Positions 1-64,000 of a stretch of DNA of 64,000 nucleotides are shown here, one piece after another. This DNA comes from Methylophilaceae bacterium 11 (GTDB lineage Bacteria; Pseudomonadota; Gammaproteobacteria; Burkholderiales; Methylophilaceae): positions 372,001-436,000 of the forward strand of contig JCKJ01000001.1 in the NCBI GenBank assembly GCA_000525025.1, written 5' to 3'. How positions within the stretch are numbered: position 1 is the first letter of the stretch; the number at the start of each line of letters is the position of its first letter. Under the pieces are notes generated by a model. The model did not search any database. It was not told where the DNA came from and was given only the letters and a program-made list of their open reading frames with translations. A program made the position numbers and the translations under genes.

Positions 1-1
1 A

Positions 2-397
2 AAATACCGCAAGATGCAGAAAGGCCGTAACAAGGGCATTGCAACAACCGGTAATAAAGTAAGTTTTGGTGATTTTGGTTTAAAAGCCATTGGCCGCGGT
101 CGTTTGACTGCACGTCAAATTGAGGCTGCACGTCGCGTGATGACACGTCACATTAAACGTGGTGGTCGTGTATGGATCCGTATTTTCCCAGATCAGCCAA
201 TTTCTAAAAAACCTGCTGAAGTACGTATGGGTAACGGTAAAGGTAGTACCGAGTACTACGTAGCACAAATCCAGCCAGGTAAAATGTTGTACGAAATGGA
301 TGGTGTGAGTGAAGAGTTGGCGCGCGAAGCGTTCAGACTGGCTGCTGCAAAGTTACCAATCGAAACGACCTTTATGACACGTCAAATTGGTAGTTAA
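2..397 (+). CDS. rplP: 50S ribosomal protein L16, 5' end cut by window
   Basis: L16 is a large-subunit protein near the peptidyl-transferase centre and the A-site tRNA elbow. The frame is open from base 2 and reads KYRK before the first ATG at 14, which matches the internal KxRKMxKGRN stretch of L16, so the ATG at 14 is internal and the real start lies upstream of the window. The C-terminal part is complete, including the basic [20 protein letters not shown] segment. It is followed 16 nt later by rpmC, the normal end of the S10 operon. Confidence 0.97.
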
Positions 398-413
398 GGA
401 AAGGTAAGCTAAG

Positions 414-608
414 ATGAAAGCCACCGATTTAAGAGCAAAAAGTGTTGATGAGTTAAATGCTGAGTTGATTGAGTTGCGCCGTGCGCAATTCTCTCTACGT
501 ATGCAATTGGCAACGCAACAATTAAATAAAGTAGATCAGCTAGGTAAAGTGCGTAAAGATGTTGCGCGCGTTAAAACTGTATTGGCTGAGAAAGCGAAAC
601 AGGCATAA
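414..608 (+). CDS. rpmC: 50S ribosomal protein L29
   Basis: L29 is a small two-helix protein at the peptide exit tunnel, part of the docking platform for trigger factor and SRP. The 64-residue length is typical for the family, and the helical pattern with [15 protein letters not shown] followed by a [12 protein letters not shown] helix is diagnostic. It lies between rplP and rpsQ, with only 2 nt before the rpsQ start, so translation is probably coupled within the S10 operon. Confidence 0.97.
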
Positions 609-610
609 AC

Positions 611-868
611 ATGACGGAAACAGCAAAAGTTGTACGTAGCTTAAGCGGTCGCGTAGTTAGCGATAAAATGGATAAAACCGTTACCGTGTTGGTTGAGCGT
701 AAAGTTAAGCACCCAATGATTGGTAAAGTGGTTGTGAAATCAAATAAATTTCATGCCCATGATGAAAATAACGAGTGTAAAGAAGGTGACCTCGTGACTA
801 TCGTTGAGAGCCGTCCATTGTCTAAAACAAAGACATGGGTAGTGAGTAAAGTAGACGTAAAGGCTTAA
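611..868 (+). CDS. rpsQ: 30S ribosomal protein S17
   Basis: S17 is a primary 16S rRNA-binding protein of the small-subunit body with an OB fold. The 85-residue product shows the family pattern [20 protein letters not shown] followed by HPMIGKVV and a C-terminal [11 protein letters not shown]. It is the last gene of the S10 operon. A 214-bp gap with promoter-like elements separates it from rplN, marking the S10/spc operon boundary. Confidence 0.97.
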
Positions 869-902
869 GCCTTGAATGCCTAAAAATAGTTAGATATTCA
901 TC

Positions 903-932
903 TTGCTATAGATGAAATCTATCAGTTATAAT
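903..932 (+). promoter_or_regulatory. Candidate sigma70 promoter of the spc operon, with a palindrome in the spacer
   Basis: A -35-like TTGCTA (903-908) and a perfect -10 TATAAT (927-932) are separated by 18 bp, upstream of rplN. The spacer contains a perfect inverted repeat, ATAGAT-GAA-ATCTAT (908-922). In E. coli the spc operon also has its own promoter in the rpsQ-rplN gap. The function of the palindrome is unknown; it would sit under RNA polymerase. Confidence 0.6.
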
Positions 933-1011
933 GTTGGACTTTTCGGCGCTCGTGTAACTTAATTTTAAGAAGCACATAAAGCAAGCGCCCCAATACTGAC
1001 CGTGGTCTACT

Positions 1012-1044
1012 GGCCGTACTAAGATGCTAAGTCTTGTAACGGCC
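1012..1044 (+). promoter_or_regulatory. Hairpin in the rplN leader
   Basis: A 13-nt arm (1012-1024) pairs with 1032-1044: six outer pairs (GGCCGT/ACGGCC), a 2x2 internal loop, five inner pairs and a 7-nt loop. There is no U-tract, so it is not an intrinsic terminator. A second complementary pair, GGCGCT (944-949) and AGCGCC (984-989), lies upstream. Together they suggest a structured spc leader; regulation by a ribosomal protein is only a guess. Confidence 0.4.
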
Positions 1045-1082
1045 GGTGTTGGTTAAAACGGATTAAGTTGGAGATTATTCTC

Positions 1083-1451
1083 ATGATTCAAATGCAGTCT
1101 CGGTTAGAAGTGGCCGATAACACTGGTGCGCGTTCAGTACAGTGCATTAAAGTGCTTGGCGGTTCAAAACGTCGTTACGCTAGCATAGGTGACATTATCA
1201 AGGTCAGCATCAAAGATGCTGCGCCGCGTGGTCGTGTAAAAAAAGGTGAGGTCTATAGTGCTGTAGTTGTACGTACAGCCAAAGGCGTTCGTCGTCCAGA
1301 CGGTTCACTTGTAAAATTTGACACCAATGCCGCGGTTTTACTAAACAACAAATTAGAGCCAATTGGCACACGTATCTTTGGGCCGGTCACACGCGAATTG
1401 CGTAGTGAGCGTTTCATGAAGATTGTGTCTCTTGCGCCTGAAGTGTTGTAG
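1083..1451 (+). CDS. rplN: 50S ribosomal protein L14
   Basis: L14 binds 23S rRNA and forms an intersubunit bridge with 16S rRNA. I chose the ATG at 1083 rather than the in-frame TTG at 1068 because it gives the canonical 122-residue protein beginning [16 protein letters not shown] and has a GGAG ribosome-binding site about 10 nt upstream. The conserved [16 protein letters not shown] and [14 protein letters not shown] stretches are present. It is the first gene of the spc operon. Confidence 0.97.
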
Positions 1452-1474
1452 TTCTAGGCATAAGGATAGTTAAG

Positions 1475-1792
1475 ATGAGCAAAATTCATAAAGGCGACCA
1501 AGTAATCGTCAATACAGGTAAAGACAAAGGCAAGCGCGGTACAGTATTGCGCACGCTCGATTCTGGCCATGTGGTGGTTGAGGGCATTAATGTTGCAAAA
1601 AAACATGCCAAGCCAAATCCGATGAAGGGTATCACTGGCGGTATCGTTAGCAAAGAAATGCCGATTGATGTTTCAAATGTTGCATTGTTCAATCCGGCGA
1701 CGCAAAAAGCGGATCGCGTGGGTTTTAAAGTGTTAGAGGATGGCCGTAAGATTCGTGTTTACAAATCTAATGGCGAATCAGTGGACGCATAG
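1475..1792 (+). CDS. rplX: 50S ribosomal protein L24
   Basis: L24 is an assembly-initiator protein of the large subunit that lies near the tunnel exit. The 105-residue product has the N-terminal KOW motif ([20 protein letters not shown]) and the conserved [12 protein letters not shown] region. It follows rplN by 23 nt and precedes rplE by 8 nt, consistent with one spc transcript. Confidence 0.97.
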
Positions 1793-1800
1793 GATAAATT

Positions 1801-2340
1801 ATGGCGCGTTTAAAACAATTTTATAAAGACTCAGTTGTAAGCAAGATGACTGAGCAATTTGGTTACACTTCAGTGATGCAAGTGCCTCGCATTGAAAAAA
1901 TCACCTTGAATATGGGTGTTGGCGAAGCGGTTGCTGATAAAAAAGTGATGGAACACGCAGTAGGCGACATGGAGAAGATTGCTGGTCAAAAAGCGATCGT
2001 GACCAAAGCTAAAAAATCAGTAGCTGCATTTAAGATTCGTGATGATTATCCTGTCGGTTGCAAAGTGACTTTGCGTCGTGAGCGTATGTACGAATTCTTA
2101 GATCGTCTGATTACTGTTGCTATTCCACGTATTCGTGACTTCCGTGGTATTTCTGGTAAATCTTTTGATGGCCGTGGTAATTACAACATGGGTGTAAAAG
2201 AGCAGATCATTTTCCCTGAAATCGAATACGATAAAATCGATGCCCTTCGCGGTATGAATATTACGATTACTACAACGGCTAAAACTGACGAAGAAGCGAA
2301 GGCATTGCTTGCTGCGTTTAGTTTCCCTTTTAGAGGTTAA
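1801..2340 (+). CDS. rplE: 50S ribosomal protein L5
   Basis: L5 binds 5S rRNA and contacts P-site tRNA in the central protuberance. The 179-residue length is that of the bacterial family. Recognisable segments are [15 protein letters not shown] near the N-terminus, the basic loop [15 protein letters not shown], and the C-terminal [20 protein letters not shown]. The gene is 3 nt from rpsN, so translation is likely coupled. Confidence 0.97.
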
Positions 2341-2343
2341 GAC

Positions 2344-2649
2344 ATGGCTAAAACATGTATGACAGAACGCGAATTAAAACGTCGCGAAACCGTAAAGAAA
2401 TTTGCAGCAAAGCGCGATGCTTTGAATGCCATCATCAATGATCAGCAAGCAAGTGCTGAAGATCGTCGTGATGCGCGTTTGAAATTGCAAGGTCTGCCAC
2501 GTAACTCAAGCCCTGTGCGTTTGCGTAACCGTTGCGCATTAACAGGTCGCCCACGTGGTGTTTTCAGTAAATTTGGTATTGCGCGTAGTAAATTGCGCGA
2601 TTTGATGATGAGTGGCCAAGTGCCAGGCGTCACCAAAGCTAGCTGGTAA
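2344..2649 (+). CDS. rpsN: 30S ribosomal protein S14 (zinc-free long form)
   Basis: S14 is a late-assembling protein of the 30S head. The 101-residue length is the long, zinc-free type; the CxxC...CxxC ribbon of the short form is absent. The C-terminal signature [20 protein letters not shown] is clear. It lies between rplE and rpsH in the usual spc order. Confidence 0.97.
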
Positions 2650-2664
2650 CGGAGGAGTAGATTT

Positions 2665-3060
2665 ATGAGTATGAGTGATCCGATTGCCGATATGCTAACG
2701 CGTATTCGTAATGCGCAAAGTGTAAACAAATTAACCGTTTCTATGCCAGCATCAAAACTCAAAGGCGCTATTGCTAATGTGTTAAAAGATGAAGGTTACA
2801 TCGAAGATTTTGCTGTACAAGCAAACGATGGTAAACCGGTGTTGAATATCAGCTTGAAATACTACGCAGGTCGTCCCGTAATTGAGAAGATTGAGCGCGT
2901 AAGTAAGCCTGGTTTGCGTATTTACAAGGGTAGCCAAAACATCCCTAAAGTAATGAATGGTCTTGGTGTGACAATTGTGTCTACATCCAAGGGTGTAATG
3001 ACAGATCGTAAAGCACAAGCAGCCGGTATCGGTGGCGAAGTGTTGTGCGTAGTGGCTTAA
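2665..3060 (+). CDS. rpsH: 30S ribosomal protein S8
   Basis: S8 is a primary 16S rRNA-binding protein of the platform and, in E. coli, the translational repressor of the spc operon acting in the rplE mRNA. The product starts [18 protein letters not shown], the canonical N-terminus, after a GGAGGAG-like ribosome-binding site, and ends [11 protein letters not shown], the conserved RNA-contacting tail. Whether spc autoregulation is conserved here cannot be seen directly. Confidence 0.97.
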
Positions 3061-3070
3061 GGAGAAGCAA

Positions 3071-3604
3071 ATGTCTCGTGTTGCTAAGAATCCTGTCGCC
3101 ATTCCTGAAAAAGTGGAAGTGGTGTTAAATCCAACGCAAATTAACGTGAGTGGTCCATTGGGCAAGTTGTCTCATACGTTAACAGATGTGGTGACATTGA
3201 CGCGTGATGGCGATGTGATCACAGTAAAAGCAAATAATGATACGCAGCATGCACGTGCAATGTCAGGTACTTTACGTGCTTTGGTTGCCAACATGGTGCA
3301 AGGTGTGTCTGTAGGCTTTACTCGCAAACTAACTTTGGTTGGTGTTGGTTATAAAGCAAGTGCACAAGGTGCTGTGTTGAACTTGGAATTGGGTTATTCA
3401 CACCCGATTAACCACAAGATGCCAGCCGGTGTCACCGTGCAAACGCCAACAGCAACAGAAGTTGTGTTGACTGGTGCAGACAAACAAGTGGTTGGTCAAG
3501 TAGCTGCACAAATTCGCTCATACAGAGCACCAGAGCCTTACAAAGGCAAGGGTGTGCGTTATGCAGATGAAGTGGTAGCTATTAAAGAAACCAAGAAAAA
3601 ATAA
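3071..3604 (+). CDS. rplF: 50S ribosomal protein L6
   Basis: L6 is a two-domain protein at the base of the L7/L12 stalk near the factor-binding site. The 177-residue product opens [17 protein letters not shown] and carries the C-terminal family signature [22 protein letters not shown] ribosome-binding site lies 5-6 nt before the ATG. It precedes rplR by 43 nt. Confidence 0.97.
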
Positions 3605-3647
3605 GTAATTAGACTTAAAAACCTAAATTTAAACTAGGGCTTAGAAA

Positions 3648-4001
3648 ATGAATAACGTAAATAACCGCTTGCGCCGTGCACGTAAAACCCGTGCCAAAAT
3701 CGCCGAGTTAAAAGTTACACGTTTGAGCGTGCATCGAACAAATACGCATATTTATGCGCAAATTATTGCTGAAAGTGGCGATAAAGTGATTGTCAGTGCT
3801 TCAACAGTTGAGGCAGATGTGCGTAAAAAAGTTAAAAATGGTGGCAATGTAGAAGCTGCCGCTTTAATTGGCAAGCGTATTGCAGAGAAAGCAGTCAAAG
3901 CTGGTGTTACCACCGTTGCTTTTGATCGTTCAGGCTACAAATATCACGGCCGTATCAAAGCGTTGGCAGATGCTGCACGCGAAAACGGTTTGTCATTCTA
4001 A
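3648..4001 (+). CDS. rplR: 50S ribosomal protein L18
   Basis: L18 binds 5S rRNA together with L5 and L25 in the central protuberance. The 117-residue product has the basic N-terminus [12 protein letters not shown], the [16 protein letters not shown] strand and the C-terminal [20 protein letters not shown] signature. It is co-directional and tightly spaced with rpsE (15 nt). Confidence 0.97.
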
Positions 4002-4016
4002 AAAGCGAGACAGATA

Positions 4017-4526
4017 ATGGCTAGAGAAGTTGAACAACAACAGCAAACTGATGGTTTGCGTGAAAAAATGATCACAGTCAACCGTGTAAGCAAAACGGTT
4101 AAGGGTGGTCGTATCATGAGTTTCGCAGCATTGACTGTAGTCGGTGACGGCGATGGTGCTGTAGGCATGGGTAAAGGTAAAGCGCGTGAAGTGCCGGTTG
4201 CTGTACAAAAAGCAATGGACGAAGCACGTCGCGGCATGCTGAAAGTGAACTTGAACAACGGTACATTGCATCACGCAGTGACTGGTGTACACGGTGCGGC
4301 AAAAGTATTTATTCAGCCGGCTTCTGAAGGTACAGGCATTATCGCTGGTGGTGCAATGCGCGCTATCTTTGAGGTGATGGGTGTAACTAACGTGGTTGCT
4401 AAATGTATTGGTTCTACTAACCCTTACAACTTGGTGCGTGCGACTTTGAATGGTTTAGAGTCTATGAATACGCCAGCTGAAATTGCTGCTAAACGCGGTA
4501 AGTCTGTTGAAGATATTAGAGGTTAA
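4017..4526 (+). CDS. rpsE: 30S ribosomal protein S5
   Basis: S5 lies at the mRNA entry channel and affects translational accuracy. The double-stranded RNA-binding-like N-terminal domain is visible as [21 protein letters not shown] with GNGDG-type residues following, and the C-terminal domain contains [19 protein letters not shown]. At 169 residues it is normal length. It is 2 nt from rpmD. Confidence 0.97.
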
Positions 4527-4528
4527 TC

Positions 4529-4726
4529 ATGGCTAAAGCAAAAAAAGAAGTCTCCACTATCAAAGTGACGTTAGTACGTAGCTTGATTGGTCGTATTGAG
4601 GCGCATAAAGCCACTGTAAAAGGTTTGGGTTTACGTCGTATGCACCATACTGTGGAAGTTCAAGATACTCCAGCAATTCGCGGCATGATTAACGCCGTTA
4701 GCTATCTCTTAAAGGTAGAAGCATAA
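4529..4726 (+). CDS. rpmD: 50S ribosomal protein L30
   Basis: L30 is a small 23S rRNA-binding protein. The product is 65 residues and shows the family pattern [20 protein letters not shown] followed by [20 protein letters not shown]. Its stop codon overlaps the rplO start by one base (TAATG), a classic coupling arrangement inside the spc operon. Confidence 0.97.
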
Positions 4727-5163
4727 TGCAATTAAATACGATTAAGCCTGCAGAAGGCGCAAAAAAAGAACGTCGCCGCGTTGGTCGTGGTATTGGTTCT
4801 GGTTTAGGTAAAACCGCAGGCCGTGGCCATAAAGGTCAAAAATCACGTACAGGTGGCTTTCATAAAGTAGGTTTTGAGGGCGGTCAAATGCCATTACAAC
4901 GCCGTTTACCAAAGCGTGGTTTTAATTCCCTGACTAAAGACAACACAGCGCGCGTACGCACTAGTGAGCTGTTGGAATTGGATGCAGACGTCATTGATAT
5001 GTTGGCATTAAAAGCCGCTAAATTGGTATCTGGTAGTGTAAAAGCTGTCAAAGTATACCTGTCTGGTGAACTCAACAAAAAAGTGAAAGTACAAGGCTTG
5101 TTATTGACCAAGGGTGCACGTGCAGCCATTGAGTCAGCTGGCGGCCAAGTGATTGAAGCGTAA
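4726..5163 (+). CDS. rplO: 50S ribosomal protein L15
   Basis: L15 stabilises the large subunit with a long glycine-rich extension into 23S rRNA. The N-terminal extension with [20 protein letters not shown] and [17 protein letters not shown] is diagnostic, and length is normal at 145 residues. It starts on the last base of the rpmD stop and precedes secY by 16 nt. Confidence 0.97.
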
Positions 5164-5179
5164 TTAAAGAGACTCAGCT

Positions 5180-6499
5180 TTGGCACAAGACGGTATTTTA
5201 AGTACGATGAGTAAAATGAGTGAGCTGAAAAGCCGCTTATGGTTCGTGTTGGGCGCATTGGTTGTTTATCGATTGGGCGCCCATATTCCAGTGCCAGGTA
5301 TTGATCCAACAATACTTAAGCAGCTGTTCGACTCTCAAAAAGACGGTATCTTGGGCATGTTCAACATGTTCTCGGGTGGTGCGTTGTCACGCTTTACCGT
5401 CTTTGCGTTAGGGATCATGCCTTACATTTCTGCATCTATTATCATGCAGTTGCTAACGGTGGTGTCACCTAAGTTGGAGCAGTTGAAAAAAGAAGGTGAA
5501 GCTGGCAGACGTCAGATTACTAAATATACGCGTTACGGTACTGTAGCGTTAGCAACCTTTCAGGCCTTGGGTATTGCCATTGCTTTGGAAGGTCAAGCTG
5601 GTCTTGTGTTAGACCCTGGCTTTAGTTTCAGATTGACTGCAGTGGTTACTTTAGTATGCGGTACGATGTTTTTGATGTGGCTGGGCGAACAAATTACTGA
5701 GCGTGGGATTGGTAATGGTATTTCTATTATCATTTTTGCCGGGATTGTAGCGGGCTTGCCGCATGCAGTAGGCAGCACATTGGAGTTAGCCAAAACGGGT
5801 GCGTTTTCAATCCCATTGGTGATGTTCTTGTTTGTGGCTATTTTATTGGTAACGGCGTTAGTGGTGTTTGTGGAACGTGGTCAACGTAAGATCACTGTGA
5901 ATTACGCTAAACGTCAAGTAGGTAATAAGGTATTTGGTGGGCAAACAACACATTTGCCATTGAAGCTGAATATGGCAGGTGTGATTCCACCAATCTTTGC
6001 TTCAAGTATAATTTTGTTCCCAGCCACACTTGCTGGTTGGTTTGGTAGTAGCGAAAGTATGTATTGGTTGAAGGATATCAGCAGCAAGCTTGCACCTGGG
6101 CAACCGATTTATATTTTACTGTTCGCAGCAGCGATTATATTCTTCTGCTTCTTTTATACGGCGTTGGTATTCAACCCAAAAGAAACGGCAGATAACTTGA
6201 AGAAAAGTGGTGCTTTTGTACCTGGTATTCGTCCTGGTGAGCAGACCGCCAAGTACATCGATAAGATTATGGGGCGTTTGACTTTGGTAGGCGCGTTTTA
6301 TATCACTTTAGTATGCTTGTTGCCTGAGTTTTTGATTTTGAAATTTAATACGCCGTTTTATTTTGGCGGGACGTCGTTGTTGATTATCGTTGTGGTAACG
6401 ATGGACTTTATGACGCAAGTGCAATCTCATTTAATGTCTCATCAATATGAGGGGTTGCTCAAAAAAGCTAATTTTAAAGGTGGCGCCACAGCGCGTTAG
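5180..6499 (+). CDS. secY: Preprotein translocase subunit SecY
   Basis: SecY forms the inner-membrane protein-conducting channel with SecE and SecG and works with SecA and the signal recognition pathway. The 439-residue product is rich in membrane segments (ten expected) and shows the SecY signatures [10 protein letters not shown] near the first helix, [20 protein letters not shown], and the cytoplasmic [20 protein letters not shown] loop. The start is a TTG giving MAQDG, as in betaproteobacterial homologues; an internal ATG about 11 codons later is the alternative. Expression from the ribosomal spc operon is standard. Confidence 0.96.
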
Positions 6500-6510
6500 C
6501 TAGAAGAAAT

Positions 6511-6729
6511 ATGGCGAAAGAAGACCGTATTGAGATGCAAGGTGAGATTCTTGAGAATCTCCCAAACGCCACTTTCAAGGTAAAACTAGAAAATGGTCAC
6601 ACAGTATTAGGTTATATTTCCGGAAAAATGCGCATGCATTACATTCGCATCCTACCGGGAGATAAGGTGACAGTTGAAATGACACCTTATGACTTAACAA
6701 GAGCGCGAATTACATTCCGCGTGAAGTAA
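6511..6729 (+). CDS. infA: Translation initiation factor IF-1
   Basis: IF-1 blocks the ribosomal A site during initiation. The 72-residue OB-fold protein has the sequence features [19 protein letters not shown] and [16 protein letters not shown]. Its position between secY and rpmJ is typical of Betaproteobacteria; in E. coli infA is elsewhere. It begins 11 nt after secY, so it should be on the same transcript. Confidence 0.97.
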
Positions 6730-6759
6730 CTAAATTGATTTGGTAGCGAGAGGTAAATT

Positions 6760-6873
6760 ATGAGAGTTCGTGCATCAGTAAAAACATTATGCCGTAACTG
6801 TAAAGTTGTGCGTCGTCGTGGCGTAGTACGTATTATTTGTACAGATCCACGCCATAAACAACGTCAAGGTTAA
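6760..6873 (+). CDS. rpmJ: 50S ribosomal protein L36 (zinc-binding form)
   Basis: L36 is the smallest ribosomal protein and contacts 23S rRNA near the L11/L7 region. Direct translation of this short frame gives a 37-residue protein starting [19 protein letters not shown] and ending DPRHKQRQG. The CxxC, a later cysteine and the histidine form the zinc ribbon of the C+ type. A GAGAGG ribosome-binding site precedes the ATG. It closes the spc operon; a candidate promoter for the alpha operon follows. Confidence 0.95.
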
Positions 6874-6900
6874 TTGATGGTAACAGGCTGTTGTTAAGAA

Positions 6901-6929
6901 TTGAATTATTCATTACAACCTGTTAAAAT
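6901..6929 (+). promoter_or_regulatory. Candidate sigma70 promoter of the alpha operon
   Basis: TTGAAT (6901-6906) and TAAAAT (6924-6929) are separated by exactly 17 bp, 54 bp upstream of the rpsM ATG. A separated inverted repeat, TAACAGG (6881-6887) with CCTGTTA (6919-6925), overlaps the -10. In E. coli the alpha operon leader is a target of S4 repression; I cannot verify that structure here. Confidence 0.55.
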
Positions 6930-6982
6930 TTAAGGCTTTTTATTTGGTCGCTAGACATTGCGATTCGTTTTGGAGTTAAAGT

Positions 6983-7345
6983 ATGGCTCGTATTGCTGGG
7001 GTAAATATCCCTAATAACAAACACGCAGAAATCGCGCTTACCGCGATTTATGGCATTGGTAGAAACACTGCTCAAAAAATTTGTGCGGCAGCAGGTGTTC
7101 TGGCAACTACTAAAGTAAAAGATCTGAATGACGCAGATGTTGAGAAACTTCGTGATGAAGTGGCGAAAGTTAAAGTTGAAGGTGACTTACGCCGTGAAAT
7201 TTCTATGAATATCAAACGTCTGATGGACTTGGGTTGCTACCGTGGTGTGCGTCACCGCCGTGGGTTACCAGTACGTGGTCAACGTACTAAAACCAATGCA
7301 CGTACACGCAAAGGCCCTGTTAAAGCTATTAAGCAAGCTAAATAG
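6983..7345 (+). CDS. rpsM: 30S ribosomal protein S13
   Basis: S13 sits in the 30S head and contacts P-site tRNA and the intersubunit bridge. The 120-residue product starts [20 protein letters not shown] and contains the signature [20 protein letters not shown], followed by the basic tail [10 protein letters not shown]. It is the first gene of the alpha operon (rpsM-rpsK-rpsD-rpoA-rplQ). Confidence 0.97.
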
Positions 7346-7400
7346 TGCATACATTAATCGTATAAATTTAAGTTAGATACATAGGTAAGGACAGTACAAC

Positions 7401-7790
7401 ATGGCAAAAGCTAATGTACGTGTAAGAAAAAAGGTTAAAAAGAACATTGCTGAAGGCATTGCCCACGTGCATGCTTCTTTTAACAATACAATTATTACAA
7501 TCACTGATCGTCAAGGTAATGCGCTTTCATGGGCAACTTCAGGCGGTCAAGGCTTTAAAGGTTCACGTAAAAGTACGCCTTTTGCAGCACAGGTTGCGGC
7601 AGAAGTAGCTGGTAAATCAGCACAAGAATCTGGTGTTAAAAACTTAGAAGTGCGTATTAAAGGGCCAGGCCCTGGTCGTGAGTCAGCCGTGCGTGCATTA
7701 AATGCAGCAGGATTCAAAATCACGAGCATTACCGACGTGACACCTGTGCCACACAATGGCTGCCGTCCACCGAAAAAACGTCGCATTTAA
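7401..7790 (+). CDS. rpsK: 30S ribosomal protein S11
   Basis: S11 forms part of the platform and mRNA exit channel. The 129-residue product shows [20 protein letters not shown], the glycine-rich [19 protein letters not shown], and the C-terminal signature [16 protein letters not shown]. It lies 55 nt after rpsM. Confidence 0.97.
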
Positions 7791-7816
7791 GCGAATAAAG
7801 ATTACTGGAGAATATT

Positions 7817-8446
7817 TTGGCTAGAAATTTAGACCCTAAATGCCGTCAATGCCGCCGTGAAGGTGAAAAACTGTTTTTGAAAGCTGAAAAATGCTTTACA
7901 GACAAATGTGCAATTGAAAAGCGCAATTTTGCCCCTGGTCAACACGGTCAACGCCGTAACTCACGTTTGTCAGACTACGGTGTGCAATTACGTGAAAAGC
8001 AAAAAGTACGTCGTATCTATGGTGTATTAGAAGCACAATTCCGCAGCTACTACGCTGAGGCAGATCGTAAAAAAGGTATTACAGGTGAAAACTTGTTGCA
8101 ATTGTTAGAGTGTCGTTTGGACAACGTTGCATACCGTATGGGTCTAGGTGGTTCACGCACTGAAGCGCGTCAAATTGTGCGTCATAACAGTATTTTGGTA
8201 AATGGTAAACGTGTCAATATTCCTTCATACCAAGTAAAAGCGGGTGATGTGGTGTCTGTAGCTGAAGCGTCTAAACAACAGTTGCGTATTAAAGCTGCAT
8301 TAGAAGCTGCAGAACAACGTGGTTTCCCTGAGTGGTTAGAAGTAGATGTGAAATCATTAAGTGGTAAGTTTAAAGCTAAACCACAACGTGATGAATTACC
8401 TGCAACCATCAATGAATCATTGGTTGTCGAGTTGTATTCTAAGTAA
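7817..8446 (+). CDS. rpsD: 30S ribosomal protein S4
   Basis: S4 nucleates 30S assembly and is the alpha-operon repressor in E. coli. The 209-residue product starts at a TTG codon (GGAG ribosome-binding site 9 nt upstream) with [20 protein letters not shown]. The S4 RNA-binding domain is visible as [21 protein letters not shown] and [20 protein letters not shown], and the tail [17 protein letters not shown] is canonical. The four N-terminal cysteines of the zinc-binding form are present (C9, C12, C26, C31). Confidence 0.97.
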
Positions 8447-8501
8447 TTTAGTGGTGTTCGTACTTAGTTATTACTCTTAACCTATTCATTCAAGGAAGTT
8501 T

Positions 8502-9488
8502 ATGCAAAATAGTCCAACAGAATATTTGAAACCACGTGTTGTTGATGTAGAAGTGATTACACCTTTACGTGCTCGCGTTACGCTTGAGCCGATGGAGCGT
8601 GGTTTTGGCTATACATTAGGCAATGCGTTGCGTCGTGTATTGTTGTCGTCCATTCCTGGCTTCGCCATTACTGAAGTGAAAATTGATGGTGTGGTACATG
8701 AGTACTCAACAATTGATGGTGTGCAAGAAGATGTTGTAGACATCTTATTGAACCTTAAAGGCGTGGCACTAAAACTCAATACTAAATCAGAAACGATTTT
8801 GGTATTGAACAAGTCTGGCGAAGGCGTTGTTACAGCTGCCGATTTTGAAACTGGCCATGATGCTGAGATCGTGAATCCGAACCATGTTATTGCCCACTTA
8901 ACCAAAGGTGGCAAGCTGAATTTGGAGGTGAAAGTGGAAATGGGTCGTGGTTATCAACCTGTTCCAGCACGCCAAAAAGTGAACCAAGAAGACCGCGTAT
9001 TGGGCTTCATTATGGTAGATGCATCGTTCAGCCCAATCAATAAAGTGAGCTATCACGTTGAAAGTGCGCGTGTTGAGCAACGTACCGACTTAGACAAGTT
9101 GATTATGGATGTTGAAACCAATGGCATTATTGAGCCTGAACAAGCGATTCGCGATGCGGCTCGTATTTTGATTGGCCAATTGTCTGTGTTTGCAAACTTA
9201 GAGGGTGCACCTAGCGAAGTGGAAGTGAAATCTGCTCCGCAAGTAGATCCAATCCTGTTGCGTCCAGTAGATGATTTGGAATTGACAGTACGTTCAGCCA
9301 ATTGCTTAAAAGCAGAAAATATTTTCTACATTGGTGATTTGATCCAACGTACCGAAAATGAGTTATTAAAAGCGCCTAACTTGGGCCGTAAATCACTCAA
9401 TGAAATTAAAGATGTGTTAGCTTCTAAAGGCTTAACACTTGGCATGAAGCTTGAAAACTGGCCACCAGTTGGCTTAGAAAAAGCTTAA
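8502..9488 (+). CDS. rpoA: DNA-directed RNA polymerase subunit alpha
   Basis: The alpha subunit dimerises to scaffold beta and beta-prime assembly and contacts UP elements and activators. The 328-residue product has the N-terminal domain signature [20 protein letters not shown] and the C-terminal domain with helix-hairpin-helix features ([38 protein letters not shown]). An AAGGAAG ribosome-binding site precedes the ATG. It is in its standard place between rpsD and rplQ. Confidence 0.98.
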
Positions 9489-9525
9489 TCCGTTTATTTG
9501 CAGTTAAAAGTTTAAGGAAGTTACT

Positions 9526-9915
9526 ATGCGTCACGGTAATAGCAATCGTAAGTTAAATCGTACTAGCAGCCATAGAGCCGCTATGTTCCGTAACATGTCA
9601 GTTTCATTGTTGCGTCATGAAGTGATTAGAACCACTTTGCCTAAAGCAAAAGAGTTGCGCAAATATGCTGAGCCGCTCATTACTTTGGGTAAAGATGCAA
9701 CATTGGCAAACCGCCGTTTGGCTTTTAGTCGCTTGCGTGATCGTGATATCGTTACTAAATTGTTCGGTGAATTAGGCCCACGTTACAATGCACGCAATGG
9801 CGGGTACTTACGTATCTTGAAATGCGGATTCCGTAATGGCGACAATGCGCCGATGGCCTATGTTGAGTTGGTTGATCGTCCAGACAACACGACAGAAGCA
9901 GTCACAGTAGAGTAA
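9526..9915 (+). CDS. rplQ: 50S ribosomal protein L17
   Basis: L17 lies near the tunnel exit of the large subunit. The 129-residue product starts [20 protein letters not shown] and contains [19 protein letters not shown] and the C-terminal [20 protein letters not shown], all diagnostic. It ends the alpha operon and is followed by an intrinsic terminator. Confidence 0.97.
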
Positions 9916-9938
9916 TTGTTAAATTGCGATGTCAGTAA

Positions 9939-9965
9939 AAAGCCAGCCTATGCTGGCTTTTTTAT
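9939..9965 (+). terminator. Intrinsic terminator of the alpha operon
   Basis: A perfect 9-bp stem, AAAGCCAGC (9939-9947) and GCTGGCTTT (9952-9960) with a 4-nt loop, is followed by a T-tract. It lies 24 nt after the rplQ stop. The A-rich 5' flank would also allow it to work for the convergent glutaredoxin-like gene. Confidence 0.9.
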
Positions 9966-9980
9966 TTTATACGCTAAGGT

Positions 9981-10199
9981 TTATTCTATTAACTTTAAAA
10001 TATCTGAAGTGCTAAACGGCCAGTTTAATTCAGCCTGAGTGTCTAGACGTTTTAACACTGGGATAGTTGTGCCGTAGCGCGTGACAAGGTCGTCATCGTT
10101 AGCAATTTCAATCATTTGCACTGTAAGATTTATTTCATCTAGCATGGCTTCTGCCAACTCACATAAGTGGCAAGCAGATGTTGTATAAAGTTGAATCAT
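9981..10199 (-). CDS. Glutaredoxin-like family protein
   Basis: This small protein (72 residues from the ATG at 10199; a TTG at 10220 would add 7) has a thioredoxin-fold outline: a first strand IQLYTTSAC, the redox-active CHLC (CxxC) motif, and the cis-proline strand TTIPVL. It resembles the DUF836/glutaredoxin-like proteins of Proteobacteria. The physiological substrate is unknown. It is convergent with rplQ and divergent from mgtE, so it is monocistronic. No strong ribosome-binding site favours either start. Confidence 0.75.
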   Translation of the reverse strand: MIQLYTTSACHLCELAEAMLDEINLTVQMIEIANDDDLVTRYGTTIPVLKRLDTQAELNWPFSTSDILKLIE

Positions 10200-10314
10200 T
10201 AAATGTTGTGGGTTGTCCAAATTGATGCATTATTTCTAGTGGTTTTCATCGATTTTAATCTAAATTAAATCATAATAACGTATTGAGAAAAATAATACCT
10301 ATCCTGGGATTGTG

Positions 10315-11751
10315 ATGTCAGACAAACAAGAAATCAAAGAAAGCTTAAGCGAGAGCCTGCAACAGGTGATCTCGTTATTAGAAAAGCACAAGTTGGTGGA
10401 AAGTCTTGTACATAAGCAGGATATGCCTAAGCACGATCTGGTAGAAAGCTTGGTACATAAGCAAAATCTCAGCGAGTTGCAAAAGAAATTAGATGTACTC
10501 CACCCGGCAGACGTAGCCTATATTCTTGAGGCGCTACCCCTTGACGACCGCCTGAAAGTCTGGGATTTGGTTAAAGCTGAGCGCGATGGTGAAATTCTGC
10601 TAGAAGTGTCTGACGCAGTGCGTCAGACCTTGATTGCCGACATGGATAGCCAAGAATTGTTGGCAGCAGCAGAGCAGTTAGATACCGATGAACTGGCTGA
10701 TTTGGCGCCGGATTTACCGAAAGATGTGTTGCAAGACCTGATGTTCAGCTTGGATACGCAGAACAGAGAGCGATTGCAGTCCGCGCTGTCATACCCGGAT
10801 GATGCCGTGGGAGCGTTGATGGACTTTGATATTGTGACCATACGTGAAGACATCACGCTGGAGGTTGCATTACGTTACCTCCGTAGATTGGGCTCACTGC
10901 CAGACCATACTGATAAACTGTTTGTGGTCGATCGCTCTGATATCTTGCGCGGCGTGTTGCCACTCAAACGTATGGTGGTGCATGAGCTAGATGTGAATGT
11001 CGCGGATGTGATGGCTGCCGATGCTGTCGTGTTTCATCCAGAGGATGTGGCAGATGAGGCGGCAAAAGCGTTTGAGCGTTATGACTTGGTGACGGCGCCC
11101 GTTGTGGACAGTAATAATAAGTTAGTTGGGCGTATCACGGTGGATGCGGTAATGGACTTTATCCGTGATGAAGCGGAATCCGACAAGCTCTCGATGGCGG
11201 GTTTGCGTGAGGAAGAAGACTTTTTTGCTTCAGTGTGGAAATCTGTGCAGAACCGTTGGGCATGGTTGGCCATCAATTTAATTACAGCATTAATCGCATC
11301 GCGTGTGATTGGCTTGTTTGAGGGGTCTATCGAGAAAATTGTCGCGTTGGCCGCATTAATGCCAATCGTGGCCGGTATTGGTGGTAACTCGGGTAACCAA
11401 ACCACAACGATGATTGTGCGAGGCTTAGCGTTAGGGCAAATTTCATCGCACAATATGAATTCGCTCATTCAAAAGGAGTTAGGTGTAGCGCTATTGAATG
11501 GTTTGATTTGGGGCGGTGTACTTGGGTTGATCGCCTATATTCTTTATGGAAATTATGAGCTCGGCCTTGTGATGATGAGTGCAATGACACTCAATTTATT
11601 GCTGGCGGCCATTATGGGCGTCATGATTCCATTGGTCATGAATAAGTTTGGGCGCGATCCTGCAGTGGGGTCAAGCGTATTGATTACCGCCATGACGGAT
11701 AGTGGCGGATTTATGATCTTTTTGGGCTTGGCCACCATCTTTTTGCTATAA
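10315..11751 (+). CDS. mgtE: Magnesium transporter MgtE
   Basis: MgtE is a homodimeric inner-membrane Mg2+ channel gated by its own cytoplasmic Mg2+-sensing domain. The product (478 residues from ATG 10315; an adjacent GTG at 10312 adds one) has the N domain (DVAYILEALPLDDR), a CBS pair in the middle and five membrane helices at the C-terminus including MPIVAGIGGNSGNQTTTMIVRGLALG, the conserved pore region. The N-terminus is extended relative to typical MgtE and carries a 45-bp tandem duplication (10384-10473) encoding repeated KHxLVESLVHKQ. The mscS-like gene starts 18 nt downstream. Confidence 0.93.
   Translation: MSDKQEIKESLSESLQQVISLLEKHKLVESLVHKQDMPKHDLVESLVHKQNLSELQKKLDVLHPADVAYILEALPLDDRLKVWDLVKAERDGEILLEVSDAVRQTLIADMDSQELLAAAEQLDTDELADLAPDLPKDVLQDLMFSLDTQNRERLQSALSYPDDAVGALMDFDIVTIREDITLEVALRYLRRLGSLPDHTDKLFVVDRSDILRGVLPLKRMVVHELDVNVADVMAADAVVFHPEDVADEAAKAFERYDLVTAPVVDSNNKLVGRITVDAVMDFIRDEAESDKLSMAGLREEEDFFASVWKSVQNRWAWLAINLITALIASRVIGLFEGSIEKIVALAALMPIVAGIGGNSGNQTTTMIVRGLALGQISSHNMNSLIQKELGVALLNGLIWGGVLGLIAYILYGNYELGLVMMSAMTLNLLLAAIMGVMIPLVMNKFGRDPAVGSSVLITAMTDSGGFMIFLGLATIFLL
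10384..10473 (+). repeat. 45-bp in-frame tandem duplication inside mgtE
   Basis: Two adjacent 45-nt units (10384-10428 and 10429-10473) each encode K-H-x-L-V-E-S-L-V-H-K-Q plus three residues. The copies differ at scattered positions, several of them silent, so the duplication is old enough to have diverged but is kept in frame. Confidence 0.85.
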
Positions 11752-11769
11752 ATAACTGATATCACCTTT

Positions 11770-13050
11770 ATGACGAATCCAGAATTTGAACTGATTTGGC
11801 AAGAAATTATGGCGGATTTCTCATCGCCAGCAGCGCTTTGGCAGTTGCTAATTATTGTGCTTGCCGTGGGGACTGCATTTGCAATCAATGGTGCATTGCG
11901 TGCTTATTTCATGAACCGGTTACAAGACAGTACCAAGCCTGTGCTGGGGGTTGTTAATCGTATTCTGTTCCCAATCAGCGCATTAATCATGGTGGGGCTT
12001 GCACGCTACATTTGCGCAGAGTGGATGCATGTCGGCATGCTTAGAATCGCAAGTAGGCTATTGTTAGCAATGGCGGTGATTAGGGTGCTGGTGTATGCAC
12101 TACGCTATATTTTTTCACCTAGCGGTTGGCTTAAAACATTAGAGCATGTGATTGCATGGGGGATCTGGCTACTGGTAGCGCTGCACTTGAGCGGTATTCT
12201 GCCGGAAATCGCTTTGGCGCTAGAAGATGTGAAGTTTAATATTGGTAAAAACCCGGTCAATCTATTGGTGGTATTACAAGGGATGCTCACTGTGGTGGCG
12301 ACTATCTTTGTTGCGCTGTGGTTAAGTCGGCTCATTGAAAATAAGCTGATGCGTGCAGACCAAATCAATATCAATATGCGCGTAGTGCTCAGTAAGCTGG
12401 TACGTATTGTATTTATCTTTCTAGCAGTGTTAATCGCCTTATCAGCCGTAGGGCTCGATATCACACTGCTTTCCGTATTTGGTGGTGCTCTAGGTGTGGG
12501 GCTTGGTTTTGGCCTGCAAAAAATCGCCAGCAACTATGTGAGCGGATTTATTATCCTGGTCGACCACTCGGTGCAGATTGGCGATTTAATTACGGTAGCT
12601 ACGCATTACGGTGTTGTTAAAGAGCTGCGTTCACGCTACATGACACTGCGTAAGTTGGATGGCACAGAGGTGATTATTCCAAATGAGATGATGATTACTG
12701 AAGTGGTCATCAATCATACCTCGGCAGAACATAAGGGCCGGATACAAATGCCGATCCAAGTGGCTTACGATGCTGACCTAGATCAAGTCATTAAGCTCAT
12801 GCGTAGTGTTGCAGAACAGCATTCGCGCACGCTTAAAACCAGTAACGTGGATGTGCATGTGAAAGGGTTTGGTGAAAGTGGTATTGATATGATGCTTTCA
12901 TTCTGGGTGGCCGATCCTGAAGAGGGTTCTTCGGCATTGCAATCCGAGCTATATCAGAATATTTGGAAGTTATTTAAAGCCAATGGGATTGGTATTCCAT
13001 ACCCACAACGTGAGATTCGCTTGCTGAATACAAGTGTCTCACCAGAGTAA
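11770..13050 (+). CDS. MscS-family mechanosensitive channel
   Basis: Small-conductance mechanosensitive channels open under membrane tension to release solutes during hypo-osmotic shock. The 426-residue protein has several N-terminal membrane helices and then the MscS core: the pore helix region VFGGALGVGLGFGLQKIASN, followed by NYVSGFIILVDHSVQIGDLITV and the beta domain with GTEVIIPNEMMITEVVIN. The extra N-terminal helices make it longer than E. coli MscS (286 residues), closer to YbdG/YnaI-type members. It probably forms a transcription unit with mgtE. Confidence 0.9.
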   Translation: MTNPEFELIWQEIMADFSSPAALWQLLIIVLAVGTAFAINGALRAYFMNRLQDSTKPVLGVVNRILFPISALIMVGLARYICAEWMHVGMLRIASRLLLAMAVIRVLVYALRYIFSPSGWLKTLEHVIAWGIWLLVALHLSGILPEIALALEDVKFNIGKNPVNLLVVLQGMLTVVATIFVALWLSRLIENKLMRADQININMRVVLSKLVRIVFIFLAVLIALSAVGLDITLLSVFGGALGVGLGFGLQKIASNYVSGFIILVDHSVQIGDLITVATHYGVVKELRSRYMTLRKLDGTEVIIPNEMMITEVVINHTSAEHKGRIQMPIQVAYDADLDQVIKLMRSVAEQHSRTLKTSNVDVHVKGFGESGIDMMLSFWVADPEEGSSALQSELYQNIWKLFKANGIGIPYPQREIRLLNTSVSPE

Positions 13051-13094
13051 TCTGGTGCGTGCGAATTGCTTGAATAGTGCTGGATATAGATAAT

Positions 13095-13125
13095 AAAAAA
13101 GCCCGTTAATTTAACGGGCTTTTTT
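13095..13125. terminator. Bidirectional intrinsic terminator between mscS-like gene and rpmG
   Basis: A symmetric hairpin (GCCCGTTA, loop ATT, TAACGGGC) is flanked by A6 on the left and T6 on the right, so it provides a U-tract in both directions. It serves the convergent mscS-like gene and rpmBG. Confidence 0.9.
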
Positions 13126-13141
13126 ATGACTTAAATAATGA

Positions 13142-13297
13142 TTATTTAAGTTTAGTTTCCTTATACATTACGTGTTTACGTGCCACTGGATCAAATTTTT
13201 TGATTTCCATTTTTTCTGGCATTGTACGTTTGTTTTTAGTAGTGGTATAGAAATGACCAGTACCAGCACTTGATTCTAATTTGATTTTTTCGCGCAT
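13142..13297 (-). CDS. rpmG: 50S ribosomal protein L33 (zinc-free form)
   Basis: Direct translation of the minus strand gives a 51-residue protein starting [20 protein letters not shown] and ending MYKETKLK, which is L33 of the C- type (no zinc cysteines). L33 contacts E-site tRNA. It lies 12 nt downstream of rpmB, the usual rpmB-rpmG pair, and ends before the bidirectional terminator. Confidence 0.95.
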
Positions 13298-13309
13298 TGC
13301 TTATGCTCC

Positions 13310-13546
13310 TTAGATTTTTTCGCCAGCAGCACGCAATTTTGCGAGCACAGCGTCAATGCCGTTTTTGTCGATAGTGCGCAAAGCCGCATTGGTAATACGC
13401 ATGCTTACCCAACGGTTTTCACTCTCAACCCAGAATTTACGGTTTTGTAAATTTGGTAAAAAACGACGTTTTGTTTTGTTTTGTGCGTGAGAAACATTGT
13501 TGCCCACCATTGGTTTTTTGCCTGTTACCTGACATACACGTGCCAT
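13310..13546 (-). CDS. rpmB: 50S ribosomal protein L28
   Basis: L28 is a large-subunit protein needed for late 50S assembly. The 78-residue product starts [20 protein letters not shown] and has [20 protein letters not shown], diagnostic of L28. AGGAG precedes the ATG. It is the first gene of the rpmB-rpmG operon, with a good promoter about 55 bp upstream. Confidence 0.96.
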
Positions 13547-13601
13547 AATGACTCCTGAGACAAAATTGTCTTCAATACTTTGCTTTTTTAGAAAGACGGC
13601 A

Positions 13602-13631
13602 ATTATAGTATGAAAACGATAATGTTTTCAA
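13602..13631 (-). promoter_or_regulatory. Candidate sigma70 promoter of rpmB-rpmG
   Basis: Read on the minus strand, TTGAAA (13631-13626) and TATAAT (13607-13602) are 18 bp apart. The spacer contains a GAAAAC-GATAAT-GTTTTC inverted repeat (13612-13629). A second small palindrome, GACAA-AA-TTGTC (13559-13570), lies between the promoter and the rpmB ribosome-binding site. Confidence 0.65.
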
Positions 13632-13671
13632 GCTAAATAGCTTAATTTGCTAATTATTTTCACTATCAGAG

Positions 13672-14124
13672 TTAATGCTTACCGGTACTACCAAAACCAC
13701 CTTCACCACGGTCGCTTTGCGCAAACTCATCCACGATATGAAAGTCGGCCTGCACCACAGGCACAATCACCAATTGAGCGATGCGTTCCATCGGGTTCAG
13801 AATAAACGCCTCTTTGCTGCGGTTCCAGCAAGACACGAGCAATTGCCCTTGATAGTCTGAATCAATCAGCCCAACCAAATTGCCAAGCACGATGCCGTGT
13901 TTATGGCCTAAGCCGGAGCGTGGTAGAATCAGTGCCGCATAGTAGGTGTTGTCGATATGAATCGCCATGCCTGTTGGAATCATGATGGTCTCGCCCGGTT
14001 GTATGCTTTGTGTATGATCAATACAGGCGCGCAAATCCAAACCGGCGGAACCGGGAGTGGCATAACTGGGCATCATATGGTGGAGGCGATTATCAAGAAT
14101 TTTTAGATCAACGGTAATGGACAT
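13672..14124 (-). CDS. dut: Deoxyuridine 5'-triphosphate nucleotidohydrolase (dUTPase)
   Basis: Dut hydrolyses dUTP to dUMP and pyrophosphate, keeping uracil out of DNA and feeding thymidylate synthesis. The ATG at 14124 gives a 150-residue trimeric-type enzyme starting [14 protein letters not shown]; upstream in-frame codons would add unrelated sequence. All five family motifs are visible: [45 protein letters not shown] and the glycine-rich C-terminal [12 protein letters not shown]. It follows the terminator of the receptor gene on the same strand. Confidence 0.95.
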
Positions 14125-14197
14125 AACGATGGTTTTTGTTTGAGCTGATGAGAATGTATTATTAAACACTAATTGCCTGTGAAAAGCACTAGACAAT

Positions 14198-14224
14198 AAA
14201 AAAGCCAGTTCAAATTGAACTGGC
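14198..14224 (-). terminator. Intrinsic terminator of the PqqU-like receptor gene
   Basis: On the minus strand GCCAGTTC and GAACTGGC pair with a 5-nt loop and are followed by T6ATT. It lies 20 nt beyond the receptor stop codon and separates it from dut. Confidence 0.85.
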
Positions 14225-14243
14225 TGATTTGCAAATTGCTTAA

Positions 14244-16370
14244 TTAAAACTTGTAGGCAGCGCTTAAGCCTAGCAAGTAGTTTCTGTCTGGTGCTGTTTC
14301 GTAAAATCTTAGGTTTCCATCATTAATACGCACAGAGCCGATATATTCTTTATCGAACATATTCTCGACACGTAGATACTCTTTGAAATTCCAGTTAGCA
14401 AGGCTTTGCTCGAACCCGGCACGTATATTGAATATGGTGTATGACGCAGCGGTTTCACTGTTAATGTCATTTACATACACTTTGCTGTTATGGCGTCCTT
14501 CAAGCGCTGTATGGAAGCCAAGTGGCTCATACTTCCACGCAACCTCTCCGTAAATTTGACTGCGATAAGTGCCTGGAATACGGTTACCTTCGGTAATCGC
14601 ACCAAAATCAGAGTCAAACTTTGCATTTAACAATGTATAAGCAAAATAGGTGGAGATATTATTTTCAAACTTGGAGTCGATAGAAAACTCTACGCCTGTG
14701 CGTTTGGTTTTGTTTGCATTTGTAAAAACGCTGCGTCCACCACCAGTCGCACTGGTGATGATTTCATCATGCGTATTAACGTAATACAAAGTGAGATTCG
14801 CAAGCGTATTGTCTGTCACAAATGCTTTTGCGCCCACTTCAAAATTTTCACTTTCGCTCGGTTTCAGTGATAGATTAGGCGTTGCATTGGTTAGTAAGGA
14901 GTTGAACCCTGCCTCAACAAATGTAGGCGTTTCAAAGCCTTTTCCATAGTTGGCATACAGATTTACTTGAGGGCTAACTTTCCAAATCGCACCAATTACG
15001 GGTGTTGTTTTGTTATACGTGACACTGCCGCTATTATCGCCGTTAGAACTTGTACCGCTAGTAAACTTATCATTCACAGTCAATTTGACCTTTGTTCTGC
15101 GCAAACCTGCATGGATATCCACACTATCCGTTGCGGATAATTTACCTTGAATATAGCGGTCAAAATTAGTTGAAATGTTATCTTCTTGTCGGTTTAAGCT
15201 AAAAGGTGTACCAAGTACACGTTTTGTACCATTGTCAGCGTTAATGTCTGTCCGGTCATCGGATGACTTTCCATAATTGACACCTAGACTAATAGAGTAA
15301 GACTTGTTAGCTATGGTGCCTTGATTATTCCAACGTAAATCTGTGCCCCAGAACTCTCTGGAAATCTCACTGGCGCGGCCATTTGCGTTCACTGGCGCGG
15401 CAGGAGGTAAAGACAAATATTGCTCATTCTCTCTAGTGCCGATATAGGTGATTAAATTCACCGAATTGTTCTCATTAAATCTATGATCTAAATTAAAGCC
15501 TGCTTGTGTATGGCTTCTATAAACACGTGTATCAGATAGAACTGCACCAACGCCAGCACTTTCCGGATTTGATCGTGCAACTTCTTTAGTCAGTCCCAGC
15601 GGGTCTTGCGCTGTTTGGTCAAACCAATTCACTAAGGTAGTGAGTTTAGTGTCGTCGCTAATATTGAATTTGAATTTAGCTGTCGCCTGTTCTTTTTGTC
15701 CAGCGTTATGCTCTCTGTAACCATTGGTTTCAAAGTTAGAAACATTTAACAAATACTCTACGCCATCCAAATTGCCAGCTGCATTTAATACTTGGCGTTT
15801 GGTGTCATAACTGCCAAACATGACCGTACCGCCAACTTCGGGCGTTTTTGGTGCATTTTCGGTAAACATCTGAATAACACCACCTGAAGAATTGCCGTAC
15901 AAGGCTGAGAATGGACCACGCATTACTTCAATGCTTCTAATCGCAGATAAATCGACAACCCCCGGTTGGCCTTGGCCGTCCGGCATGGTGAGTGGAATGC
16001 CATCGACGTACACGCGCACACCGCGTACACCAAAAGCAGAACGGGAGCCGAATCCGCGTGTAGAAATTTGCGGATCTTGCGCTTGGTTATTTCTATTTTG
16101 TGCGGTGATGCCAGGCACTCTAATCAAGCTTTCCGAGAGCGTCATTTGTAGCTGGCCGTTTTGAATATCCTCTTGCTTGACCACGTCAATGGCAATGGGA
16201 AGGTCAAAGCTATTTTGCAGCGTGCGGGTGCCAGTGACGACAATCGGTGCGATATGCAAGGTTTTCTCATCCTCCTCTGCATAGGCATCGAGCGCCGGTA
16301 CCATGCCTAATGCGCTGGCAACAGCCATCGGTAATAGTTTAAATTGGACTGTTTTGTTGTTTGAAATCAT
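14244..16370 (-). CDS. pqqU: TonB-dependent receptor, PqqU (YncD)-like
   Basis: The 708-residue outer-membrane protein has a signal peptide ending at about residue 31, a TonB-box/plug region ([14 protein letters not shown]), and a 22-strand barrel ending in the aromatic C-terminus AAYKF. From memory it aligns along its length with E. coli YncD, now known as the PQQ importer PqqU. Shared stretches include [58 protein letters not shown] and [10 protein letters not shown]. This suggests uptake of pyrroloquinoline quinone, the cofactor of methanol dehydrogenases. A ferric-siderophore ligand is the alternative. An FNR-like inverted repeat lies upstream. Confidence 0.85.
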
Positions 16371-16469
16371 GTTGGTTTCATCGGTAGTGAATTAATCGCG
16401 CGATAATAACCATAATTAGAAGGATTGGCATCAGCAATATCATGATTTTATGCGATGCGCTCAGAGGGA

Positions 16470-16494
16470 TTGACTTGCATTTGATGCAAGTCAA
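16470..16494. promoter_or_regulatory. Perfect 11-bp inverted repeat containing FNR/CRP-like sites
   Basis: TTGACTTGCAT (16470-16480) and ATGCAAGTCAA (16484-16494) are perfect inverted copies with a 3-nt spacer. On either strand it contains a TTGA(C/T)-N4-(A/G)TCAA match of 9/10 to the FNR-family consensus. It is centred 112 bp upstream of the pqqU-like ATG and 10 nt past the coaBC stop. It has no U-tract, so an operator is more likely than a terminator. Confidence 0.5.
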
Positions 16495-16503
16495 ACGGGC
16501 AGG

Positions 16504-17691
16504 CTATTTAAGCATGCTGGCAAGGTGCTGCAATATTAACAACGCTACTTCTGGTTTTGTACTAAGTGGTAATGCGTGACTGCCGGCATCATCAATCAGC
16601 GTGACTTGATTATGGTCTTGCCCCATGGCGATGCTGACATCATTGGCAACGATAAGCGGGAGTTTTTTAGCGATACGTTTTTGTGTTGCATGTTTAATCA
16701 CATGCTCGGTCTCGGCAGCGAATCCTATGCAAAACGGTGCGTTGGGCAAGCTAGCAACATCAGCCAGTATGTCTTTATTTTTTAGCAAGGTTAAGCTAAG
16801 TGTGTCTTCACTTTTTTTGATTTTTTGTGTAGAAACTTGTGCCGGACTGTAGTCTGCTACCGCAGCAACGGCAATCAATACATCTTGATGATGCACTTGC
16901 TGCATCACTGTTTGATACATACTTTTTGCATCCAGCGCTTTGATAAAGGTAAGGTTGCTTGGAGGTGTTTGCGTGCTATGCCCACTCACCAAGGTGACTG
17001 CTGCACCCATGTCAACTGCTACTTGTGCAATAGCATAGCCCATTTTACCGGAGCTTAAATTGGTGATGGCACGGACCGGGTCAATCGGCTCTAGTGTGGC
17101 ACCTGCAGTAATGAGGATACGTTTTCCTTGCAGCAACTTGGGCGTAAAGTGCGTAGTCACAGCTTGCATCAGTGCCTCAGGTTCCAGCATGCGTCCTAAG
17201 CCAATTTCACCACAGGCTTGCTCGCCGGCAGCCGGCCCTAATATGCTAATGCCATCCGCCTTCAGTTGGCTGATATTGCGCTGCGTTGCTGGGTTCTCCC
17301 ACATCTGTTTGTTCATGGCTGGTGCAACGAGCAACGGACAGTTTCTCGCTAAACATAGGGTAGACAGTAAATCATCCGCACGACCATGCACGAGCTTTGC
17401 TAAAAAATCTGCGCTGGCAGGGGCAATCAAAATAGCATCGGCTTGGCGACTGAGTTCAATATGCGGCATACCATTCGGAATAGCGTTATCCCACATATTC
17501 ATATACACCGGGTTGCCCGAAAGCGCTTGCATCGTCACAGGTGTAATAAATTGACAAGCGGCTTCAGTCATCACAACTTGTACACTGTAACTCTGTTGAA
17601 TCAGTAGGCGCACCAGTTCGGCCGCTTTATAAGCTGCAATACCGCCTGTGATACCCAGTACAATCGCGCGTTTTGAAGATTGAGATGCCAT
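16504..17691 (-). CDS. coaBC: Bifunctional phosphopantothenoylcysteine decarboxylase / phosphopantothenate-cysteine ligase
   Basis: CoaBC carries out two steps of coenzyme A synthesis: CTP-dependent ligation of cysteine to 4'-phosphopantothenate, then FMN-dependent decarboxylation. The 395-residue product has the N-terminal flavoprotein CoaC domain (LGITGGIAAYKAAELVR, PASADFLAKL, APAMNKQMWENPATQRN) and the C-terminal CoaB domain (ITAGATLEPIDPVRAITNLS, KMGYAIAQ). Length matches the fused bacterial enzyme. It is divergent from the metallopeptidase-like gene. Confidence 0.95.
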   Translation of the reverse strand: MASQSSKRAIVLGITGGIAAYKAAELVRLLIQQSYSVQVVMTEAACQFITPVTMQALSGNPVYMNMWDNAIPNGMPHIELSRQADAILIAPASADFLAKLVHGRADDLLSTLCLARNCPLLVAPAMNKQMWENPATQRNISQLKADGISILGPAAGEQACGEIGLGRMLEPEALMQAVTTHFTPKLLQGKRILITAGATLEPIDPVRAITNLSSGKMGYAIAQVAVDMGAAVTLVSGHSTQTPPSNLTFIKALDAKSMYQTVMQQVHHQDVLIAVAAVADYSPAQVSTQKIKKSEDTLSLTLLKNKDILADVASLPNAPFCIGFAAETEHVIKHATQKRIAKKLPLIVANDVSIAMGQDHNQVTLIDDAGSHALPLSTKPEVALLILQHLASMLK

Positions 17692-17792
17692 GCGCGAATT
17701 CTATCTGAAACAAGGTGCAATTGCGATGATTGCGCGTACGGCATGAAAGCGGCATAGATTGCTGTTAAGATAATAGAAAAAACAGGTGCCTT

Positions 17793-18557
17793 ATGTGGAA
17801 AAAAATACGCATTATCATTCTGCTGTTGATTCTTGCAACGGTGATTCAGCAGACGTTACAAGAAGATGCGGATTTGGATTGGAATAAAAATTTCTATGTA
17901 GCGGTATATCCTATCAATGCAGATAATAGCGCGGTAGTAAGCACTTACATTAACACACTCACCCCCCAAGATTTTGAGCCGGTGGCAGAGTATTTTGCAG
18001 AAGAAGCACAACGTTATCAGTTAGGCTTGCGTCGCCCATTTGAGATTCGACTCGGGGATAAAATCAATCAAATTCCTCCAGCACCCCCAGTGGAAAGTGG
18101 CGTATTGAAAGTCGTGCTATGGAGTTTACAGTTTAGATATTTTGCCTGGAAAAACTCACCTAGCATGTCGGTTAAGCCGGATATCCGGCTGTATTTGCTA
18201 TACCATGATCCTTTAACTAGCCCTCGCCTTACGCATTCAACGGCTTTAAATAAAGGCAGAATAGGGCGTGTGAACTTGTTTGCCGATGCAGCGTATGCCA
18301 AAAAGAATTTGGTGATTCTGGCGCATGAACTGCTACATACGGTCAAAGCAACTGACAAGTATGACTTAGCGAACGGATTGCCTAGTTTCCCCGACGGTTA
18401 CGCCGAGCCAGAGAAACAGCCCAGATTGCCACAAGATTATGCAGAGCTGATGGGTGGCAGAGTGCCACTGACCGAAAGTACTGCAGAGGTACCTAAGAGC
18501 TTGCGGTTAACTTTGATTGGACGCAAAACTGCAAGAGAAATTGGCTGGGTGCGATAA
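17793..18557 (+). CDS. Putative membrane-anchored zinc metallopeptidase, uncharacterised
   Basis: I do not recognise a named family. The 254-residue protein has one N-terminal membrane helix (about residues 5-20) with the rest probably periplasmic. Residues 178-182 are HELLH, inside VILAHELLHTVKATDKYD, a zincin HExxH motif with an Asp nine residues after the second His, and a downstream AELMGG that could be a Met-turn. The arrangement is metzincin-like, but the third ligand is only inferred. It is upstream of radC (45-nt gap) and may be co-transcribed with it. Substrate unknown. Confidence 0.7.
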   Translation: MWKKIRIIILLLILATVIQQTLQEDADLDWNKNFYVAVYPINADNSAVVSTYINTLTPQDFEPVAEYFAEEAQRYQLGLRRPFEIRLGDKINQIPPAPPVESGVLKVVLWSLQFRYFAWKNSPSMSVKPDIRLYLLYHDPLTSPRLTHSTALNKGRIGRVNLFADAAYAKKNLVILAHELLHTVKATDKYDLANGLPSFPDGYAEPEKQPRLPQDYAELMGGRVPLTESTAEVPKSLRLTLIGRKTAREIGWVR

Positions 18558-18602
18558 TCATCAGATGGTCATTTCAATATAAGAAAGAAAAGAAAGCACA
18601 GC

Positions 18603-19277
18603 ATGGCGATTACAGATTGGCCTGAAGGGGAGCGCCCAAGAGAAAAGCTGATGCAGCAGGGAGCAGCGGCATTGTCAGATGCGGAGTTGCTTGCCATCTT
18701 TTTGCGCGTAGGGGTAACAGGTAAAAGCGCAGTAGACTTAGCGCGTGATCTTTTGCAACAGTTTGGCAGTTTAAATGGCATTTTTTCGGCGTCGCTAGTG
18801 CAAATCAACCAAGTGCATGGCATGGGTGAAAGCAAGTATTGCCAGTTACAAGCAATTTTTGAGATGAGTCAGCGGGCATTGGCAGAGCAAATGCAGGTAC
18901 GCGATGTGTTGTCCTCGCCTAAGCAAGTACGTGATTATTTGATGCTCAAGCTAGGGATATTACCGCGAGAAGTGTTTATGCTGCTGTTGCTGGATGCGCA
19001 AAATCGGGTATTGGCGCAGGAAGTGTTGTTTGAGGGCACGTTGACGCAAACCAGCGTCTATCCGCGTGAAGTGGTGAAGCGCGCGCTGCATCACAATGCC
19101 GCTTCTGTTATTTTTGCACATAATCATCCTTCTGGCATTGCTGAGCCTAGCCAGGCGGATGAAAGCCTGACACAGGCATTAAAGCAAGCATTGGCCTTGG
19201 TGGATGTGCGGGTGTTGGATCATTTTATTGTGGCGGGCAATAGTACCTGTTCGTTTGTAGAGCGCGGTTTACTTTAA
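18603..19277 (+). CDS. radC: RadC-family JAB/MPN-domain protein
   Basis: RadC proteins were once linked to DNA repair, but their true function is unsettled. The 224-residue product has the N-terminal helix-hairpin-helix-like region ([20 protein letters not shown]) and the C-terminal MPN domain with the JAMM zinc motif HNHPSG...SQAD. This is full length for the family. The start follows an AAGAAAG stretch. It lies between the metallopeptidase-like gene and a small membrane protein on the same strand. Confidence 0.93.
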
Positions 19278-19293
19278 GAGCGAGGAGCCTGAG

Positions 19294-19788
19294 ATGTCTT
19301 TGCAAACTTGGGAATTGTTAAGTTACATTGTGACGGTGTTTGGTTTGCCGTTGGCAATCCTCTCATTTATGCTAGAGCAGCGTAAAGAACGTGAGAACGA
19401 AGAAGAAGAGGTGTATCAGTTATTGTCGGATGCCTATACCGATTTTCTTAAGCTGGTGATGGCGAATCCAGACCTTAAATTGCGCTCACAATCCAGTATT
19501 GAGCAGCTAACAGAAGAGCAACTGGAGCGTATGTACGTGATGTTTGAAATTTTGATTTCATTATTTGAACGTGCCTATTTACTTGCTTACGAGCCCAATA
19601 TGGCGGGCAAGCAATTGCGGCGTTGGTATTCATGGGATGACTATATGCGCGAGTGGTGCGAGCGCGATGATTTTCGGGAGTGGTTGCCAAGGCTGTTGCA
19701 AGGTGAAGACCCCGATTTTGCCAAGTACATCACAAAAATCGCGAAAGAAAAAGGCCGGGTTGGTACGCCGACCTTGATTGAGGTTTAA
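19294..19788 (+). CDS. Small membrane protein of unknown function
   Basis: The 164-residue product has one N-terminal membrane helix (about residues 8-25, IVTVFGLPLAILSFML), then a highly charged, Glu-rich helical region (QRKERENEEEE) and a Trp/Arg-rich C-terminal half (RRWYSWDDYMREWCERDDF). I do not recognise a characterised family. A GAGGAG ribosome-binding site supports the start. It overlaps the convergent nasA stop by 4 nt and may be co-transcribed with radC. Confidence 0.7.
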   Translation: MSLQTWELLSYIVTVFGLPLAILSFMLEQRKERENEEEEVYQLLSDAYTDFLKLVMANPDLKLRSQSSIEQLTEEQLERMYVMFEILISLFERAYLLAYEPNMAGKQLRRWYSWDDYMREWCERDDFREWLPRLLQGEDPDFAKYITKIAKEKGRVGTPTLIEV

Positions 19789-22529
19789 CCTACCTTAAGT
19801 GTGCTATGTGCTTTCACTAAACGTTTGAGTTCTGGCACACAAGAGCCACAGTTGGTGCCGCATTGCAACTTGGCTTGTAGCGTTTGCAAGTCTGCCCCAG
19901 CTTCACAGGTGTCGATAATTTCATTCTCTGACACATCAAAGCAGTTACACACAATTTTGCCACGGCTTTTTTGACCGCTAGGTGGCGCACTTAATGGCGC
20001 AAGTGCCCAACGTCTGAGTTCATCGGTAAATTGGCCTTGTTGCATCACTTGTTTCAGCCAGTCTGCTGCCAATGTTTCACCAATCAGTTTCACGCCAGTC
20101 ACTTGGCCTGATTCTACCAAGATGCGTTTATGGATACCGCGTTTGGCATCGTCATAATTTAGCATGGGTGCGTCTTCCACCATGCCAAGCATTTGGTCCA
20201 AACGTTGAATAATCGCGGCATCAGGCGCAGTATGATGCGATGCACGCAATACGACCATGCCGTGGTCACGACCATACAATCCGCAGGTGGCGTAATCAAA
20301 CTCTTTAAGTAGGGGGCGAATGTTTTCAACCAAACTTAGATTACTGCAAGTGCGCATGACCGTCATTTGCCAAGGCAGATCCAGCTTTTCAATCTTAATG
20401 GCCGTATGTTTTAGCTCAGGCTGCTTAGAGGTCTTATCAAATGCTGGCGGCATCAAGGCATTGACACCCAAGCCACTCATCGTTTGGCTTCCCCAGTGCA
20501 TAGGGATAAAGGTTTCCGCCGGTTTGACTTCTTCGGATTGCTGCACACGAATATTCAGGCTGCCGCGTTTATTACTCAGTTTCACAATGTCGCCGGACTT
20601 GAGCTGCCGGCGCGTCATGTCATCCTGATTCATAGACACAACCGGCTCTTCCACATGATTATAAAGTTGCGCAATGGTGCCGGTGCGGCTCATGCCATGC
20701 CACTGGTCACGTAAGCGTCCAGTCAGTAGGTGCAGCGGATGGCGCGCGTCGGTTTTATCGGCAGTACCTTTATATACTGCGTTGTGGAACTGCGCTTTGC
20801 CGTTAGGTTTTTGGAATACGCCATCGGTATACAGGCGTGCCTCACCAGTCGTTGCACCTTCTTTAAATGGCCATTGTTGCGGACCTTGTTGTTCCAGCAA
20901 CTGGTAGCTGAGTCCGGTAATGTCTAAATCGCGTCCGCGTGTTGTTTCACGGTGCTCGTTGAACACACTTTCCGTGGTGGGATAATCAAATAATGATTTA
21001 CCCGTGATAGATTTTGATACAAGTTTTTTCTCTAAACGTTGTGCAAAGTCCACCGCGATTTCCCAATCGTGGCGCGCTTCACCCGGCTTGGGCGATGCAC
21101 TTTGCAAGCGTGTGATTCTGCGTTCCGAGTTAGTCACGGTGCCTTCTTTTTCACCCCATGTCGTGGCTGGAAAGAACACATCGGCGTATTGGTTGCTGTC
21201 GGTGTTGTTAAAGGCATCTTGCAGGACGACGAGTTCGGCAGTATTCAGCGCTTCTAGTACATTATTCAGGTCTGGCATCGAGTGTGCTGGGTTGGTGCAG
21301 GCAATCCATACCGCTTTGATTTCACCTTTTTTAATGGCATCAAACATTTCAACCGCAGTTTTTCCGGGCTGGGCGGGCACATCATCAATGTCCCATAATT
21401 TCGCCACTTCTGCGCGGTGCTCGGCATTGGCTAAGTCACGGTGGCCAGAGAGTAAGTTGGCCATGCCGCCGACTTCACGGCCACCCATGGCATTGGGTTG
21501 TCCGGTGAGCGAGAATGGGCCAGCGCCCGGTTTGCCAATTTGGCCGGTGGCCAAGTGTAGGTTGATGAGTGCCGCATTTTTATCCGTGCCGTGCACCGAT
21601 TGATTGAGCCCCATGCAATACATGGAGAGCGTAGGACCAGCACCAAACCATTTAGCCGCTTGAATAATATCCTGCTCACTGATGCCGCAAATATCAGCCA
21701 CCATTTTAGGGGTGTATTCGCGTACGGTTTCTTTTAAAGCGTCAAAACCTTCGGTGTGGTTGCGGATATACTGCATATCCAACAGCCCTTCCCAGAGCAT
21801 CACGTGTAATAGACCATTGAATAGTGCAACATCGGTGCCCGGTAAAATGGCCAAATGTAAATCAGCAAACTGTGCCGTATCGGTGCGGCGTGGATCGACC
21901 ACTACAACTTTCATGTCAGGATTTTTAGCTTTGGCATCTTCGATGCGGCGGAAAATAATCGGGTGTGCAAAAGCGGTATTCGACCCTGCAATAAACAAAC
22001 ACCCGGTATGATCGATATCTTCATAGCAGGCGGGTGGGGAGTCTGCACCCAATGTGGCTTTGTAACCAGTCACGGCGGAGCTCATGCATAGGCGTGAATT
22101 GGTGTCGACGTTATTGGTGCCAATCAAGCCTTTAGCCAGCTTGTTGAACACATAGTAGTCTTCGGTTAGCAATTGGCCCGAAATATAAAAGGCCACGGAG
22201 TCCGGACCATGTTGTGCAATGGTGTCGGCGAATTTATCCACCACATAATCCAGAGACGCATCCCAAGTACTACGCTGACGCTCGGCACCGCGCTCGGTAC
22301 GCAATTCCGGATAGAGGCCGCGTGCATCCAATTTGGCCGTGAGGTGCAGGGTTGAACCCTTGGTGCATAGGCGTCCGAAATTGGCAGGGTGGTCGGGGTC
22401 ACCTTTCACATCAATAATACGTTGATGCTCTGTTTTAATAATCACGCCACAACCCACGCCACAATAGCAACAGGTAGCCTTGGTCTCTTTGACCGCAGGA
22501 TTGATAGGGGATTGCACTTGATTTGCCAT
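19785..22529 (-). CDS. nasA: Assimilatory nitrate reductase catalytic subunit
   Basis: NasA is a cytoplasmic molybdopterin enzyme reducing nitrate to nitrite for nitrogen assimilation. The 914-residue product has the N-terminal [4Fe-4S] site CCYCGVGC with a fourth Cys in GRLCTKG, the Mo-bis-MGD domains (SRLCMSSAV, VVVDPRRTDTAQFAD, GRLRDQWHGMSRTG), and a C-terminal BFD-like [2Fe-2S] domain (VCNCFDVS, CGTNCGSC). That fusion is typical of proteobacterial NasA. There is no signal peptide. It is the last gene of the nirB-MFS-kinase-nirD-nasA row. Confidence 0.95.
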   Translation of the reverse strand: MANQVQSPINPAVKETKATCCYCGVGCGVIIKTEHQRIIDVKGDPDHPANFGRLCTKGSTLHLTAKLDARGLYPELRTERGAERQRSTWDASLDYVVDKFADTIAQHGPDSVAFYISGQLLTEDYYVFNKLAKGLIGTNNVDTNSRLCMSSAVTGYKATLGADSPPACYEDIDHTGCLFIAGSNTAFAHPIIFRRIEDAKAKNPDMKVVVVDPRRTDTAQFADLHLAILPGTDVALFNGLLHVMLWEGLLDMQYIRNHTEGFDALKETVREYTPKMVADICGISEQDIIQAAKWFGAGPTLSMYCMGLNQSVHGTDKNAALINLHLATGQIGKPGAGPFSLTGQPNAMGGREVGGMANLLSGHRDLANAEHRAEVAKLWDIDDVPAQPGKTAVEMFDAIKKGEIKAVWIACTNPAHSMPDLNNVLEALNTAELVVLQDAFNNTDSNQYADVFFPATTWGEKEGTVTNSERRITRLQSASPKPGEARHDWEIAVDFAQRLEKKLVSKSITGKSLFDYPTTESVFNEHRETTRGRDLDITGLSYQLLEQQGPQQWPFKEGATTGEARLYTDGVFQKPNGKAQFHNAVYKGTADKTDARHPLHLLTGRLRDQWHGMSRTGTIAQLYNHVEEPVVSMNQDDMTRRQLKSGDIVKLSNKRGSLNIRVQQSEEVKPAETFIPMHWGSQTMSGLGVNALMPPAFDKTSKQPELKHTAIKIEKLDLPWQMTVMRTCSNLSLVENIRPLLKEFDYATCGLYGRDHGMVVLRASHHTAPDAAIIQRLDQMLGMVEDAPMLNYDDAKRGIHKRILVESGQVTGVKLIGETLAADWLKQVMQQGQFTDELRRWALAPLSAPPSGQKSRGKIVCNCFDVSENEIIDTCEAGADLQTLQAKLQCGTNCGSCVPELKRLVKAHSTLKVG

Positions 22530-22561
22530 TTGCTACTTTGTCCGTCTTTAAATTACTAACT

Positions 22562-22867
22562 TCAAATTTCTAAATACACCATACCATCTTCTACTTTGAC
22601 TGCATAGCAAGCGGTTTGACCTACATCTGGCTCTTCCGCTTTGCCGTCTACCAAGCTGATTTTCCAGCTATGTAGCGGGCAGGCCACTTTGTCACCATAG
22701 ACAATCCCTTGCGAGAGTGGGCCGCCTTTGTGTGGACAGGTATTGTTCAGCGCAAATACACGGTCATCTTCGGTGCGGAAAATACCAATATCTGTTTTTT
22801 CAGTACGCACCAAGCGTGAACCCAGTTTAGGGATTTCGGTTAAGGGGCAAACTTTTGTCCAGCTCAT
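22562..22867 (-). CDS. nirD: Nitrite reductase small subunit NirD
   Basis: NirD is the small, Rieske-like subunit of the NADH-dependent assimilatory nitrite reductase. The 101-residue product has the two Rieske boxes, CPHKGGPLSQG and CPLHSWKISL, with all Cys and His ligands, so it could bind a [2Fe-2S] cluster; some NirD homologues lack these. GGAG precedes the ATG. It is separated from nirB by two genes, which is unusual compared with adjacent nirBD. Confidence 0.93.
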   Translation of the reverse strand: MSWTKVCPLTEIPKLGSRLVRTEKTDIGIFRTEDDRVFALNNTCPHKGGPLSQGIVYGDKVACPLHSWKISLVDGKAEEPDVGQTACYAVKVEDGMVYLEI

Positions 22868-22901
22868 AAAAACTCCAAAATGATATGAAATGCAGTCTAT
22901 G

Positions 22902-24590
22902 TTAAGAGACTATTAGTAAATAAATAAATAAAAAATTAAGGATCAGAGAGAAAATCGCCAGCCACTGCCATTTGAGTAATCGGGCTCTTGCAATCAGTGG
23001 TGTGCGTTGCAATGCAATGGGTTTGAGCTCGCCGTATTCCAGCGCATGTAACATCTCGTCTGCTGTTTCAAAGCGTTTATCACTATCTCGTGCAACAGCT
23101 TTAAGAATGATATTTTCTAGCCATGCCGGAATATCCGGACGGTAGCGTGTGGGGCGAATCGGCTCGCCAAAACGTGGCGCTTGAAAAGGCTCGATCTCGC
23201 CATAAGGATATTTTCTGGTCAGCAAGTAATACAGCGTGACGCCTGCCGCATAAATATCGGTAGTGATGTCTGCAGACTTACCTTCAAATAATTCCGGTGC
23301 CATAAAGCTTGGCGTGCCAGGGTTACTCATGGTTTCCGGTGTGCCGATGGTGGTATTGAGTGCTACCCCTAAATCTAAAATGCGCAAACGCTGGTCTGAG
23401 CCAATATGAATGTTGGCTGGTTTGATGTCGCGATGAATAATATTTAAGCGGTGCAACATGCTGATGCCTCGCATCAGGTCTTCAGCGGTCTTGGCTACGC
23501 CATTGACCGTAAAGTGATGTCCATGTTCAATGCGCTGCTGCAAGGTCGCACCTTCGTGCCAGGTCATCACATAATACAAATGCTTGCGCTGTTCTGCCGT
23601 TAACGGCAGCACTTGAGGCACGCATTGCGAAACCACGCGTTTAGCCAGCCATTCTTCATTCAATAGTGCTTGGCAACTGTCTTTATCATTGGCCATGATG
23701 GGCTGCAGTGTTTTTAATACAAACAATTGCTTGCTCTGGTTTCTGACTTTGTACAGTACGGTAGCGCGTGAGTCATGCAAGATATCCTGCACTTCAAAGC
23801 CATCCAGTGCATCGCCCACTTTTAGCTTGGGTGGCACGGCTAAGTTTTGTGCATCCGAGAGTAAATCATTCAGGTTATCGGTGCCAATCTCATCGATGCG
23901 CACAATGATTGCCGTTGCATTGTCTTGCCCACCTTTTTCCAACGCCGTTTTGGTGAGGTGGTCACTGATCATTTGCGGGCTGTCGTATAGCATCATGGCA
24001 TGATGGATCGCTTTCTCACCTAATGGCTCCCATACGCCATCACTCATCATGGCAAAGGTGTCGCCTACTTCTAATAGGCCTTCGGAAAAATCTACATTAA
24101 GCGTGCTATCTAACCCTACTGCGCGCTTGAGCACGTGGCGCATGTCGGGTCTGTCCCATACATGATCGGTCGTGAGTTGTGTGAGCGTTTTGTTGCGCAA
24201 CCGATAAATACGTGTATCCCCCACATGCGCCAGAATATAACGCTGCCCTTTCAATACAAGTAGCGATAATGTTGTCGCCATGCCAGACATATCGCGATTA
24301 GCTGCGGCCTGTGCCAGCACCCAACGGTTGGCGGCACTCAACACTTTTTCTAACGAGATATGGATTTGCCAAGTATCAGGGGTTGCATAGTAATCGGCAG
24401 AGACTGTACGCACTGTCATTTCAGCGGCCTCGCGCCCACCCGCGTTGCCACTGACACCATCAGCCACCGCAATGAGCGCACCTTTGGTGGCGAGCACCGC
24501 GTGGTTTGGCGTGACCACACCCGCGTAATCTTCATTACGTGTGCGTGGCCCTACTAGGCTACTTTCGCCAACGCTAAATTTCAGTGACAT
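22902..24590 (-). CDS. PP2C phosphatase / Ser-Thr protein kinase fusion, membrane-anchored
   Basis: The 562-residue protein joins an N-terminal PP2C domain (TRNEDYAGV, VADGVSGNAGGREAA, LAHVGDTRIYRL, MSDGVWEPLG, GGQDNATAI) to a Hanks-type kinase (VLK lysine, HRDIKPANIHI catalytic loop, DLG instead of DFG, APELFEG, DIYAAGVTLYYLL). It ends in a membrane helix (about residues 540-560). The glycine-rich loop is poor (ILHDSRATVLYKV), so kinase activity needs testing. It lies between the MFS nitrate carrier and nirD on the same strand, which suggests post-translational control of nitrate uptake or reduction. No target is known. Confidence 0.92.
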   Translation of the reverse strand: MSLKFSVGESSLVGPRTRNEDYAGVVTPNHAVLATKGALIAVADGVSGNAGGREAAEMTVRTVSADYYATPDTWQIHISLEKVLSAANRWVLAQAAANRDMSGMATTLSLLVLKGQRYILAHVGDTRIYRLRNKTLTQLTTDHVWDRPDMRHVLKRAVGLDSTLNVDFSEGLLEVGDTFAMMSDGVWEPLGEKAIHHAMMLYDSPQMISDHLTKTALEKGGQDNATAIIVRIDEIGTDNLNDLLSDAQNLAVPPKLKVGDALDGFEVQDILHDSRATVLYKVRNQSKQLFVLKTLQPIMANDKDSCQALLNEEWLAKRVVSQCVPQVLPLTAEQRKHLYYVMTWHEGATLQQRIEHGHHFTVNGVAKTAEDLMRGISMLHRLNIIHRDIKPANIHIGSDQRLRILDLGVALNTTIGTPETMSNPGTPSFMAPELFEGKSADITTDIYAAGVTLYYLLTRKYPYGEIEPFQAPRFGEPIRPTRYRPDIPAWLENIILKAVARDSDKRFETADEMLHALEYGELKPIALQRTPLIARARLLKWQWLAIFSLILNFLFIYLLIVS

Positions 24591-24617
24591 GACAATACTT
24601 AACGATTAAAACAGCCA

Positions 24618-25829
24618 CTATACCTTAGCGGTGGTAGCCGTTGCAGCACCCCAGGTAGTTCTCCAGCGTGTTTTCACACCCATTAATCCCACCATGGCTA
24701 AGATGGCCAATCCGGCAAATATCAATAAGCCAATTTGATAGCTGCCGGTCACTTGTTTAGAGTAGCCCAAGCTGGAAGCAAGATAGAAACCACCAATGCC
24801 GCCCGCCATACCAACCAACCCAGTCATGACGCCAATCTCTCTGCGGAAGCGTTGCGGCACCAATTGGAACACTGCACCGTTGCCCATGCCGAGTGCTGCC
24901 ATAGCCAGAATCACAACCGTTAAGCCTAAGGCTTGAGTTGGAATACCAAAACTTAAGATAAATAAGAACAAGGCCGCCAAGATGTACATGATGGTGAGTG
25001 AACGAATGCCACCGATACGGTCTGCCAATAAGCCACCAAATGGGCGTACCAATGAACCAGCAAACACGCATGCGGCCGTAAAGTAACCAGCATGGACTGG
25101 CGGTAGACCATATTGGTCATTGAAATAAATAGTCAATGAAGAAGCCAAGCCAACAAAACCGCCAAAGGTCACGCTATAAAAGAACATGAACCACCAAGCG
25201 TCTTTGTCTTTTAATACAGCAAGATATTGCCCTAAAGATTTGGCTGCGGGTGCGTCCGGTGCGTCTTTGGCAAAAATCACATACACCAACAAGGCAATGC
25301 TGAGTGGGATGAGCGCTAAACCAAACACGTTGTTCCAGCCGAATGCAATCGCTAAGCCTGGCGCAAATAACGCGGCTAACGCTGTACCAGAGTTGCCTGC
25401 ACCCGCAATGCCTAATGCCGTGCCTTGATGCTCTGGCGGGTACCAGCGTGAGGCCAATGGCAGTGCCACGGCAAACGCTGCACCGGCAAAGCCCAAGAAC
25501 ATGCCTAATAACAAGGTATGTTGATAAGTATGCACACCATGCAGCCAAGCCACCAGCAGTGCGGCAATCACAATAAACTGGCCCACTAAACCCGCTTTTT
25601 TAGGCTTGATTTGATCAACCAACACGCCCATAAAAATACGCAGCAAAGCGCCTGTCAGCACTGGTGTGGCGACCATTAACCCTTTTTGTGCTGGCGTTAG
25701 ATTCAGGTCTGCCGCGATTTGCACGGCGAGTGGGCCTAACATGACCCACACCATAAAGCTTAAATCAAAGTAGAAAAAGGCAGAAAATAAAGTGGGCTTA
25801 TGGCCGACTTCCCAAAAACTTTTTTGCAT
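24618..25829 (-). CDS. narK: Nitrate/nitrite MFS transporter (NarK/NasA-type)
   Basis: The 403-residue protein is a 12-helix major-facilitator carrier of the nitrate-nitrite porter family. Family features include the N-terminal FDLSFMVWVMLGPLAV, the arginine-bearing helices around LLRIFMGVLVD, and the two glycine-rich signatures GIAGAGNSGTALAAL and GLVGMAGGIGGFYL. I chose the ATG at 25829 because AGGAG lies 6 nt upstream; the ATG at 25835 abuts it. In an assimilation cluster it probably imports nitrate or nitrite. Confidence 0.92.
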   Translation of the reverse strand: MQKSFWEVGHKPTLFSAFFYFDLSFMVWVMLGPLAVQIAADLNLTPAQKGLMVATPVLTGALLRIFMGVLVDQIKPKKAGLVGQFIVIAALLVAWLHGVHTYQHTLLLGMFLGFAGAAFAVALPLASRWYPPEHQGTALGIAGAGNSGTALAALFAPGLAIAFGWNNVFGLALIPLSIALLVYVIFAKDAPDAPAAKSLGQYLAVLKDKDAWWFMFFYSVTFGGFVGLASSLTIYFNDQYGLPPVHAGYFTAACVFAGSLVRPFGGLLADRIGGIRSLTIMYILAALFLFILSFGIPTQALGLTVVILAMAALGMGNGAVFQLVPQRFRREIGVMTGLVGMAGGIGGFYLASSLGYSKQVTGSYQIGLLIFAGLAILAMVGLMGVKTRWRTTWGAATATTAKV

Positions 25830-25841
25830 GATCATCTCCTT

Positions 25842-25862
25842 GGTGAAGTATTCAGCTTCACC
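25842..25862 (-). promoter_or_regulatory. Hairpin just upstream of the MFS nitrate carrier
   Basis: GGTGAAG and CTTCACC pair perfectly around a 7-nt loop, immediately upstream of the AGGAG ribosome-binding site. With no U-tract it could affect translation or mRNA stability within the operon. Confidence 0.35.
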
Positions 25863-25938
25863 TATATATTGTTAAGCGTGAAACGGGTCGTCTCACGGGC
25901 TCTTGATTGAAAAAGAAGCGGTATTAGGCCGTGCGGCA

Positions 25939-28365
25939 CTACACTGTAATAGTGTCGAACTCTTTATGCTCAGCACGTTTTTTCACGCGATCCGCCCAAG
26001 GGTCTACAGAACCTTGTAAGGCGTACAGCAAGCGCTCATAAGCGGCGGTACGGCCTTCGGCATCTTCTAGAATACGTTTCTTCACGTAATCCAGACCTAC
26101 ACGTTCAATCCAGTGCACGGTACGGTCAAGGTAACGCGCTTCTTCGCGGTAAATTTGGATAAACGCACCAGAGTACTCAATCACTTCTTCTGCCGTTTTC
26201 ACTTTGCAGAGGAACTGGGCGACTTCAGTTTTGATACCGCCGTTACCACCGACATAAATCTCCCAGCCAGAATCGACGCCAATGATGCCGACATCTTTAA
26301 TGCCAGATTCCGCGCAGTTACGTGGGCAGCCAGACACCGCAAACTTCACTTTATGCGGCGCCCACATGTGGTCAAACGCTTTTTCAATATCAATGCCGAG
26401 TTGCGTAGAGTTTTGTGTACCAAAACGGCAGAACTCAGAACCCACACAGGTTTTAACAGTACGGATCGATTTGCCGTAAGCGTAGCCAGAAGGCATATCT
26501 AAATCTGCCCACATGCTGGTGAGGTCTTCTTTTTTCACACCGAGCAAGTCAATACGCTGACCGCCAGTGACTTTCACCATTGGCACATTGTATTTGTCGG
26601 CCACATCGGCAATTTTGCGCAATTGATCAGAGGATGTAACGCCGCCATACATACGTGGAATCACAGAGTAGGTACCATCTTTCTGGATATTTGCGTGCAC
26701 GCGTTCGTTAATAAAGCGTGATTGCGGATCATCTTTGGCTTCGTGTGGCCAGCTGGAAATTAGGTAGTAATTCAATGCAGGGCGGCAAGTTGCACAACCG
26801 TTAGGTGTGCCCCAGCTCATGCCTTTCATCGCATCTGGAATATTCAGGTATTTGTTTTTGCGAATTTCTTCACGGACGACCTCGTGGCTCTTATCGGTAC
26901 AACCGCAAATCGATTTGCTGCTAGAAGGCGGTGCATAACCACCCCCTAAAGTAGAGGCTAAAATTTGCTCGACCAAGCCTGTGCAAGAGCCGCAGCTTGA
27001 ACCCGCTTTGGTTTGTTTTTTAACGTCGTCAATGGTGAACAAGCCTTTTTCTTGAATGGCTTTGACGATCGTGCCTTTGCATACACCATTACAGCCACAG
27101 ACTTCCATTTCGTCTGTCATAGCGGCTGCTTTATCTTGACCTTGGTGCCCGGTATTGCCCAGACTATCTTGCCCGAACATGAGGTGATCACGTATCTCAT
27201 GAATCGGTTTGCTATCACGCAACATCTGGAAATACCAAGCCCCATCCGTCGTATCGCCATAGAGCACGCTGCCGATGATTTTGTCATCTTTAATCACGAG
27301 TTTTTTGTACACCCCGCCTACTGCATCGTGCAACACAATTTCTTCGGTATCTTCACCGCCAGAGAAATCTCCGGCAGAAAACAAATCAATGCCTGTGACT
27401 TTTAATTTTGTTGAAGTCACGGAGCCTTTGTATAACCCAATACCAAAGTTGGCCAAGTGTGTGGCGCACACCTTAGCCATTTCAAATAACGGCGCGACCA
27501 ACCCGTAAGAGGTGCCGCGATGTGAAACGCATTCGCCCACTGCATACACGCGCGGGTCGTAAGTTTGCATGGTGTCGTTGACTACAATGCCACGGTTACA
27601 ATGGATGCCAGCCGATTCCGCTAAAGCGTAATTCGGGCGAATCCCTACCGCCATGACGACTAAATCGGCGGGGACTTCTTGGCCGTCTTTAAATTTGACT
27701 GCCGTCACGCGGCCATCTTTACCAATCAGTGATTCGGTATCTTTTTTCAGTAAAAAGTGCAGGCCTTTAGACTCTAGTGATTTTTGCAGCATCACGCCTG
27801 CAGTTTTGTCTAGCTGGCGTTCAAGTAACCACTCGTTTTTATGGACGACAGTGACATCCATGCCCTGGATTTTCAACCCATTGGCCGCTTCTAAACCAAG
27901 CAAGCCGCCACCAATTACCACTGCATGTTTATATTGTTTAGCAGTTTCAATCATGTCGTTAGTATCTTTAATGTCGCGATACCCCAGCACGCCTTGTAAA
28001 TCGGCACCGGGAATTGGCAACATAAACGGCTTGGAACCTGTGGCCAACAACAAACGGTCGTATTCTGCACTGGTGCCATCTTCCGCATACACCACGCGAT
28101 TTTTACGATCAATCTTGTTGATGCGTGCGTTGGTGTAGAGCGTGATATTGTTTTCTGCGTACCATTCGCGTGTATTTAAAATGATGTCATCAATCGTTTG
28201 CTCGTTTGCAAGCACCGGCGACAGCATAATGCGGTTGTAATTGGGATAAGGTTCATCGCCAAACACTGTAATGTGATAGATATCCGGCGCTATTTTGAGT
28301 AGCTCCTCTACCACGCGCATACCTGCCATCCCGTTCCCGACCACCACTAAATTCATTTTTTTCAT
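25939..28365 (-). CDS. nirB: NADH-dependent nitrite reductase large subunit NirB
   Basis: NirB reduces nitrite to ammonium with NADH using FAD, iron-sulfur clusters and siroheme. The 808-residue product has the FAD/NAD(P) domains (VVVGNGMAGMRVVEELL, VVIGGGLLGLEAA), a BFD-like [2Fe-2S] domain (CGCNGVCKGT, SCGSCTGL), and the C-terminal siroheme/[4Fe-4S] region (CVGSEFCRFG and SGCPRNCAESG supplying four cysteines). An AGGTAGGTG stretch precedes the ATG. It heads the second nitrate transcription unit, with a sigma54-like promoter and an upstream inverted repeat. Confidence 0.96.
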   Translation of the reverse strand: MKKMNLVVVGNGMAGMRVVEELLKIAPDIYHITVFGDEPYPNYNRIMLSPVLANEQTIDDIILNTREWYAENNITLYTNARINKIDRKNRVVYAEDGTSAEYDRLLLATGSKPFMLPIPGADLQGVLGYRDIKDTNDMIETAKQYKHAVVIGGGLLGLEAANGLKIQGMDVTVVHKNEWLLERQLDKTAGVMLQKSLESKGLHFLLKKDTESLIGKDGRVTAVKFKDGQEVPADLVVMAVGIRPNYALAESAGIHCNRGIVVNDTMQTYDPRVYAVGECVSHRGTSYGLVAPLFEMAKVCATHLANFGIGLYKGSVTSTKLKVTGIDLFSAGDFSGGEDTEEIVLHDAVGGVYKKLVIKDDKIIGSVLYGDTTDGAWYFQMLRDSKPIHEIRDHLMFGQDSLGNTGHQGQDKAAAMTDEMEVCGCNGVCKGTIVKAIQEKGLFTIDDVKKQTKAGSSCGSCTGLVEQILASTLGGGYAPPSSSKSICGCTDKSHEVVREEIRKNKYLNIPDAMKGMSWGTPNGCATCRPALNYYLISSWPHEAKDDPQSRFINERVHANIQKDGTYSVIPRMYGGVTSSDQLRKIADVADKYNVPMVKVTGGQRIDLLGVKKEDLTSMWADLDMPSGYAYGKSIRTVKTCVGSEFCRFGTQNSTQLGIDIEKAFDHMWAPHKVKFAVSGCPRNCAESGIKDVGIIGVDSGWEIYVGGNGGIKTEVAQFLCKVKTAEEVIEYSGAFIQIYREEARYLDRTVHWIERVGLDYVKKRILEDAEGRTAAYERLLYALQGSVDPWADRVKKRAEHKEFDTITV

Positions 28366-28398
28366 AGTACACCTACCTTGTTTAATCTATCGCGTTTA

Positions 28399-28414
28399 AG
28401 CAATTTACGAGCCA
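28399..28414 (-). promoter_or_regulatory. Candidate sigma54 (-24/-12) promoter of nirB
   Basis: On the minus strand TGGCTC-GTAAA-TTGCT matches the sigma54 consensus TGGCAC-N5-TTGCW at all but one defined position, keeping the GG (-24) and GC (-12). The predicted start of transcription near 28388 leaves a leader of about 23 nt before nirB. Confidence 0.65.
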
Positions 28415-28488
28415 TGTATATAACCATAGCGGAATCAATGCATTACATATCGTCTATACGTCATTTAACGTAGTGATGACCATTAATA

Positions 28489-28530
28489 GTGCATATGCAC
28501 CAAGATGTGATTTATCTTGGTGCATGCGCA
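28489..28530. promoter_or_regulatory. Long inverted repeat upstream of nirB, candidate NtrC enhancer
   Basis: ATGCACCAAGAT (28495-28506) and ATCTTGGTGCAT (28514-28525) are perfect 12-bp inverted copies, extending outward with two mismatches. They contain the NtrC half-sites GCAC and GTGC, here 19 nt apart rather than the usual 7. The centre (28510) is 110 bp upstream of the -12 cytosine of the sigma54 element. A 12-bp palindrome GTGCATATGCAC (28489-28500) overlaps it. It could instead be an RNA hairpin. Confidence 0.5.
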
Positions 28531-28543
28531 AAAACCTATCTCG

Positions 28544-28564
28544 CTACCCACTTTTTGTGGGTAG
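28544..28564 (-). terminator. Possible terminator of the porin gene
   Basis: CTACCCAC and GTGGGTAG form a perfect 8-bp stem with a 5-nt loop, 10 nt beyond the porin stop. The nearest T-tract on the minus strand (T5) is 9 nt further on, so termination may be weak. It separates the nrt-porin unit from nirB. Confidence 0.5.
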
Positions 28565-28573
28565 TGATGTTAG

Positions 28574-30097
28574 TTAAAATGTGTACATGGCAGTGAGCCA
28601 TAGTTTTTCTGTATCTCTCACACGGCCGCGGTTTCCAGCCACGTTGTTTGCAACATTGGGCGTTGCTGCATAGTGGTCATCTTCTGTAAATTTGCCGTAC
28701 TCTAGTTTAGTCATGATGTTCTTATTCACGTTATATGTGACTGCTGCATTCCACTCTTTACCGTATTGGTTGCCATTTCTGCTTGCACCACCGCCGACCG
28801 TATTAAAATCTTCATCAGAGTTAATGACGTGATAGTCGGCAAAAAATAAGAAATCGTCGTAACGATAAGTCGCGGTCACAAACGTATCTTTAATCCCGGA
28901 TCTTGGCGTGGCTAAGAACTTATCGACCCAACCTTGGAACAAGTGATTCGTGCCATAAGGGGTTTGGAAAGCGTACAAATTGTCATTGCTGGATAGTAGC
29001 TCTTGGTCGATACGCATATTGAAGTTATCCCAACCTAAGCCGCCGCCCAGTTTGTAGTAGTGCGCATCAATGCGTTTGTCGCCGCCGGAATAATCCGTTT
29101 GTTTAGCGTATTCAGCCGTGTAATGTGCTCTAAAGTTAGGGTTGAACGGATGCGTGCCATCCAAACGTACACCAAAGGTTTTGTTGGATTGGTCAGCCGT
29201 TAAATTTGCTCTGCCGTTATTATTCAAGGTACCTGCGCCAAACCATGCATTACCAAAGCCCAATTCATCCATGTTAGATAAGTAGCCATAACCCACTAAG
29301 AATTCGGTAGGTGAAATGCGGTAGCGGATATTCGCAATATCTATATCGCCACCACGCTGCACTGTAGTAATTTGTGTGACCTCTTCAAAGTGCGCTAAAA
29401 ATACTTCGGTGTCTGTAATGGTTTTGTTGAAGACTGAAATACCATCAAACACTTGCATGACTTGGCGGAAAGCAATATCGCCAATAAAGCGTACGTTGTC
29501 TAAGTTAACAGCTTGGCGACCTAAGCGGACACGCGTGTTCTTTACACCGGTCCAGTCAATATAGGCTTGGTTGATGTCGGTAAAATCAGGGTCGACGATT
29601 TTTGCGTATTCAATTTTGCTGTTTTGATTGGTGGCACCATTGATGCGGAAGCCGTTAGTGCCATCATTAAAACTATCGTCAAGTTTGGAAACATTAATAA
29701 ACTGCACGGCAAAGCTAAAGTTTTGGTACGGTGCAGTTTGCCAGCCCACTAAGCTACGCAATGTAATGCCATCTGCATCTTTGAGCTCTCGATTAGCAGT
29801 TGGGTTGGCTGTGTTAGCTGCATTCGTATAGTTGGTAGGTTGTAAGCCATCTTGCTCTACGTGTTCATAGCGCAATCTGAAGCTGGTCATATTTTTGCCA
29901 GTTTTAATCGCATCCATAAAAGTGTATTCAGGAAGCGCTTCTTCTTCGGCCATTGCATTGAATGATAGCGAGGCAAATCCCAATAACACTGCAAATGCAA
30001 CTGGACTTAACTTTAACGCTTGGCTTGATAAGACTTGGCTTGATAAGACTTGGCTTGATAAGACTTGACTTGGCTTACACTTGCTATTACTTTTCAT
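28574..30097 (-). CDS. Outer-membrane porin of the alginate-export type, nitrate cluster
   Basis: The 507-residue protein has a signal peptide with an unusually long N-region, a cleavage site near FNAMA-EEE, and a beta-barrel ending in an aromatic residue (LWLTAMYTF). Alternating strand patterns such as RLRYEHVEQDG and ARIRLGRQ-like NTRVRLGRQAVNLDNVRFIG match the alginate_exp porin family often found beside nitrate genes. A role in nitrate passage across the outer membrane is inferred from position between nrtC and nirB. The N-region contains three perfect 15-bp repeats encoding VLSSQ. GGAGTAACAG before the ATG supports this start. Confidence 0.85.
   Translation of the reverse strand: MKSNSKCKPSQVLSSQVLSSQVLSSQALKLSPVAFAVLLGFASLSFNAMAEEEALPEYTFMDAIKTGKNMTSFRLRYEHVEQDGLQPTNYTNAANTANPTANRELKDADGITLRSLVGWQTAPYQNFSFAVQFINVSKLDDSFNDGTNGFRINGATNQNSKIEYAKIVDPDFTDINQAYIDWTGVKNTRVRLGRQAVNLDNVRFIGDIAFRQVMQVFDGISVFNKTITDTEVFLAHFEEVTQITTVQRGGDIDIANIRYRISPTEFLVGYGYLSNMDELGFGNAWFGAGTLNNNGRANLTADQSNKTFGVRLDGTHPFNPNFRAHYTAEYAKQTDYSGGDKRIDAHYYKLGGGLGWDNFNMRIDQELLSSNDNLYAFQTPYGTNHLFQGWVDKFLATPRSGIKDTFVTATYRYDDFLFFADYHVINSDEDFNTVGGGASRNGNQYGKEWNAAVTYNVNKNIMTKLEYGKFTEDDHYAATPNVANNVAGNRGRVRDTEKLWLTAMYTF
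30020..30064. repeat. Three perfect 15-bp tandem repeats in the porin signal peptide
   Basis: Unit TTGGCTTGATAAGAC occurs at 30020-30034, 30035-30049 and 30050-30064 with no mismatch, followed by a partial unit. On the coding strand it adds VLSSQ blocks before the hydrophobic core. Identity of the copies suggests recent or ongoing slippage, which stays in frame. Confidence 0.9.
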
Positions 30098-30128
30098 ACT
30101 GTTACTCCTATTCTCAAGATGGGGTGAT

Positions 30129-30168
30129 ACGTACCTTGGTACGTGGGTCTGTCCTGGTCGACAGACCC
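30129..30168 (-). promoter_or_regulatory. Two abutting hairpins between nrtC and the porin gene
   Basis: GGGTCTGTC/GACAGACCC (30145-30168, 6-nt loop) and ACGTACC/GGTACGT (30129-30144, 2-nt loop) are both perfect and directly adjacent. In the operon direction no U-tract follows, so they are more likely a processing or stabilising element than a terminator. On the plus strand the first is followed by T6 and could stop antisense transcription. Confidence 0.5.
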
Positions 30169-30172
30169 TTTT

Positions 30173-31009
30173 TTATGCTGCTTTTTTCGCGTGGCGCTCG
30201 TATAAAAACTTCAGGACTTCGCTGCGTAAATGGTTGTAGTGCGGATCTTCAGCTAAATCCAAACGCTTTCTTGGGCGTTCTAAATCTACTGTTAATATTT
30301 CACCTATCGTCGCAGCCGGGCCATTCGTCATCATGACGATTTTATCGGAGAGCAACACAGCTTCATCCACATCGTGTGTGACCATGACTGCGGTACAACC
30401 GGATTTCGCCATGATTTTCATCAACTCGTCTTGCAAGCCAGCACGTGTCAACGCATCCAATGCCCCAAACGGCTCATCAAGTAATAACACTTTGGGTTCC
30501 ATCGCCAATGCTCTGGCAATACCTACGCGTTGTTTCATGCCGCCGGAAATTTCGTTCGGACGTTTTTCCGTTGCATGGGTGAGGCCTACCAGCTCCAATG
30601 CAGCTTTGGTGCGTACTTGCAATTGTGCTTTGCTTTCAGTATTACCAAATACGCGGTCCACCGCTAAATAGACATTCTCAAAGCAAGTCAGCCAAGGCAG
30701 TAACGAGTGATTTTGAAACACCACAGCGCGCTCAGGCCCCGGTTTTGCAATTTCTCGTCCAGCGCAAAATAAGTGCCCAGCCGTTGGGGTAAGTAAGCCG
30801 GCGATCAAATTCAATACCGTGGATTTACCACAGCCGGAGTGGCCGATAATCGAGACAAATTCGCCTTCTTTGATATTGAGGTTAATGCCTTTGAGTGCAT
30901 CAAACGTGCCTTTTTTGGTGACAAAGGTCATGTCTATATTCTCTAGTTGCACATAACGCTCTTGCAATGGTCTTTCTTGCACCGGTCTCTCTTGTAATAG
31001 TGTTTCCAT
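30173..31009 (-). CDS. nrtC: Nitrate ABC transporter ATP-binding protein
   Basis: The 278-residue ATPase energises nitrate import. It has Walker A GHSGCGKST, the Q-loop, the signature ISGGMKQRVGIARALAMEP, Walker B VLLLDEPFGALD and the switch His in VMVTHDVDEAV. It is the short form without the extra NrtA-like C-terminal domain of cyanobacterial NrtC, so NrtD/NtrD is an equally good name. The N-terminus is extended by QERP repeats (30953-30997); GGGAGAACAAT before the ATG supports this start. It is downstream of nrtB. Confidence 0.94.
   Translation of the reverse strand: METLLQERPVQERPLQERYVQLENIDMTFVTKKGTFDALKGINLNIKEGEFVSIIGHSGCGKSTVLNLIAGLLTPTAGHLFCAGREIAKPGPERAVVFQNHSLLPWLTCFENVYLAVDRVFGNTESKAQLQVRTKAALELVGLTHATEKRPNEISGGMKQRVGIARALAMEPKVLLLDEPFGALDALTRAGLQDELMKIMAKSGCTAVMVTHDVDEAVLLSDKIVMMTNGPAATIGEILTVDLERPRKRLDLAEDPHYNHLRSEVLKFLYERHAKKAA
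30953..30997 (-). repeat. Degenerate 15-nt tandem repeats at the nrtC 5' end
   Basis: Three successive 15-nt units encode LQERP, VQERP and LQERY, with third-position and first-codon differences between copies. They form a non-conserved N-terminal extension before the ABC domain begins at about YVQLENIDM. Confidence 0.75.
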
Positions 31010-31033
31010 ATTGTTCTCCCTAAAGTCCGTGCG

Positions 31034-32008
31034 TTATTCGTAACTAAAACGTTTAGCTAGCAATGTCAGGCCTTGCTCGAGCAATAAGCCCACCACACCC
31101 ACAATCACAATGGCAATGATGATGTGTTCCACATTCAGATTGTTCCATTCATCCCACACCCAGAAGCCAATGCCCACGCCACCGGTCAGCATTTCTGCTG
31201 CCACAATCACCAGCCATGCCACGCCGATAGAGAGGCGCACACCAGTCATCATGTAAGGCAGTACGTACGGGAACAAGATTTTGGTCACGACTTTCCACTC
31301 AGATAAATTCAGCACTTTGGCCACATTCATATAATCTTGCGGCACTTTGCTCACGCCCACAGCGGTGTTGATAATCATCGGCCAAATAGCGGAGATGAAA
31401 ATCACCCAAATCGCTGCTGGGTTGGCGGCTTTGAATACCAGCAAACCAATCGGCAGCCAGGCTAAAGGTGACACCGGTTTAAGTAGACTGATAATTGGCG
31501 CAGTCATGCGTGACATAAACTCATAACGGCCAATAATAAAGCCCATCGGAATGCCCACTAACGCAGCCAATCCAAAGCCGGTCGCTACACGCTGCAGTGA
31601 ATTCAGGATGTTCCAACCAATGCCCACGTCATTCGGGTTGTTGATGTAGAACGGATCGCTGAACAAGATGGTCGCTGCTTTAAAGGTAGAAATAGGACCA
31701 GGTACGCCTTGCGATTGGTGGGAGATAAGTGTCCATACGACAATCATCAGTGATAAGCCAATCATGGGTGGAATGGCCCAGGCAAAAAACTGGCGCGCTA
31801 ATTTAACCAACTTGCTGTCACTGCGGGGTGCAACTACCGCGGGTGTTTGCAGCATGTTGTCAGCATTTGCGGCTGGCATGGCCACCTTGTCGGAAGCTTG
31901 TACATCCATGGTGTTATCCTTGCTTTCTGCTAAGGGTATAGGGGTATCGCCGGAGGTATGCGCACCTCCTTTAAGGGGGGCGATATTCTTGATAGTCAAT
32001 GTGCTCAT
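31034..32008 (-). CDS. nrtB: Nitrate ABC transporter permease
   Basis: The 324-residue permease belongs to the nitrate/sulfonate/taurine type. After a poorly conserved hydrophilic N-terminus of about 70 residues come the membrane helices and the EAA-type loop (VSKVPQDYMNVAKVLNLSEW, KILFPYVLPYMMTGVRLSIG). It lies 23 nt after nrtA and before nrtC, the normal nrtABC order. Confidence 0.94.
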   Translation of the reverse strand: MSTLTIKNIAPLKGGAHTSGDTPIPLAESKDNTMDVQASDKVAMPAANADNMLQTPAVVAPRSDSKLVKLARQFFAWAIPPMIGLSLMIVVWTLISHQSQGVPGPISTFKAATILFSDPFYINNPNDVGIGWNILNSLQRVATGFGLAALVGIPMGFIIGRYEFMSRMTAPIISLLKPVSPLAWLPIGLLVFKAANPAAIWVIFISAIWPMIINTAVGVSKVPQDYMNVAKVLNLSEWKVVTKILFPYVLPYMMTGVRLSIGVAWLVIVAAEMLTGGVGIGFWVWDEWNNLNVEHIIIAIVIVGVVGLLLEQGLTLLAKRFSYE

Positions 32009-32031
32009 AGGAATGTCTCCAGTAGGGTTGA

Positions 32032-33345
32032 TTACACTTTGACTTTGAAGCCGTTAGCGTAGGCAGCAGGATTGGTGCCGTCCCACACTACGCCGTCCAT
32101 TAATTTGCTAGCACGCATTGGGCTGCTTGGTACGCTTACACCAAGTGATTTTGCAGCTTCGGTGTAGATATCAATGCGGTTCACTTTTTTGGCCACGGCT
32201 AAATAATCTGGATCTGACTTGAGCAAACCCCAACGTTTATGTTGGGTGAGGAACCACATACCGTCTGATAAGTACGGGAACGTCACTTTGCCGTCGTTAA
32301 AGAACTTCATGTAATTCGGGTCTTCCCATTTTTTGCCAATGCCGTTGTCGTAGTGGCCAACAAAGCGGCCGGCAATTACTTCTTCCGGTGCATTTACATA
32401 GGCTTTGCCGGAAATGAGTTTGGCGACTGCAGCACGGTTAGCGGTGGCATCAATGTAGCGGCAAGCTTCCAAAATCGCTTTGGTCATGGCCAACGCAGTT
32501 TTTGGGTTTTGCTCAACAAACTCAGCAGTACAGCCTAATACTTTCTCAGGATGGTCCACCCAGATATCTTGTGTGGTAGCAACGGTAAAGCCGACTTTGT
32601 CGTAAATTGCACGTGCGTTCCAAGGCTCGCCCACACAGTAGCCATCCATATTGCCGATACGCATGTTGGCGACCATTTGCGGTGGAGGCACGACAATGGT
32701 TTTCACGTCTTTCATTGGGTTAATGCCGTACGAGGCTAACCAGTAGTACAACCACATGGCATGGGTGCCGGTAGGGAAAGTTTGCGCAAAGGTAAAGTCA
32801 CGGTTTTCGTTGTCGATCAAACGTTTCAGTGTTGCACCGCTGGTCACGCCTTTGTCTTTTAATTGACTGGCCAAGGTGATGCCTTGACCGTTATTGTTCA
32901 ATGTCATCAGCACATTCACGTCTTTTTGCTTGCCGCCAATGCCCATTTGCACGCCATACATCAAGCCGTACAGCACGTGTGCTGCATGCAACTCACCGTT
33001 GACTACTTTGTCGCGAATACCTGCCCATGACGCTTCTTTGGAAGGTAGAATTTTGATGCCGTATTTTTTATCAAAGCCCATTTCAGCAGCAACCACAATC
33101 GGTGCGCAATCTGTCAGTGGAATAAAACCGATTTTGACTTCTTTTAATTCTGGCTCATCGCTACCTGCTGCCCATGCATTGGTGCTGACTGAAGGTGGAA
33201 CAATATTCATCATCGCGGCCGCTCCTAGTGTCCCTGCTACAGCATGTTTAAAAAAGTTACGGCGGCTAGCATTGATGCCGGATTCAGCCGTATTGGTTGG
33301 CAAGGGGTCACTCAACGGTGTGTTATCCAACTCTGAATTACGCAT
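32032..33345 (-). CDS. nrtA: Nitrate ABC transporter substrate-binding protein (Tat-exported)
   Basis: NrtA captures nitrate in the periplasm for NrtBC. I use the ATG at 33345 (437 residues), which has GGAG 7 nt upstream; the 33378 start lacks one. The N-terminus has a twin-arginine signal (SRRNFFKHAV then a hydrophobic stretch, cleavage near NAWA). The body matches the NrtA/CmpA fold: VKIGFIPLTDCAPIVVAAEM, GNMDGYCVGEPWNARAI, WVDHPEKVLGCTAEFV. It follows the ANTAR leader and terminator, so its transcription should depend on NasT. Confidence 0.95.
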   Translation of the reverse strand: MRNSELDNTPLSDPLPTNTAESGINASRRNFFKHAVAGTLGAAAMMNIVPPSVSTNAWAAGSDEPELKEVKIGFIPLTDCAPIVVAAEMGFDKKYGIKILPSKEASWAGIRDKVVNGELHAAHVLYGLMYGVQMGIGGKQKDVNVLMTLNNNGQGITLASQLKDKGVTSGATLKRLIDNENRDFTFAQTFPTGTHAMWLYYWLASYGINPMKDVKTIVVPPPQMVANMRIGNMDGYCVGEPWNARAIYDKVGFTVATTQDIWVDHPEKVLGCTAEFVEQNPKTALAMTKAILEACRYIDATANRAAVAKLISGKAYVNAPEEVIAGRFVGHYDNGIGKKWEDPNYMKFFNDGKVTFPYLSDGMWFLTQHKRWGLLKSDPDYLAVAKKVNRIDIYTEAAKSLGVSVPSSPMRASKLMDGVVWDGTNPAAYANGFKVKV

Positions 33346-33379
33346 TAAAACTCCTTCATTCACATAAAAAATAAACAAT

Positions 33380-33428
33380 AAAAAAGGCGTCTACCGGGCA
33401 AGATAAATCTTGCTGGTAAGACGCCTTT
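33380..33428 (-). terminator. Intrinsic terminator in the nrtA leader
   Basis: On the minus strand AAAGGCGTCT-type arms (33419-33428 with 33383-33392) form a 10-bp outer stem, followed by three pairs, a bulge and a 6-bp inner stem GCAAGA/TCTTGC, then T6ATTG. It is 35 nt upstream of the nrtA ATG and would stop transcription unless antitermination occurs. Confidence 0.9.
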
Positions 33429-33444
33429 GTCTTTAATTTACTGC

Positions 33445-33506
33445 AACAGAACTACCGACTTTGGTACTCTGTTTTAACTAGCAACGTTCCGCCGTTGGAG
33501 GTTGCT
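33445..33506 (-). ncRNA. ANTAR-responsive leader RNA (tandem hexaloop hairpins) for nrtA
   Basis: On the minus strand the first hairpin (33506-33480) has stem AGCAAC/GTTGCT, an internal loop, UCC/GGA and the six-base loop AACGGC. The second (33473-33445) has AACAGA/TCTGTT, UACC/GGUA and loop AAAGUC. Both loops have A at position 1 and G at position 4, the recognition pattern of ANTAR proteins. They are 6 nt apart and followed by the intrinsic terminator at 33380-33428. The arrangement matches the nas leaders bound by NasR and NasT, whose ANTAR domain is encoded just upstream. Confidence 0.9.
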
Positions 33507-33544
33507 ATGGGTTGTCTCTTGTACTTGCTGTTAGTGTGTACTGA

Positions 33545-34123
33545 CTACACAATCAACATTTTTGCTGCTTCAATCAACTGGTTAGATAAATCCGCCAGCT
33601 TCATATTTCGTTTCATCGCCATCTCACGCAACATCGCGTAAGCATCTTCTTCATCCAAATTACGTTGACGCATCAAAATGCCTTTTGCCCGCTCTACCAA
33701 TTTGCGCTCTTCAAGCTTCAAATTGGCGACACTCAACTCTTCTTTAAGCTGCTTTGTTTCTTCAAACCTGGCAACTGCTGCATCAATCACTGGCGTTAAC
33801 CTTTCACTCGGAATCGTTCCTACTACGTAAGCACATACACCTGCTTGCGTTGCGGCTTTAATCTTTTGTTTGTCACCATCATGCGTAAACATGACCACCG
33901 GTCTGGGGTTATGTTGCGACAACACACAGATGTTTTCTAGTGTATCTCGGTTGGGCGACTCGGTATCGATAATGACAATATCGGGTGACATTTCACAACA
34001 CACATCATGTAGGTTTACTCCATCCTCCACATGTGCAATCACATCAAACCCATTTTCTATCAATGATTGCTTCAATGGTTTGCTACGCGATAAATCATTG
34101 TCCACAATCAATACCTTTAACAT
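33545..34123 (-). CDS. nasT: Nitrate antiterminator NasT (receiver-ANTAR protein)
   Basis: NasT promotes read-through of a leader terminator in nitrate assimilation operons by binding RNA through its ANTAR domain. The 192-residue product has a receiver-like N-terminal domain (MLKVLIVDNDL, PDIVIIDTESPNRDTLENI, RPVVMFTH) and a C-terminal ANTAR domain (LEERKLVERAKGILMRQRNL, EDAYAMLREMAM). In other bacteria NasS holds NasT inactive without nitrate; no NasS gene is visible here. A sigma54-like promoter ends just before the ATG. The gene is 38 nt upstream of the first ANTAR hairpin, so it may share the nrt transcript. Confidence 0.95.
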   Translation of the reverse strand: MLKVLIVDNDLSRSKPLKQSLIENGFDVIAHVEDGVNLHDVCCEMSPDIVIIDTESPNRDTLENICVLSQHNPRPVVMFTHDGDKQKIKAATQAGVCAYVVGTIPSERLTPVIDAAVARFEETKQLKEELSVANLKLEERKLVERAKGILMRQRNLDEEDAYAMLREMAMKRNMKLADLSNQLIEAAKMLIV

Positions 34124-34134
34124 GGTTGAGCTTT

Positions 34135-34150
34135 AGCAAAGGTTGTGCCA
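34135..34150 (-). promoter_or_regulatory. Candidate sigma54 (-24/-12) promoter of nasT
   Basis: On the minus strand TGGCAC-AACCT-TTGCT matches the sigma54 consensus TGGCAC-N5-TTGCW completely. The -12 cytosine is 34136, which predicts transcription starting at about 34124, one base before the nasT ATG; the mRNA would be nearly leaderless. Confidence 0.7.
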
Positions 34151-34238
34151 ATAAATTAAGTATTTTTAACTGTTTGATTTTAAATGACTTGTTTAATAAT
34201 GTTAAGGGGCGTTATTCAGTTTTATGAAATTCATTCCT

Positions 34239-34253
34239 GCACAATCGCGGTGC
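34239..34253. promoter_or_regulatory. Candidate NtrC binding site upstream of nasT
   Basis: GCAC-N7-GTGC (34239-34253) has the half-sites and spacing of the NtrC consensus (for example GCACTAAAATGGTGC at E. coli glnA). Its centre, 34246, is 110 bp upstream of the -12 cytosine, a normal enhancer distance. The 34124-34451 region between nasT and cstA otherwise holds only a doubtful 76-codon minus-strand frame (34202-34432), which this site overlaps. Confidence 0.6.
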
Positions 34254-34451
34254 GTGTGCACCAAATCTATCATATGCAAACCTGCAATTTCCTGAGTTTG
34301 AATGTTCAAGCAGTCACTTAACGCAGGCAAAGGTATAGTTGTCAGCCAGCGAAACACAGCATGTGATGTTTGCGTTATATCAGCAGTGTTCATCTTTGGT
34401 ATGTCGTGATTTATACTGTGATGCTTATTCATACATCATTAAAAGTGCATC

Positions 34452-36503
34452 ATGTCGATCAATAAAAAAATCATGTGGGGGTTGGTGGCAGTGTTGGGTG
34501 CTTATGCCATGAGTACCATTGCTACATATCGTGGTGAAACCATTAATGCGTTGTGGTTGATAACCGCTGCTTTGTGTATCTATGCCATTGCTTATCGTTT
34601 TTATGCCGCATGGATTGCCGCCAAAGTATTGGTGATTGATGAAACGCGCGCTACACCTGCAGAACGTTTAGATAATGGGCGTGACTTTATTCCTACGAAT
34701 AAGTGGATTGTGTTCGGTCATCACTTCGCCGCCATTGCTGGTCCTGGCCCATTGGTAGGCCCCACTTTAGCGGCACAGTTTGGTTACTTACCGGGTACGT
34801 TGTGGATTTTAGTAGGCGCGGTATTGGGTGGTGCAGTGCAGGATATGGTGACCTTGTTTCTCTCCATGCGTCGCAATGGTCGTAGCTTAGGCCAAATGGC
34901 ACGTGATGAGATTGGCGTGGTAGGAGGCTCTGCCGCGCTGGTAGGCACATTTATGATCATGATCATTTTGATTGCCGTGTTGGGCTTGGTGGTGGTCAAT
35001 GCCATGAAACATAGCCCGTGGGCAACGTCTACCGTGGCGGCAACTATCCCCATTGCCATGCTGGTGGGTGTGTATATGCGTCATATCCGTCCGGGACGCG
35101 TGCTTGAGGCATCCGCCATTGGTGTCGCGCTGCTGTTGTTTTCTGTACTCGCAGGTGGCTGGGTCGATCATCATGAGACGTTGCGGGTGTGGTTTGATCA
35201 TGATGGCTTACCATTGGCCTACGCCATTATTGTGTACGGCTTTGCTGCCGCGGTATTGCCGGTGTGGTTGTTGTTAGCCCCGCGTGATTATCTCTCTACC
35301 TTTATGAAGTTGGGTACGGTGTTACTGTTAGCGGTGGCTATCGTGATTTTGAGGCCCGACATTCATATGCCTGCCATCACCCAGTTTACCGATGGCACAG
35401 GGCCGATTTTTGGCGGTAAGTTATTTCCATTTGTGTTTATTACCATTGCCTGCGGTGCTATTTCAGGCTTTCATGCGTTGATTGCCTCCGGTACCACACC
35501 CAAACTGCTGAGCAATGAGCGTGATATTCGCATGATTGGCTATGGCGGCATGTTGCTAGAAAGTTTTGTGGCGATTATGGCGATGATTGCCGCTACAGTA
35601 TTAGAGCCCGGTGTATTCTTTGCCATCAATAGTCCGGCCGGCGTGGTGGGCAAAGAAGCCATTGATGCTGTGGCCAAAATCAACAGCTGGGGATTTGCCG
35701 TGACGGTAGAGCAAATGGAACAGCTGGCGAAAGACATGGGAGAAAGCACCTTGTTTGCTCGTACCGGTGGTGCGCCAAGCTTGGCAGTGGGCATGGCCAG
35801 TATTTTTGGGAGTGCATTCGGTAAGCATTTACTTGCACTGTGGTACCACTTTGCCATTATGTTTGAAGCAATATTTATTTTGACCACACTGGATGCCGGA
35901 ACGCGCGTGGGGCGCTTTATGCTACAAGATATGCTGGGCAACTTTAATAAGAAGTTAGGTGAGACGTCTTATACCCCTTCAGTGATTCTCACCAGCAGTA
36001 TTGTGGTGGCAGGCTGGGGTTACTTTTTATATATAGGCGTGATTGATCCAAACGGCGGCGTGAATATTCTGTGGCCACTGTTTGGCATTGCCAATCAAAT
36101 GTTGGCAGCCATTGCATTGAGTGTGGCGACTGGCATTTTGGTGAAATCCGGTAAATTAAAATATGCATGGATTACTGCATTGCCGCTGACATGGCTGGTG
36201 GCGATCACCACGGCGGCGTCATACCAGAAGGTGTTTTCTGAGGATGTGCGGGTAGGGTTCTTTGCCGCCGCCAACGATCTAAGCACTAAATTGGCGAGCG
36301 GTATCCTGCCTGCCGATAAAGCCGCAGTGGCGCCGCAACTCATTTTTAATCAGCATTTAGATGCGTATCTCACTTTGTTTTTTGTGGTGGTGTTGTGGGT
36401 GGTGGTGATTGATATGCTGAGAGTCACTAAGCGGTATATACAGGGTAAGCCTACCTTGCCTGTCAGCGAAACGGCTTACGTGAAAACTAATTTACTCACT
36501 TAA
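34452..36503 (+). CDS. cstA: CstA-family carbon starvation / pyruvate-type transporter
   Basis: CstA-family proteins are large inner-membrane carriers linked to peptide or pyruvate uptake. The 683-residue product is rich in membrane helices and has the family stretches GHHFAAIAGPGPLVGPTLAA, GAVQDMVTLFLSMRRNGRSL, TIACGAISGFHALIASGTTP and EAIFILTTLDAGTRVGRFML. It is followed by a YbdD-type small protein (13 nt), the usual partner. Which substrate it carries cannot be read from sequence. Confidence 0.94.
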   Translation: MSINKKIMWGLVAVLGAYAMSTIATYRGETINALWLITAALCIYAIAYRFYAAWIAAKVLVIDETRATPAERLDNGRDFIPTNKWIVFGHHFAAIAGPGPLVGPTLAAQFGYLPGTLWILVGAVLGGAVQDMVTLFLSMRRNGRSLGQMARDEIGVVGGSAALVGTFMIMIILIAVLGLVVVNAMKHSPWATSTVAATIPIAMLVGVYMRHIRPGRVLEASAIGVALLLFSVLAGGWVDHHETLRVWFDHDGLPLAYAIIVYGFAAAVLPVWLLLAPRDYLSTFMKLGTVLLLAVAIVILRPDIHMPAITQFTDGTGPIFGGKLFPFVFITIACGAISGFHALIASGTTPKLLSNERDIRMIGYGGMLLESFVAIMAMIAATVLEPGVFFAINSPAGVVGKEAIDAVAKINSWGFAVTVEQMEQLAKDMGESTLFARTGGAPSLAVGMASIFGSAFGKHLLALWYHFAIMFEAIFILTTLDAGTRVGRFMLQDMLGNFNKKLGETSYTPSVILTSSIVVAGWGYFLYIGVIDPNGGVNILWPLFGIANQMLAAIALSVATGILVKSGKLKYAWITALPLTWLVAITTAASYQKVFSEDVRVGFFAAANDLSTKLASGILPADKAAVAPQLIFNQHLDAYLTLFFVVVLWVVVIDMLRVTKRYIQGKPTLPVSETAYVKTNLLT

Positions 36504-36515
36504 CGTCAAACGGAT

Positions 36516-36695
36516 ATGTTTAAAAAACTAACGCAATTTTGGTCTGCAATTCGCCAGCTTTCAGGCGATGACGCCTATGAGCGTTATTTGCAGCATCATG
36601 CCGAGCATCATGTAGAAACGCCACCACTGACTCGTGAAGCGTTCTTTAAGCAATGGCAAGATGGTAAGTGGACAGGTGTTAAGCGTTGTTGCTGA
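36516..36695 (+). CDS. YbdD/YjiX-family small protein (DUF466)
   Basis: This frame encodes 59 residues: MFKKLTQFWSAIRQLSGDDA, then YERYLQHHAEHH, PLTREAFFKQWQDGKW and a terminal KRCC. This is the YbdD/YjiX family, which is nearly always adjacent to cstA or btsT and is thought to modulate the transporter. The start is 13 nt after the cstA stop, and the stop overlaps the next gene by 10 nt. Confidence 0.9.
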   Translation: MFKKLTQFWSAIRQLSGDDAYERYLQHHAEHHVETPPLTREAFFKQWQDGKWTGVKRCC

Positions 36696-36949
36696 CGGAA
36701 GCGGACGTGGCACGTGTGATTGAAATGGCTTGGGAAGATCGCACGCCATTTGAAGCAATTCAATATCAGTTTGGTTTGAATCAGGATGGTGTGATCAGGC
36801 TCATGCGTGCTCGATTAAAACTTAGTTCGTTTAAACTTTGGCGCAAACGCACACATGGTCAGAGAACAAAGCATGGTCAGCTGAGGTCATCAATGGTCGT
36901 TAGGCATCAATCAAAAGAGCACAATAAAGCAAACCGATTAGCTAATTAG
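36686..36949 (+). CDS. TIGR03643/DUF2805 family protein
   Basis: The 87-residue product matches the uncharacterised TIGR03643 (DUF2805) family: TEADVARVIEMAWEDRTPFE, IQYQFGLNQDGVIRLMR, and LKLSSFKLWRKRTHGQRTKH. The pattern looks like a helix-turn-helix, but no function is known. The start is TTG (36686 or 36689), overlapping the DUF466 gene by 10 nt. The last 25 residues are poorly conserved. Confidence 0.8.
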   Translation: MLLTEADVARVIEMAWEDRTPFEAIQYQFGLNQDGVIRLMRARLKLSSFKLWRKRTHGQRTKHGQLRSSMVVRHQSKEHNKANRLAN

Positions 36950-37143
36950 TTGTTTTGGTGCAAACGGTCAATTTGCATATATTCACCAGTGGCGTTTTTG
37001 TCAGTCTCAAAGTCGTTCTCAATCGGATCGTCTTTCACTGAGCGTCTCTTTTTGGTGGTTGCATGGTATTCCGCAATAATATAGTTAACTTGATCGTCGT
37101 GATCGGTTAATTTTTGAAACGTATTCATAAGCCAGTTAATCAT
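36946..37143 (-). CDS. Hypothetical small hydrophilic protein
   Basis: A possible 65-residue protein starting MINWLMNTFQKLTDHDDQ, or five residues later at MNTFQ. It is charged throughout, with no membrane segment or motif I recognise, and no clear ribosome-binding site. It ends in a 4-nt convergent overlap with the DUF2805 gene. It may be a strain-specific small gene or a chance frame. Confidence 0.35.
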   Translation of the reverse strand: MINWLMNTFQKLTDHDDQVNYIIAEYHATTKKRRSVKDDPIENDFETDKNATGEYMQIDRLHQNN

Positions 37144-37272
37144 TTTGCGTCACACATCACTAGGTTGTAGATGATTTGAGATGTGCAACTTGTGTGCCAA
37201 TCAGCGCAACAAAATTTTACTTTATAGCTTGTTGATTTTTATGGATTTTTTGTAGCTTTGTTTTTGTTTGAA

Positions 37273-37314
37273 GAAAAGCTGGCGTTGGGAATTAGAGCAT
37301 CTCGTCAGCTTTTC
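37273..37314. other. Separated inverted repeat in an AT-rich gap
   Basis: The region 37144-37330 has no gene. It is AT-rich and contains GAAAAGCTG (37273-37281) and CAGCTTTTC (37306-37314), a perfect 9-bp inverted pair around a 24-nt loop, just past the lgt stop. It may be a weak terminator for lgt. Confidence 0.35.
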
Positions 37315-37330
37315 AACAATGGACAGTGAT

Positions 37331-38119
37331 TTATTTGACGCTTGACCGTTTTGTTGCCAAAAAGAGTGCAACGCCAATCAACATCATGGGTAAGCTTAAC
37401 CATTGCCCCATGCTCAAGCCTAGCCCCAACAGCCCTAAATGCGCATCTGGCTCGCGTGTAAATTCCACTAAAAAGCGGAAGCTGCCGTACATGATTAGGA
37501 ATAGTGCCGAGATTTGGCCGACAGGCCTTTGTTTGCGTGAGAACCACCATAGTACCGCAAACATGACGATGCCTTCCAACATGAATTCGTAGAGTTGCGA
37601 TGGGTGGCGGGCAATCGCATCTACTTGTGGAAAAATCATGCCGTAATCACTGCCGGTAGGTCGCCCCCACAACTCACCGTTGATAAAGTTGCCCATGCGC
37701 CCAGCGCCCAAGCCCAGCGGTACCAAAGGCGCTACAAAATCCATGATTTTGAGCCATGGCTGCGGGTGTTTTTTGGTGAAGCAAAACATGGCGACTAGCA
37801 CCCCTAAGAATCCGCCATGGAAACTCATGCCGCCTTGCCAAATTTTCAATAAATTAAGTGGGTGCGCAATGAGATCAGGGAACTGATAAAACAGCATATA
37901 GCCAATGCGGCCACCCAGTATCACGCCCAATGCGCCATAAAATAGCGCGTCATCCAGCATTTGTGTGTTCCAGCCAAACCACGGTTTGTGCTTAATTTGA
38001 TATTTTCCTAGCAACAAAAACGCAACAAAACCAATCAAATACATTAAGCCATACCAATGAATGCCAAAGCTATCGGTGATTTGTATGGCTACGGGGTTAA
38101 ATTGTGGGTGGGTTAACAT
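37331..38119 (-). CDS. lgt: Prolipoprotein diacylglyceryl transferase
   Basis: Lgt transfers diacylglycerol from phosphatidylglycerol to the lipobox cysteine of prolipoproteins, the first step of lipoprotein maturation. The 262-residue inner-membrane protein has about seven helices and the Lgt signature GRMGNFINGELWGRPT, with upstream HGGFLG and the N-terminal HWYGLMYLIGF. It is divergent from ilvD with 59 bp between the start codons. Confidence 0.95.
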   Translation of the reverse strand: MLTHPQFNPVAIQITDSFGIHWYGLMYLIGFVAFLLLGKYQIKHKPWFGWNTQMLDDALFYGALGVILGGRIGYMLFYQFPDLIAHPLNLLKIWQGGMSFHGGFLGVLVAMFCFTKKHPQPWLKIMDFVAPLVPLGLGAGRMGNFINGELWGRPTGSDYGMIFPQVDAIARHPSQLYEFMLEGIVMFAVLWWFSRKQRPVGQISALFLIMYGSFRFLVEFTREPDAHLGLLGLGLSMGQWLSLPMMLIGVALFLATKRSSVK

Positions 38120-38178
38120 GAAACGCCTTAGAATGCGGTAAAATAATATTATACGTTTTAATTGCTTTGAGGTTATAC

Positions 38179-40032
38179 ATGCCAGTTTATCGTTCTCATA
38201 CTACAACACAAGGCCGCAATATGGCGGGTGCACGTGCGCTATGGCGCGCTACGGGCATGAAAGATGAGGACTTTAGCAAGCCTATCATCGCAATTTCCAA
38301 CTCATTTACACAGTTTGTACCTGGCCATGTGCACTTAAAAGACTTAGGCCAATTGGTCGCGCGTGAAATTGAGCGTGCAGGCGGCGTCGCCAAAGAATTT
38401 AATACTATTGCGGTCGATGATGGTATTGCCATGGGGCATGGCGGTATGTTGTACAGCTTGCCTAGCCGCGACTTGATTGCTGATAGCGTGGAATACATGG
38501 TCAATGCACACTGTGCTGATGCGCTGGTGTGTATTTCCAACTGTGACAAGATTACGCCGGGCATGCTGATGGCCGCTTTGCGTTTGAATATTCCGGTAGT
38601 GTTCGTGTCCGGTGGCCCAATGGAAGCGGGTAAAGTCAATTGGCAAGGGACGACACATAAGCTGGATTTAGTGGATGCCATGGTAGCCGCGGCTGACAGT
38701 AAAGTGTCTGATGCCGAATCCGACGCCATTGAGCGTTCTGCTTGCCCAACGTGTGGTTCATGTTCAGGTATGTTCACTGCCAACTCGATGAACTGTTTAA
38801 CCGAGGCTTTGGGCTTGAGCTTGCCTGGTAATGGCTCCACTTTGGCTACCCATGGTGCGCGTAAGCAATTGTTTTTACAGGCGGGTCGCTTGATTGTGGA
38901 TTTGGCTAAACGCCATTACGAGCAAGATGATTACACGGTGTTACCACGTTCAATTGCAAATTTTAAAGCGTTTGAAAATGCCATGAGTTTAGATGTGGCC
39001 ATGGGCGGTTCTACCAATACCGTATTGCATTTGTTGGCTGCTGCGCACGAGGCTGGCGTGGATTTTACGATGAAAGACATTGACCGTATTTCTCGCCATG
39101 TGCCGTGCGTATGTAAAGTAGCGCCTGCGACAGCGAAATATCATATGGAAGATGTGCACCGCGCGGGTGGTGTGATGGGGATATTAAGCGAGTTGAATCG
39201 TGCGGGCGTGATTCATGGTGATACGCCGACCGTACATAGTCCAACCTTGTCAGCCGCTTTGGAAAAATGGGATATCACTACCACGCAAGACGAAGAAGTG
39301 AAGAAATTCTTCCGTGCCGCACCGGGTGGCATTTCTACCACCATTGCATTTTCACAAAGTATGTTATGGCCTGAATTGGATATAGACCGCGCCGAAGGCT
39401 GTATTCGCGATAAAGCGCACGCTTACTCGCAAGATGGCGGCTTGGCTGTACTTTACGGCAATATTGCACTGGATGGCTGTATTGTGAAAACGGCTGGGGT
39501 TGATGACAGTATTCTTAAATTTACAGGCCGTGCCCGTATTTTTGAAAGCCAAGATGCCGCAGTAGAAGCGATTCTTGCGGATAGCGTTGTTGCGGGTGAT
39601 GTAGTGGTGATTCGTTATGAAGGCCCACGCGGTGGGCCTGGCATGCAAGAAATGTTGTACCCAACCTCTTACCTGAAATCTAAAGGACTTGGCAAGGAAT
39701 GTGCTTTGCTTACAGATGGCAGGTTCTCAGGTGGTACATCAGGGTTGAGTATCGGTCATGCCTCACCAGAGGCTGCAGAAGGTGGGGCCATTGGCTTGGT
39801 AGAAGAGGGCGATACGATAGAGATTGATATCCCTAACCGCACCATCCACTTGAATATCAGTGATGCAGAAATGTCGGACCGCCGTGCGCACATGGAAGCC
39901 AAAGGCAAGGATGCCTGGAAGCCGCAAAATCGCGAGCGTTATGTCTCACCAGCATTGCGTGCTTATGCCGCCATGAGTACTTCTGCCGCCAAAGGTGCGG
40001 TGCGTGATGTCGCACAAATTGAAAGAAACTAA
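38179..40032 (+). CDS. ilvD: Dihydroxy-acid dehydratase
   Basis: IlvD dehydrates dihydroxy acids to the keto acids of isoleucine and valine synthesis using an iron-sulfur cluster. The ATG at 38179 (617 residues) has GAGG 5-6 nt upstream and gives the canonical [20 protein letters not shown]. Cluster cysteines are visible in [13 protein letters not shown] and [17 protein letters not shown], and the C-terminal [20 protein letters not shown] is typical. A mutarotase-like gene follows at once. Confidence 0.96.
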
Positions 40033-40036
40033 TACT

Positions 40037-40975
40037 ATGGCCAAAAACAGTATGGAAAATATTTTGCTAGCCACACAAGCTAACCTAGAGGGCACGGTAG
40101 CACACCCGCATCTTACATTTACAGAAGATGAAAATGGTTTGCAGTATATTGAGGTCGATAATCAATATGCAAAGGCTAAAATTGCATTACAGGGTGGTCA
40201 GGTCATTCAATGGCAGCCAAAATCAGAAAAGCATCCTGTATTATGGCTATCCGATCATGCAAGATATGTAAAAGGCCGTTCCATCCGTGGTGGCGTACCT
40301 ATCTGTTGGCCGTGGTTTGGTGCACACCCTACCGATAGCACTTTGTGTCCGCATGGCTTTGCGCGCGTGATTCCTTGGCAATTTATCGATGCAGATTCTA
40401 CTTATTCTGGCGCAACGCGTATTGCATTACAAATGATGCACACGCCGGAAGCACAACGCCAATTGTCTTACCCTTATGTCTTGACATTGATGTTGACGAT
40501 TGGCCGTCGCCTTAAAATCGATTTGGCGACTACCAACAAAGCGGCACACCCGTTCATGATTGGCGAAGCATTTCACACTTACCTTAATGTCAGCGATATT
40601 GAGAAGATTAGAATCACAGGCTTGCAAGAGTGTTTGTATGCCGACAAAGTAAGGCAGTATGAGCGCCATGTAGAACATAGCCTGCTGAAATTTAATGGTG
40701 AGTTTGACCGTGTTTACCTTAACCACAGTGCTGACTGCATTGTGCACGACTCTGACTATAACCGATTGGTACGTGTGTCCAAATCCGGCAGTAATACCAC
40801 GGTGGTATGGACGCCTTGGGAAGAAAAAGCGCATGCACTTGGCGATATGGGTAATGACGATGAATGGCGTAAAATGATTTGCGTAGAGTCCGCCAATGCC
40901 ATGGAAAACTCGATTGTGATTAACCCTGGTAGAACACATAATTTCTCTGTGGAGTACAGTGTCGAGTCTCTCTAG
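40037..40975 (+). CDS. D-hexose-6-phosphate mutarotase (YeaD-like)
   Basis: The 312-residue product is an aldose-1-epimerase-fold protein of the YeaD family, which interconverts anomers of hexose 6-phosphates. Recognisable parts are ALQGGQVIQWQP, RGGVPICWPWFGAHP, HGFARVIPWQ, the catalytic-type EAFHTYLNV, and VVWTPWEEKA. The start is 5 nt after ilvD; an ATG at 40052 is the alternative. Co-transcription with ilvD is likely. Confidence 0.88.
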   Translation: MAKNSMENILLATQANLEGTVAHPHLTFTEDENGLQYIEVDNQYAKAKIALQGGQVIQWQPKSEKHPVLWLSDHARYVKGRSIRGGVPICWPWFGAHPTDSTLCPHGFARVIPWQFIDADSTYSGATRIALQMMHTPEAQRQLSYPYVLTLMLTIGRRLKIDLATTNKAAHPFMIGEAFHTYLNVSDIEKIRITGLQECLYADKVRQYERHVEHSLLKFNGEFDRVYLNHSADCIVHDSDYNRLVRVSKSGSNTTVVWTPWEEKAHALGDMGNDDEWRKMICVESANAMENSIVINPGRTHNFSVEYSVESL

Positions 40976-41104
40976 ATCTTGATATCGATGGCTAGCGTTG
41001 TCCAATATTTTAATGTTGGGTCAACCTAGTCCCTTGGTATCACGTTAAAGGTTTGCAACCCAAGTGTTTAGCGCATGCAGCCGTTTAAAAACTCCAACAG
41101 ACTA

Positions 41105-41132
41105 TTGTAGATTTTTAAATTATAGGTATGAT
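41105..41132 (+). promoter_or_regulatory. Candidate sigma70 promoter of the cytochrome c gene
   Basis: TTGTAG (41105-41110) and TATGAT (41127-41132) are separated by 16 bp, about 60 bp upstream of the ATG at 41193. The 217-bp gap 40976-41192 holds no other gene I can support. Confidence 0.5.
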
Positions 41133-41192
41133 GCTGCATGCAAAAAATATTGCAGATGTAATATAAATTTAACGGTAATTCAAGGAGATAGC

Positions 41193-41516
41193 ATGAAAGT
41201 TTTATTATCAACAATCGCGGCGGCCACCATGTTATTAGCTGGTCAGGTCAATGCTGCAGATGCAGAAGCCGCTAAAGCACTTGCACAAAAAAGTGGCTGT
41301 TTAGCTTGCCATAGTATCGATAAAAAAGTATTAGGCCCATCTTACAAAGATGTTGCTGCCAAATACAAAGGCGACAAAACTGCAGAAGCTAAATTAGTAG
41401 AAAAAGTGAAAAAAGGTGGTAGCGGTGTTTGGGGTCCTATGCCTATGCCAGCCAATAGCCCACAAGTGAAAGACGACGACATTAAAACAATCGTACAATG
41501 GGTATTATCACTGTAA
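41193..41516 (+). CDS. Small periplasmic cytochrome c (c-551/c8 class)
   Basis: The ATG at 41193 has AAGGAG 8 nt upstream and gives a 107-residue precursor with a signal peptide cleaved near VNA-ADA. The mature protein is about 85 residues with one heme site CLACH (residues 36-40) and a later Met ligand in WGPMPMPANSP, the pattern of class I cytochrome c-551/c8. It would carry electrons in the periplasm, in a methylotroph possibly from a dehydrogenase to an oxidase; the partner is not shown by context. It is monocistronic, with its own promoter and terminator. Confidence 0.92.
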   Translation: MKVLLSTIAAATMLLAGQVNAADAEAAKALAQKSGCLACHSIDKKVLGPSYKDVAAKYKGDKTAEAKLVEKVKKGGSGVWGPMPMPANSPQVKDDDIKTIVQWVLSL

Positions 41517-41534
41517 TTTAGCACGACGAATTTT

Positions 41535-41562
41535 AAAGCCAGCTTTTCAGCTGGCTTTTTTA
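41535..41562. terminator. Intrinsic terminator after the cytochrome c gene
   Basis: AAAGCCAGCT (41535-41544) and AGCTGGCTTT (41549-41558) form a perfect 10-bp stem with a 4-nt loop, followed by a T-tract. An A-run on the other side also suits the convergent SNF-type gene. The stem shares AAAGCCAGC/GCTGGCTTT with the alpha-operon terminator. Confidence 0.9.
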
Positions 41563-41574
41563 TTGTCTATTCAC

Positions 41575-42924
41575 TTAACTCACCAGCCCGAGTAGGTAGA
41601 TAAATACGGCAAAAATGGCGATAGGAGCAACATAGTTATTGGTGACTGTCCAGATTTGATAGGCCTTCCGCTTCAGGTTTAGCTCATCTTGTAAGTGGTT
41701 TTTCTTCATTACATATCCAGCAAAAATGGCCATCATTAATCCACCCAGTGGCAGCATGATGGTCGATGTTAATTTATCTAACGTATCAAAAATACCTAAG
41801 CCAAATATGATGGTGACTGTTTTCCACGTGCTAAAAGAGAGTGATACCGCGATACCTAATAGCCAGATGGCAATACCCAAGACCAATGTAGCATGTGTGC
41901 GTTTGACTTGCGTGTTCTCCACAACCCAGGCAATCGTTGGCTCTACTAAAGAAATGGCGGATGTCCACGCTGCAAAGGCCACCAGCGTGAAAAACAATAC
42001 CGCGATAAAACTGCCACCGGGCATATGACCAAATGCGATAGGCAGTGTTTGGAATATCAGTCCGGGCCCCGCATTAGGCGCAAGATGATTTGCGAATACA
42101 AGTGAATAGATCGCCAGACCAACCAATAACCCTAGCATGGTGTCGGCAATCGCGATGTAGATGGTGGTTTTGGCAATAGAAACATTGCGTTGCAGATAGG
42201 AACCGTACACCATCACCGCACCCATGCCTAAGCTTAATGAGAAGAATGCGTGTCCGAGTGCAGAAAGCACTGCCACGGGTGTGATTTTTGTGAAATCAAA
42301 GGTAAACATAAATTGATAAGCTGCATGCATATCACCCACCGACATGCTGTAACCCAGCAATATGAGCAGAATCGCAAATAATGCAGGGATTAAAATATTA
42401 TTGGCTTTTTCTAAACCAGCGCTTACTCCCCGTGCAACGACGCTCATCGTCATTACCATAAACAGGCTATGCCAGAAAATGAGCGTGATTGGGCTGTTAA
42501 GGAGTGCTTCAAAATTCTGAGCGGATTGTGTGGCAGAAATGTTGTGAAAAGTACCTTGCGTGGAAACAGCAATATAGCTAAGCACCCAGCCGCCAATCAC
42601 GCTGTAAAAACCTAATATCAGCACCCCGGCTAGCATGCCAGCAGCACCTAGGTATTTCCAATGGGTGGAAGCGTTCGCCTCTAAGGCCAATTGTTGCATG
42701 GCGTTATACGGATTTTTTTGCGCGCGGCGACCGAGCATGATTTCGGTCATCATCAGTGGGATACCCACAAAGAAAATACAAGCAATAAACACCAGCACAA
42801 ACGCGCTACCGCCATTCACGCCAATCATGTAAGGCAACTTCCATATGTTGCCTAGCCCAATGGCAGAGCCTGCGGTGGCGAGCATAAAGGTCCAGCGGTT
42901 TTTCCATGCACCACGATGCTGCAT
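41575..42924 (-). CDS. Sodium-dependent transporter, SNF family
   Basis: The ATG at 42924 (449 residues) has AGGAG 8-9 nt upstream and begins MQHRGAWKNRWTFMLATAGS. The family signature SAIGLGNIWKLPYMIGVNGG in the first helix marks the neurotransmitter:sodium symporter family, which imports amino acids with Na+. About 11-12 helices are expected. It lies 13 nt after the AGCS-type symporter gene and is probably co-transcribed. Substrate unknown. Confidence 0.9.
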   Translation of the reverse strand: MQHRGAWKNRWTFMLATAGSAIGLGNIWKLPYMIGVNGGSAFVLVFIACIFFVGIPLMMTEIMLGRRAQKNPYNAMQQLALEANASTHWKYLGAAGMLAGVLILGFYSVIGGWVLSYIAVSTQGTFHNISATQSAQNFEALLNSPITLIFWHSLFMVMTMSVVARGVSAGLEKANNILIPALFAILLILLGYSMSVGDMHAAYQFMFTFDFTKITPVAVLSALGHAFFSLSLGMGAVMVYGSYLQRNVSIAKTTIYIAIADTMLGLLVGLAIYSLVFANHLAPNAGPGLIFQTLPIAFGHMPGGSFIAVLFFTLVAFAAWTSAISLVEPTIAWVVENTQVKRTHATLVLGIAIWLLGIAVSLSFSTWKTVTIIFGLGIFDTLDKLTSTIMLPLGGLMMAIFAGYVMKKNHLQDELNLKRKAYQIWTVTNNYVAPIAIFAVFIYLLGLVS

Positions 42925-42937
42925 TAAAAACTCCTTG

Positions 42938-44269
42938 TTACTTTTCCTTACTTGAGAAGTAGCGGTCTGTTTCTTGTTTAATGATTTTTGATAACAGCAA
43001 TAAGCCAATGAGATTAGGAATCGCCATCATACCGTTCATCAGGTCTGAGAAGTTCCACACGAATTCCAAGCTGGTGACAGCACCTACCATGACTGCAATA
43101 GTAAATACCACGCGATAGATTTTAATCGCGTGTGGCCCAAACAAAAATTCAATCGCTTTTTCGCCATAATAATTCCAGCCGATAACAGTGGAGTATGCAA
43201 ATAACGCAATAGAGATAGCAACCAGCACATTGCCGGCAGGGCCTAAGGTTTCAGCCATGCTGGCGCTGGTGAGCTCAGCTGGGCCAACGCCTTGTGTCCA
43301 GCTGCTGGCAGTGAGGATGACCAAGGCAGTCATGGAGCAAACCACTAAGGTATCGATAAACGTTTGTGTCATGCTCACCAAAGCTTGCTTGACTGGGTCG
43401 TTAGTACGCGCGGCTGCGGCTGCAATTGGAGCCGAGCCTAGTCCGGACTCGTTAGAAAAGACACCGCGTGCAATACCATAACGCATTGCGGCGGCAATAG
43501 TGGCGCCAACAAATCCACCGGTGGCTGCGGCAGGGTTAAATGCATGGTAAAAAATTAAGCCGAATGCATGTGGAATTTCACTGGCATTGAGTGCCAGCAC
43601 AAACAAGCTGCACCCCACATAAATTGCAATCATGACCGGAACTAAGTACGACGTAAATTTACTGATGCTGCGGATGCCTCCTAAAATCACTAGTCCGGTC
43701 AATAATGTCAACACAATGCCGGTAGTGACTACGGGGATATGAAATGTAGCCTCAAATATTTTGGCAGTGGCATTCACCTGCGTCATGTTACCAATGCCAA
43801 ATGCGGCACAGGCTGTGAATATCGCAAATAATGTGCCTAGCCAAGGCAGGCCTGCTCCATGTGTAAGGTAATACATGGGGCCACCACGCATGCCATGCGG
43901 GCCTTTTTCGCGGTATTTTACTGCCAACACAGCTTCGCTGTATTTAGTGGCCATGCCAACCAGACCGGTGACCCACATCCAAAACACGGCGCCTGGGCCG
44001 CCCATGGTAATGGCGGTTGCTACACCAACGATGTTGCCAATACCGACAGTCGCTGCCAGTGCAGTCATCAGCGCTGCAAAATGGCTAATATCACCTTCAT
44101 GGTGATGATCTTTTTGGAAAATCAGGCGAAAGGCGTGGGGCAGTGCGCGAAATTGCATGCCTTTCAGTAGGATGGTGAGATATAGGCCGGTGCCGACCAA
44201 TAAGGTCAGCATAACAGGCCCCCATACAATACTAGATAACGTGGCGACGAGTTGTTCAATAGCTTGCAT
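42938..44269 (-). CDS. Alanine/glycine:cation symporter family (AGCS)
   Basis: The 443-residue membrane protein has the AGCS family patterns TALAATVGIGNIVGVATAIT, GGPGAVFWMWVTGLVGMATK, GGPMYYL, and NESGLGSAPIAAAAARTNDP. Such carriers import small amino acids with Na+ or H+. It is the first of two adjacent sodium symporter genes on this strand, suggesting an amino-acid scavenging pair. Confidence 0.92.
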   Translation of the reverse strand: MQAIEQLVATLSSIVWGPVMLTLLVGTGLYLTILLKGMQFRALPHAFRLIFQKDHHHEGDISHFAALMTALAATVGIGNIVGVATAITMGGPGAVFWMWVTGLVGMATKYSEAVLAVKYREKGPHGMRGGPMYYLTHGAGLPWLGTLFAIFTACAAFGIGNMTQVNATAKIFEATFHIPVVTTGIVLTLLTGLVILGGIRSISKFTSYLVPVMIAIYVGCSLFVLALNASEIPHAFGLIFYHAFNPAAATGGFVGATIAAAMRYGIARGVFSNESGLGSAPIAAAAARTNDPVKQALVSMTQTFIDTLVVCSMTALVILTASSWTQGVGPAELTSASMAETLGPAGNVLVAISIALFAYSTVIGWNYYGEKAIEFLFGPHAIKIYRVVFTIAVMVGAVTSLEFVWNFSDLMNGMMAIPNLIGLLLLSKIIKQETDRYFSSKEK

Positions 44270-44332
44270 GGATGGCTCCCTTTTTAACGGATTATAGTCA
44301 CAAATGGCGCCAGATTGATAGTGAATGCTGGT

Positions 44333-45649
44333 TTAGCTCTTAAAGTGATGTGTCAGTACGGTCGTCATAGATAAGTGATCGGCCACGCCAGCACTTTCAC
44401 GCACGCTATGCATTGCCCACATGGCATTGCCTACATCCACACTGGCAACACCTAAGCGAGAGGCGATAATAGGGCCAATCGTGCTACCGCATCCTAAATC
44501 GGTACGATGTGCATATTGCTGGTACGGCACGCCTGCGCGCTCACATAGCTGGATAAAACGTGCAGCGGTATCTGCGTTGGTGCTATAGCGTTGGTTGACG
44601 TTGGTTTTAATGACAGGGCCTTGATTCACTCTGACATGGTGGCATGGTTCGTACACGCCAGCGTGATTCGGGTGAAAAGCGTGTGCCATATCGGCGCTGA
44701 TAAAGAAACTATTGGCCAACGCGCGCAATCGACCCTCTTCATTGGTGTCGGTAGCGCTACATATGCGCTGGATAATATCTTGCATGAAGCTACCACCAGC
44801 GCCGGTTGCACTCTCACTGCCTACTTCTTCATGGTCAAATAAGGCGCAGATAGCGGTGGCCTCTTGATCGTGGGTGTCCAACAACGCACATAAAGCGGCA
44901 TGACAAGAAGCCAGATTGTCTAATTGGCTGTTGGCAATAAAATCTTCATCCACGCCCCAGAAACTGCCTTTTTGGGTGTCGTAGACATTCAAATCCCAGG
45001 TGAGAATATCCTTGGCTGCAATGTTTAATTGTTGCGCGATTTTATTGGTAAATAAGGCATAGGCTTCTTCATGATTAGGCGATAAGCCAAAAATCAATGG
45101 TAGGCCGGTTTGTTTATTGAGCACTAACCCTTTATCGTTTACTTCCCGATTCATATGAATGGCTAGGTTGGGTAAGCGCACTACAGATTGGTCAAATTGA
45201 ATCAGATGGGTATCAAAGCCGTTGCCATTTCTTACATTCACACGGCCTGCCAAACTTAAATCACGGTCGGTAAATGTAGCGAGAATCGGGCCGCCATAGA
45301 CTTCCACCCCAAGTTGCGCGATACCCTCATTGCTTTGCGCTGCTTTTGGTTTGATACGCAACCCCGGGGAATCGGTATGTGCGCCCACCATGCGAAAGCC
45401 TGCCTCGGCGGTAGGTTGTTTGCCGAGCACAAAAGCAATGATAGACGCGCCATCACGTACTACAAAATAGCGTCCATTTTTTTTAAATTGCCAAGGTTCG
45501 TTTTCACGTAAGGACTTAAAGCCGTTGGCTTTAAGCATGGCTGCCGTGGTTGCCACTACATGCCATGGGCTTGGGCTGGTGTCGATGTAATCGAGAAGCG
45601 CTTGCGCGGAGGCCTTGGCTTGGGGTGTGATGTTAAGTTGAAGCGTCAT
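44333..45649 (-). CDS. apeB: M18-family aminopeptidase (aspartyl aminopeptidase type)
   Basis: The ATG at 45649 overlaps the hemF stop (ATGA) and gives 438 residues starting [17 protein letters not shown]18 enzymes are di-zinc aminopeptidases preferring acidic N-terminal residues. The metal-site motifs are present: [42 protein letters not shown] and [11 protein letters not shown]. It is the last gene of a purH-purD-hemF-apeB row. Confidence 0.92.
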
Positions 45650-46578
45650 GGCTGCACCCACTGTTTGTCGATGAGGAAGTCTGTATAAAGTTTTGCTTCT
45701 GGTGTACCAGCTTCTGGCTTCCAGTCGTAACGCCATTTCACAATCGGTGGCATAGAAAGCAGGATAGATTCAGTGCGTCCATTCGACTGTAAGCCAAATA
45801 AGGTACCACGGTCAAATACCAGATTGAATTCGACATAGCGCCCACGGCGATAAGCTTGGAAGTCACGCTCACGCTCACCATATGGCGTATCTTTTCTGCG
45901 TTGTGCAATCGGTAGATAGGCGTTTAAAAATGCATCGCCCACCGCTTTCAGCATGGCAAAACTTTGCTCAAAGCCCAATGCGTTGAAGTCGTCAAAGAAA
46001 ATACCACCAATGCCGCGCGGCTCTTTACGATGTTTCAAATGAAAGTACTCATCGCAATGCTGCTTAAATTTTGGGTAGAGTGCTTCGCCAAAAGGCGCAA
46101 GTGCATCGCGACAGGTGCGATGGAAATGCACGCAATCTTCTTCAAAGCCATAATAGGGTGTGAGGTCCATGCCGCCGCCAAACCACCAGATATCTTCTGT
46201 TGATTGTGAGGCGGCTTCGTTGTTTTCACTAGGGGCTTTTGCCACAAAGAACCGCACATTCATATGCACTGTAGGAATGAATGGATTACGCGGATGAAAT
46301 ACCAAAGAAACACCCATGGCTTCCCATGTTCTGCCCGCTGCTTCTGGATGTGCCAAGCTGGCAGATGGCGGCAGTTTGTTGCCCATCACGTGAGATAAGC
46401 CTACGCCGGCGCGCTCAAATACATTGCCTTCTTCTAATAGACAAGAGTTGCCGCCGCCACCTTCTGGGCGCTGCCAGCTATCTTGCAAGAAGTTTTTACC
46501 ATCGACTAGCTCAATGGCCTCTACAATTTTGCTTTGTAGGCTTTGCAGATATTCAAAAACCGCTTGCGGATCAATCAT
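45646..46578 (-). CDS. hemF: Oxygen-dependent coproporphyrinogen III oxidase
   Basis: HemF converts coproporphyrinogen III to protoporphyrinogen IX with O2, so the pathway is aerobic. The 310-residue product matches the family: [53 protein letters not shown], and [20 protein letters not shown]. It is 15 nt after purD and overlaps apeB by 4 nt. Confidence 0.96.
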
Positions 46579-46593
46579 AGCGTGAGTGTTTTT

Positions 46594-47862
46594 CTAGCCT
46601 TTGACGGCACGATAGCCGATATCTTTACGGTACTGTGCGCCCTCAAAATGAATGCCTTCTGTAATTTGATAAGCGCGTTGCTGCGCAAACTTAACGGTTT
46701 CACCTAATGCCGTGACACACAATACGCGACCGCCACTGGTCACGGCTACGTCATCTTTTAAGGTGGTGCCTGCATGAAATACATAGGCATCTTCCAGTTG
46801 TTTGGGCAGACCGGTAATTTCATCGCCCAGTTTTGGCGTATCTGGGTAGTTGGCACTGGCCATCACCACACCTAATGCAAAGCGTCTGTCCCACTCTGCT
46901 TCTGCTTGGTCCAGCGTGCCGGCAACGGCATGTTCAGCCAGCGTTAAGAAATCAGACTTTAAGCGCATTAAAATAGGTTGTGTTTCCGGATCGCCCATGC
47001 GGCAGTTAAATTCTAATGTTTTCACTTCGCCATTGGGGCTGATCATTAACCCTGCATATAAAAAGCCAGTGTAAGGAATGCCATCCTTGGCCATGCCTTC
47101 TACGGTGGGTTTAATGATTTCACGCATCACTTTGGCATGGATGGCTGGTGTGACAATAGGTGCGGGTGAGTATGCACCCATGCCTCCGGTATTGGGGCCA
47201 AGGTCAGCATCTAACAAGCGTTTGTGGTCTTGGCTGGTGGCTAACGGTAAGATGTTTTTGCCATCGACCATCACCATAAAGCTGGCTTCTTCGCCAGTTA
47301 AAAACTCTTCAATCACCACGCGCGCGCCAGCGGCGCCCAGCTTATTGTCACCCAACATCATATCAATGGCAGCATGTGCTTCATCTTCATGCATGGCGAC
47401 CACTACGCCTTTACCAGCCGCTAAACCATCGGCCTTAATGACGATAGGCGCACCTTGCGCACGCACATAAGTATGTGCAGCTTCCGCATCGGTAAATGTG
47501 CCGTAGGCTGCTGTTGGAATGTGATGGCGCATCATAAAGGCTTTGGCGTAATCTTTAGAGGATTCTAACTGTGCCGCAGCTTTGGTTGGGCCAAAAATTT
47601 TCAGGCCTTTGGCGCGAAACGCATCGACCACACCTTGTGAAAGCGGTGCTTCCGGTCCCACTACTGTAATCGCGATATGTTCTTGAATAGCAAAATCTAC
47701 CAAGGCATCTACCGCAGTAATCGGTACATTCACCATATCAGGATTAGTGGCTGTGCCCGCGTTGCCAGGCGCCACATACACGCGGCTGACCTCTTTGTTT
47801 TGCGTGATTTTCCATGCCAATGCATGCTCACGACCACCGCTACCAATGACTAATACTTTCAT
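46594..47862 (-). CDS. purD: Phosphoribosylamine-glycine ligase
   Basis: PurD makes glycinamide ribonucleotide, the second step of purine synthesis. The ATG at 47862 gives 422 residues beginning MKVLVIGSGGREHALAWK, the usual N-terminus. ATP-grasp features include VIKADGLAAGKGVVVAM, VIEEFLTGEEASFMVMVDG, GGMGAYSPAP and EFNCRMGDPETQPIL. It lies 50 nt after purH, so the two purine genes are in one unit. Confidence 0.96.
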   Translation of the reverse strand: MKVLVIGSGGREHALAWKITQNKEVSRVYVAPGNAGTATNPDMVNVPITAVDALVDFAIQEHIAITVVGPEAPLSQGVVDAFRAKGLKIFGPTKAAAQLESSKDYAKAFMMRHHIPTAAYGTFTDAEAAHTYVRAQGAPIVIKADGLAAGKGVVVAMHEDEAHAAIDMMLGDNKLGAAGARVVIEEFLTGEEASFMVMVDGKNILPLATSQDHKRLLDADLGPNTGGMGAYSPAPIVTPAIHAKVMREIIKPTVEGMAKDGIPYTGFLYAGLMISPNGEVKTLEFNCRMGDPETQPILMRLKSDFLTLAEHAVAGTLDQAEAEWDRRFALGVVMASANYPDTPKLGDEITGLPKQLEDAYVFHAGTTLKDDVAVTSGGRVLCVTALGETVKFAQQRAYQITEGIHFEGAQYRKDIGYRAVKG

Positions 47863-47912
47863 ATGTTTACTTTCAATCGGCAAATCACAGTGGTGTGTTT
47901 GCGCTATAGTTT

Positions 47913-49496
47913 TTAATGTCTAAAGTGGCGAATGCCAGTCAGTACCATCGCCAAACCACGTTCATCGGCTGCGGCAATCACTTCATCATCACGCATGCTA
48001 CCACCTGGGTGAATCACGCAGCTCGCGCCTGCATCGGCCAGCACATCTACACCGTCACGGAATGGAAAGAATGCATCGGAAGCGACCACTGATCCTTGCA
48101 GACTCAAGCCAGCGTTTTGTGCTTTGATGGCGGCAATTTTTGTACTGTCCACGCGACTCATTTGCCCGGCACCTACACCTAAGGTCATGCCATCTCCACA
48201 GAACACAATTGCATTCGATTTCACATATTTCGCCACATTCCACGCAAACAATAAATCACTGAGTTGCTGTGGTGTCGGCTGCTTTTTGGTGACGATTGTT
48301 AAGTCGGCTTGGCTAAGCTCGTGATTGTCTGCGGTTTGCAATAATATGCCGGAGCCAATGCGTTTAGAGTCCATAGCGTTACGGCCATTTTCCCAAGCAG
48401 TCTTCCCACCTTTTGGCAGCGCGATTTTTAATACGCGTACATTAGCTTTGGCTTTAAATATGGCTAAGGCTTCAGCCGTAAAGTCGGGCGCAATCAGTAC
48501 CTCAACAAACTGTTTGGCAACCGCCTCTGCGGCAGTACCATCCACCGTGCTATTAAACGCGATGATGCCGCCAAAAGCAGAGGTCGGGTCAGTTTTAAAT
48601 GCTTTTTGGTACGCCTCAAGTGTCGTCGCACCTAAGGCAACACCACATGGATTAGCATGTTTGACGATTACGCAGGCAACACCAATAAACGATTTAACGG
48701 TTTCCCAAGCGGCATCAGCATCTGCAATGTTGTTATAGCTGAGTTCTTTGCCTTGCAGTTGTTCCGCAGAAACCAGTGAGCCGGGCGCTGGATACAAATC
48801 GCGATATAACGCAGCCTGCTGGTGTGAGTTCTCGCCATAGCGTAGATCTTGCACTTTGACAAAGTGACCGTTCACTTGGTTTGGGAAAGGGTTGCGTGTG
48901 CCATCTGTATTGAATGAAGACAGGTAATCTGAAATTGCACCGTCATAATTACTGATGCGATTAAACGCGGCAACGGATAAAGCAAATGTGGTTTGTTGCG
49001 ATAGCGCACCAGTAGATTTGAGTTCGGCCAATACATCGGCGTATTGGTTGGCATCAGTGAGCACAGCAACGTCTTTCCAGTTTTTAGCGGCTGAGCGCAC
49101 CATGGCTGGGCCGCCAATATCAATGTTCTCAATCGCATCTTCTAAGGTGCAATCAGCCTTGGCCACGGTCGCCTCAAACGGGTAGAGGTTCACGATGACC
49201 ATGTCGATATTTGGAATGCCTTGCGTTTGCATGGCTTGCACGTGTTCTGGTAAATCTCTGCGGCCTAAAATGCCGCCATGTACTTTCGGATGTAACGTTT
49301 TAACGCGGCCATCCAGCATTTCTGGGAATCCGGTGTAGTCACTCACTTCGATGACTGGGATACTGTTGTCACGAAACAACTTGGCTGTGCCGCCTGTAGA
49401 GAGTAACTCTACGCCCAGTTGGCTAAGTGCCTGTGCAAATTCAATAATACCGGTTTTGTCTGATACGCTGATGAGCGCGCGTTTAATAATCGCCAT
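47913..49496 (-). CDS. purH: Bifunctional AICAR transformylase / IMP cyclohydrolase
   Basis: PurH carries out the last two steps of IMP synthesis. The 527-residue product has the N-terminal cyclohydrolase domain ([47 protein letters not shown]) and the C-terminal transformylase domain ([48 protein letters not shown]). It is full length and probably heads the purHD-hemF-apeB operon. Confidence 0.97.
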
Positions 49497-49610
49497 TGAT
49501 GGATTCCGTGAGACTAATGATAAATGGGTGTTTGCTTGCCTGAATCATCGCAGCTAGGTATTGGCTACCAGCCGTGTGTTCATGTTCTTGGTTTTGCGAG
49601 TTTGTGTTAA

Positions 49611-49844
49611 TTACAGGCCGTATTCCGCCATTTTTTTACGTAAGGTATTGCGGTTGAGCCCTAGCATCTCAGCGGCTTTGCTTTGATTGCCCCCCACCTT
49701 GTTGAGGACATATTCAAGCATGGGTTTTTCAACGCAGCCCAGTACCATCTCGTAGATCGCGTGTGGCGGTTGGCCATCCAAATGCACAAAGTACTCATCT
49801 AGCGACTCGTTAATCGCGTCACTCAGTTTGCAGATATTTGCCAT
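49611..49844 (-). CDS. fis: Fis-family DNA-binding protein
   Basis: Fis is a nucleoid protein and global regulator of growth-phase genes. The 77-residue product keeps the dimerisation helices (MVLGCVEKPMLEYVLNKV) and the helix-turn-helix GGNQSKAAEMLGLNRNTLRK, ending at MAEYGL. It is shorter than E. coli Fis (98 residues), as in other Betaproteobacteria. Its ATG overlaps the dusB stop (TAATG), the standard dusB-fis operon. Confidence 0.94.
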   Translation of the reverse strand: MANICKLSDAINESLDEYFVHLDGQPPHAIYEMVLGCVEKPMLEYVLNKVGGNQSKAAEMLGLNRNTLRKKMAEYGL

Positions 49845-50887
49845 TATGCCGCTATTGCCTCGCTAGATACTGTGGTGTGCTCGTCGGTATCCGTGTCTGC
49901 GTATACCAAGCGCTCGTGTTTTGATTTGAGTTCATTAAAGAAATCATCAATTGCATTTAACTGCAACTCGATGGTTTGTAAGGTGTTCATGTGATGGCGG
50001 AAGTTGGCTGACCCGGCTAGGCCCTTTGTGTACCAAGAGATATGCTTACGCGCTACACGCATGCCAGTGAGGTCGCCATAAAAATCATACAAATCATGTA
50101 TATGCTCAAGCATGACTGTGTGAATTTCATCTACGGTAGGCGCCAACATGTGTTCGCCTGTGAGTAAGTAATGTTCTATTTCACGGAAAATCCAAGGGCG
50201 TCCCTGCGCGGCGCGGCCAATCATCACGGCATCGGCGCCAGTGTAATCTAAAACGAATTTGGCTTTTTCTGGGGTGGTAATGTCACCATTGGCGATGAGT
50301 GGAATGTTGATGGCTTGTTTAACGGCGGCAATCGTATCGTATTCTGCATCGCCCATATATAAGCATGCGCGTGTTCTGCCATGCATAGCCAGAGCCTGTA
50401 CGCCAATATCTTCTGCCATTTTAGCCACAGCAATGGCATTGCGGTTTTGTTTGTCCCAGCCGGTGCGGATCTTCAGCGTGACGGGAACATCCACAGCATT
50501 GACTACTGCTTTAAGGATTTGCGACACCAATGGCTCATCTTTTAATAGCGCTGAGCCTGCCATCACATTGCAGATTTTCTTGGCTGGGCAGCCCATGTTG
50601 ATATCAATGATTTGCGCACCGTTATCTACATTGTATTTGGCTGCTTCGGCCATCATTTTGGGGTCAGCACCAGCAATCTGCACAGAGATTGGGTCTACTT
50701 CACCTTCATGATTGGCTCGGCGGCGTGTTTTTTCGCTGCCATATAATAAGGAGTTGGACGTCACCATTTCAGACACGGCCAAGCCTGCGCCCATTTTTTT
50801 GCACAGCTGGCGGAAAGGGCGATCTGTCACGCCTGCCATGGGGGCAACGACTAAATTATTTTTAAGGATGTGCGAACCAATTTGCAT
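49844..50887 (-). CDS. dusB: tRNA-dihydrouridine synthase B
   Basis: DusB is an FMN enzyme that reduces uridine to dihydrouridine in tRNA D-loops. The 347-residue product has VVAPMAGVTDRPFRQLC, the active-site Cys in DINMGCPAKKICNVMAGSAL, VTLKIRTGWD, and GADAVMIGRAAQGRPWIFRE. It is the first gene of the dusB-fis operon. The 147-bp gap to the TetR gene holds no gene I can support. Confidence 0.95.
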   Translation of the reverse strand: MQIGSHILKNNLVVAPMAGVTDRPFRQLCKKMGAGLAVSEMVTSNSLLYGSEKTRRRANHEGEVDPISVQIAGADPKMMAEAAKYNVDNGAQIIDINMGCPAKKICNVMAGSALLKDEPLVSQILKAVVNAVDVPVTLKIRTGWDKQNRNAIAVAKMAEDIGVQALAMHGRTRACLYMGDAEYDTIAAVKQAINIPLIANGDITTPEKAKFVLDYTGADAVMIGRAAQGRPWIFREIEHYLLTGEHMLAPTVDEIHTVMLEHIHDLYDFYGDLTGMRVARKHISWYTKGLAGSANFRHHMNTLQTIELQLNAIDDFFNELKSKHERLVYADTDTDEHTTVSSEAIAA

Positions 50888-51034
50888 ACAAATTTGGCAG
50901 TGTGGAAAAGCTGCCTATTTTATACGCAATTGCGGGGTGTGGAAACCCATTCTAGTGATTATTGTGACGAAATTGTTGAATGGCCGTGACAGAATGCAAC
51001 TTTAAAAAACATTTAAAATTCAATCAGTAAGGAC

Positions 51035-51670
51035 TTACTTTCTACGGAGATTAACGTGCGAGCTGATGAGGGTGTGTGCTTGGTTTCTGAAACGGGAGCC
51101 ATCAGTATCTTTGACCCACATATGTAATAAGCCAGAAAAGAACAAATGCGTATCCATGGCAAGTTGGATTGGGCTATGTGTTGGATTGATTAGGTCTTTT
51201 TGTAATGCTCTTGCGTATACCTGTTCTAGTTTATCTACCATACCAGAGCAGTTATTCAAGATTTGTTGCAATACCGTGGCAAATTCATCCACATATTCGC
51301 ACTTAGTCATCATGATTTCGTAGGTTTGGCGAGTTTCTTGATGGTCGTTGAGGATTTGAATAGTACCTTGCAGAAAATTTTCAATACGTTTCAACGGATC
51401 CGCCACTGGATCATTTGTTTTGTCGATATCTGCGAGCAGCGTATCGTCCATACGGTCAATCAGTGGTAGAAACACCTGCTCACGCAATGCATAGAATAGT
51501 TGTGACTTGTTTTCAAAGTGCCAATAGACCGCGCCGCGTGTAACACCGGCATGCGAGGCAATTTGTTCTAGACTGGTGCGACTCACACCCTTTGTCAAAA
51601 ATACTTCACGGGCAGCGTCAATAATACGCTGGCGAGTGATTTCTGCGTCTTCTTTCGTTTTTCGTACCAT
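51035..51670 (-). CDS. TetR-family repressor of the adjacent efflux operon
   Basis: The 211-residue product has an N-terminal TetR helix-turn-helix (RQRIIDAAREVFLTKGVSRT, ASHAGVTRGAVYWHFENKSQ) and a helical ligand-binding domain like AcrR/TtgR. It is divergent from the RND operon, with two near-identical palindromic operators covering the intervening promoter. It is therefore probably an autoregulating repressor released by pump substrates. Confidence 0.92.
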   Translation of the reverse strand: MVRKTKEDAEITRQRIIDAAREVFLTKGVSRTSLEQIASHAGVTRGAVYWHFENKSQLFYALREQVFLPLIDRMDDTLLADIDKTNDPVADPLKRIENFLQGTIQILNDHQETRQTYEIMMTKCEYVDEFATVLQQILNNCSGMVDKLEQVYARALQKDLINPTHSPIQLAMDTHLFFSGLLHMWVKDTDGSRFRNQAHTLISSHVNLRRK

Positions 51671-51752
51671 AATATACTGTGTGCTCGATATTAAAAATGT
51701 GTACGTTTTGAGTGGCTTGCGACACTTTTTTCAAAATACGTACAAAAACTTA

Positions 51753-51780
51753 TTTACATACATTCATGTTTGTATATAAT
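51753..51780 (+). promoter_or_regulatory. Candidate sigma70 promoter of the RND efflux operon
   Basis: TTTACA (51753-51758) and TATAAT (51775-51780) are 16 bp apart. The first operator copy fills the whole spacer, so bound repressor would exclude RNA polymerase. Confidence 0.65.
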
Positions 51781-51802
51781 ATACATTCATGCTTGTATGT
51801 AT
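51755..51802. promoter_or_regulatory. Two tandem AcrR/TtgR-like operators
   Basis: Two copies share ATACATTCATG(T/C)TTGTAT: 51755-51778 (TACATACA-N8-TGTATATA) and 51781-51802 (ATACA-N8-TGTAT plus GTAT). Each is an imperfect palindrome resembling the E. coli AcrR site with TACATACATT arms. The axes are about 25-26 bp apart, roughly two and a half helical turns. Confidence 0.7.
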
Positions 51803-51863
51803 GCAAGCAATTTAATTAAACTAATATTTTAAACTTCATCAAGGCATTCACCTAGAGGCAGCT

Positions 51864-53051
51864 ATGGCAAAAAGAACAATGCAATACACTCACACACTAC
51901 TGGCAGTCATGCTCAGCACGCTGATTGCAGCATGTGGTCAACAAAAACAAGACGCTGCTGCTGGTGGAATGCCAGCCTTGCCTGTAGGTGTCATTGAAGT
52001 GCAACCGACTTCTGTGCCAATTCGGGCGGAAGCTGTGGCGCAGACTGAAGGTGCAAAAGAGGTGGAAGTGCGCCCAAGAGTAGGCGGCATACTGCTGAAG
52101 AAGATGTTCCAAGAAGGTGAGCCGATTAAAGCGGGTCAAACCATGTTCTTGATTGATCCGGTGCCATTCCAAATTGCGGTGCAACAGGCAGAAGCGCAAT
52201 TGGCGCAACAAAAAGCCCGTATTGTGCAAACGCAACGTGAAGCAGACCGTTTAAAAGGTTTATTGGATACGCAATCGATTAGTCAGCGTGAGTATGACAA
52301 TGCGCTTTCTGATAATTCTGTCGCTTCTGCGACATTACTGCAATACGAAGCGATGTTGCGCGAGGCTAAGCTCAACCTTTCCTATACCAGTGTAACGGCA
52401 CCCACCAGTGGTATCGCGGGGCGTTTCGAGTTTTCAGAGGGTGCATTGGTATCAGCGAATACAAGTCTGCTCACTACAATCGTTCAATTGTCTCCAATTT
52501 GGGTACGCTTTAGTTTGTCCGATTCTGAATTAGCGTCATTGGGCGGTCAATTAACTAGCCGTAACGTAAAAAACATTCAATTAGTGTTGCCTGATGGCAC
52601 TGACTTTCCTGAGTCTGGAAAGTTAAACTTCTCAGCGAGTGAGATTGACCCGGCATTAGGCACGCAGCAACTGCGTGCGGTATTTGAGAATGCCAACCGT
52701 AGTCTATTGCCAGGTCAATTCGTGCGTGCACGTGTGACCACTGGCACACGTGATGGTGTATTTATCATCCCGCAAACAGCGGTATTAACTGGTGACCAAG
52801 GCAAGTTTGTCTATGTGGCAGAAAAAGATGCTTCAGGCAAAACAATTGCAGCAGTAAGACCTATCCAAGAAGGCGGCTGGGAAGGTAAAAACTGGGTGAT
52901 CTTAAGTGGCCTAAAAGCAGGCGATAAATTATTAGCCGATAATTTAATTAAGGTACGACCAGGTGCGCCTGTGGACCCACATCCATTGGGTGAGCCTCCT
53001 GCGGCAAATCCAAAAACTTCAGCTAAAGCACCAGCTAAAACTTCAGCATAA
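51864..53051 (+). CDS. RND efflux periplasmic adaptor lipoprotein (MexA/AcrA-type)
   Basis: The 395-residue protein links the inner-membrane RND pump to the outer-membrane channel. It has a lipoprotein signal with lipobox LIAAC (Cys 24), the barrel-sandwich domain (EVEVRPRVGGILLKKMFQEG), a long alpha-hairpin rich in Q and A (AQLAQQKARIVQTQREADRL), and the membrane-proximal region (FVRARVTTGTRDGVFIIPQT). It is first in the operon and 11 nt before the pump gene. It ends in a repetitive Lys/Ala/Pro tail. Confidence 0.93.
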   Translation: MAKRTMQYTHTLLAVMLSTLIAACGQQKQDAAAGGMPALPVGVIEVQPTSVPIRAEAVAQTEGAKEVEVRPRVGGILLKKMFQEGEPIKAGQTMFLIDPVPFQIAVQQAEAQLAQQKARIVQTQREADRLKGLLDTQSISQREYDNALSDNSVASATLLQYEAMLREAKLNLSYTSVTAPTSGIAGRFEFSEGALVSANTSLLTTIVQLSPIWVRFSLSDSELASLGGQLTSRNVKNIQLVLPDGTDFPESGKLNFSASEIDPALGTQQLRAVFENANRSLLPGQFVRARVTTGTRDGVFIIPQTAVLTGDQGKFVYVAEKDASGKTIAAVRPIQEGGWEGKNWVILSGLKAGDKLLADNLIKVRPGAPVDPHPLGEPPAANPKTSAKAPAKTSA

Positions 53052-53062
53052 GGTAACGATTC

Positions 53063-56000
53063 ATGACCAAGTTCTTTATTACAAGGCCCATTTTTGCCTC
53101 GGTGCTGTCGATTATTATCGTACTAGCAGGTTTGGCAGCATCATTCCAATTGCCGATTGCACAATATCCACAAATTGCACCACCTACGGTGATGATTACG
53201 GCCACCTATCCAGGGGCAAGTGCCGATACACTCACTAAAACTGTTGCGGCACCGATTGAAGAGCAGCTCAGTGGCGTAGACAATTTGCTGTACTTTAACT
53301 CTAGTGCAGACTCCAGTGGTACGTTGACAATTACTGCGACCTTTGAAGTAGGTACTAACGTGGACCAAGCGACGTTTAACGTGAGCAATCGTGTGAATAT
53401 TGCTTCACCGCGCTTGCCAGAAGAGGTGAGAAGAAACGGCGTAGTCGTACAGAAAAGATCGAACGATATTCTGCTCGTGACGATGTTCACTTCTAAAAAT
53501 CCAAAACACGACCGCTTATTTTTAAGTAACTATGCCACGTTAAATGTTGTGGACGAATATAAGCGTGTAAAAGGTGTTGGCGATGTCACCGTATTTGGTG
53601 GTCAAGATTATGCGATGCGTATTTGGTTACGACCAGATCGTATGGCGCAACTTGGCGTAAGTACAAGTGATGTAGCAGCGGCGATTAACGCACAAAACAA
53701 TCAGTATGCGGCGGGTAAAATTGGGCAAGAGCCAGCACCTGCCGATCAACAAATCGTCTACACAGTGACAGCCAAAGGTCGTCTGGTAGATCCTGCTGAA
53801 TTTGCCAATATTATTGTGCGTGCCAATGGCCCTAAAGGTGTGTTGTATCTTAAAGATGTTGCACGGATTGAGTTAGGTGCACAAACCTATAATGTAGCCT
53901 CTGCGCTCAATGGTAAACCAGGCGTGGCAGTGGCCATTTTCTTGCAAAACGGTGCAAATGCGTTAGATACTGCTGCAGCGATTAAAGCGAAAACGGAAGA
54001 GTTAAGACCGCGTTTTCCTGAGGGGATAGAAACAACAATTCCTTATGATACCAGTGACTTTGTGAAGGCAACGATTGAAGAGGTATTCAAAACCTTTGGT
54101 GAAGCCTTGGTGTTGGTGGTATTGGTCGTGTTCCTGTTCTTGCAGAGCTGGCGCGCAACGTTAATCCCGTTGATTGCGGTGCCTATCTCGCTGATTGGTA
54201 CATTCGCTGGCCTATATATGTTTGGTTTCTCCATTAACTTGCTCACCTTATTCGCCATGATTTTAGCCATTGGTATTGTGGTGGACGATGCGATTGTGGT
54301 GTTGGAAAACACGGAACGCCTGATGTCCGAGGAAGGTTTAGATCCATTCCCAGCAGCGGTTAAGTCAATCCAACAAGTGTCAGCTGCTGTGGTGGCGATT
54401 GTGCTGGTGTTGTGCGCAGTGTTTGTGCCTGTGGCGTTCCAAGGCGGTATTGCTGGCGAGTTGTATCGTCAGTTTGCGGTAACCGTTGCCATTGCAGTGG
54501 TGATTTCTGGCGTAGTGGCTTTAACGTTAACGCCTGCACTGTGCGCGATGATTTTGAAAAAATCGCATGGCGAAAATGCCTTCTTTAGAAAGTTTAACCA
54601 AGGTTTTGGCGGGCTGACTAAGTTTTATACAAACACGGTTAACCTGACGTTACACCACAAAATTATCGGTGCCATTGTATTTTCTGCGATAGTTGCAGCG
54701 GTTGTATTTTTGTTCAGAATAGTGCCAGGTGGCTTTGTGCCTGCGGAAGATCAGGGCTATGTGGTGACAGTCGTGGTCATGCCAGATGGTGCAACCTTGG
54801 GGCGTACAGTTAAAACGACTGAGAATATTCGTGCGGAAATTGCAAAAGACCCTGCGGTGGCACATGAGTTTGCAGTGAATGGATTTGAGTTGCTCACAGG
54901 TGCCAACAAAACCAATGCTGCAACGATGTTTGTGCGTATGACCGATTGGAAAGAGCGCACATCTTCGGCTAATGACATTGTGGGTAAATTATTTGGTATT
55001 GGCATGAGTCAGACAGATGGTATGGCGTTTGCCGTGAACCCGCCTGCGATTCGTGGTTTGGGTTCTGCAGGTGGCTTTGAGGTCTATGTACAAAGCCAGC
55101 GCGATACTGATCCAATTAAGTTGGCAGCTGTGATGAACAACTTTATGGACGCGATGCGTGCTGATCCAACGCTGACTGGTATCAACAGTTTCTTTAGACC
55201 GACAGTGCCGCAATTAATGATTGAGGTGGACGAAGCTAAGGCGATTTCACAAAATGTGAAAATTGCAGATATCTACACGACATTGCAAAGTACGATGGGC
55301 TCGTTTTATGTGAATGACTTTAACCGTACAGGCCGTACGTATCGTGTGCAGCTACAAGCGGAGCCTGAGTTTAGGATGAAGCCGGAAGATTTAGGCAAAG
55401 TGTATGTGCGTAGCCAGCCAACTGCTGAGAGTCCTAATGGCAACATGATTCCGTTGTCTGCGCTTAGCACGGTCAAAAACATTGTGGGTGCTGAGCAATT
55501 AGAGCGCTATAACGGTTTGTTATCTGCCAAAGTATTTGGCGGTGGTGCTGCAGGCGTTAGTTCAGGCGATGCGATTGAAACAGTAGAACGTATTGCCAAA
55601 GCGAATTTGCCAGATGGTTACCAAATTGCGTGGACAGGCCAAGCTTACCAAGAGAAACGTACGGGTTCAGCGGCACTATTTGCCTTTGGCTTTGCCATCA
55701 TCATGGTGTTCTTAATTTTGGCAGCACAGTTTGAAACATGGGCGTTGCCACTGGCTGTGATTATGGCGGTACCGTTTGCGCTAGCGGGTGCTTTAACTGC
55801 AGTGCTTACACGCGGCATGACCAATGATATTTACTTCCAGATTGGTTTGATTACCTTGATTGGTTTGGCGGCGAAAAATGCGATTCTGATTGTGGAGTTT
55901 GCGAGCCAAAAAATGGAAGAGGGTATGCCGATTGCAGAAGCTGCACTGGAGGCCGCACGTTTACGCTTTAGACCGATTGTGATGACGTCAATGGCCTTTA

Positions 56001-56179
56001 TCTTAGGGATTATCCCGCTAGTATTTGCAACAGGTGCAGGTGCTGCAGCAAGGCAATCTATGGGTACCGGCGTGTTGGGTGGGATGTTGTTGGCTACGTT
56101 TGTGGCTACCATTTTCATCCCGTTGTTCTTCACGTGGTTAAGTAACCAAAATACAGTGAGACACCATGGTGATGTTTAG
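53063..56179 (+). CDS. RND multidrug efflux pump, HAE-1 family (MexB/AcrB-type)
   Basis: The 1038-residue inner-membrane proton/drug antiporter forms the pump trimer. The proton-relay acids are visible in TM4 (IGIVVDDAIVVLEN, around residue 407) and the lysine in TM10 (GLAAKNAILIVEFA). The start MTKFFITRPIFASVLSIIIV and the length are typical of the HAE-1 group exporting hydrophobic and amphiphilic drugs. Its stop lies inside an 18-nt repeat that leads into the outer-membrane channel gene. Confidence 0.95.
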   Translation: MTKFFITRPIFASVLSIIIVLAGLAASFQLPIAQYPQIAPPTVMITATYPGASADTLTKTVAAPIEEQLSGVDNLLYFNSSADSSGTLTITATFEVGTNVDQATFNVSNRVNIASPRLPEEVRRNGVVVQKRSNDILLVTMFTSKNPKHDRLFLSNYATLNVVDEYKRVKGVGDVTVFGGQDYAMRIWLRPDRMAQLGVSTSDVAAAINAQNNQYAAGKIGQEPAPADQQIVYTVTAKGRLVDPAEFANIIVRANGPKGVLYLKDVARIELGAQTYNVASALNGKPGVAVAIFLQNGANALDTAAAIKAKTEELRPRFPEGIETTIPYDTSDFVKATIEEVFKTFGEALVLVVLVVFLFLQSWRATLIPLIAVPISLIGTFAGLYMFGFSINLLTLFAMILAIGIVVDDAIVVLENTERLMSEEGLDPFPAAVKSIQQVSAAVVAIVLVLCAVFVPVAFQGGIAGELYRQFAVTVAIAVVISGVVALTLTPALCAMILKKSHGENAFFRKFNQGFGGLTKFYTNTVNLTLHHKIIGAIVFSAIVAAVVFLFRIVPGGFVPAEDQGYVVTVVVMPDGATLGRTVKTTENIRAEIAKDPAVAHEFAVNGFELLTGANKTNAATMFVRMTDWKERTSSANDIVGKLFGIGMSQTDGMAFAVNPPAIRGLGSAGGFEVYVQSQRDTDPIKLAAVMNNFMDAMRADPTLTGINSFFRPTVPQLMIEVDEAKAISQNVKIADIYTTLQSTMGSFYVNDFNRTGRTYRVQLQAEPEFRMKPEDLGKVYVRSQPTAESPNGNMIPLSALSTVKNIVGAEQLERYNGLLSAKVFGGGAAGVSSGDAIETVERIAKANLPDGYQIAWTGQAYQEKRTGSAALFAFGFAIIMVFLILAAQFETWALPLAVIMAVPFALAGALTAVLTRGMTNDIYFQIGLITLIGLAAKNAILIVEFASQKMEEGMPIAEAALEAARLRFRPIVMTSMAFILGIIPLVFATGAGAAARQSMGTGVLGGMLLATFVATIFIPLFFTWLSNQNTVRHHGDV

Positions 56180-56222
56180 AGAACAGGTGATGTTTAAAAA
56201 ACAAGTGATGTCTAATAACAAA
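56169..56222 (+). repeat. Three 18-nt tandem repeats spanning the pump stop codon
   Basis: Units at 56169-56186, 56187-56204 and 56205-56222 share GTGATGT(T/C)TA followed by an A-rich segment; each carries an ATG in the frame of the downstream gene. They encode VMFREQ, VMFKKQ and VMSNNK if translation starts upstream. The true start of the channel gene is probably just after them. Confidence 0.7.
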
Positions 56223-56231
56223 GGAAACGGT

Positions 56232-57695
56232 ATGCAACCGTCAAATATTATGAAACCAACCATGAGAACCATTGCGCTATTGGTGTCGATGACATGGCTA
56301 GCAGGCTGCACTTTGCTTGGCCCGATGTATCAACGTCCGGAAGCCAAAGATGTGCGCTTGCCTGAGCAGTTTAGACAAGCGGATGATGCTAGTGCGGTAC
56401 AAGCACCCAACCAATGGTGGACGCTGTATCAAGATGCGCAGTTGAATGCGCTGATTGAGAAAGCACAACAAAACAATACCAATGTGCAGCTGGCGGTAGC
56501 TCGTATTGAAGAAGCCGATGGCTATATGCGTGAAGTAGGTGCTGCATTGCTGCCGTCTGTCGATTTAAAAAGTACCGGCGTGCGTAACCGCGTGACGGAG
56601 GCTGGTATTTTCCCGGTATTTGGGCAAAACCCACGTAGTACCTATACCTTGGCGCTTAACTCATCTATAGAGCTGGATTTTTGGGGTAAAGTAAGGCGTG
56701 CAAAAGAATCGGCACGTGCCAGTTATCTCTCTACCCAATACGCTAAAGAAACCGTGCTATGGTCTTTATCTAGTTTGGTCGCCAATAATTACTTGATTAT
56801 CCGTAGTTTAGATTCACAACTCGCGGTCAACAAAAGTAATCAGGCGATTAGTGAAGAGAGCTTGGCGCTGACAAAACGTCGTTTAGCCGGTGGAGTGGTG
56901 TCGGTATTAGATGTACACCAAGCAGAGCTGGCTTTGGATAACTTAAAATCACAACAAATTGAGTTGCAACGTCAACGCGCGATAAGTGAACAGCAATTGG
57001 CTGTGCTAACGGGTGAGCTTGATACTCAAATTGCAGTAGCGGATTTGTTGACGCTGCCGATTCCACCAATACCACCAGCCGGTTTGCCATCCAGCCTAAT
57101 GGAGGCAAGGCCGGATGTACGTGATACAGAGCAGCAACTGATTGCTGCCAATGCCAATATTGGCATTGCAAAAGCAGCGTTGTACCCGAGTATCTCTTTA
57201 ACCGGTGCATACGGCGGTGAGAGTGTGGAGTTGGGTGATTTGCTTAAATCTGCAGCACGCGTGTGGTCGCTGGGCGTGAGCTTGAATTTGCCAATCTTTA
57301 ATGCAGGCCGTTTGGATGCCAAAGTAGACCAAGCCACAGCTAAGCAAAAACAAGCGTTAGCAAGCTATCAGGGTGCTGTACAAACAGCTTTCCAAGAAGT
57401 GAATAATGCGCTGGTCAATTTGCGTCAGTACAAATCGGTAGAAGCGATTGCGCAATCTAAACAAGAGACAGCCAAGAAAATTTTAGAGGTTTCACAAAAC
57501 CGCTATAAATCTGGTTACTCTGCTTATTTAGAAGTGCTGGATGCGCAACGTAGTTATTACGAAGCCACGCAAAGCTTTGTACAGAGCCGTCAAAATGTAT
57601 TGACCGCATCGGTGGATTTATTCAAGGCATTGGGCGGTGGTTGGCAGCCAGTAGAAAAAGCGGCTAGCGCAGAGCCAGTTAAGAAGGCTGAGTAA
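56232..57695 (+). CDS. Outer-membrane efflux channel lipoprotein (OprM/NodT family)
   Basis: The 487-residue outer-membrane factor completes the tripartite pump. I place the start at 56232, where AAGGAAA lies 9 nt upstream; the first in-frame ATG at 56166 and those in the repeats are alternatives. Lipobox WLAGC gives Cys 26 as the lipidation site. The paired TolC-type repeats are visible ([33 protein letters not shown]-like [20 protein letters not shown]). It overlaps the convergent YkgJ-like gene by 17 nt. Confidence 0.92.
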
Positions 57696-57951
57696 GTTGT
57701 TCTAATCGGGTCAGCCAAGTGAGTGCTTGCACTTGGCTGTTTCCACACATTTCGGTGCTGGGTTGTAACCCGGCACAAAACACGGGCCGTTCTGGCCGAC
57801 CAAAAATCATACACCGATTGTCTGCATCTAATTGAACACACCTAACACCCGCGGGCTTGCCATTGGGCATGCCGGGAATCGGGCTGTTAATGGAAGGTGC
57901 GATGCAACATGCGCCACATCCTTCTCGGCACGCTAAGGCAGCGGTGACCAA
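57679..57951 (-). CDS. YkgJ-family cysteine-cluster protein
   Basis: The 90-residue product has CREGCGACC near the N-terminus and further cysteines in [22 protein letters not shown] and STEMC, the YkgJ pattern thought to bind zinc or an iron-sulfur centre. The start is a TTG at 57951. It overlaps the upstream MoCF-domain gene by 19 nt and the convergent channel gene by 17 nt. Function unknown. Confidence 0.85.
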
Positions 57952-58676
57952 GGGAAGCCTAGCGCAGAAATGTGTTGTTGGATATCGTGCATGGCACGTG
58001 TGACCGATTGGTTGGCGCCTTTGACGCCTAATTCGATGGTGCGACGCGTATCTAGCTTAGGCAGGCTAAATAATTTGATGTCCGGATATTGTGCCAAGAT
58101 CTGGTGCATCATATCCAATAGCTGGCTTTCGCCTGCATCCAATACCAAAATAGAAGACTCGAGATAATCTTGCTGATGAAATAGATGTGGGTAATAGGTA
58201 TCGAGTACCCATTCCACCATCGGGTGTGCCATTTCTGGAAACCCCGGTACAAAATAGTGTTGCTGAATGCTAAAGCCAGCCACGCGATTAACTGGGTTAG
58301 GAATCAAATCGGCGCCTTGCGGAAAGTCTGCCATCAATACACGTTTAGGGTAGGCCGCCTCACCAAATCTGGCTTCTAGCTCAGCCACTGCACCTGCGTG
58401 ACGCTCAATCGGCACACCGAGTGCATCCGCCGCACATTGACGCGTGTAGTCGTCAGGTGTTGCGCCAATACCACCAAAGCTAAACACAATATCACCACGC
58501 GCCATGCTGGCACTTAAGGCTAGGGTAATCTGTGCCGGAATATCGCCCAAGTAGTTAGCCCAACTAAGCTGTAAGCCACGTGCCGAAAGCAATTCAATCA
58601 CTTTGGCCAAATGTTTGTCTTGGCGTTTTCCGGAGAGAATTTCATCGCCAATGATGTAAATGCCAAAATTTTGCAT
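57933..58676 (-). CDS. MoaB/Mog-fold molybdopterin-binding-like protein (CinA N-domain type)
   Basis: The 247-residue protein has the MoCF_biosynth domain of COG1058: [20 protein letters not shown], then [20 protein letters not shown]. It lacks the C-terminal deamidase domain of full-length CinA. Molybdopterin binding is inferred from the fold; some members act in NAD or pyrophosphate metabolism. It is translationally coupled with the YkgJ-like gene. Confidence 0.88.
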
Positions 58677-58800
58677 AAAAATTGCTTAAAAATACTTTGA
58701 TGCGACGTATTTTAACTGTTGCACTAATAGTTGTCCTATTGAATAATTAAGGTGAGGGTAGGAAAAGTGAATGCAAAAAAATAATGGCATACAGGTTTGA

Positions 58801-59970
58801 GTGTCTTTGGAAAATAATAATGTAGCAATTCAATCAGCACAATTAACGCACTTACTGGCAGTCAGTGCGCGGACAGTCTTTGCCAGTTGTTTACTGGCTA
58901 TCGTCCTTGTGGTGATGCAAGGTGACGAGATTCCTAGGCAAATTCTGCTAGGTTGGCTGTGGATTATGCTTGCCGTAAGTGCCACCAGAATTTTGGTGAC
59001 TCGCTTTCATGCCAAGCACCATACGGACGATCCGCATGAAATTAGACGCCGCTTGACCATGTTTAGAAGCGGCTTAATATTGAGCAGTATGATATGGGGT
59101 GCGGTGGGGCTGCTGATGATCCGTTATGGCCAGCTCGAGCAGCAGCTGTTTGTGAGTTATCTAATTGCCGGACTGTCGGCTGGCTCAATCGTCTCCTATT
59201 CTATTGACCGGATTAGCGCGATGACGTATATCGCATTTGCGGTATTGCCGACATTATTAGGGTTTGCCGTGCTCGGCCATAGCATTTCGGTGCCGATGGC
59301 TATTGCTGGTATTGTCTACGTCATTTTTTCTATTTTTAGTATCCAATCGTTTTATCGCAATTTGCTAGAAAGCGTTTTATTACGACAACAAGCAACTGAA
59401 CGTGAGGAAGAAATTAAGCGATTGGCTTTTTATGATGCGCTGACCAATCTGCCCAATCGCAGGCTGCTCATGGATAGATTGCACCATGCGTTGGTGCTGA
59501 GCCGTCGTTCTGGCAAGCGTGGCGCGTTGCTGTTTCTGGATTTGGATCACTTCAAAATGCTCAATGACACGCTAGGTCATGATATGGGCGACTTACTGCT
59601 TAAACAAGTGGCTGAACGTTTGAAATTGAGTGTGCGCGAAAGTGACACGGTTGCACGTTTAGGCGGCGACGAATTTGTAGTGATGCTAGAGGATTTGAAT
59701 GAGGAGCAGCTTGCTGCAACTAAGCAAGTTGAGCATATCACCAGTCAAATGATTGCTAGACTTAACGCGCCTTACCAATTAAATCAGTTTGAATATATCA
59801 GCACCCCCAGCATCGGCATTGCTATGTTTGGAGACCATGGTGAGTCGCACGAAGACTTGCTTAAACATGCAGATATTGCCATGTACCAAGCTAAGAAAGC
59901 GGGACGCAATACCATCCGCATGTTTGATTTTAAGATGCGAGATACTTTGCATTTGGAACGTGAGCATTAG
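58801..59970 (+). CDS. Membrane-bound diguanylate cyclase (GGDEF)
   Basis: The 389-residue protein has about six membrane helices in the first 185 residues, a short coiled linker (REEEIKRLAFYDALTNLPNR) and a C-terminal GGDEF domain with intact RLGGDEFVVML. An RxxD inhibitory site (RESD) lies five residues before GGDEF. It should make cyclic di-GMP and be product-inhibited. The start is GTG with a weak ribosome-binding site. The membrane part is a likely sensor with unknown signal. It is convergent with the MOSC gene (4-nt overlap). Confidence 0.92.
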   Translation: MSLENNNVAIQSAQLTHLLAVSARTVFASCLLAIVLVVMQGDEIPRQILLGWLWIMLAVSATRILVTRFHAKHHTDDPHEIRRRLTMFRSGLILSSMIWGAVGLLMIRYGQLEQQLFVSYLIAGLSAGSIVSYSIDRISAMTYIAFAVLPTLLGFAVLGHSISVPMAIAGIVYVIFSIFSIQSFYRNLLESVLLRQQATEREEEIKRLAFYDALTNLPNRRLLMDRLHHALVLSRRSGKRGALLFLDLDHFKMLNDTLGHDMGDLLLKQVAERLKLSVRESDTVARLGGDEFVVMLEDLNEEQLAATKQVEHITSQMIARLNAPYQLNQFEYISTPSIGIAMFGDHGESHEDLLKHADIAMYQAKKAGRNTIRMFDFKMRDTLHLEREH

Positions 59971-60626
59971 TATTGGCCTGTAGACTGCATGTGCTGTAAA
60001 CGCTGTGTGTAGACGTTGCGCAATAATGGCGGTAAGTGCTCAATGCGCAGCGCATACTCCAGTGTGCTGGCATCGCCTTCTTCCAGCTTTTGTAGACCCA
60101 ATGCCATTCTGATGCTGATGCTTTGCGATTGACGTTCTACCAGTGCAATCGAATCACCAGCAGCCACGTCACCTTCTTGAAGTACTTTGTGATAAAAACC
60201 GCTGCGTCCACTGTGTAAAAACATGGATAAGATATCCGGTTTGCCCACTTTGTGTCCAAATTTAAAACAGGGAATCCTAGGCATGGTCGCTTGTATCACT
60301 GCGCTACCTACGGAAAATATATCCCCTACATAGACTTCATCCTCTAGCAAGCCTGAGACAGTAAAGTTCTCGCCAAACGTACCAAAGGGCAGTGCAGGTT
60401 TGCTCAAGACTTTTTGCCAGTAAGCATAATGCTCAACAGGATAGCTATATACCGCCTGAAATTCACCACCATGTACTGTTAAGTCGGCTTGACCATCTCC
60501 GGCTAGGTTGGTTTTGCTTAGCCGGACCTTTCCGGATTGTGGGGTTTTATAAATGCCAGTGTTGACCGAGTTTCCGTTGATTTCAACGACGGTGGGCATG
60601 GCCGTATTGACAGAGATTAACTGCAT
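59967..60626 (-). CDS. MOSC-domain protein (YiiM-like)
   Basis: The 219-residue protein has the MOSC pattern VHGGEFQAVYSYPVEHYAYW, FGTFGENFTVSGL and the conserved Cys in MPRIPCFKFG, followed by the YiiM-type C-terminal extension. YiiM-like proteins are molybdenum-cofactor enzymes reducing N-hydroxylated compounds. The residues fit that, but the substrate is not known here. It lies downstream of polA on the same strand with a 90-bp gap. Confidence 0.88.
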   Translation of the reverse strand: MQLISVNTAMPTVVEINGNSVNTGIYKTPQSGKVRLSKTNLAGDGQADLTVHGGEFQAVYSYPVEHYAYWQKVLSKPALPFGTFGENFTVSGLLEDEVYVGDIFSVGSAVIQATMPRIPCFKFGHKVGKPDILSMFLHSGRSGFYHKVLQEGDVAAGDSIALVERQSQSISIRMALGLQKLEEGDASTLEYALRIEHLPPLLRNVYTQRLQHMQSTGQY

Positions 60627-60716
60627 GAGATGTACGCTCGCTCAAGTAACGATGAGTGCTATTTAACCGTAAAAGCGCCGCTGACCATATGCGTTAATTT
60701 GCGTATGTGCTTGGGA

Positions 60717-63479
60717 TTAGTGTGCGCTTTCCCAGTTATTGCCTACGCCTACTTCTGCTAATAGTGGCACATCAAGTGTCGCTACGCCCTGCATCAGTTT
60801 CGGCAGTTCTGCTTTTACCAGCGCCAGCTCATTGTCTGGTACTTCTAATACCAATTCATCGTGTACTTGCATAATGAGTTTGGTCTGTAGTTTTTCTTGT
60901 GTCAGCCAGTCTTGTACTGCAATCATGGCGAGTTTGATCAGATCTGCCGCAGTGCCTTGCATAGGCGCATTAATAGCAGCGCGTTCTGCGCCGTTGCGTC
61001 TTTGTACGTTAGGGCTATTAATTTCTGGCACCCATAAGCGTCGTCCAAAATAGGTTTCGACATAGCCCTGCGCCTTGGCAAGCTCGCGCGTGTTTTGCAT
61101 GTATTGTTTTACGCCGGGGTAGCGCGCAAAGTAACGCTCAATATAGCTAGCGGCAGCGCTGCGCTCAATGTTGAGGTTCTGCGCCAAGCCAAAGGCGCTC
61201 ATGCCATAAATTAAACCAAAGTTAATCACTTTGGCGTAACGGCGTTGCTCGTTATCGACTGCACTGCGTTCTACGCCAAAAATCTCGGCAGCGGTAGCGC
61301 GGTGAATATCCTCATTGTTGGTAAAAGCTTGCAACATGCCGCTATCTTGCGACAAATGCGCCATAATGCGCAGTTCTATCTGTGAATAGTCGGCAGAGAC
61401 AATGTGGCAGCCTTCACGCGCAATAAATGCTTCGCGGATACGGCGACCTTCGGCCGTGCGTACTGGAATGTTCTGTAAATTGGGGTCGGAGCTGGCTAAG
61501 CGCCCCGTGATGGCTACAGCTTGGTTATAGCTAGTATGCACACGCCCGGTTTTGGCGTTAATCATTTTTGGCAGCTTGTCGGTGTAGGTGGACTTGAGCT
61601 TAGCAAAGCCGCGATACTCCAGCAACACTTTGGGCAACGGGTAATCTAGTGCTAGCTCTTGCAAGACGTCTTCATCGGTACTGGGGGCGCCGCTAGGCGT
61701 TTTTTTGGTGGGCTTGATGCCCAGCTTGCCAAACAGAATCTCTTGTAGCTGCTTAGGTGAGCCTAAGTTAAATGGTTGGCCGGCTAATTCGTACGCTTGC
61801 TTTTCCAGTGCCACCAGTTTCAGGCCAATTTCATTGCTCTGGCGGTTGAGTTGATTCGCGTCAATCAGTACGCCATTGCGTTCGATAGTGAATAAAATCT
61901 CCATCGATGGCATTTCAATTTGGCTGTAAATAAAGTTGAGTTTGGTGTCTGCTTCCACTTGCGGATGCAGTGCCTGATGCAGTTGCAACGTAATGTCAGC
62001 ATCTTCTGCGGCGTATTCGGCGGCAGTTTCTACTGTCACCTGATTAAAGCTGACTTGCTTGGCGCCTTTGCCTGCTACCTGTTCAAAACTGATGGGCGTG
62101 ATGCCCAAATGGCGTTCACTTAACTCATCCATGCCATGACCGCGATGGCTTTCCAATACGTAAGATTGCAGCAACGTATCGTGCGCAATGCCGTTGAGTG
62201 CGATGCCATGGTTGGCTAACACGTGTTTATCGTATTTTAAATTTTGCCCGACTTTTTTGAGCGCAGGGTTTTCTAAAATGGGCTTGAGTTTGGCAAGCGT
62301 TGTATTGCATGGTAGCTGCGTCGGCGCATCAAAATAATCGTGAGAGAGTGGCAAATAAGCTGCCTCTCCCGATTGCACGCTAAACGAGACGCCCACGATT
62401 TGTGCGGTCATCGGGTCAAGCGAAGTAGTTTCTGTATCGAAACAAAACAGTGAAGCTTGTTGCAGTTTGTCCAGCCAAGCATTCAGGTCGGCTTCGTTCA
62501 GAATCGTATGATAGTCACGGCGCGTATCTGCTTGATAGTGAAAGTCAGTGTCAGCTTTAGTAACGGGTTGACTAACAGGCGGATTCCCAGAAGAGGCGTT
62601 GGTAGTGTGGCTAGGCATATTGTCCAATTCACGCTTCCAGCTTTTGAACTCAAAGTGGTCAAATAATGCAGTGAGTTTCGCTTTGTCTGGCGCTTGCGCT
62701 ACCAGCTCATCAAAGTGTTCGCGGATGCCGATATCGCAGCGGATAGTAATCAGCTCGCGCGCAGTGGGTAGCCAAGGCAGTGCTTTACGCAAGTTCTCGC
62801 CCACCACACCTTTGATATTGTCTGCATTGGCTACGATATTTTCCAATGTACCGTATTCCTGCAACCATTTAACCGCAGTTTTGGGGCCGACTTTTTCAAC
62901 GCCGGGCACGTTATCCGAGGTGTCGCCGATGAGCACTAAATAATCAATGATTCTTTCTGGAGGCACGCCAAATTTGTTTTGTACACCAGCAATATCCAAC
63001 ACATCATCGGTCTTGCGGAAGGCGTCACGCATGGTGTTGACCACGGTGATATGTTTGTTGACCAATTGTGAAATGTCTTTATCGCCAGTGGAGATAATGG
63101 TGTTGATGCCTTCACGTTCCGCCTGTTTGGCCAGCGCACCAATCACATCATCCGCCTCTACGCCATCTTCAATAATCAGTGGCCAGCCCATGGCGCGGAT
63201 AGTTTCAAACAGTGGCTCAATTTGCACACGTAAATCATCTGGCATGCTGGCGCGGTTGGCTTTGTATTCCGGGTAAATATCATCGCGGAAGGTCTTACCC
63301 TTGGCATCAAACACGCATGCACTATATTCGGCCGGATAATCTTTATGTAGACGGCGTAGCATGTTGAGCACGCCCTGAATGGCACCTACCGGTTCGTTTT
63401 TGCTGTTACGCAAATCCGGCATGGCGTGAAACGCGCGGTACAAATAAGAGGAGCCATCTACCAGCAATAATGTTTTCAT
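60717..63479 (-). CDS. polA: DNA polymerase I
   Basis: The 920-residue enzyme has all three domains: the 5'-3' flap nuclease (LLVDGSSYLYRAFHAMPDLR at the start, YKANRASMPDDLR, GVEADDVIGALA), a 3'-5' exonuclease with intact acidic residues (CFDTETTSLDPM), and the family A polymerase (SADYSQIELRIMAHLSQDSG, RRYAKVINFGLIYGM, and QVHDELVLEVPD). It acts in Okazaki-fragment maturation and repair. Length and motifs are normal. Confidence 0.97.
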   Translation of the reverse strand: MKTLLLVDGSSYLYRAFHAMPDLRNSKNEPVGAIQGVLNMLRRLHKDYPAEYSACVFDAKGKTFRDDIYPEYKANRASMPDDLRVQIEPLFETIRAMGWPLIIEDGVEADDVIGALAKQAEREGINTIISTGDKDISQLVNKHITVVNTMRDAFRKTDDVLDIAGVQNKFGVPPERIIDYLVLIGDTSDNVPGVEKVGPKTAVKWLQEYGTLENIVANADNIKGVVGENLRKALPWLPTARELITIRCDIGIREHFDELVAQAPDKAKLTALFDHFEFKSWKRELDNMPSHTTNASSGNPPVSQPVTKADTDFHYQADTRRDYHTILNEADLNAWLDKLQQASLFCFDTETTSLDPMTAQIVGVSFSVQSGEAAYLPLSHDYFDAPTQLPCNTTLAKLKPILENPALKKVGQNLKYDKHVLANHGIALNGIAHDTLLQSYVLESHRGHGMDELSERHLGITPISFEQVAGKGAKQVSFNQVTVETAAEYAAEDADITLQLHQALHPQVEADTKLNFIYSQIEMPSMEILFTIERNGVLIDANQLNRQSNEIGLKLVALEKQAYELAGQPFNLGSPKQLQEILFGKLGIKPTKKTPSGAPSTDEDVLQELALDYPLPKVLLEYRGFAKLKSTYTDKLPKMINAKTGRVHTSYNQAVAITGRLASSDPNLQNIPVRTAEGRRIREAFIAREGCHIVSADYSQIELRIMAHLSQDSGMLQAFTNNEDIHRATAAEIFGVERSAVDNEQRRYAKVINFGLIYGMSAFGLAQNLNIERSAAASYIERYFARYPGVKQYMQNTRELAKAQGYVETYFGRRLWVPEINSPNVQRRNGAERAAINAPMQGTAADLIKLAMIAVQDWLTQEKLQTKLIMQVHDELVLEVPDNELALVKAELPKLMQGVATLDVPLLAEVGVGNNWESAH

Positions 63480-63664
63480 ACGGGTTCCAAAAAGCGAGTA
63501 ACAAAGTGACTAAAGCAAACTTAGTTAAGTCGGTTATTCTAGCTTTTATCGCTATAAAACACATGGCGTTGTTTAAAAATTGTTTTCCTGTTGTGTTCCG
63601 CCAATTGAATTTAGCTGTGCATGGTAGAATCAAATGCATATATTGAGTAGGGCGAGTTTGTAAG

Positions 63665-64000
63665 ATGACGACAAGAAAATTACCACTAGTGACAGCGCCT
63701 GAGCTATTGAACGGCGATTCTGCCAGTTATGGCTCTTGGCATGCATTTGAAATCATGGCCGAGTTTGTAGGGGCGACCGAAAAACTCAAAGAAATTACCC
63801 CGGCCGTTTCTATTTTTGGTAGCGCCCGTACCAAGCCGGATCATCCTTACTTTAAGCTCACCGAAGAGATTGCCCGCCTGCTATCCGACTCTGGTTTTAG
63901 TGTGATTTCCGGTGGTGGCCCAGGTATTATGGAAGCTGCAAATCGCGGCGCATTTGCTGGCATAGGCCCTAGTGTCGGCTTGAATATCGAGCTGCCGTTT
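63665..64000 (+). CDS. LOG-family protein (TIGR00730), 3' end cut by window
   Basis: The first 112 codons are in the window. Translation from ATG 63665 gives MTTRKLPLVTAPELLNGDSA and then AVSIFGSARTKPDHPYFKLT, SVISGGGPGIMEAANRGAF, the nucleotide-binding GGGPGIMEAA signature of LOG (lysine decarboxylase-like) proteins, which hydrolyse nucleoside 5'-monophosphates. It is divergent from polA with a 185-bp intergenic region. Confidence 0.88.
   Translation, partial: MTTRKLPLVTAPELLNGDSASYGSWHAFEIMAEFVGATEKLKEITPAVSIFGSARTKPDHPYFKLTEEIARLLSDSGFSVISGGGPGIMEAANRGAFAGIGPSVGLNIELPF

Follow-up and report, generated by a model that had tools for sequence, protein, structure and literature searches.

The region between nasT and nrtA in Methylophilaceae bacterium 11 very probably carries a NasT-dependent antitermination leader of the ANTAR type that presents three hexaloops and is self-coupled, in that NasT would be made from the very transcript that it gates. 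We analysed a stretch of 64,000 nucleotides of this genome (the window), in which the leader lies on the - strand between the end of nasT and the ATG of nrtA at 33345. The mechanism itself is the known ANTAR antitermination; what appears new is the third loop, the self-coupled wiring and the missing sensor. The case is built from sequence: three hairpins, their conservation and covariation, an overlap with the terminator, the positions of sigma54 sites, the gene order, a gap without recognisable promoter and a NasS that was not found. An earlier note on this DNA had read the region as an intact two-hairpin ANTAR leader. The antitermination leader stands, the number of hairpins does not, and nitrate control cannot simply be assumed since NasS was not found.

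Features of the nasT-nrtA region and of the genes behind it (window coordinates)
Feature	Position	Strand	Evidence
Possible NtrC site	34238..34253	+	some 90 bp upstream of the promoter; weak pattern match
Sigma54 -24/-12 promoter, TTGGCACAACCTTTGC	34136..34151	-	exact pattern match; 12 nt before nasT ATG
nasT, 192 aa, receiver-ANTAR	33545..34123	-	Pfam Response_reg 48.5 bits, ANTAR 67 bits
H1, first hexaloop hairpin	33479..33507	-	loop AACGGC 33491-33496; -10.3 kcal/mol, z -3.1
H2, middle hexaloop hairpin	33445..33473	-	loop AAAGUC 33457-33462; -10.3 kcal/mol, z -4.65
H3, third hexaloop hairpin, AAGAC[AAAGGC]GUCUU	33418..33433	-	A1/G4 hexaloop scan; -3.2 kcal/mol
Intrinsic terminator with T6	33380..33428	-	-25.9 kcal/mol, z -6.9; T6 at 33380-33385
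nrtA, nitrate-binding protein	32032..33345	-	NMT1_2 355 bits
nrtB, nitrate ABC transporter permease	31034..32008	-	TIGR01183 above cut-off
nrtC/D, nitrate ABC transporter ATPase	30173..31009	-	TIGR01184 above cut-off
Porin-like outer membrane protein	28574..30097	-	Alginate_exp 34.8 bits
nirB, nitrite reductase	25939..28365	-	TIGR02374 965 bits
MFS transporter, probably nitrate/nitrite	24618..25835	-	MFS_1 150 bits; substrate inferred from context
PP2C phosphatase - protein kinase fusion	22902..24590	-	PP2C_2 and Pkinase
Assimilatory nitrate reductase (nasA type)	19785..22529	-	Molybdopterin, Molydop_binding, Fe4S4, Fer2_BFD; nasA by context

Both loops described in the earlier note, AACGGC and AAAGUC with A at position 1 and G at position 4, are present, as is its 10-bp GC-rich terminator with T6. 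The gene just upstream, which it had said to encode an ANTAR protein, codes for a receiver-ANTAR protein by Pfam. A scan for A1/G4 hexaloops that required paired stems gave a third leader hairpin, H3, that had been overlooked; all three hairpins have the A1/G4 hexaloop and C:G closing pair that mark ANTAR targets. When 33413-33510 was folded alone, exactly H1, H2 and H3 were obtained (-26.7 kcal/mol, z -3.3). When the downstream bases were added, the terminator replaced H3 (-25.9 against -3.2 kcal/mol). The 5' arm of the terminator and H3 have 11 nt in common (33418-33428), and the last hairpin and the intrinsic terminator thus exclude each other, as they do in ANTAR targets. It had been stated that the second hairpin and the terminator share no sequence; this holds for H2 but not for the leader, whose third hairpin overlaps the terminator. 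Because of this overlap the geometry is the usual ANTAR one, and H3 is the predicted antiterminator (P2) hairpin. The terminator stem, 10 bp at its GC-rich base and 19 pairs when extended with bulges, precedes the T6 tract. The simple terminator rule of the promoter-scan tool returned no terminator in 33340-33700, the stem being bulged.

We then asked how far these elements are kept in relatives. A search for close relatives of NasT yielded 32 loci, 27 of which have nasT followed by a leader and give, with the window, a set of 28 leaders. The five loci not used were L007, where nasR and not a leader follows nasT, L032, which runs into a contig end, and L033-L035, whose response regulators are unrelated. 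Every one of the 28 leaders shows three A1/G4 hexaloops with a C:G or U:G closing pair; one loop each in L005 and L017 was assigned by hand. At least two C:G-closed A1/G4 hexaloop hairpins (stem of at least 3) lie 5' of H3 in 26 of them, as compared with 0.06% of dinucleotide shuffles; the remaining two have one loop closed by U:G. A MAFFT alignment was made of 25 leaders (23 of the 28 plus L085 and L089; L009, L012, L015, L019 and L030 were omitted for long spacing or near-duplication). In this alignment all three loops coincide, and RNAalifold, unprompted, returned the three hairpins H1-H3 with 14 pairs. Standard pairs fill 96.9% of the cells, against 22-52% when the alignment was slid, and 7 of the 14 pairs show compensatory changes, namely 3 of 4 pairs in H1 and 4 of 5 in H2. 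H3 is the most conserved element of the leader and too conserved for covariation. The covariation score exceeds all 500 shuffles; two of five measures were weaker, double-change pairs being matched by 15/500 shuffles and pair types by 112/500.

In the relatives, A1, G4 and closure by C:G or U:G are retained in H1 and H2, and variation is seen in the stems and at loop positions 3, 5 and 6. This invariance is partly by construction, the loops having been chosen by the A1/G4 rule, and the independent support comes from the shuffle null, the MAFFT alignment and RNAalifold. In 35 of 38 leaders the 3' strand of H3 pairs with terminator sequence downstream; the other three are L018 and L023, where an earlier U-run was picked, and L019, with 3 of 5 bases paired. 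When an exact 8-mer was required, the count was 28 of the 38. A strong terminator sitting right behind nasT could in principle be no more than the plain intrinsic terminator of that gene, accompanied by chance hairpins and free of any regulation. The conserved hexaloops, the covariation and the overlap of H3 with the terminator make this extremely improbable; moreover, absent read-through, nrtA would be left without a recognisable promoter.

The spacing of the hairpins indicates how they may be paired. The linkers in the window measure 5 nt (H1-H2), 11 nt (H2-H3) and 45 nt (H1-H3), so that the first two lie within the 5-12 nt of the eut leaders, where, according to the cited passages, linkers of 3 or 14 nt drastically lowered induction (PMC3369931). 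Among the 28 leaders the linker falls within 3-15 nt for H2-H3 in 20, for H1-H2 in 15 and for H1-H3 in none; the H2-H3 linker has a median of 13 nt and exceeds 15 nt in 8. From these lengths and the eut spacing we take H2-H3 to be the canonical ANTAR pair, with H2 in the P1 position, and H1 to be an additional upstream loop. The linker rule is not absolute, since in the P11-type and NasR-type leaders discussed below the first loop lies farther off with ordinary hairpins in between. ANTAR targets are described as dual (PMC3369931, PMC7496416, PMC8934654 and PMC8164766, in the passages available); here three hairpins are conserved, and we regard the leader as a variant in which H1 is added to a dual motif of H2 and H3, not as a standard member of the class.

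Known systems resemble the window in part. The Klebsiella nasF leader, the target of NasR, likewise has A1/G4 hexaloops with C:G closing before a nitrate assimilation operon, and its second hairpin overlaps the terminator as H3 does here (PMC7496416, PMC3369931, cited passages); SELEX with NasR gave the same loop rule with the terminal C:G pair (same passages of PMC7496416). NasR, a NIT-ANTAR protein, combines sensor and antiterminator in one molecule and uses two hexaloops, whereas the window has three loops and a receiver-ANTAR protein without known sensor. In Enterococcus eut, excerpts describe a receiver-ANTAR protein, EutV, and an antiterminator hairpin that shares terminator bases (PMC3369931, PMC8934654). 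That system differs in its dual motif, its kinase EutW and its signal, ethanolamine, and the NasT of the window lacks the conserved receiver lysine. The NasS-NasT systems of Paracoccus, Pseudomonas and Azotobacter also combine NasT with a leader that precedes nitrate assimilation genes, and in Paracoccus nasTS is located directly upstream of the nasA leader (PMC5424462, PMC3795266, in the parts cited). In contrast to these, no NasS was found for the window, no promoter was found from nasT to the leader, and there are three hexaloops.

At gathering thresholds Rfam gave no match in the window. Below them, P11 (RF00625) scored 23.5 bits against a threshold of 70 and narK RNA (RF03032) 19 bits against 43.2, so that the leader belongs to neither family; seven other weak matches were taken as chance. 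Both families share with the window an AACGGC/AACG-type loop and GACAAAGNCGUC, and P11-type leaders end in the same overlap of H3 and terminator. In Pseudomonas, the P11 RNA is the leader of nirB, named nalA. Three-hairpin ANTAR targets and NasT in Methylophilaceae went unreported among the literature matches listed (mostly non-subscription), which is weak evidence of absence; the published wording "three hairpins" concerns another gene, and for the narK RNA motif the matches listed were unrelated.

Eighty Methylophilaceae genomes gave 68 ANTAR matches, of which the best 47 were taken for a census of the family. Thirty-two are short receiver-ANTAR proteins (one of them, L093, a second locus of genome G374) and 15 are long; five of the long ones were checked and are NIT plus ANTAR, that is, of NasR type, and the others were assigned by length. 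L070 is a truncated locus, L053 runs into a contig end, and L084 and L087 have no H3 within 420 nt. This census of 30 NasT-type genomes overlaps in part with the set of 28 leaders. By the strict rule, at least two upstream hexaloops are present in 20/30 NasT-type and 2/13 NasR-type loci (Fisher p 0.003, uncorrected for kinship), a contrast that is suggestive only, the genomes being kin. The NasR loci span 3 genera, and the NasT genera vary. Ten of the 30 NasT-type genomes have one strict upstream loop only, and the third loop is thus not indispensable. Among NasR-type loci one upstream hexaloop is found in 10/13 and none in L068.

These counts bear on the possibility that the leader is a canonical two-hairpin one, in which only two hairpins, H2 with H3 or else H1 with H3, serve NasT and the other hexaloop is a non-binding spacer. 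The dual ANTAR targets of the literature passages cited above speak for it, as do the loci with a single strict upstream loop and the P11-type leaders of one other genus (L036, L101-L129): of the best 30 of 51 of these, 24 have a middle hairpin with a G:C-closed A1/G4 hexaloop and 6 have a tetraloop there, and this hairpin may be a third contact or only a spacer. A mere spacer, however, would have no need of the A1, G4 and closing pair that both H1 and H2 keep while their stems vary, and the excess of NasT-type loci with two strict upstream hexaloops points the same way. We consider a two-hairpin leader rather unlikely and retain the three-hexaloop reading.

Under strict filters, the three-loop model matched two genomes among 274 of the wider class: that of the window and another with a two-hexaloop leader. 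The complete genome to which the window belongs encodes one ANTAR protein, and the leader model gives one match below E 0.4. The next matches (E 0.42 and 7.8) were rejected as second targets, since each carries, on the strand that matched, a single A1/G4 hexaloop instead of three. The genome is of the NasT type. In the six others sampled from its genus, the leader is preceded by a gene for a long, NasR-length ANTAR protein (the NIT domain was checked in four of the six). In a Methylophilus MAG (G416; L007/L068), nasT and nasR stand in a row with a leader only after nasR. These differences look like regulator replacement.

The position of the promoter separates the two types. A sigma54 site precedes nasT in all 28 loci of one set (L004-L031) and in 30 of 31 census loci, the window's own genome included, the sole miss being a locus that a contig end interrupts. 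As background, 36 such sites were counted in 560,744 strand-bases, the 28 included. No sigma54 site occurs from nasT to H3 in any of the 31 short census loci with H3 or of the 38 aligned leaders, two sets that overlap. At NasR-type loci the site lies between nasR and the leader in 13/13 long loci with a leader. P11-type leaders, too, have a sigma54 site 84-95 nt before H3 (30/30, best of 51 matches), where the window has only nasT-leader sequence. The scan of 33340-33700 gave no sigma70-type promoter between nasT and nrtA, which agrees with the earlier statement that no clear promoter lies between nasT and the first hairpin; nor did it give a strong dedicated promoter inside 33346-33379, which the earlier note had named as evidence against its reading. 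The gap before the first hairpin had been put at 38 nt; it exists, and measures 37 nt in our fold. With a sigma54 site before nasT and none from nasT to the leader, the earlier proposal that NasT acts on its own transcript and gates nrtABC and the porin gene appears sound. The Methylophilaceae locus is thus, as far as its sequence can be read, organised in two wirings, NasT type and NasR type. At loci of the NasT type, transcription from the promoter would pass through the regulator gene before reaching the gate, and NasT would be made from the transcript that it gates, as far as promoters are readable.

We propose the following mechanism. A sigma54 promoter, probably driven by NtrC and hence active at ammonium shortage, would start one transcript with nasT first and the leader next; NtrC control is suggested by the family. 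The candidate NtrC site is a weak match: the pattern has a match in 23/100 shuffles too and is present in only 7/28 relatives. Without active NasT the strong terminator would form and transcription would end before nrtA. Active NasT, by analogy with other ANTAR proteins, would bind the hexaloops as they emerge and stabilise H3. As H3 uses bases of the terminator 5' arm, polymerase would then read into nrtABC, the porin gene, nirB, the MFS transporter gene and nasA, the presumed extent of the transcript. H1 may recruit NasT earlier or in greater number. From the sequence, nrtA has a ribosome-binding site, AAGGAG, and its product a twin-arginine signal, SRRNFFK. The gene for the phosphatase-kinase fusion sits within this nitrate assimilation gene row. 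In one relative (L066, in the 76% complete genome G429) a NasT-type leader is found, by eye, directly before a porin-like gene.

We turn next to what would make NasT active. The closest solved relative of NasT is EutV (6wsh/6ww6, E 3.2e-27), and NasT has the receiver and ANTAR domains of the NasT of NasS-NasT systems. NasS, the cytoplasmic NrtA-like sensor of those systems, was not found in the window's genome (one contig, 99.99% complete), where NrtA is the only NMT1_2 protein above cut-off and the next match scores 12.4 bits. Good NasT-type genomes, with a listed completeness of 90% or more and contamination of 5% or less, number 23; two of them (G374 and G427) have a second NMT1_2 match scoring over 250 bits, and one, G374, has a NasS-like gene. 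A second copy is also carried by G380, which is 76% complete. The second copies in G427 and G430 were ruled out as NasS, having twin-arginine-like signals and a transporter permease behind them (by eye). The second protein of G374 has no signal sequence and is encoded behind a second nasT and an H3-type hairpin; by eye, a cobA-looking gene comes next in this row. It is possible that NasS is here placed behind an antitermination leader. As a control, 13 genomes of the P11-type genus were examined. In nine, an NMT1_2 match of 317-328 bits neighbours an ANTAR match, and these pairs are presumed by position to be NasS-NasT; three show ANTAR matches in long frames only, and none occurs in the last (71% complete). 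Nitrate control can therefore not simply be assumed. Receivers as a rule carry a conserved lysine. In NasT the acceptor Asp is present in 30 of 30 aligned sequences and a glycine occupies the usual lysine position in 31 of 31, which makes ordinary phosphorylation control doubtful.

The lack of a recognisable NasS raises the possibility that NasT is constitutively active and that the leader gates by dose or delay. The nrt-nas genes would be read only once the sigma54 transcript that they share with nasT has supplied enough NasT, and the input would be nitrogen status, not nitrate. The rarity of NasS-like genes and the place of nasT inside the sigma54 transcript fit this, and in P. denitrificans loss of nasS leads to constitutive nas expression without nitrate (PMC3795266, cited passage). 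Against it, the receiver has retained its invariant acceptor Asp, suggesting some input, and an unrecognised partner could supply it. We regard a dose gate as a real contender, if a little short of an even bet. The twin-arginine NrtA precursor, folding in the cytoplasm before export, could alternatively be a nitrate-responsive substitute for NasS, which resembles NrtA (PMC3795266, in part). In its favour, no other NMT1_2 protein of the genome exceeds the cut-off, NrtA has an RRxFF signal, and its gene comes first behind the gate. The signal does not discriminate, however, since NrtA proteins of NasR-type loci have it too, and G429 has nasT, leader and porin-like gene in a row with zero NMT1_2 matches. 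A role for the precursor is therefore quite improbable.

A fuller version of the three-hexaloop reading has H1, H2 and H3 all bound, as a relay along the nascent RNA or by three NasT dimers, without NasS and with the switch set by NasT's own production from the gated transcript or by an unrecognised partner. In the cited passages EutV holds one loop per dimer, successive binding has been proposed, and the question is raised why ANTAR targets need two loops when a dimer seemingly holds one at a time (PMC8934654); Paracoccus NasT ran at about six subunits (PMC3795266, likewise in part). Three loops would fit either a relay or binding by three dimers. We hold this three-site version, taken as a whole, to be unlikely. 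Related leaders with two or three loops, under NasR or NasT and with the promoter on either side of the regulator gene, amount to a natural experiment on loop number, and a NasT seemingly without known nitrate sensor makes it testable what else controls NasT.

Two observations concern the sigma54 sites themselves. In the window the nasT start codon stands 12 nt after the GC of the -12 element (34123-34151, - strand), at which spacing the nasT message would have little or no leader. The distance from site to nasT is bimodal among relatives, 11-14 nt in 12 of 28 loci and 33-35 nt in 15, with 48 nt in one. A second exact sigma54 consensus, TTGGCACACAAGTTGC, is located at 37185-37200 on the - strand, about 40 bp before a 65-aa ORF (36946-37143).
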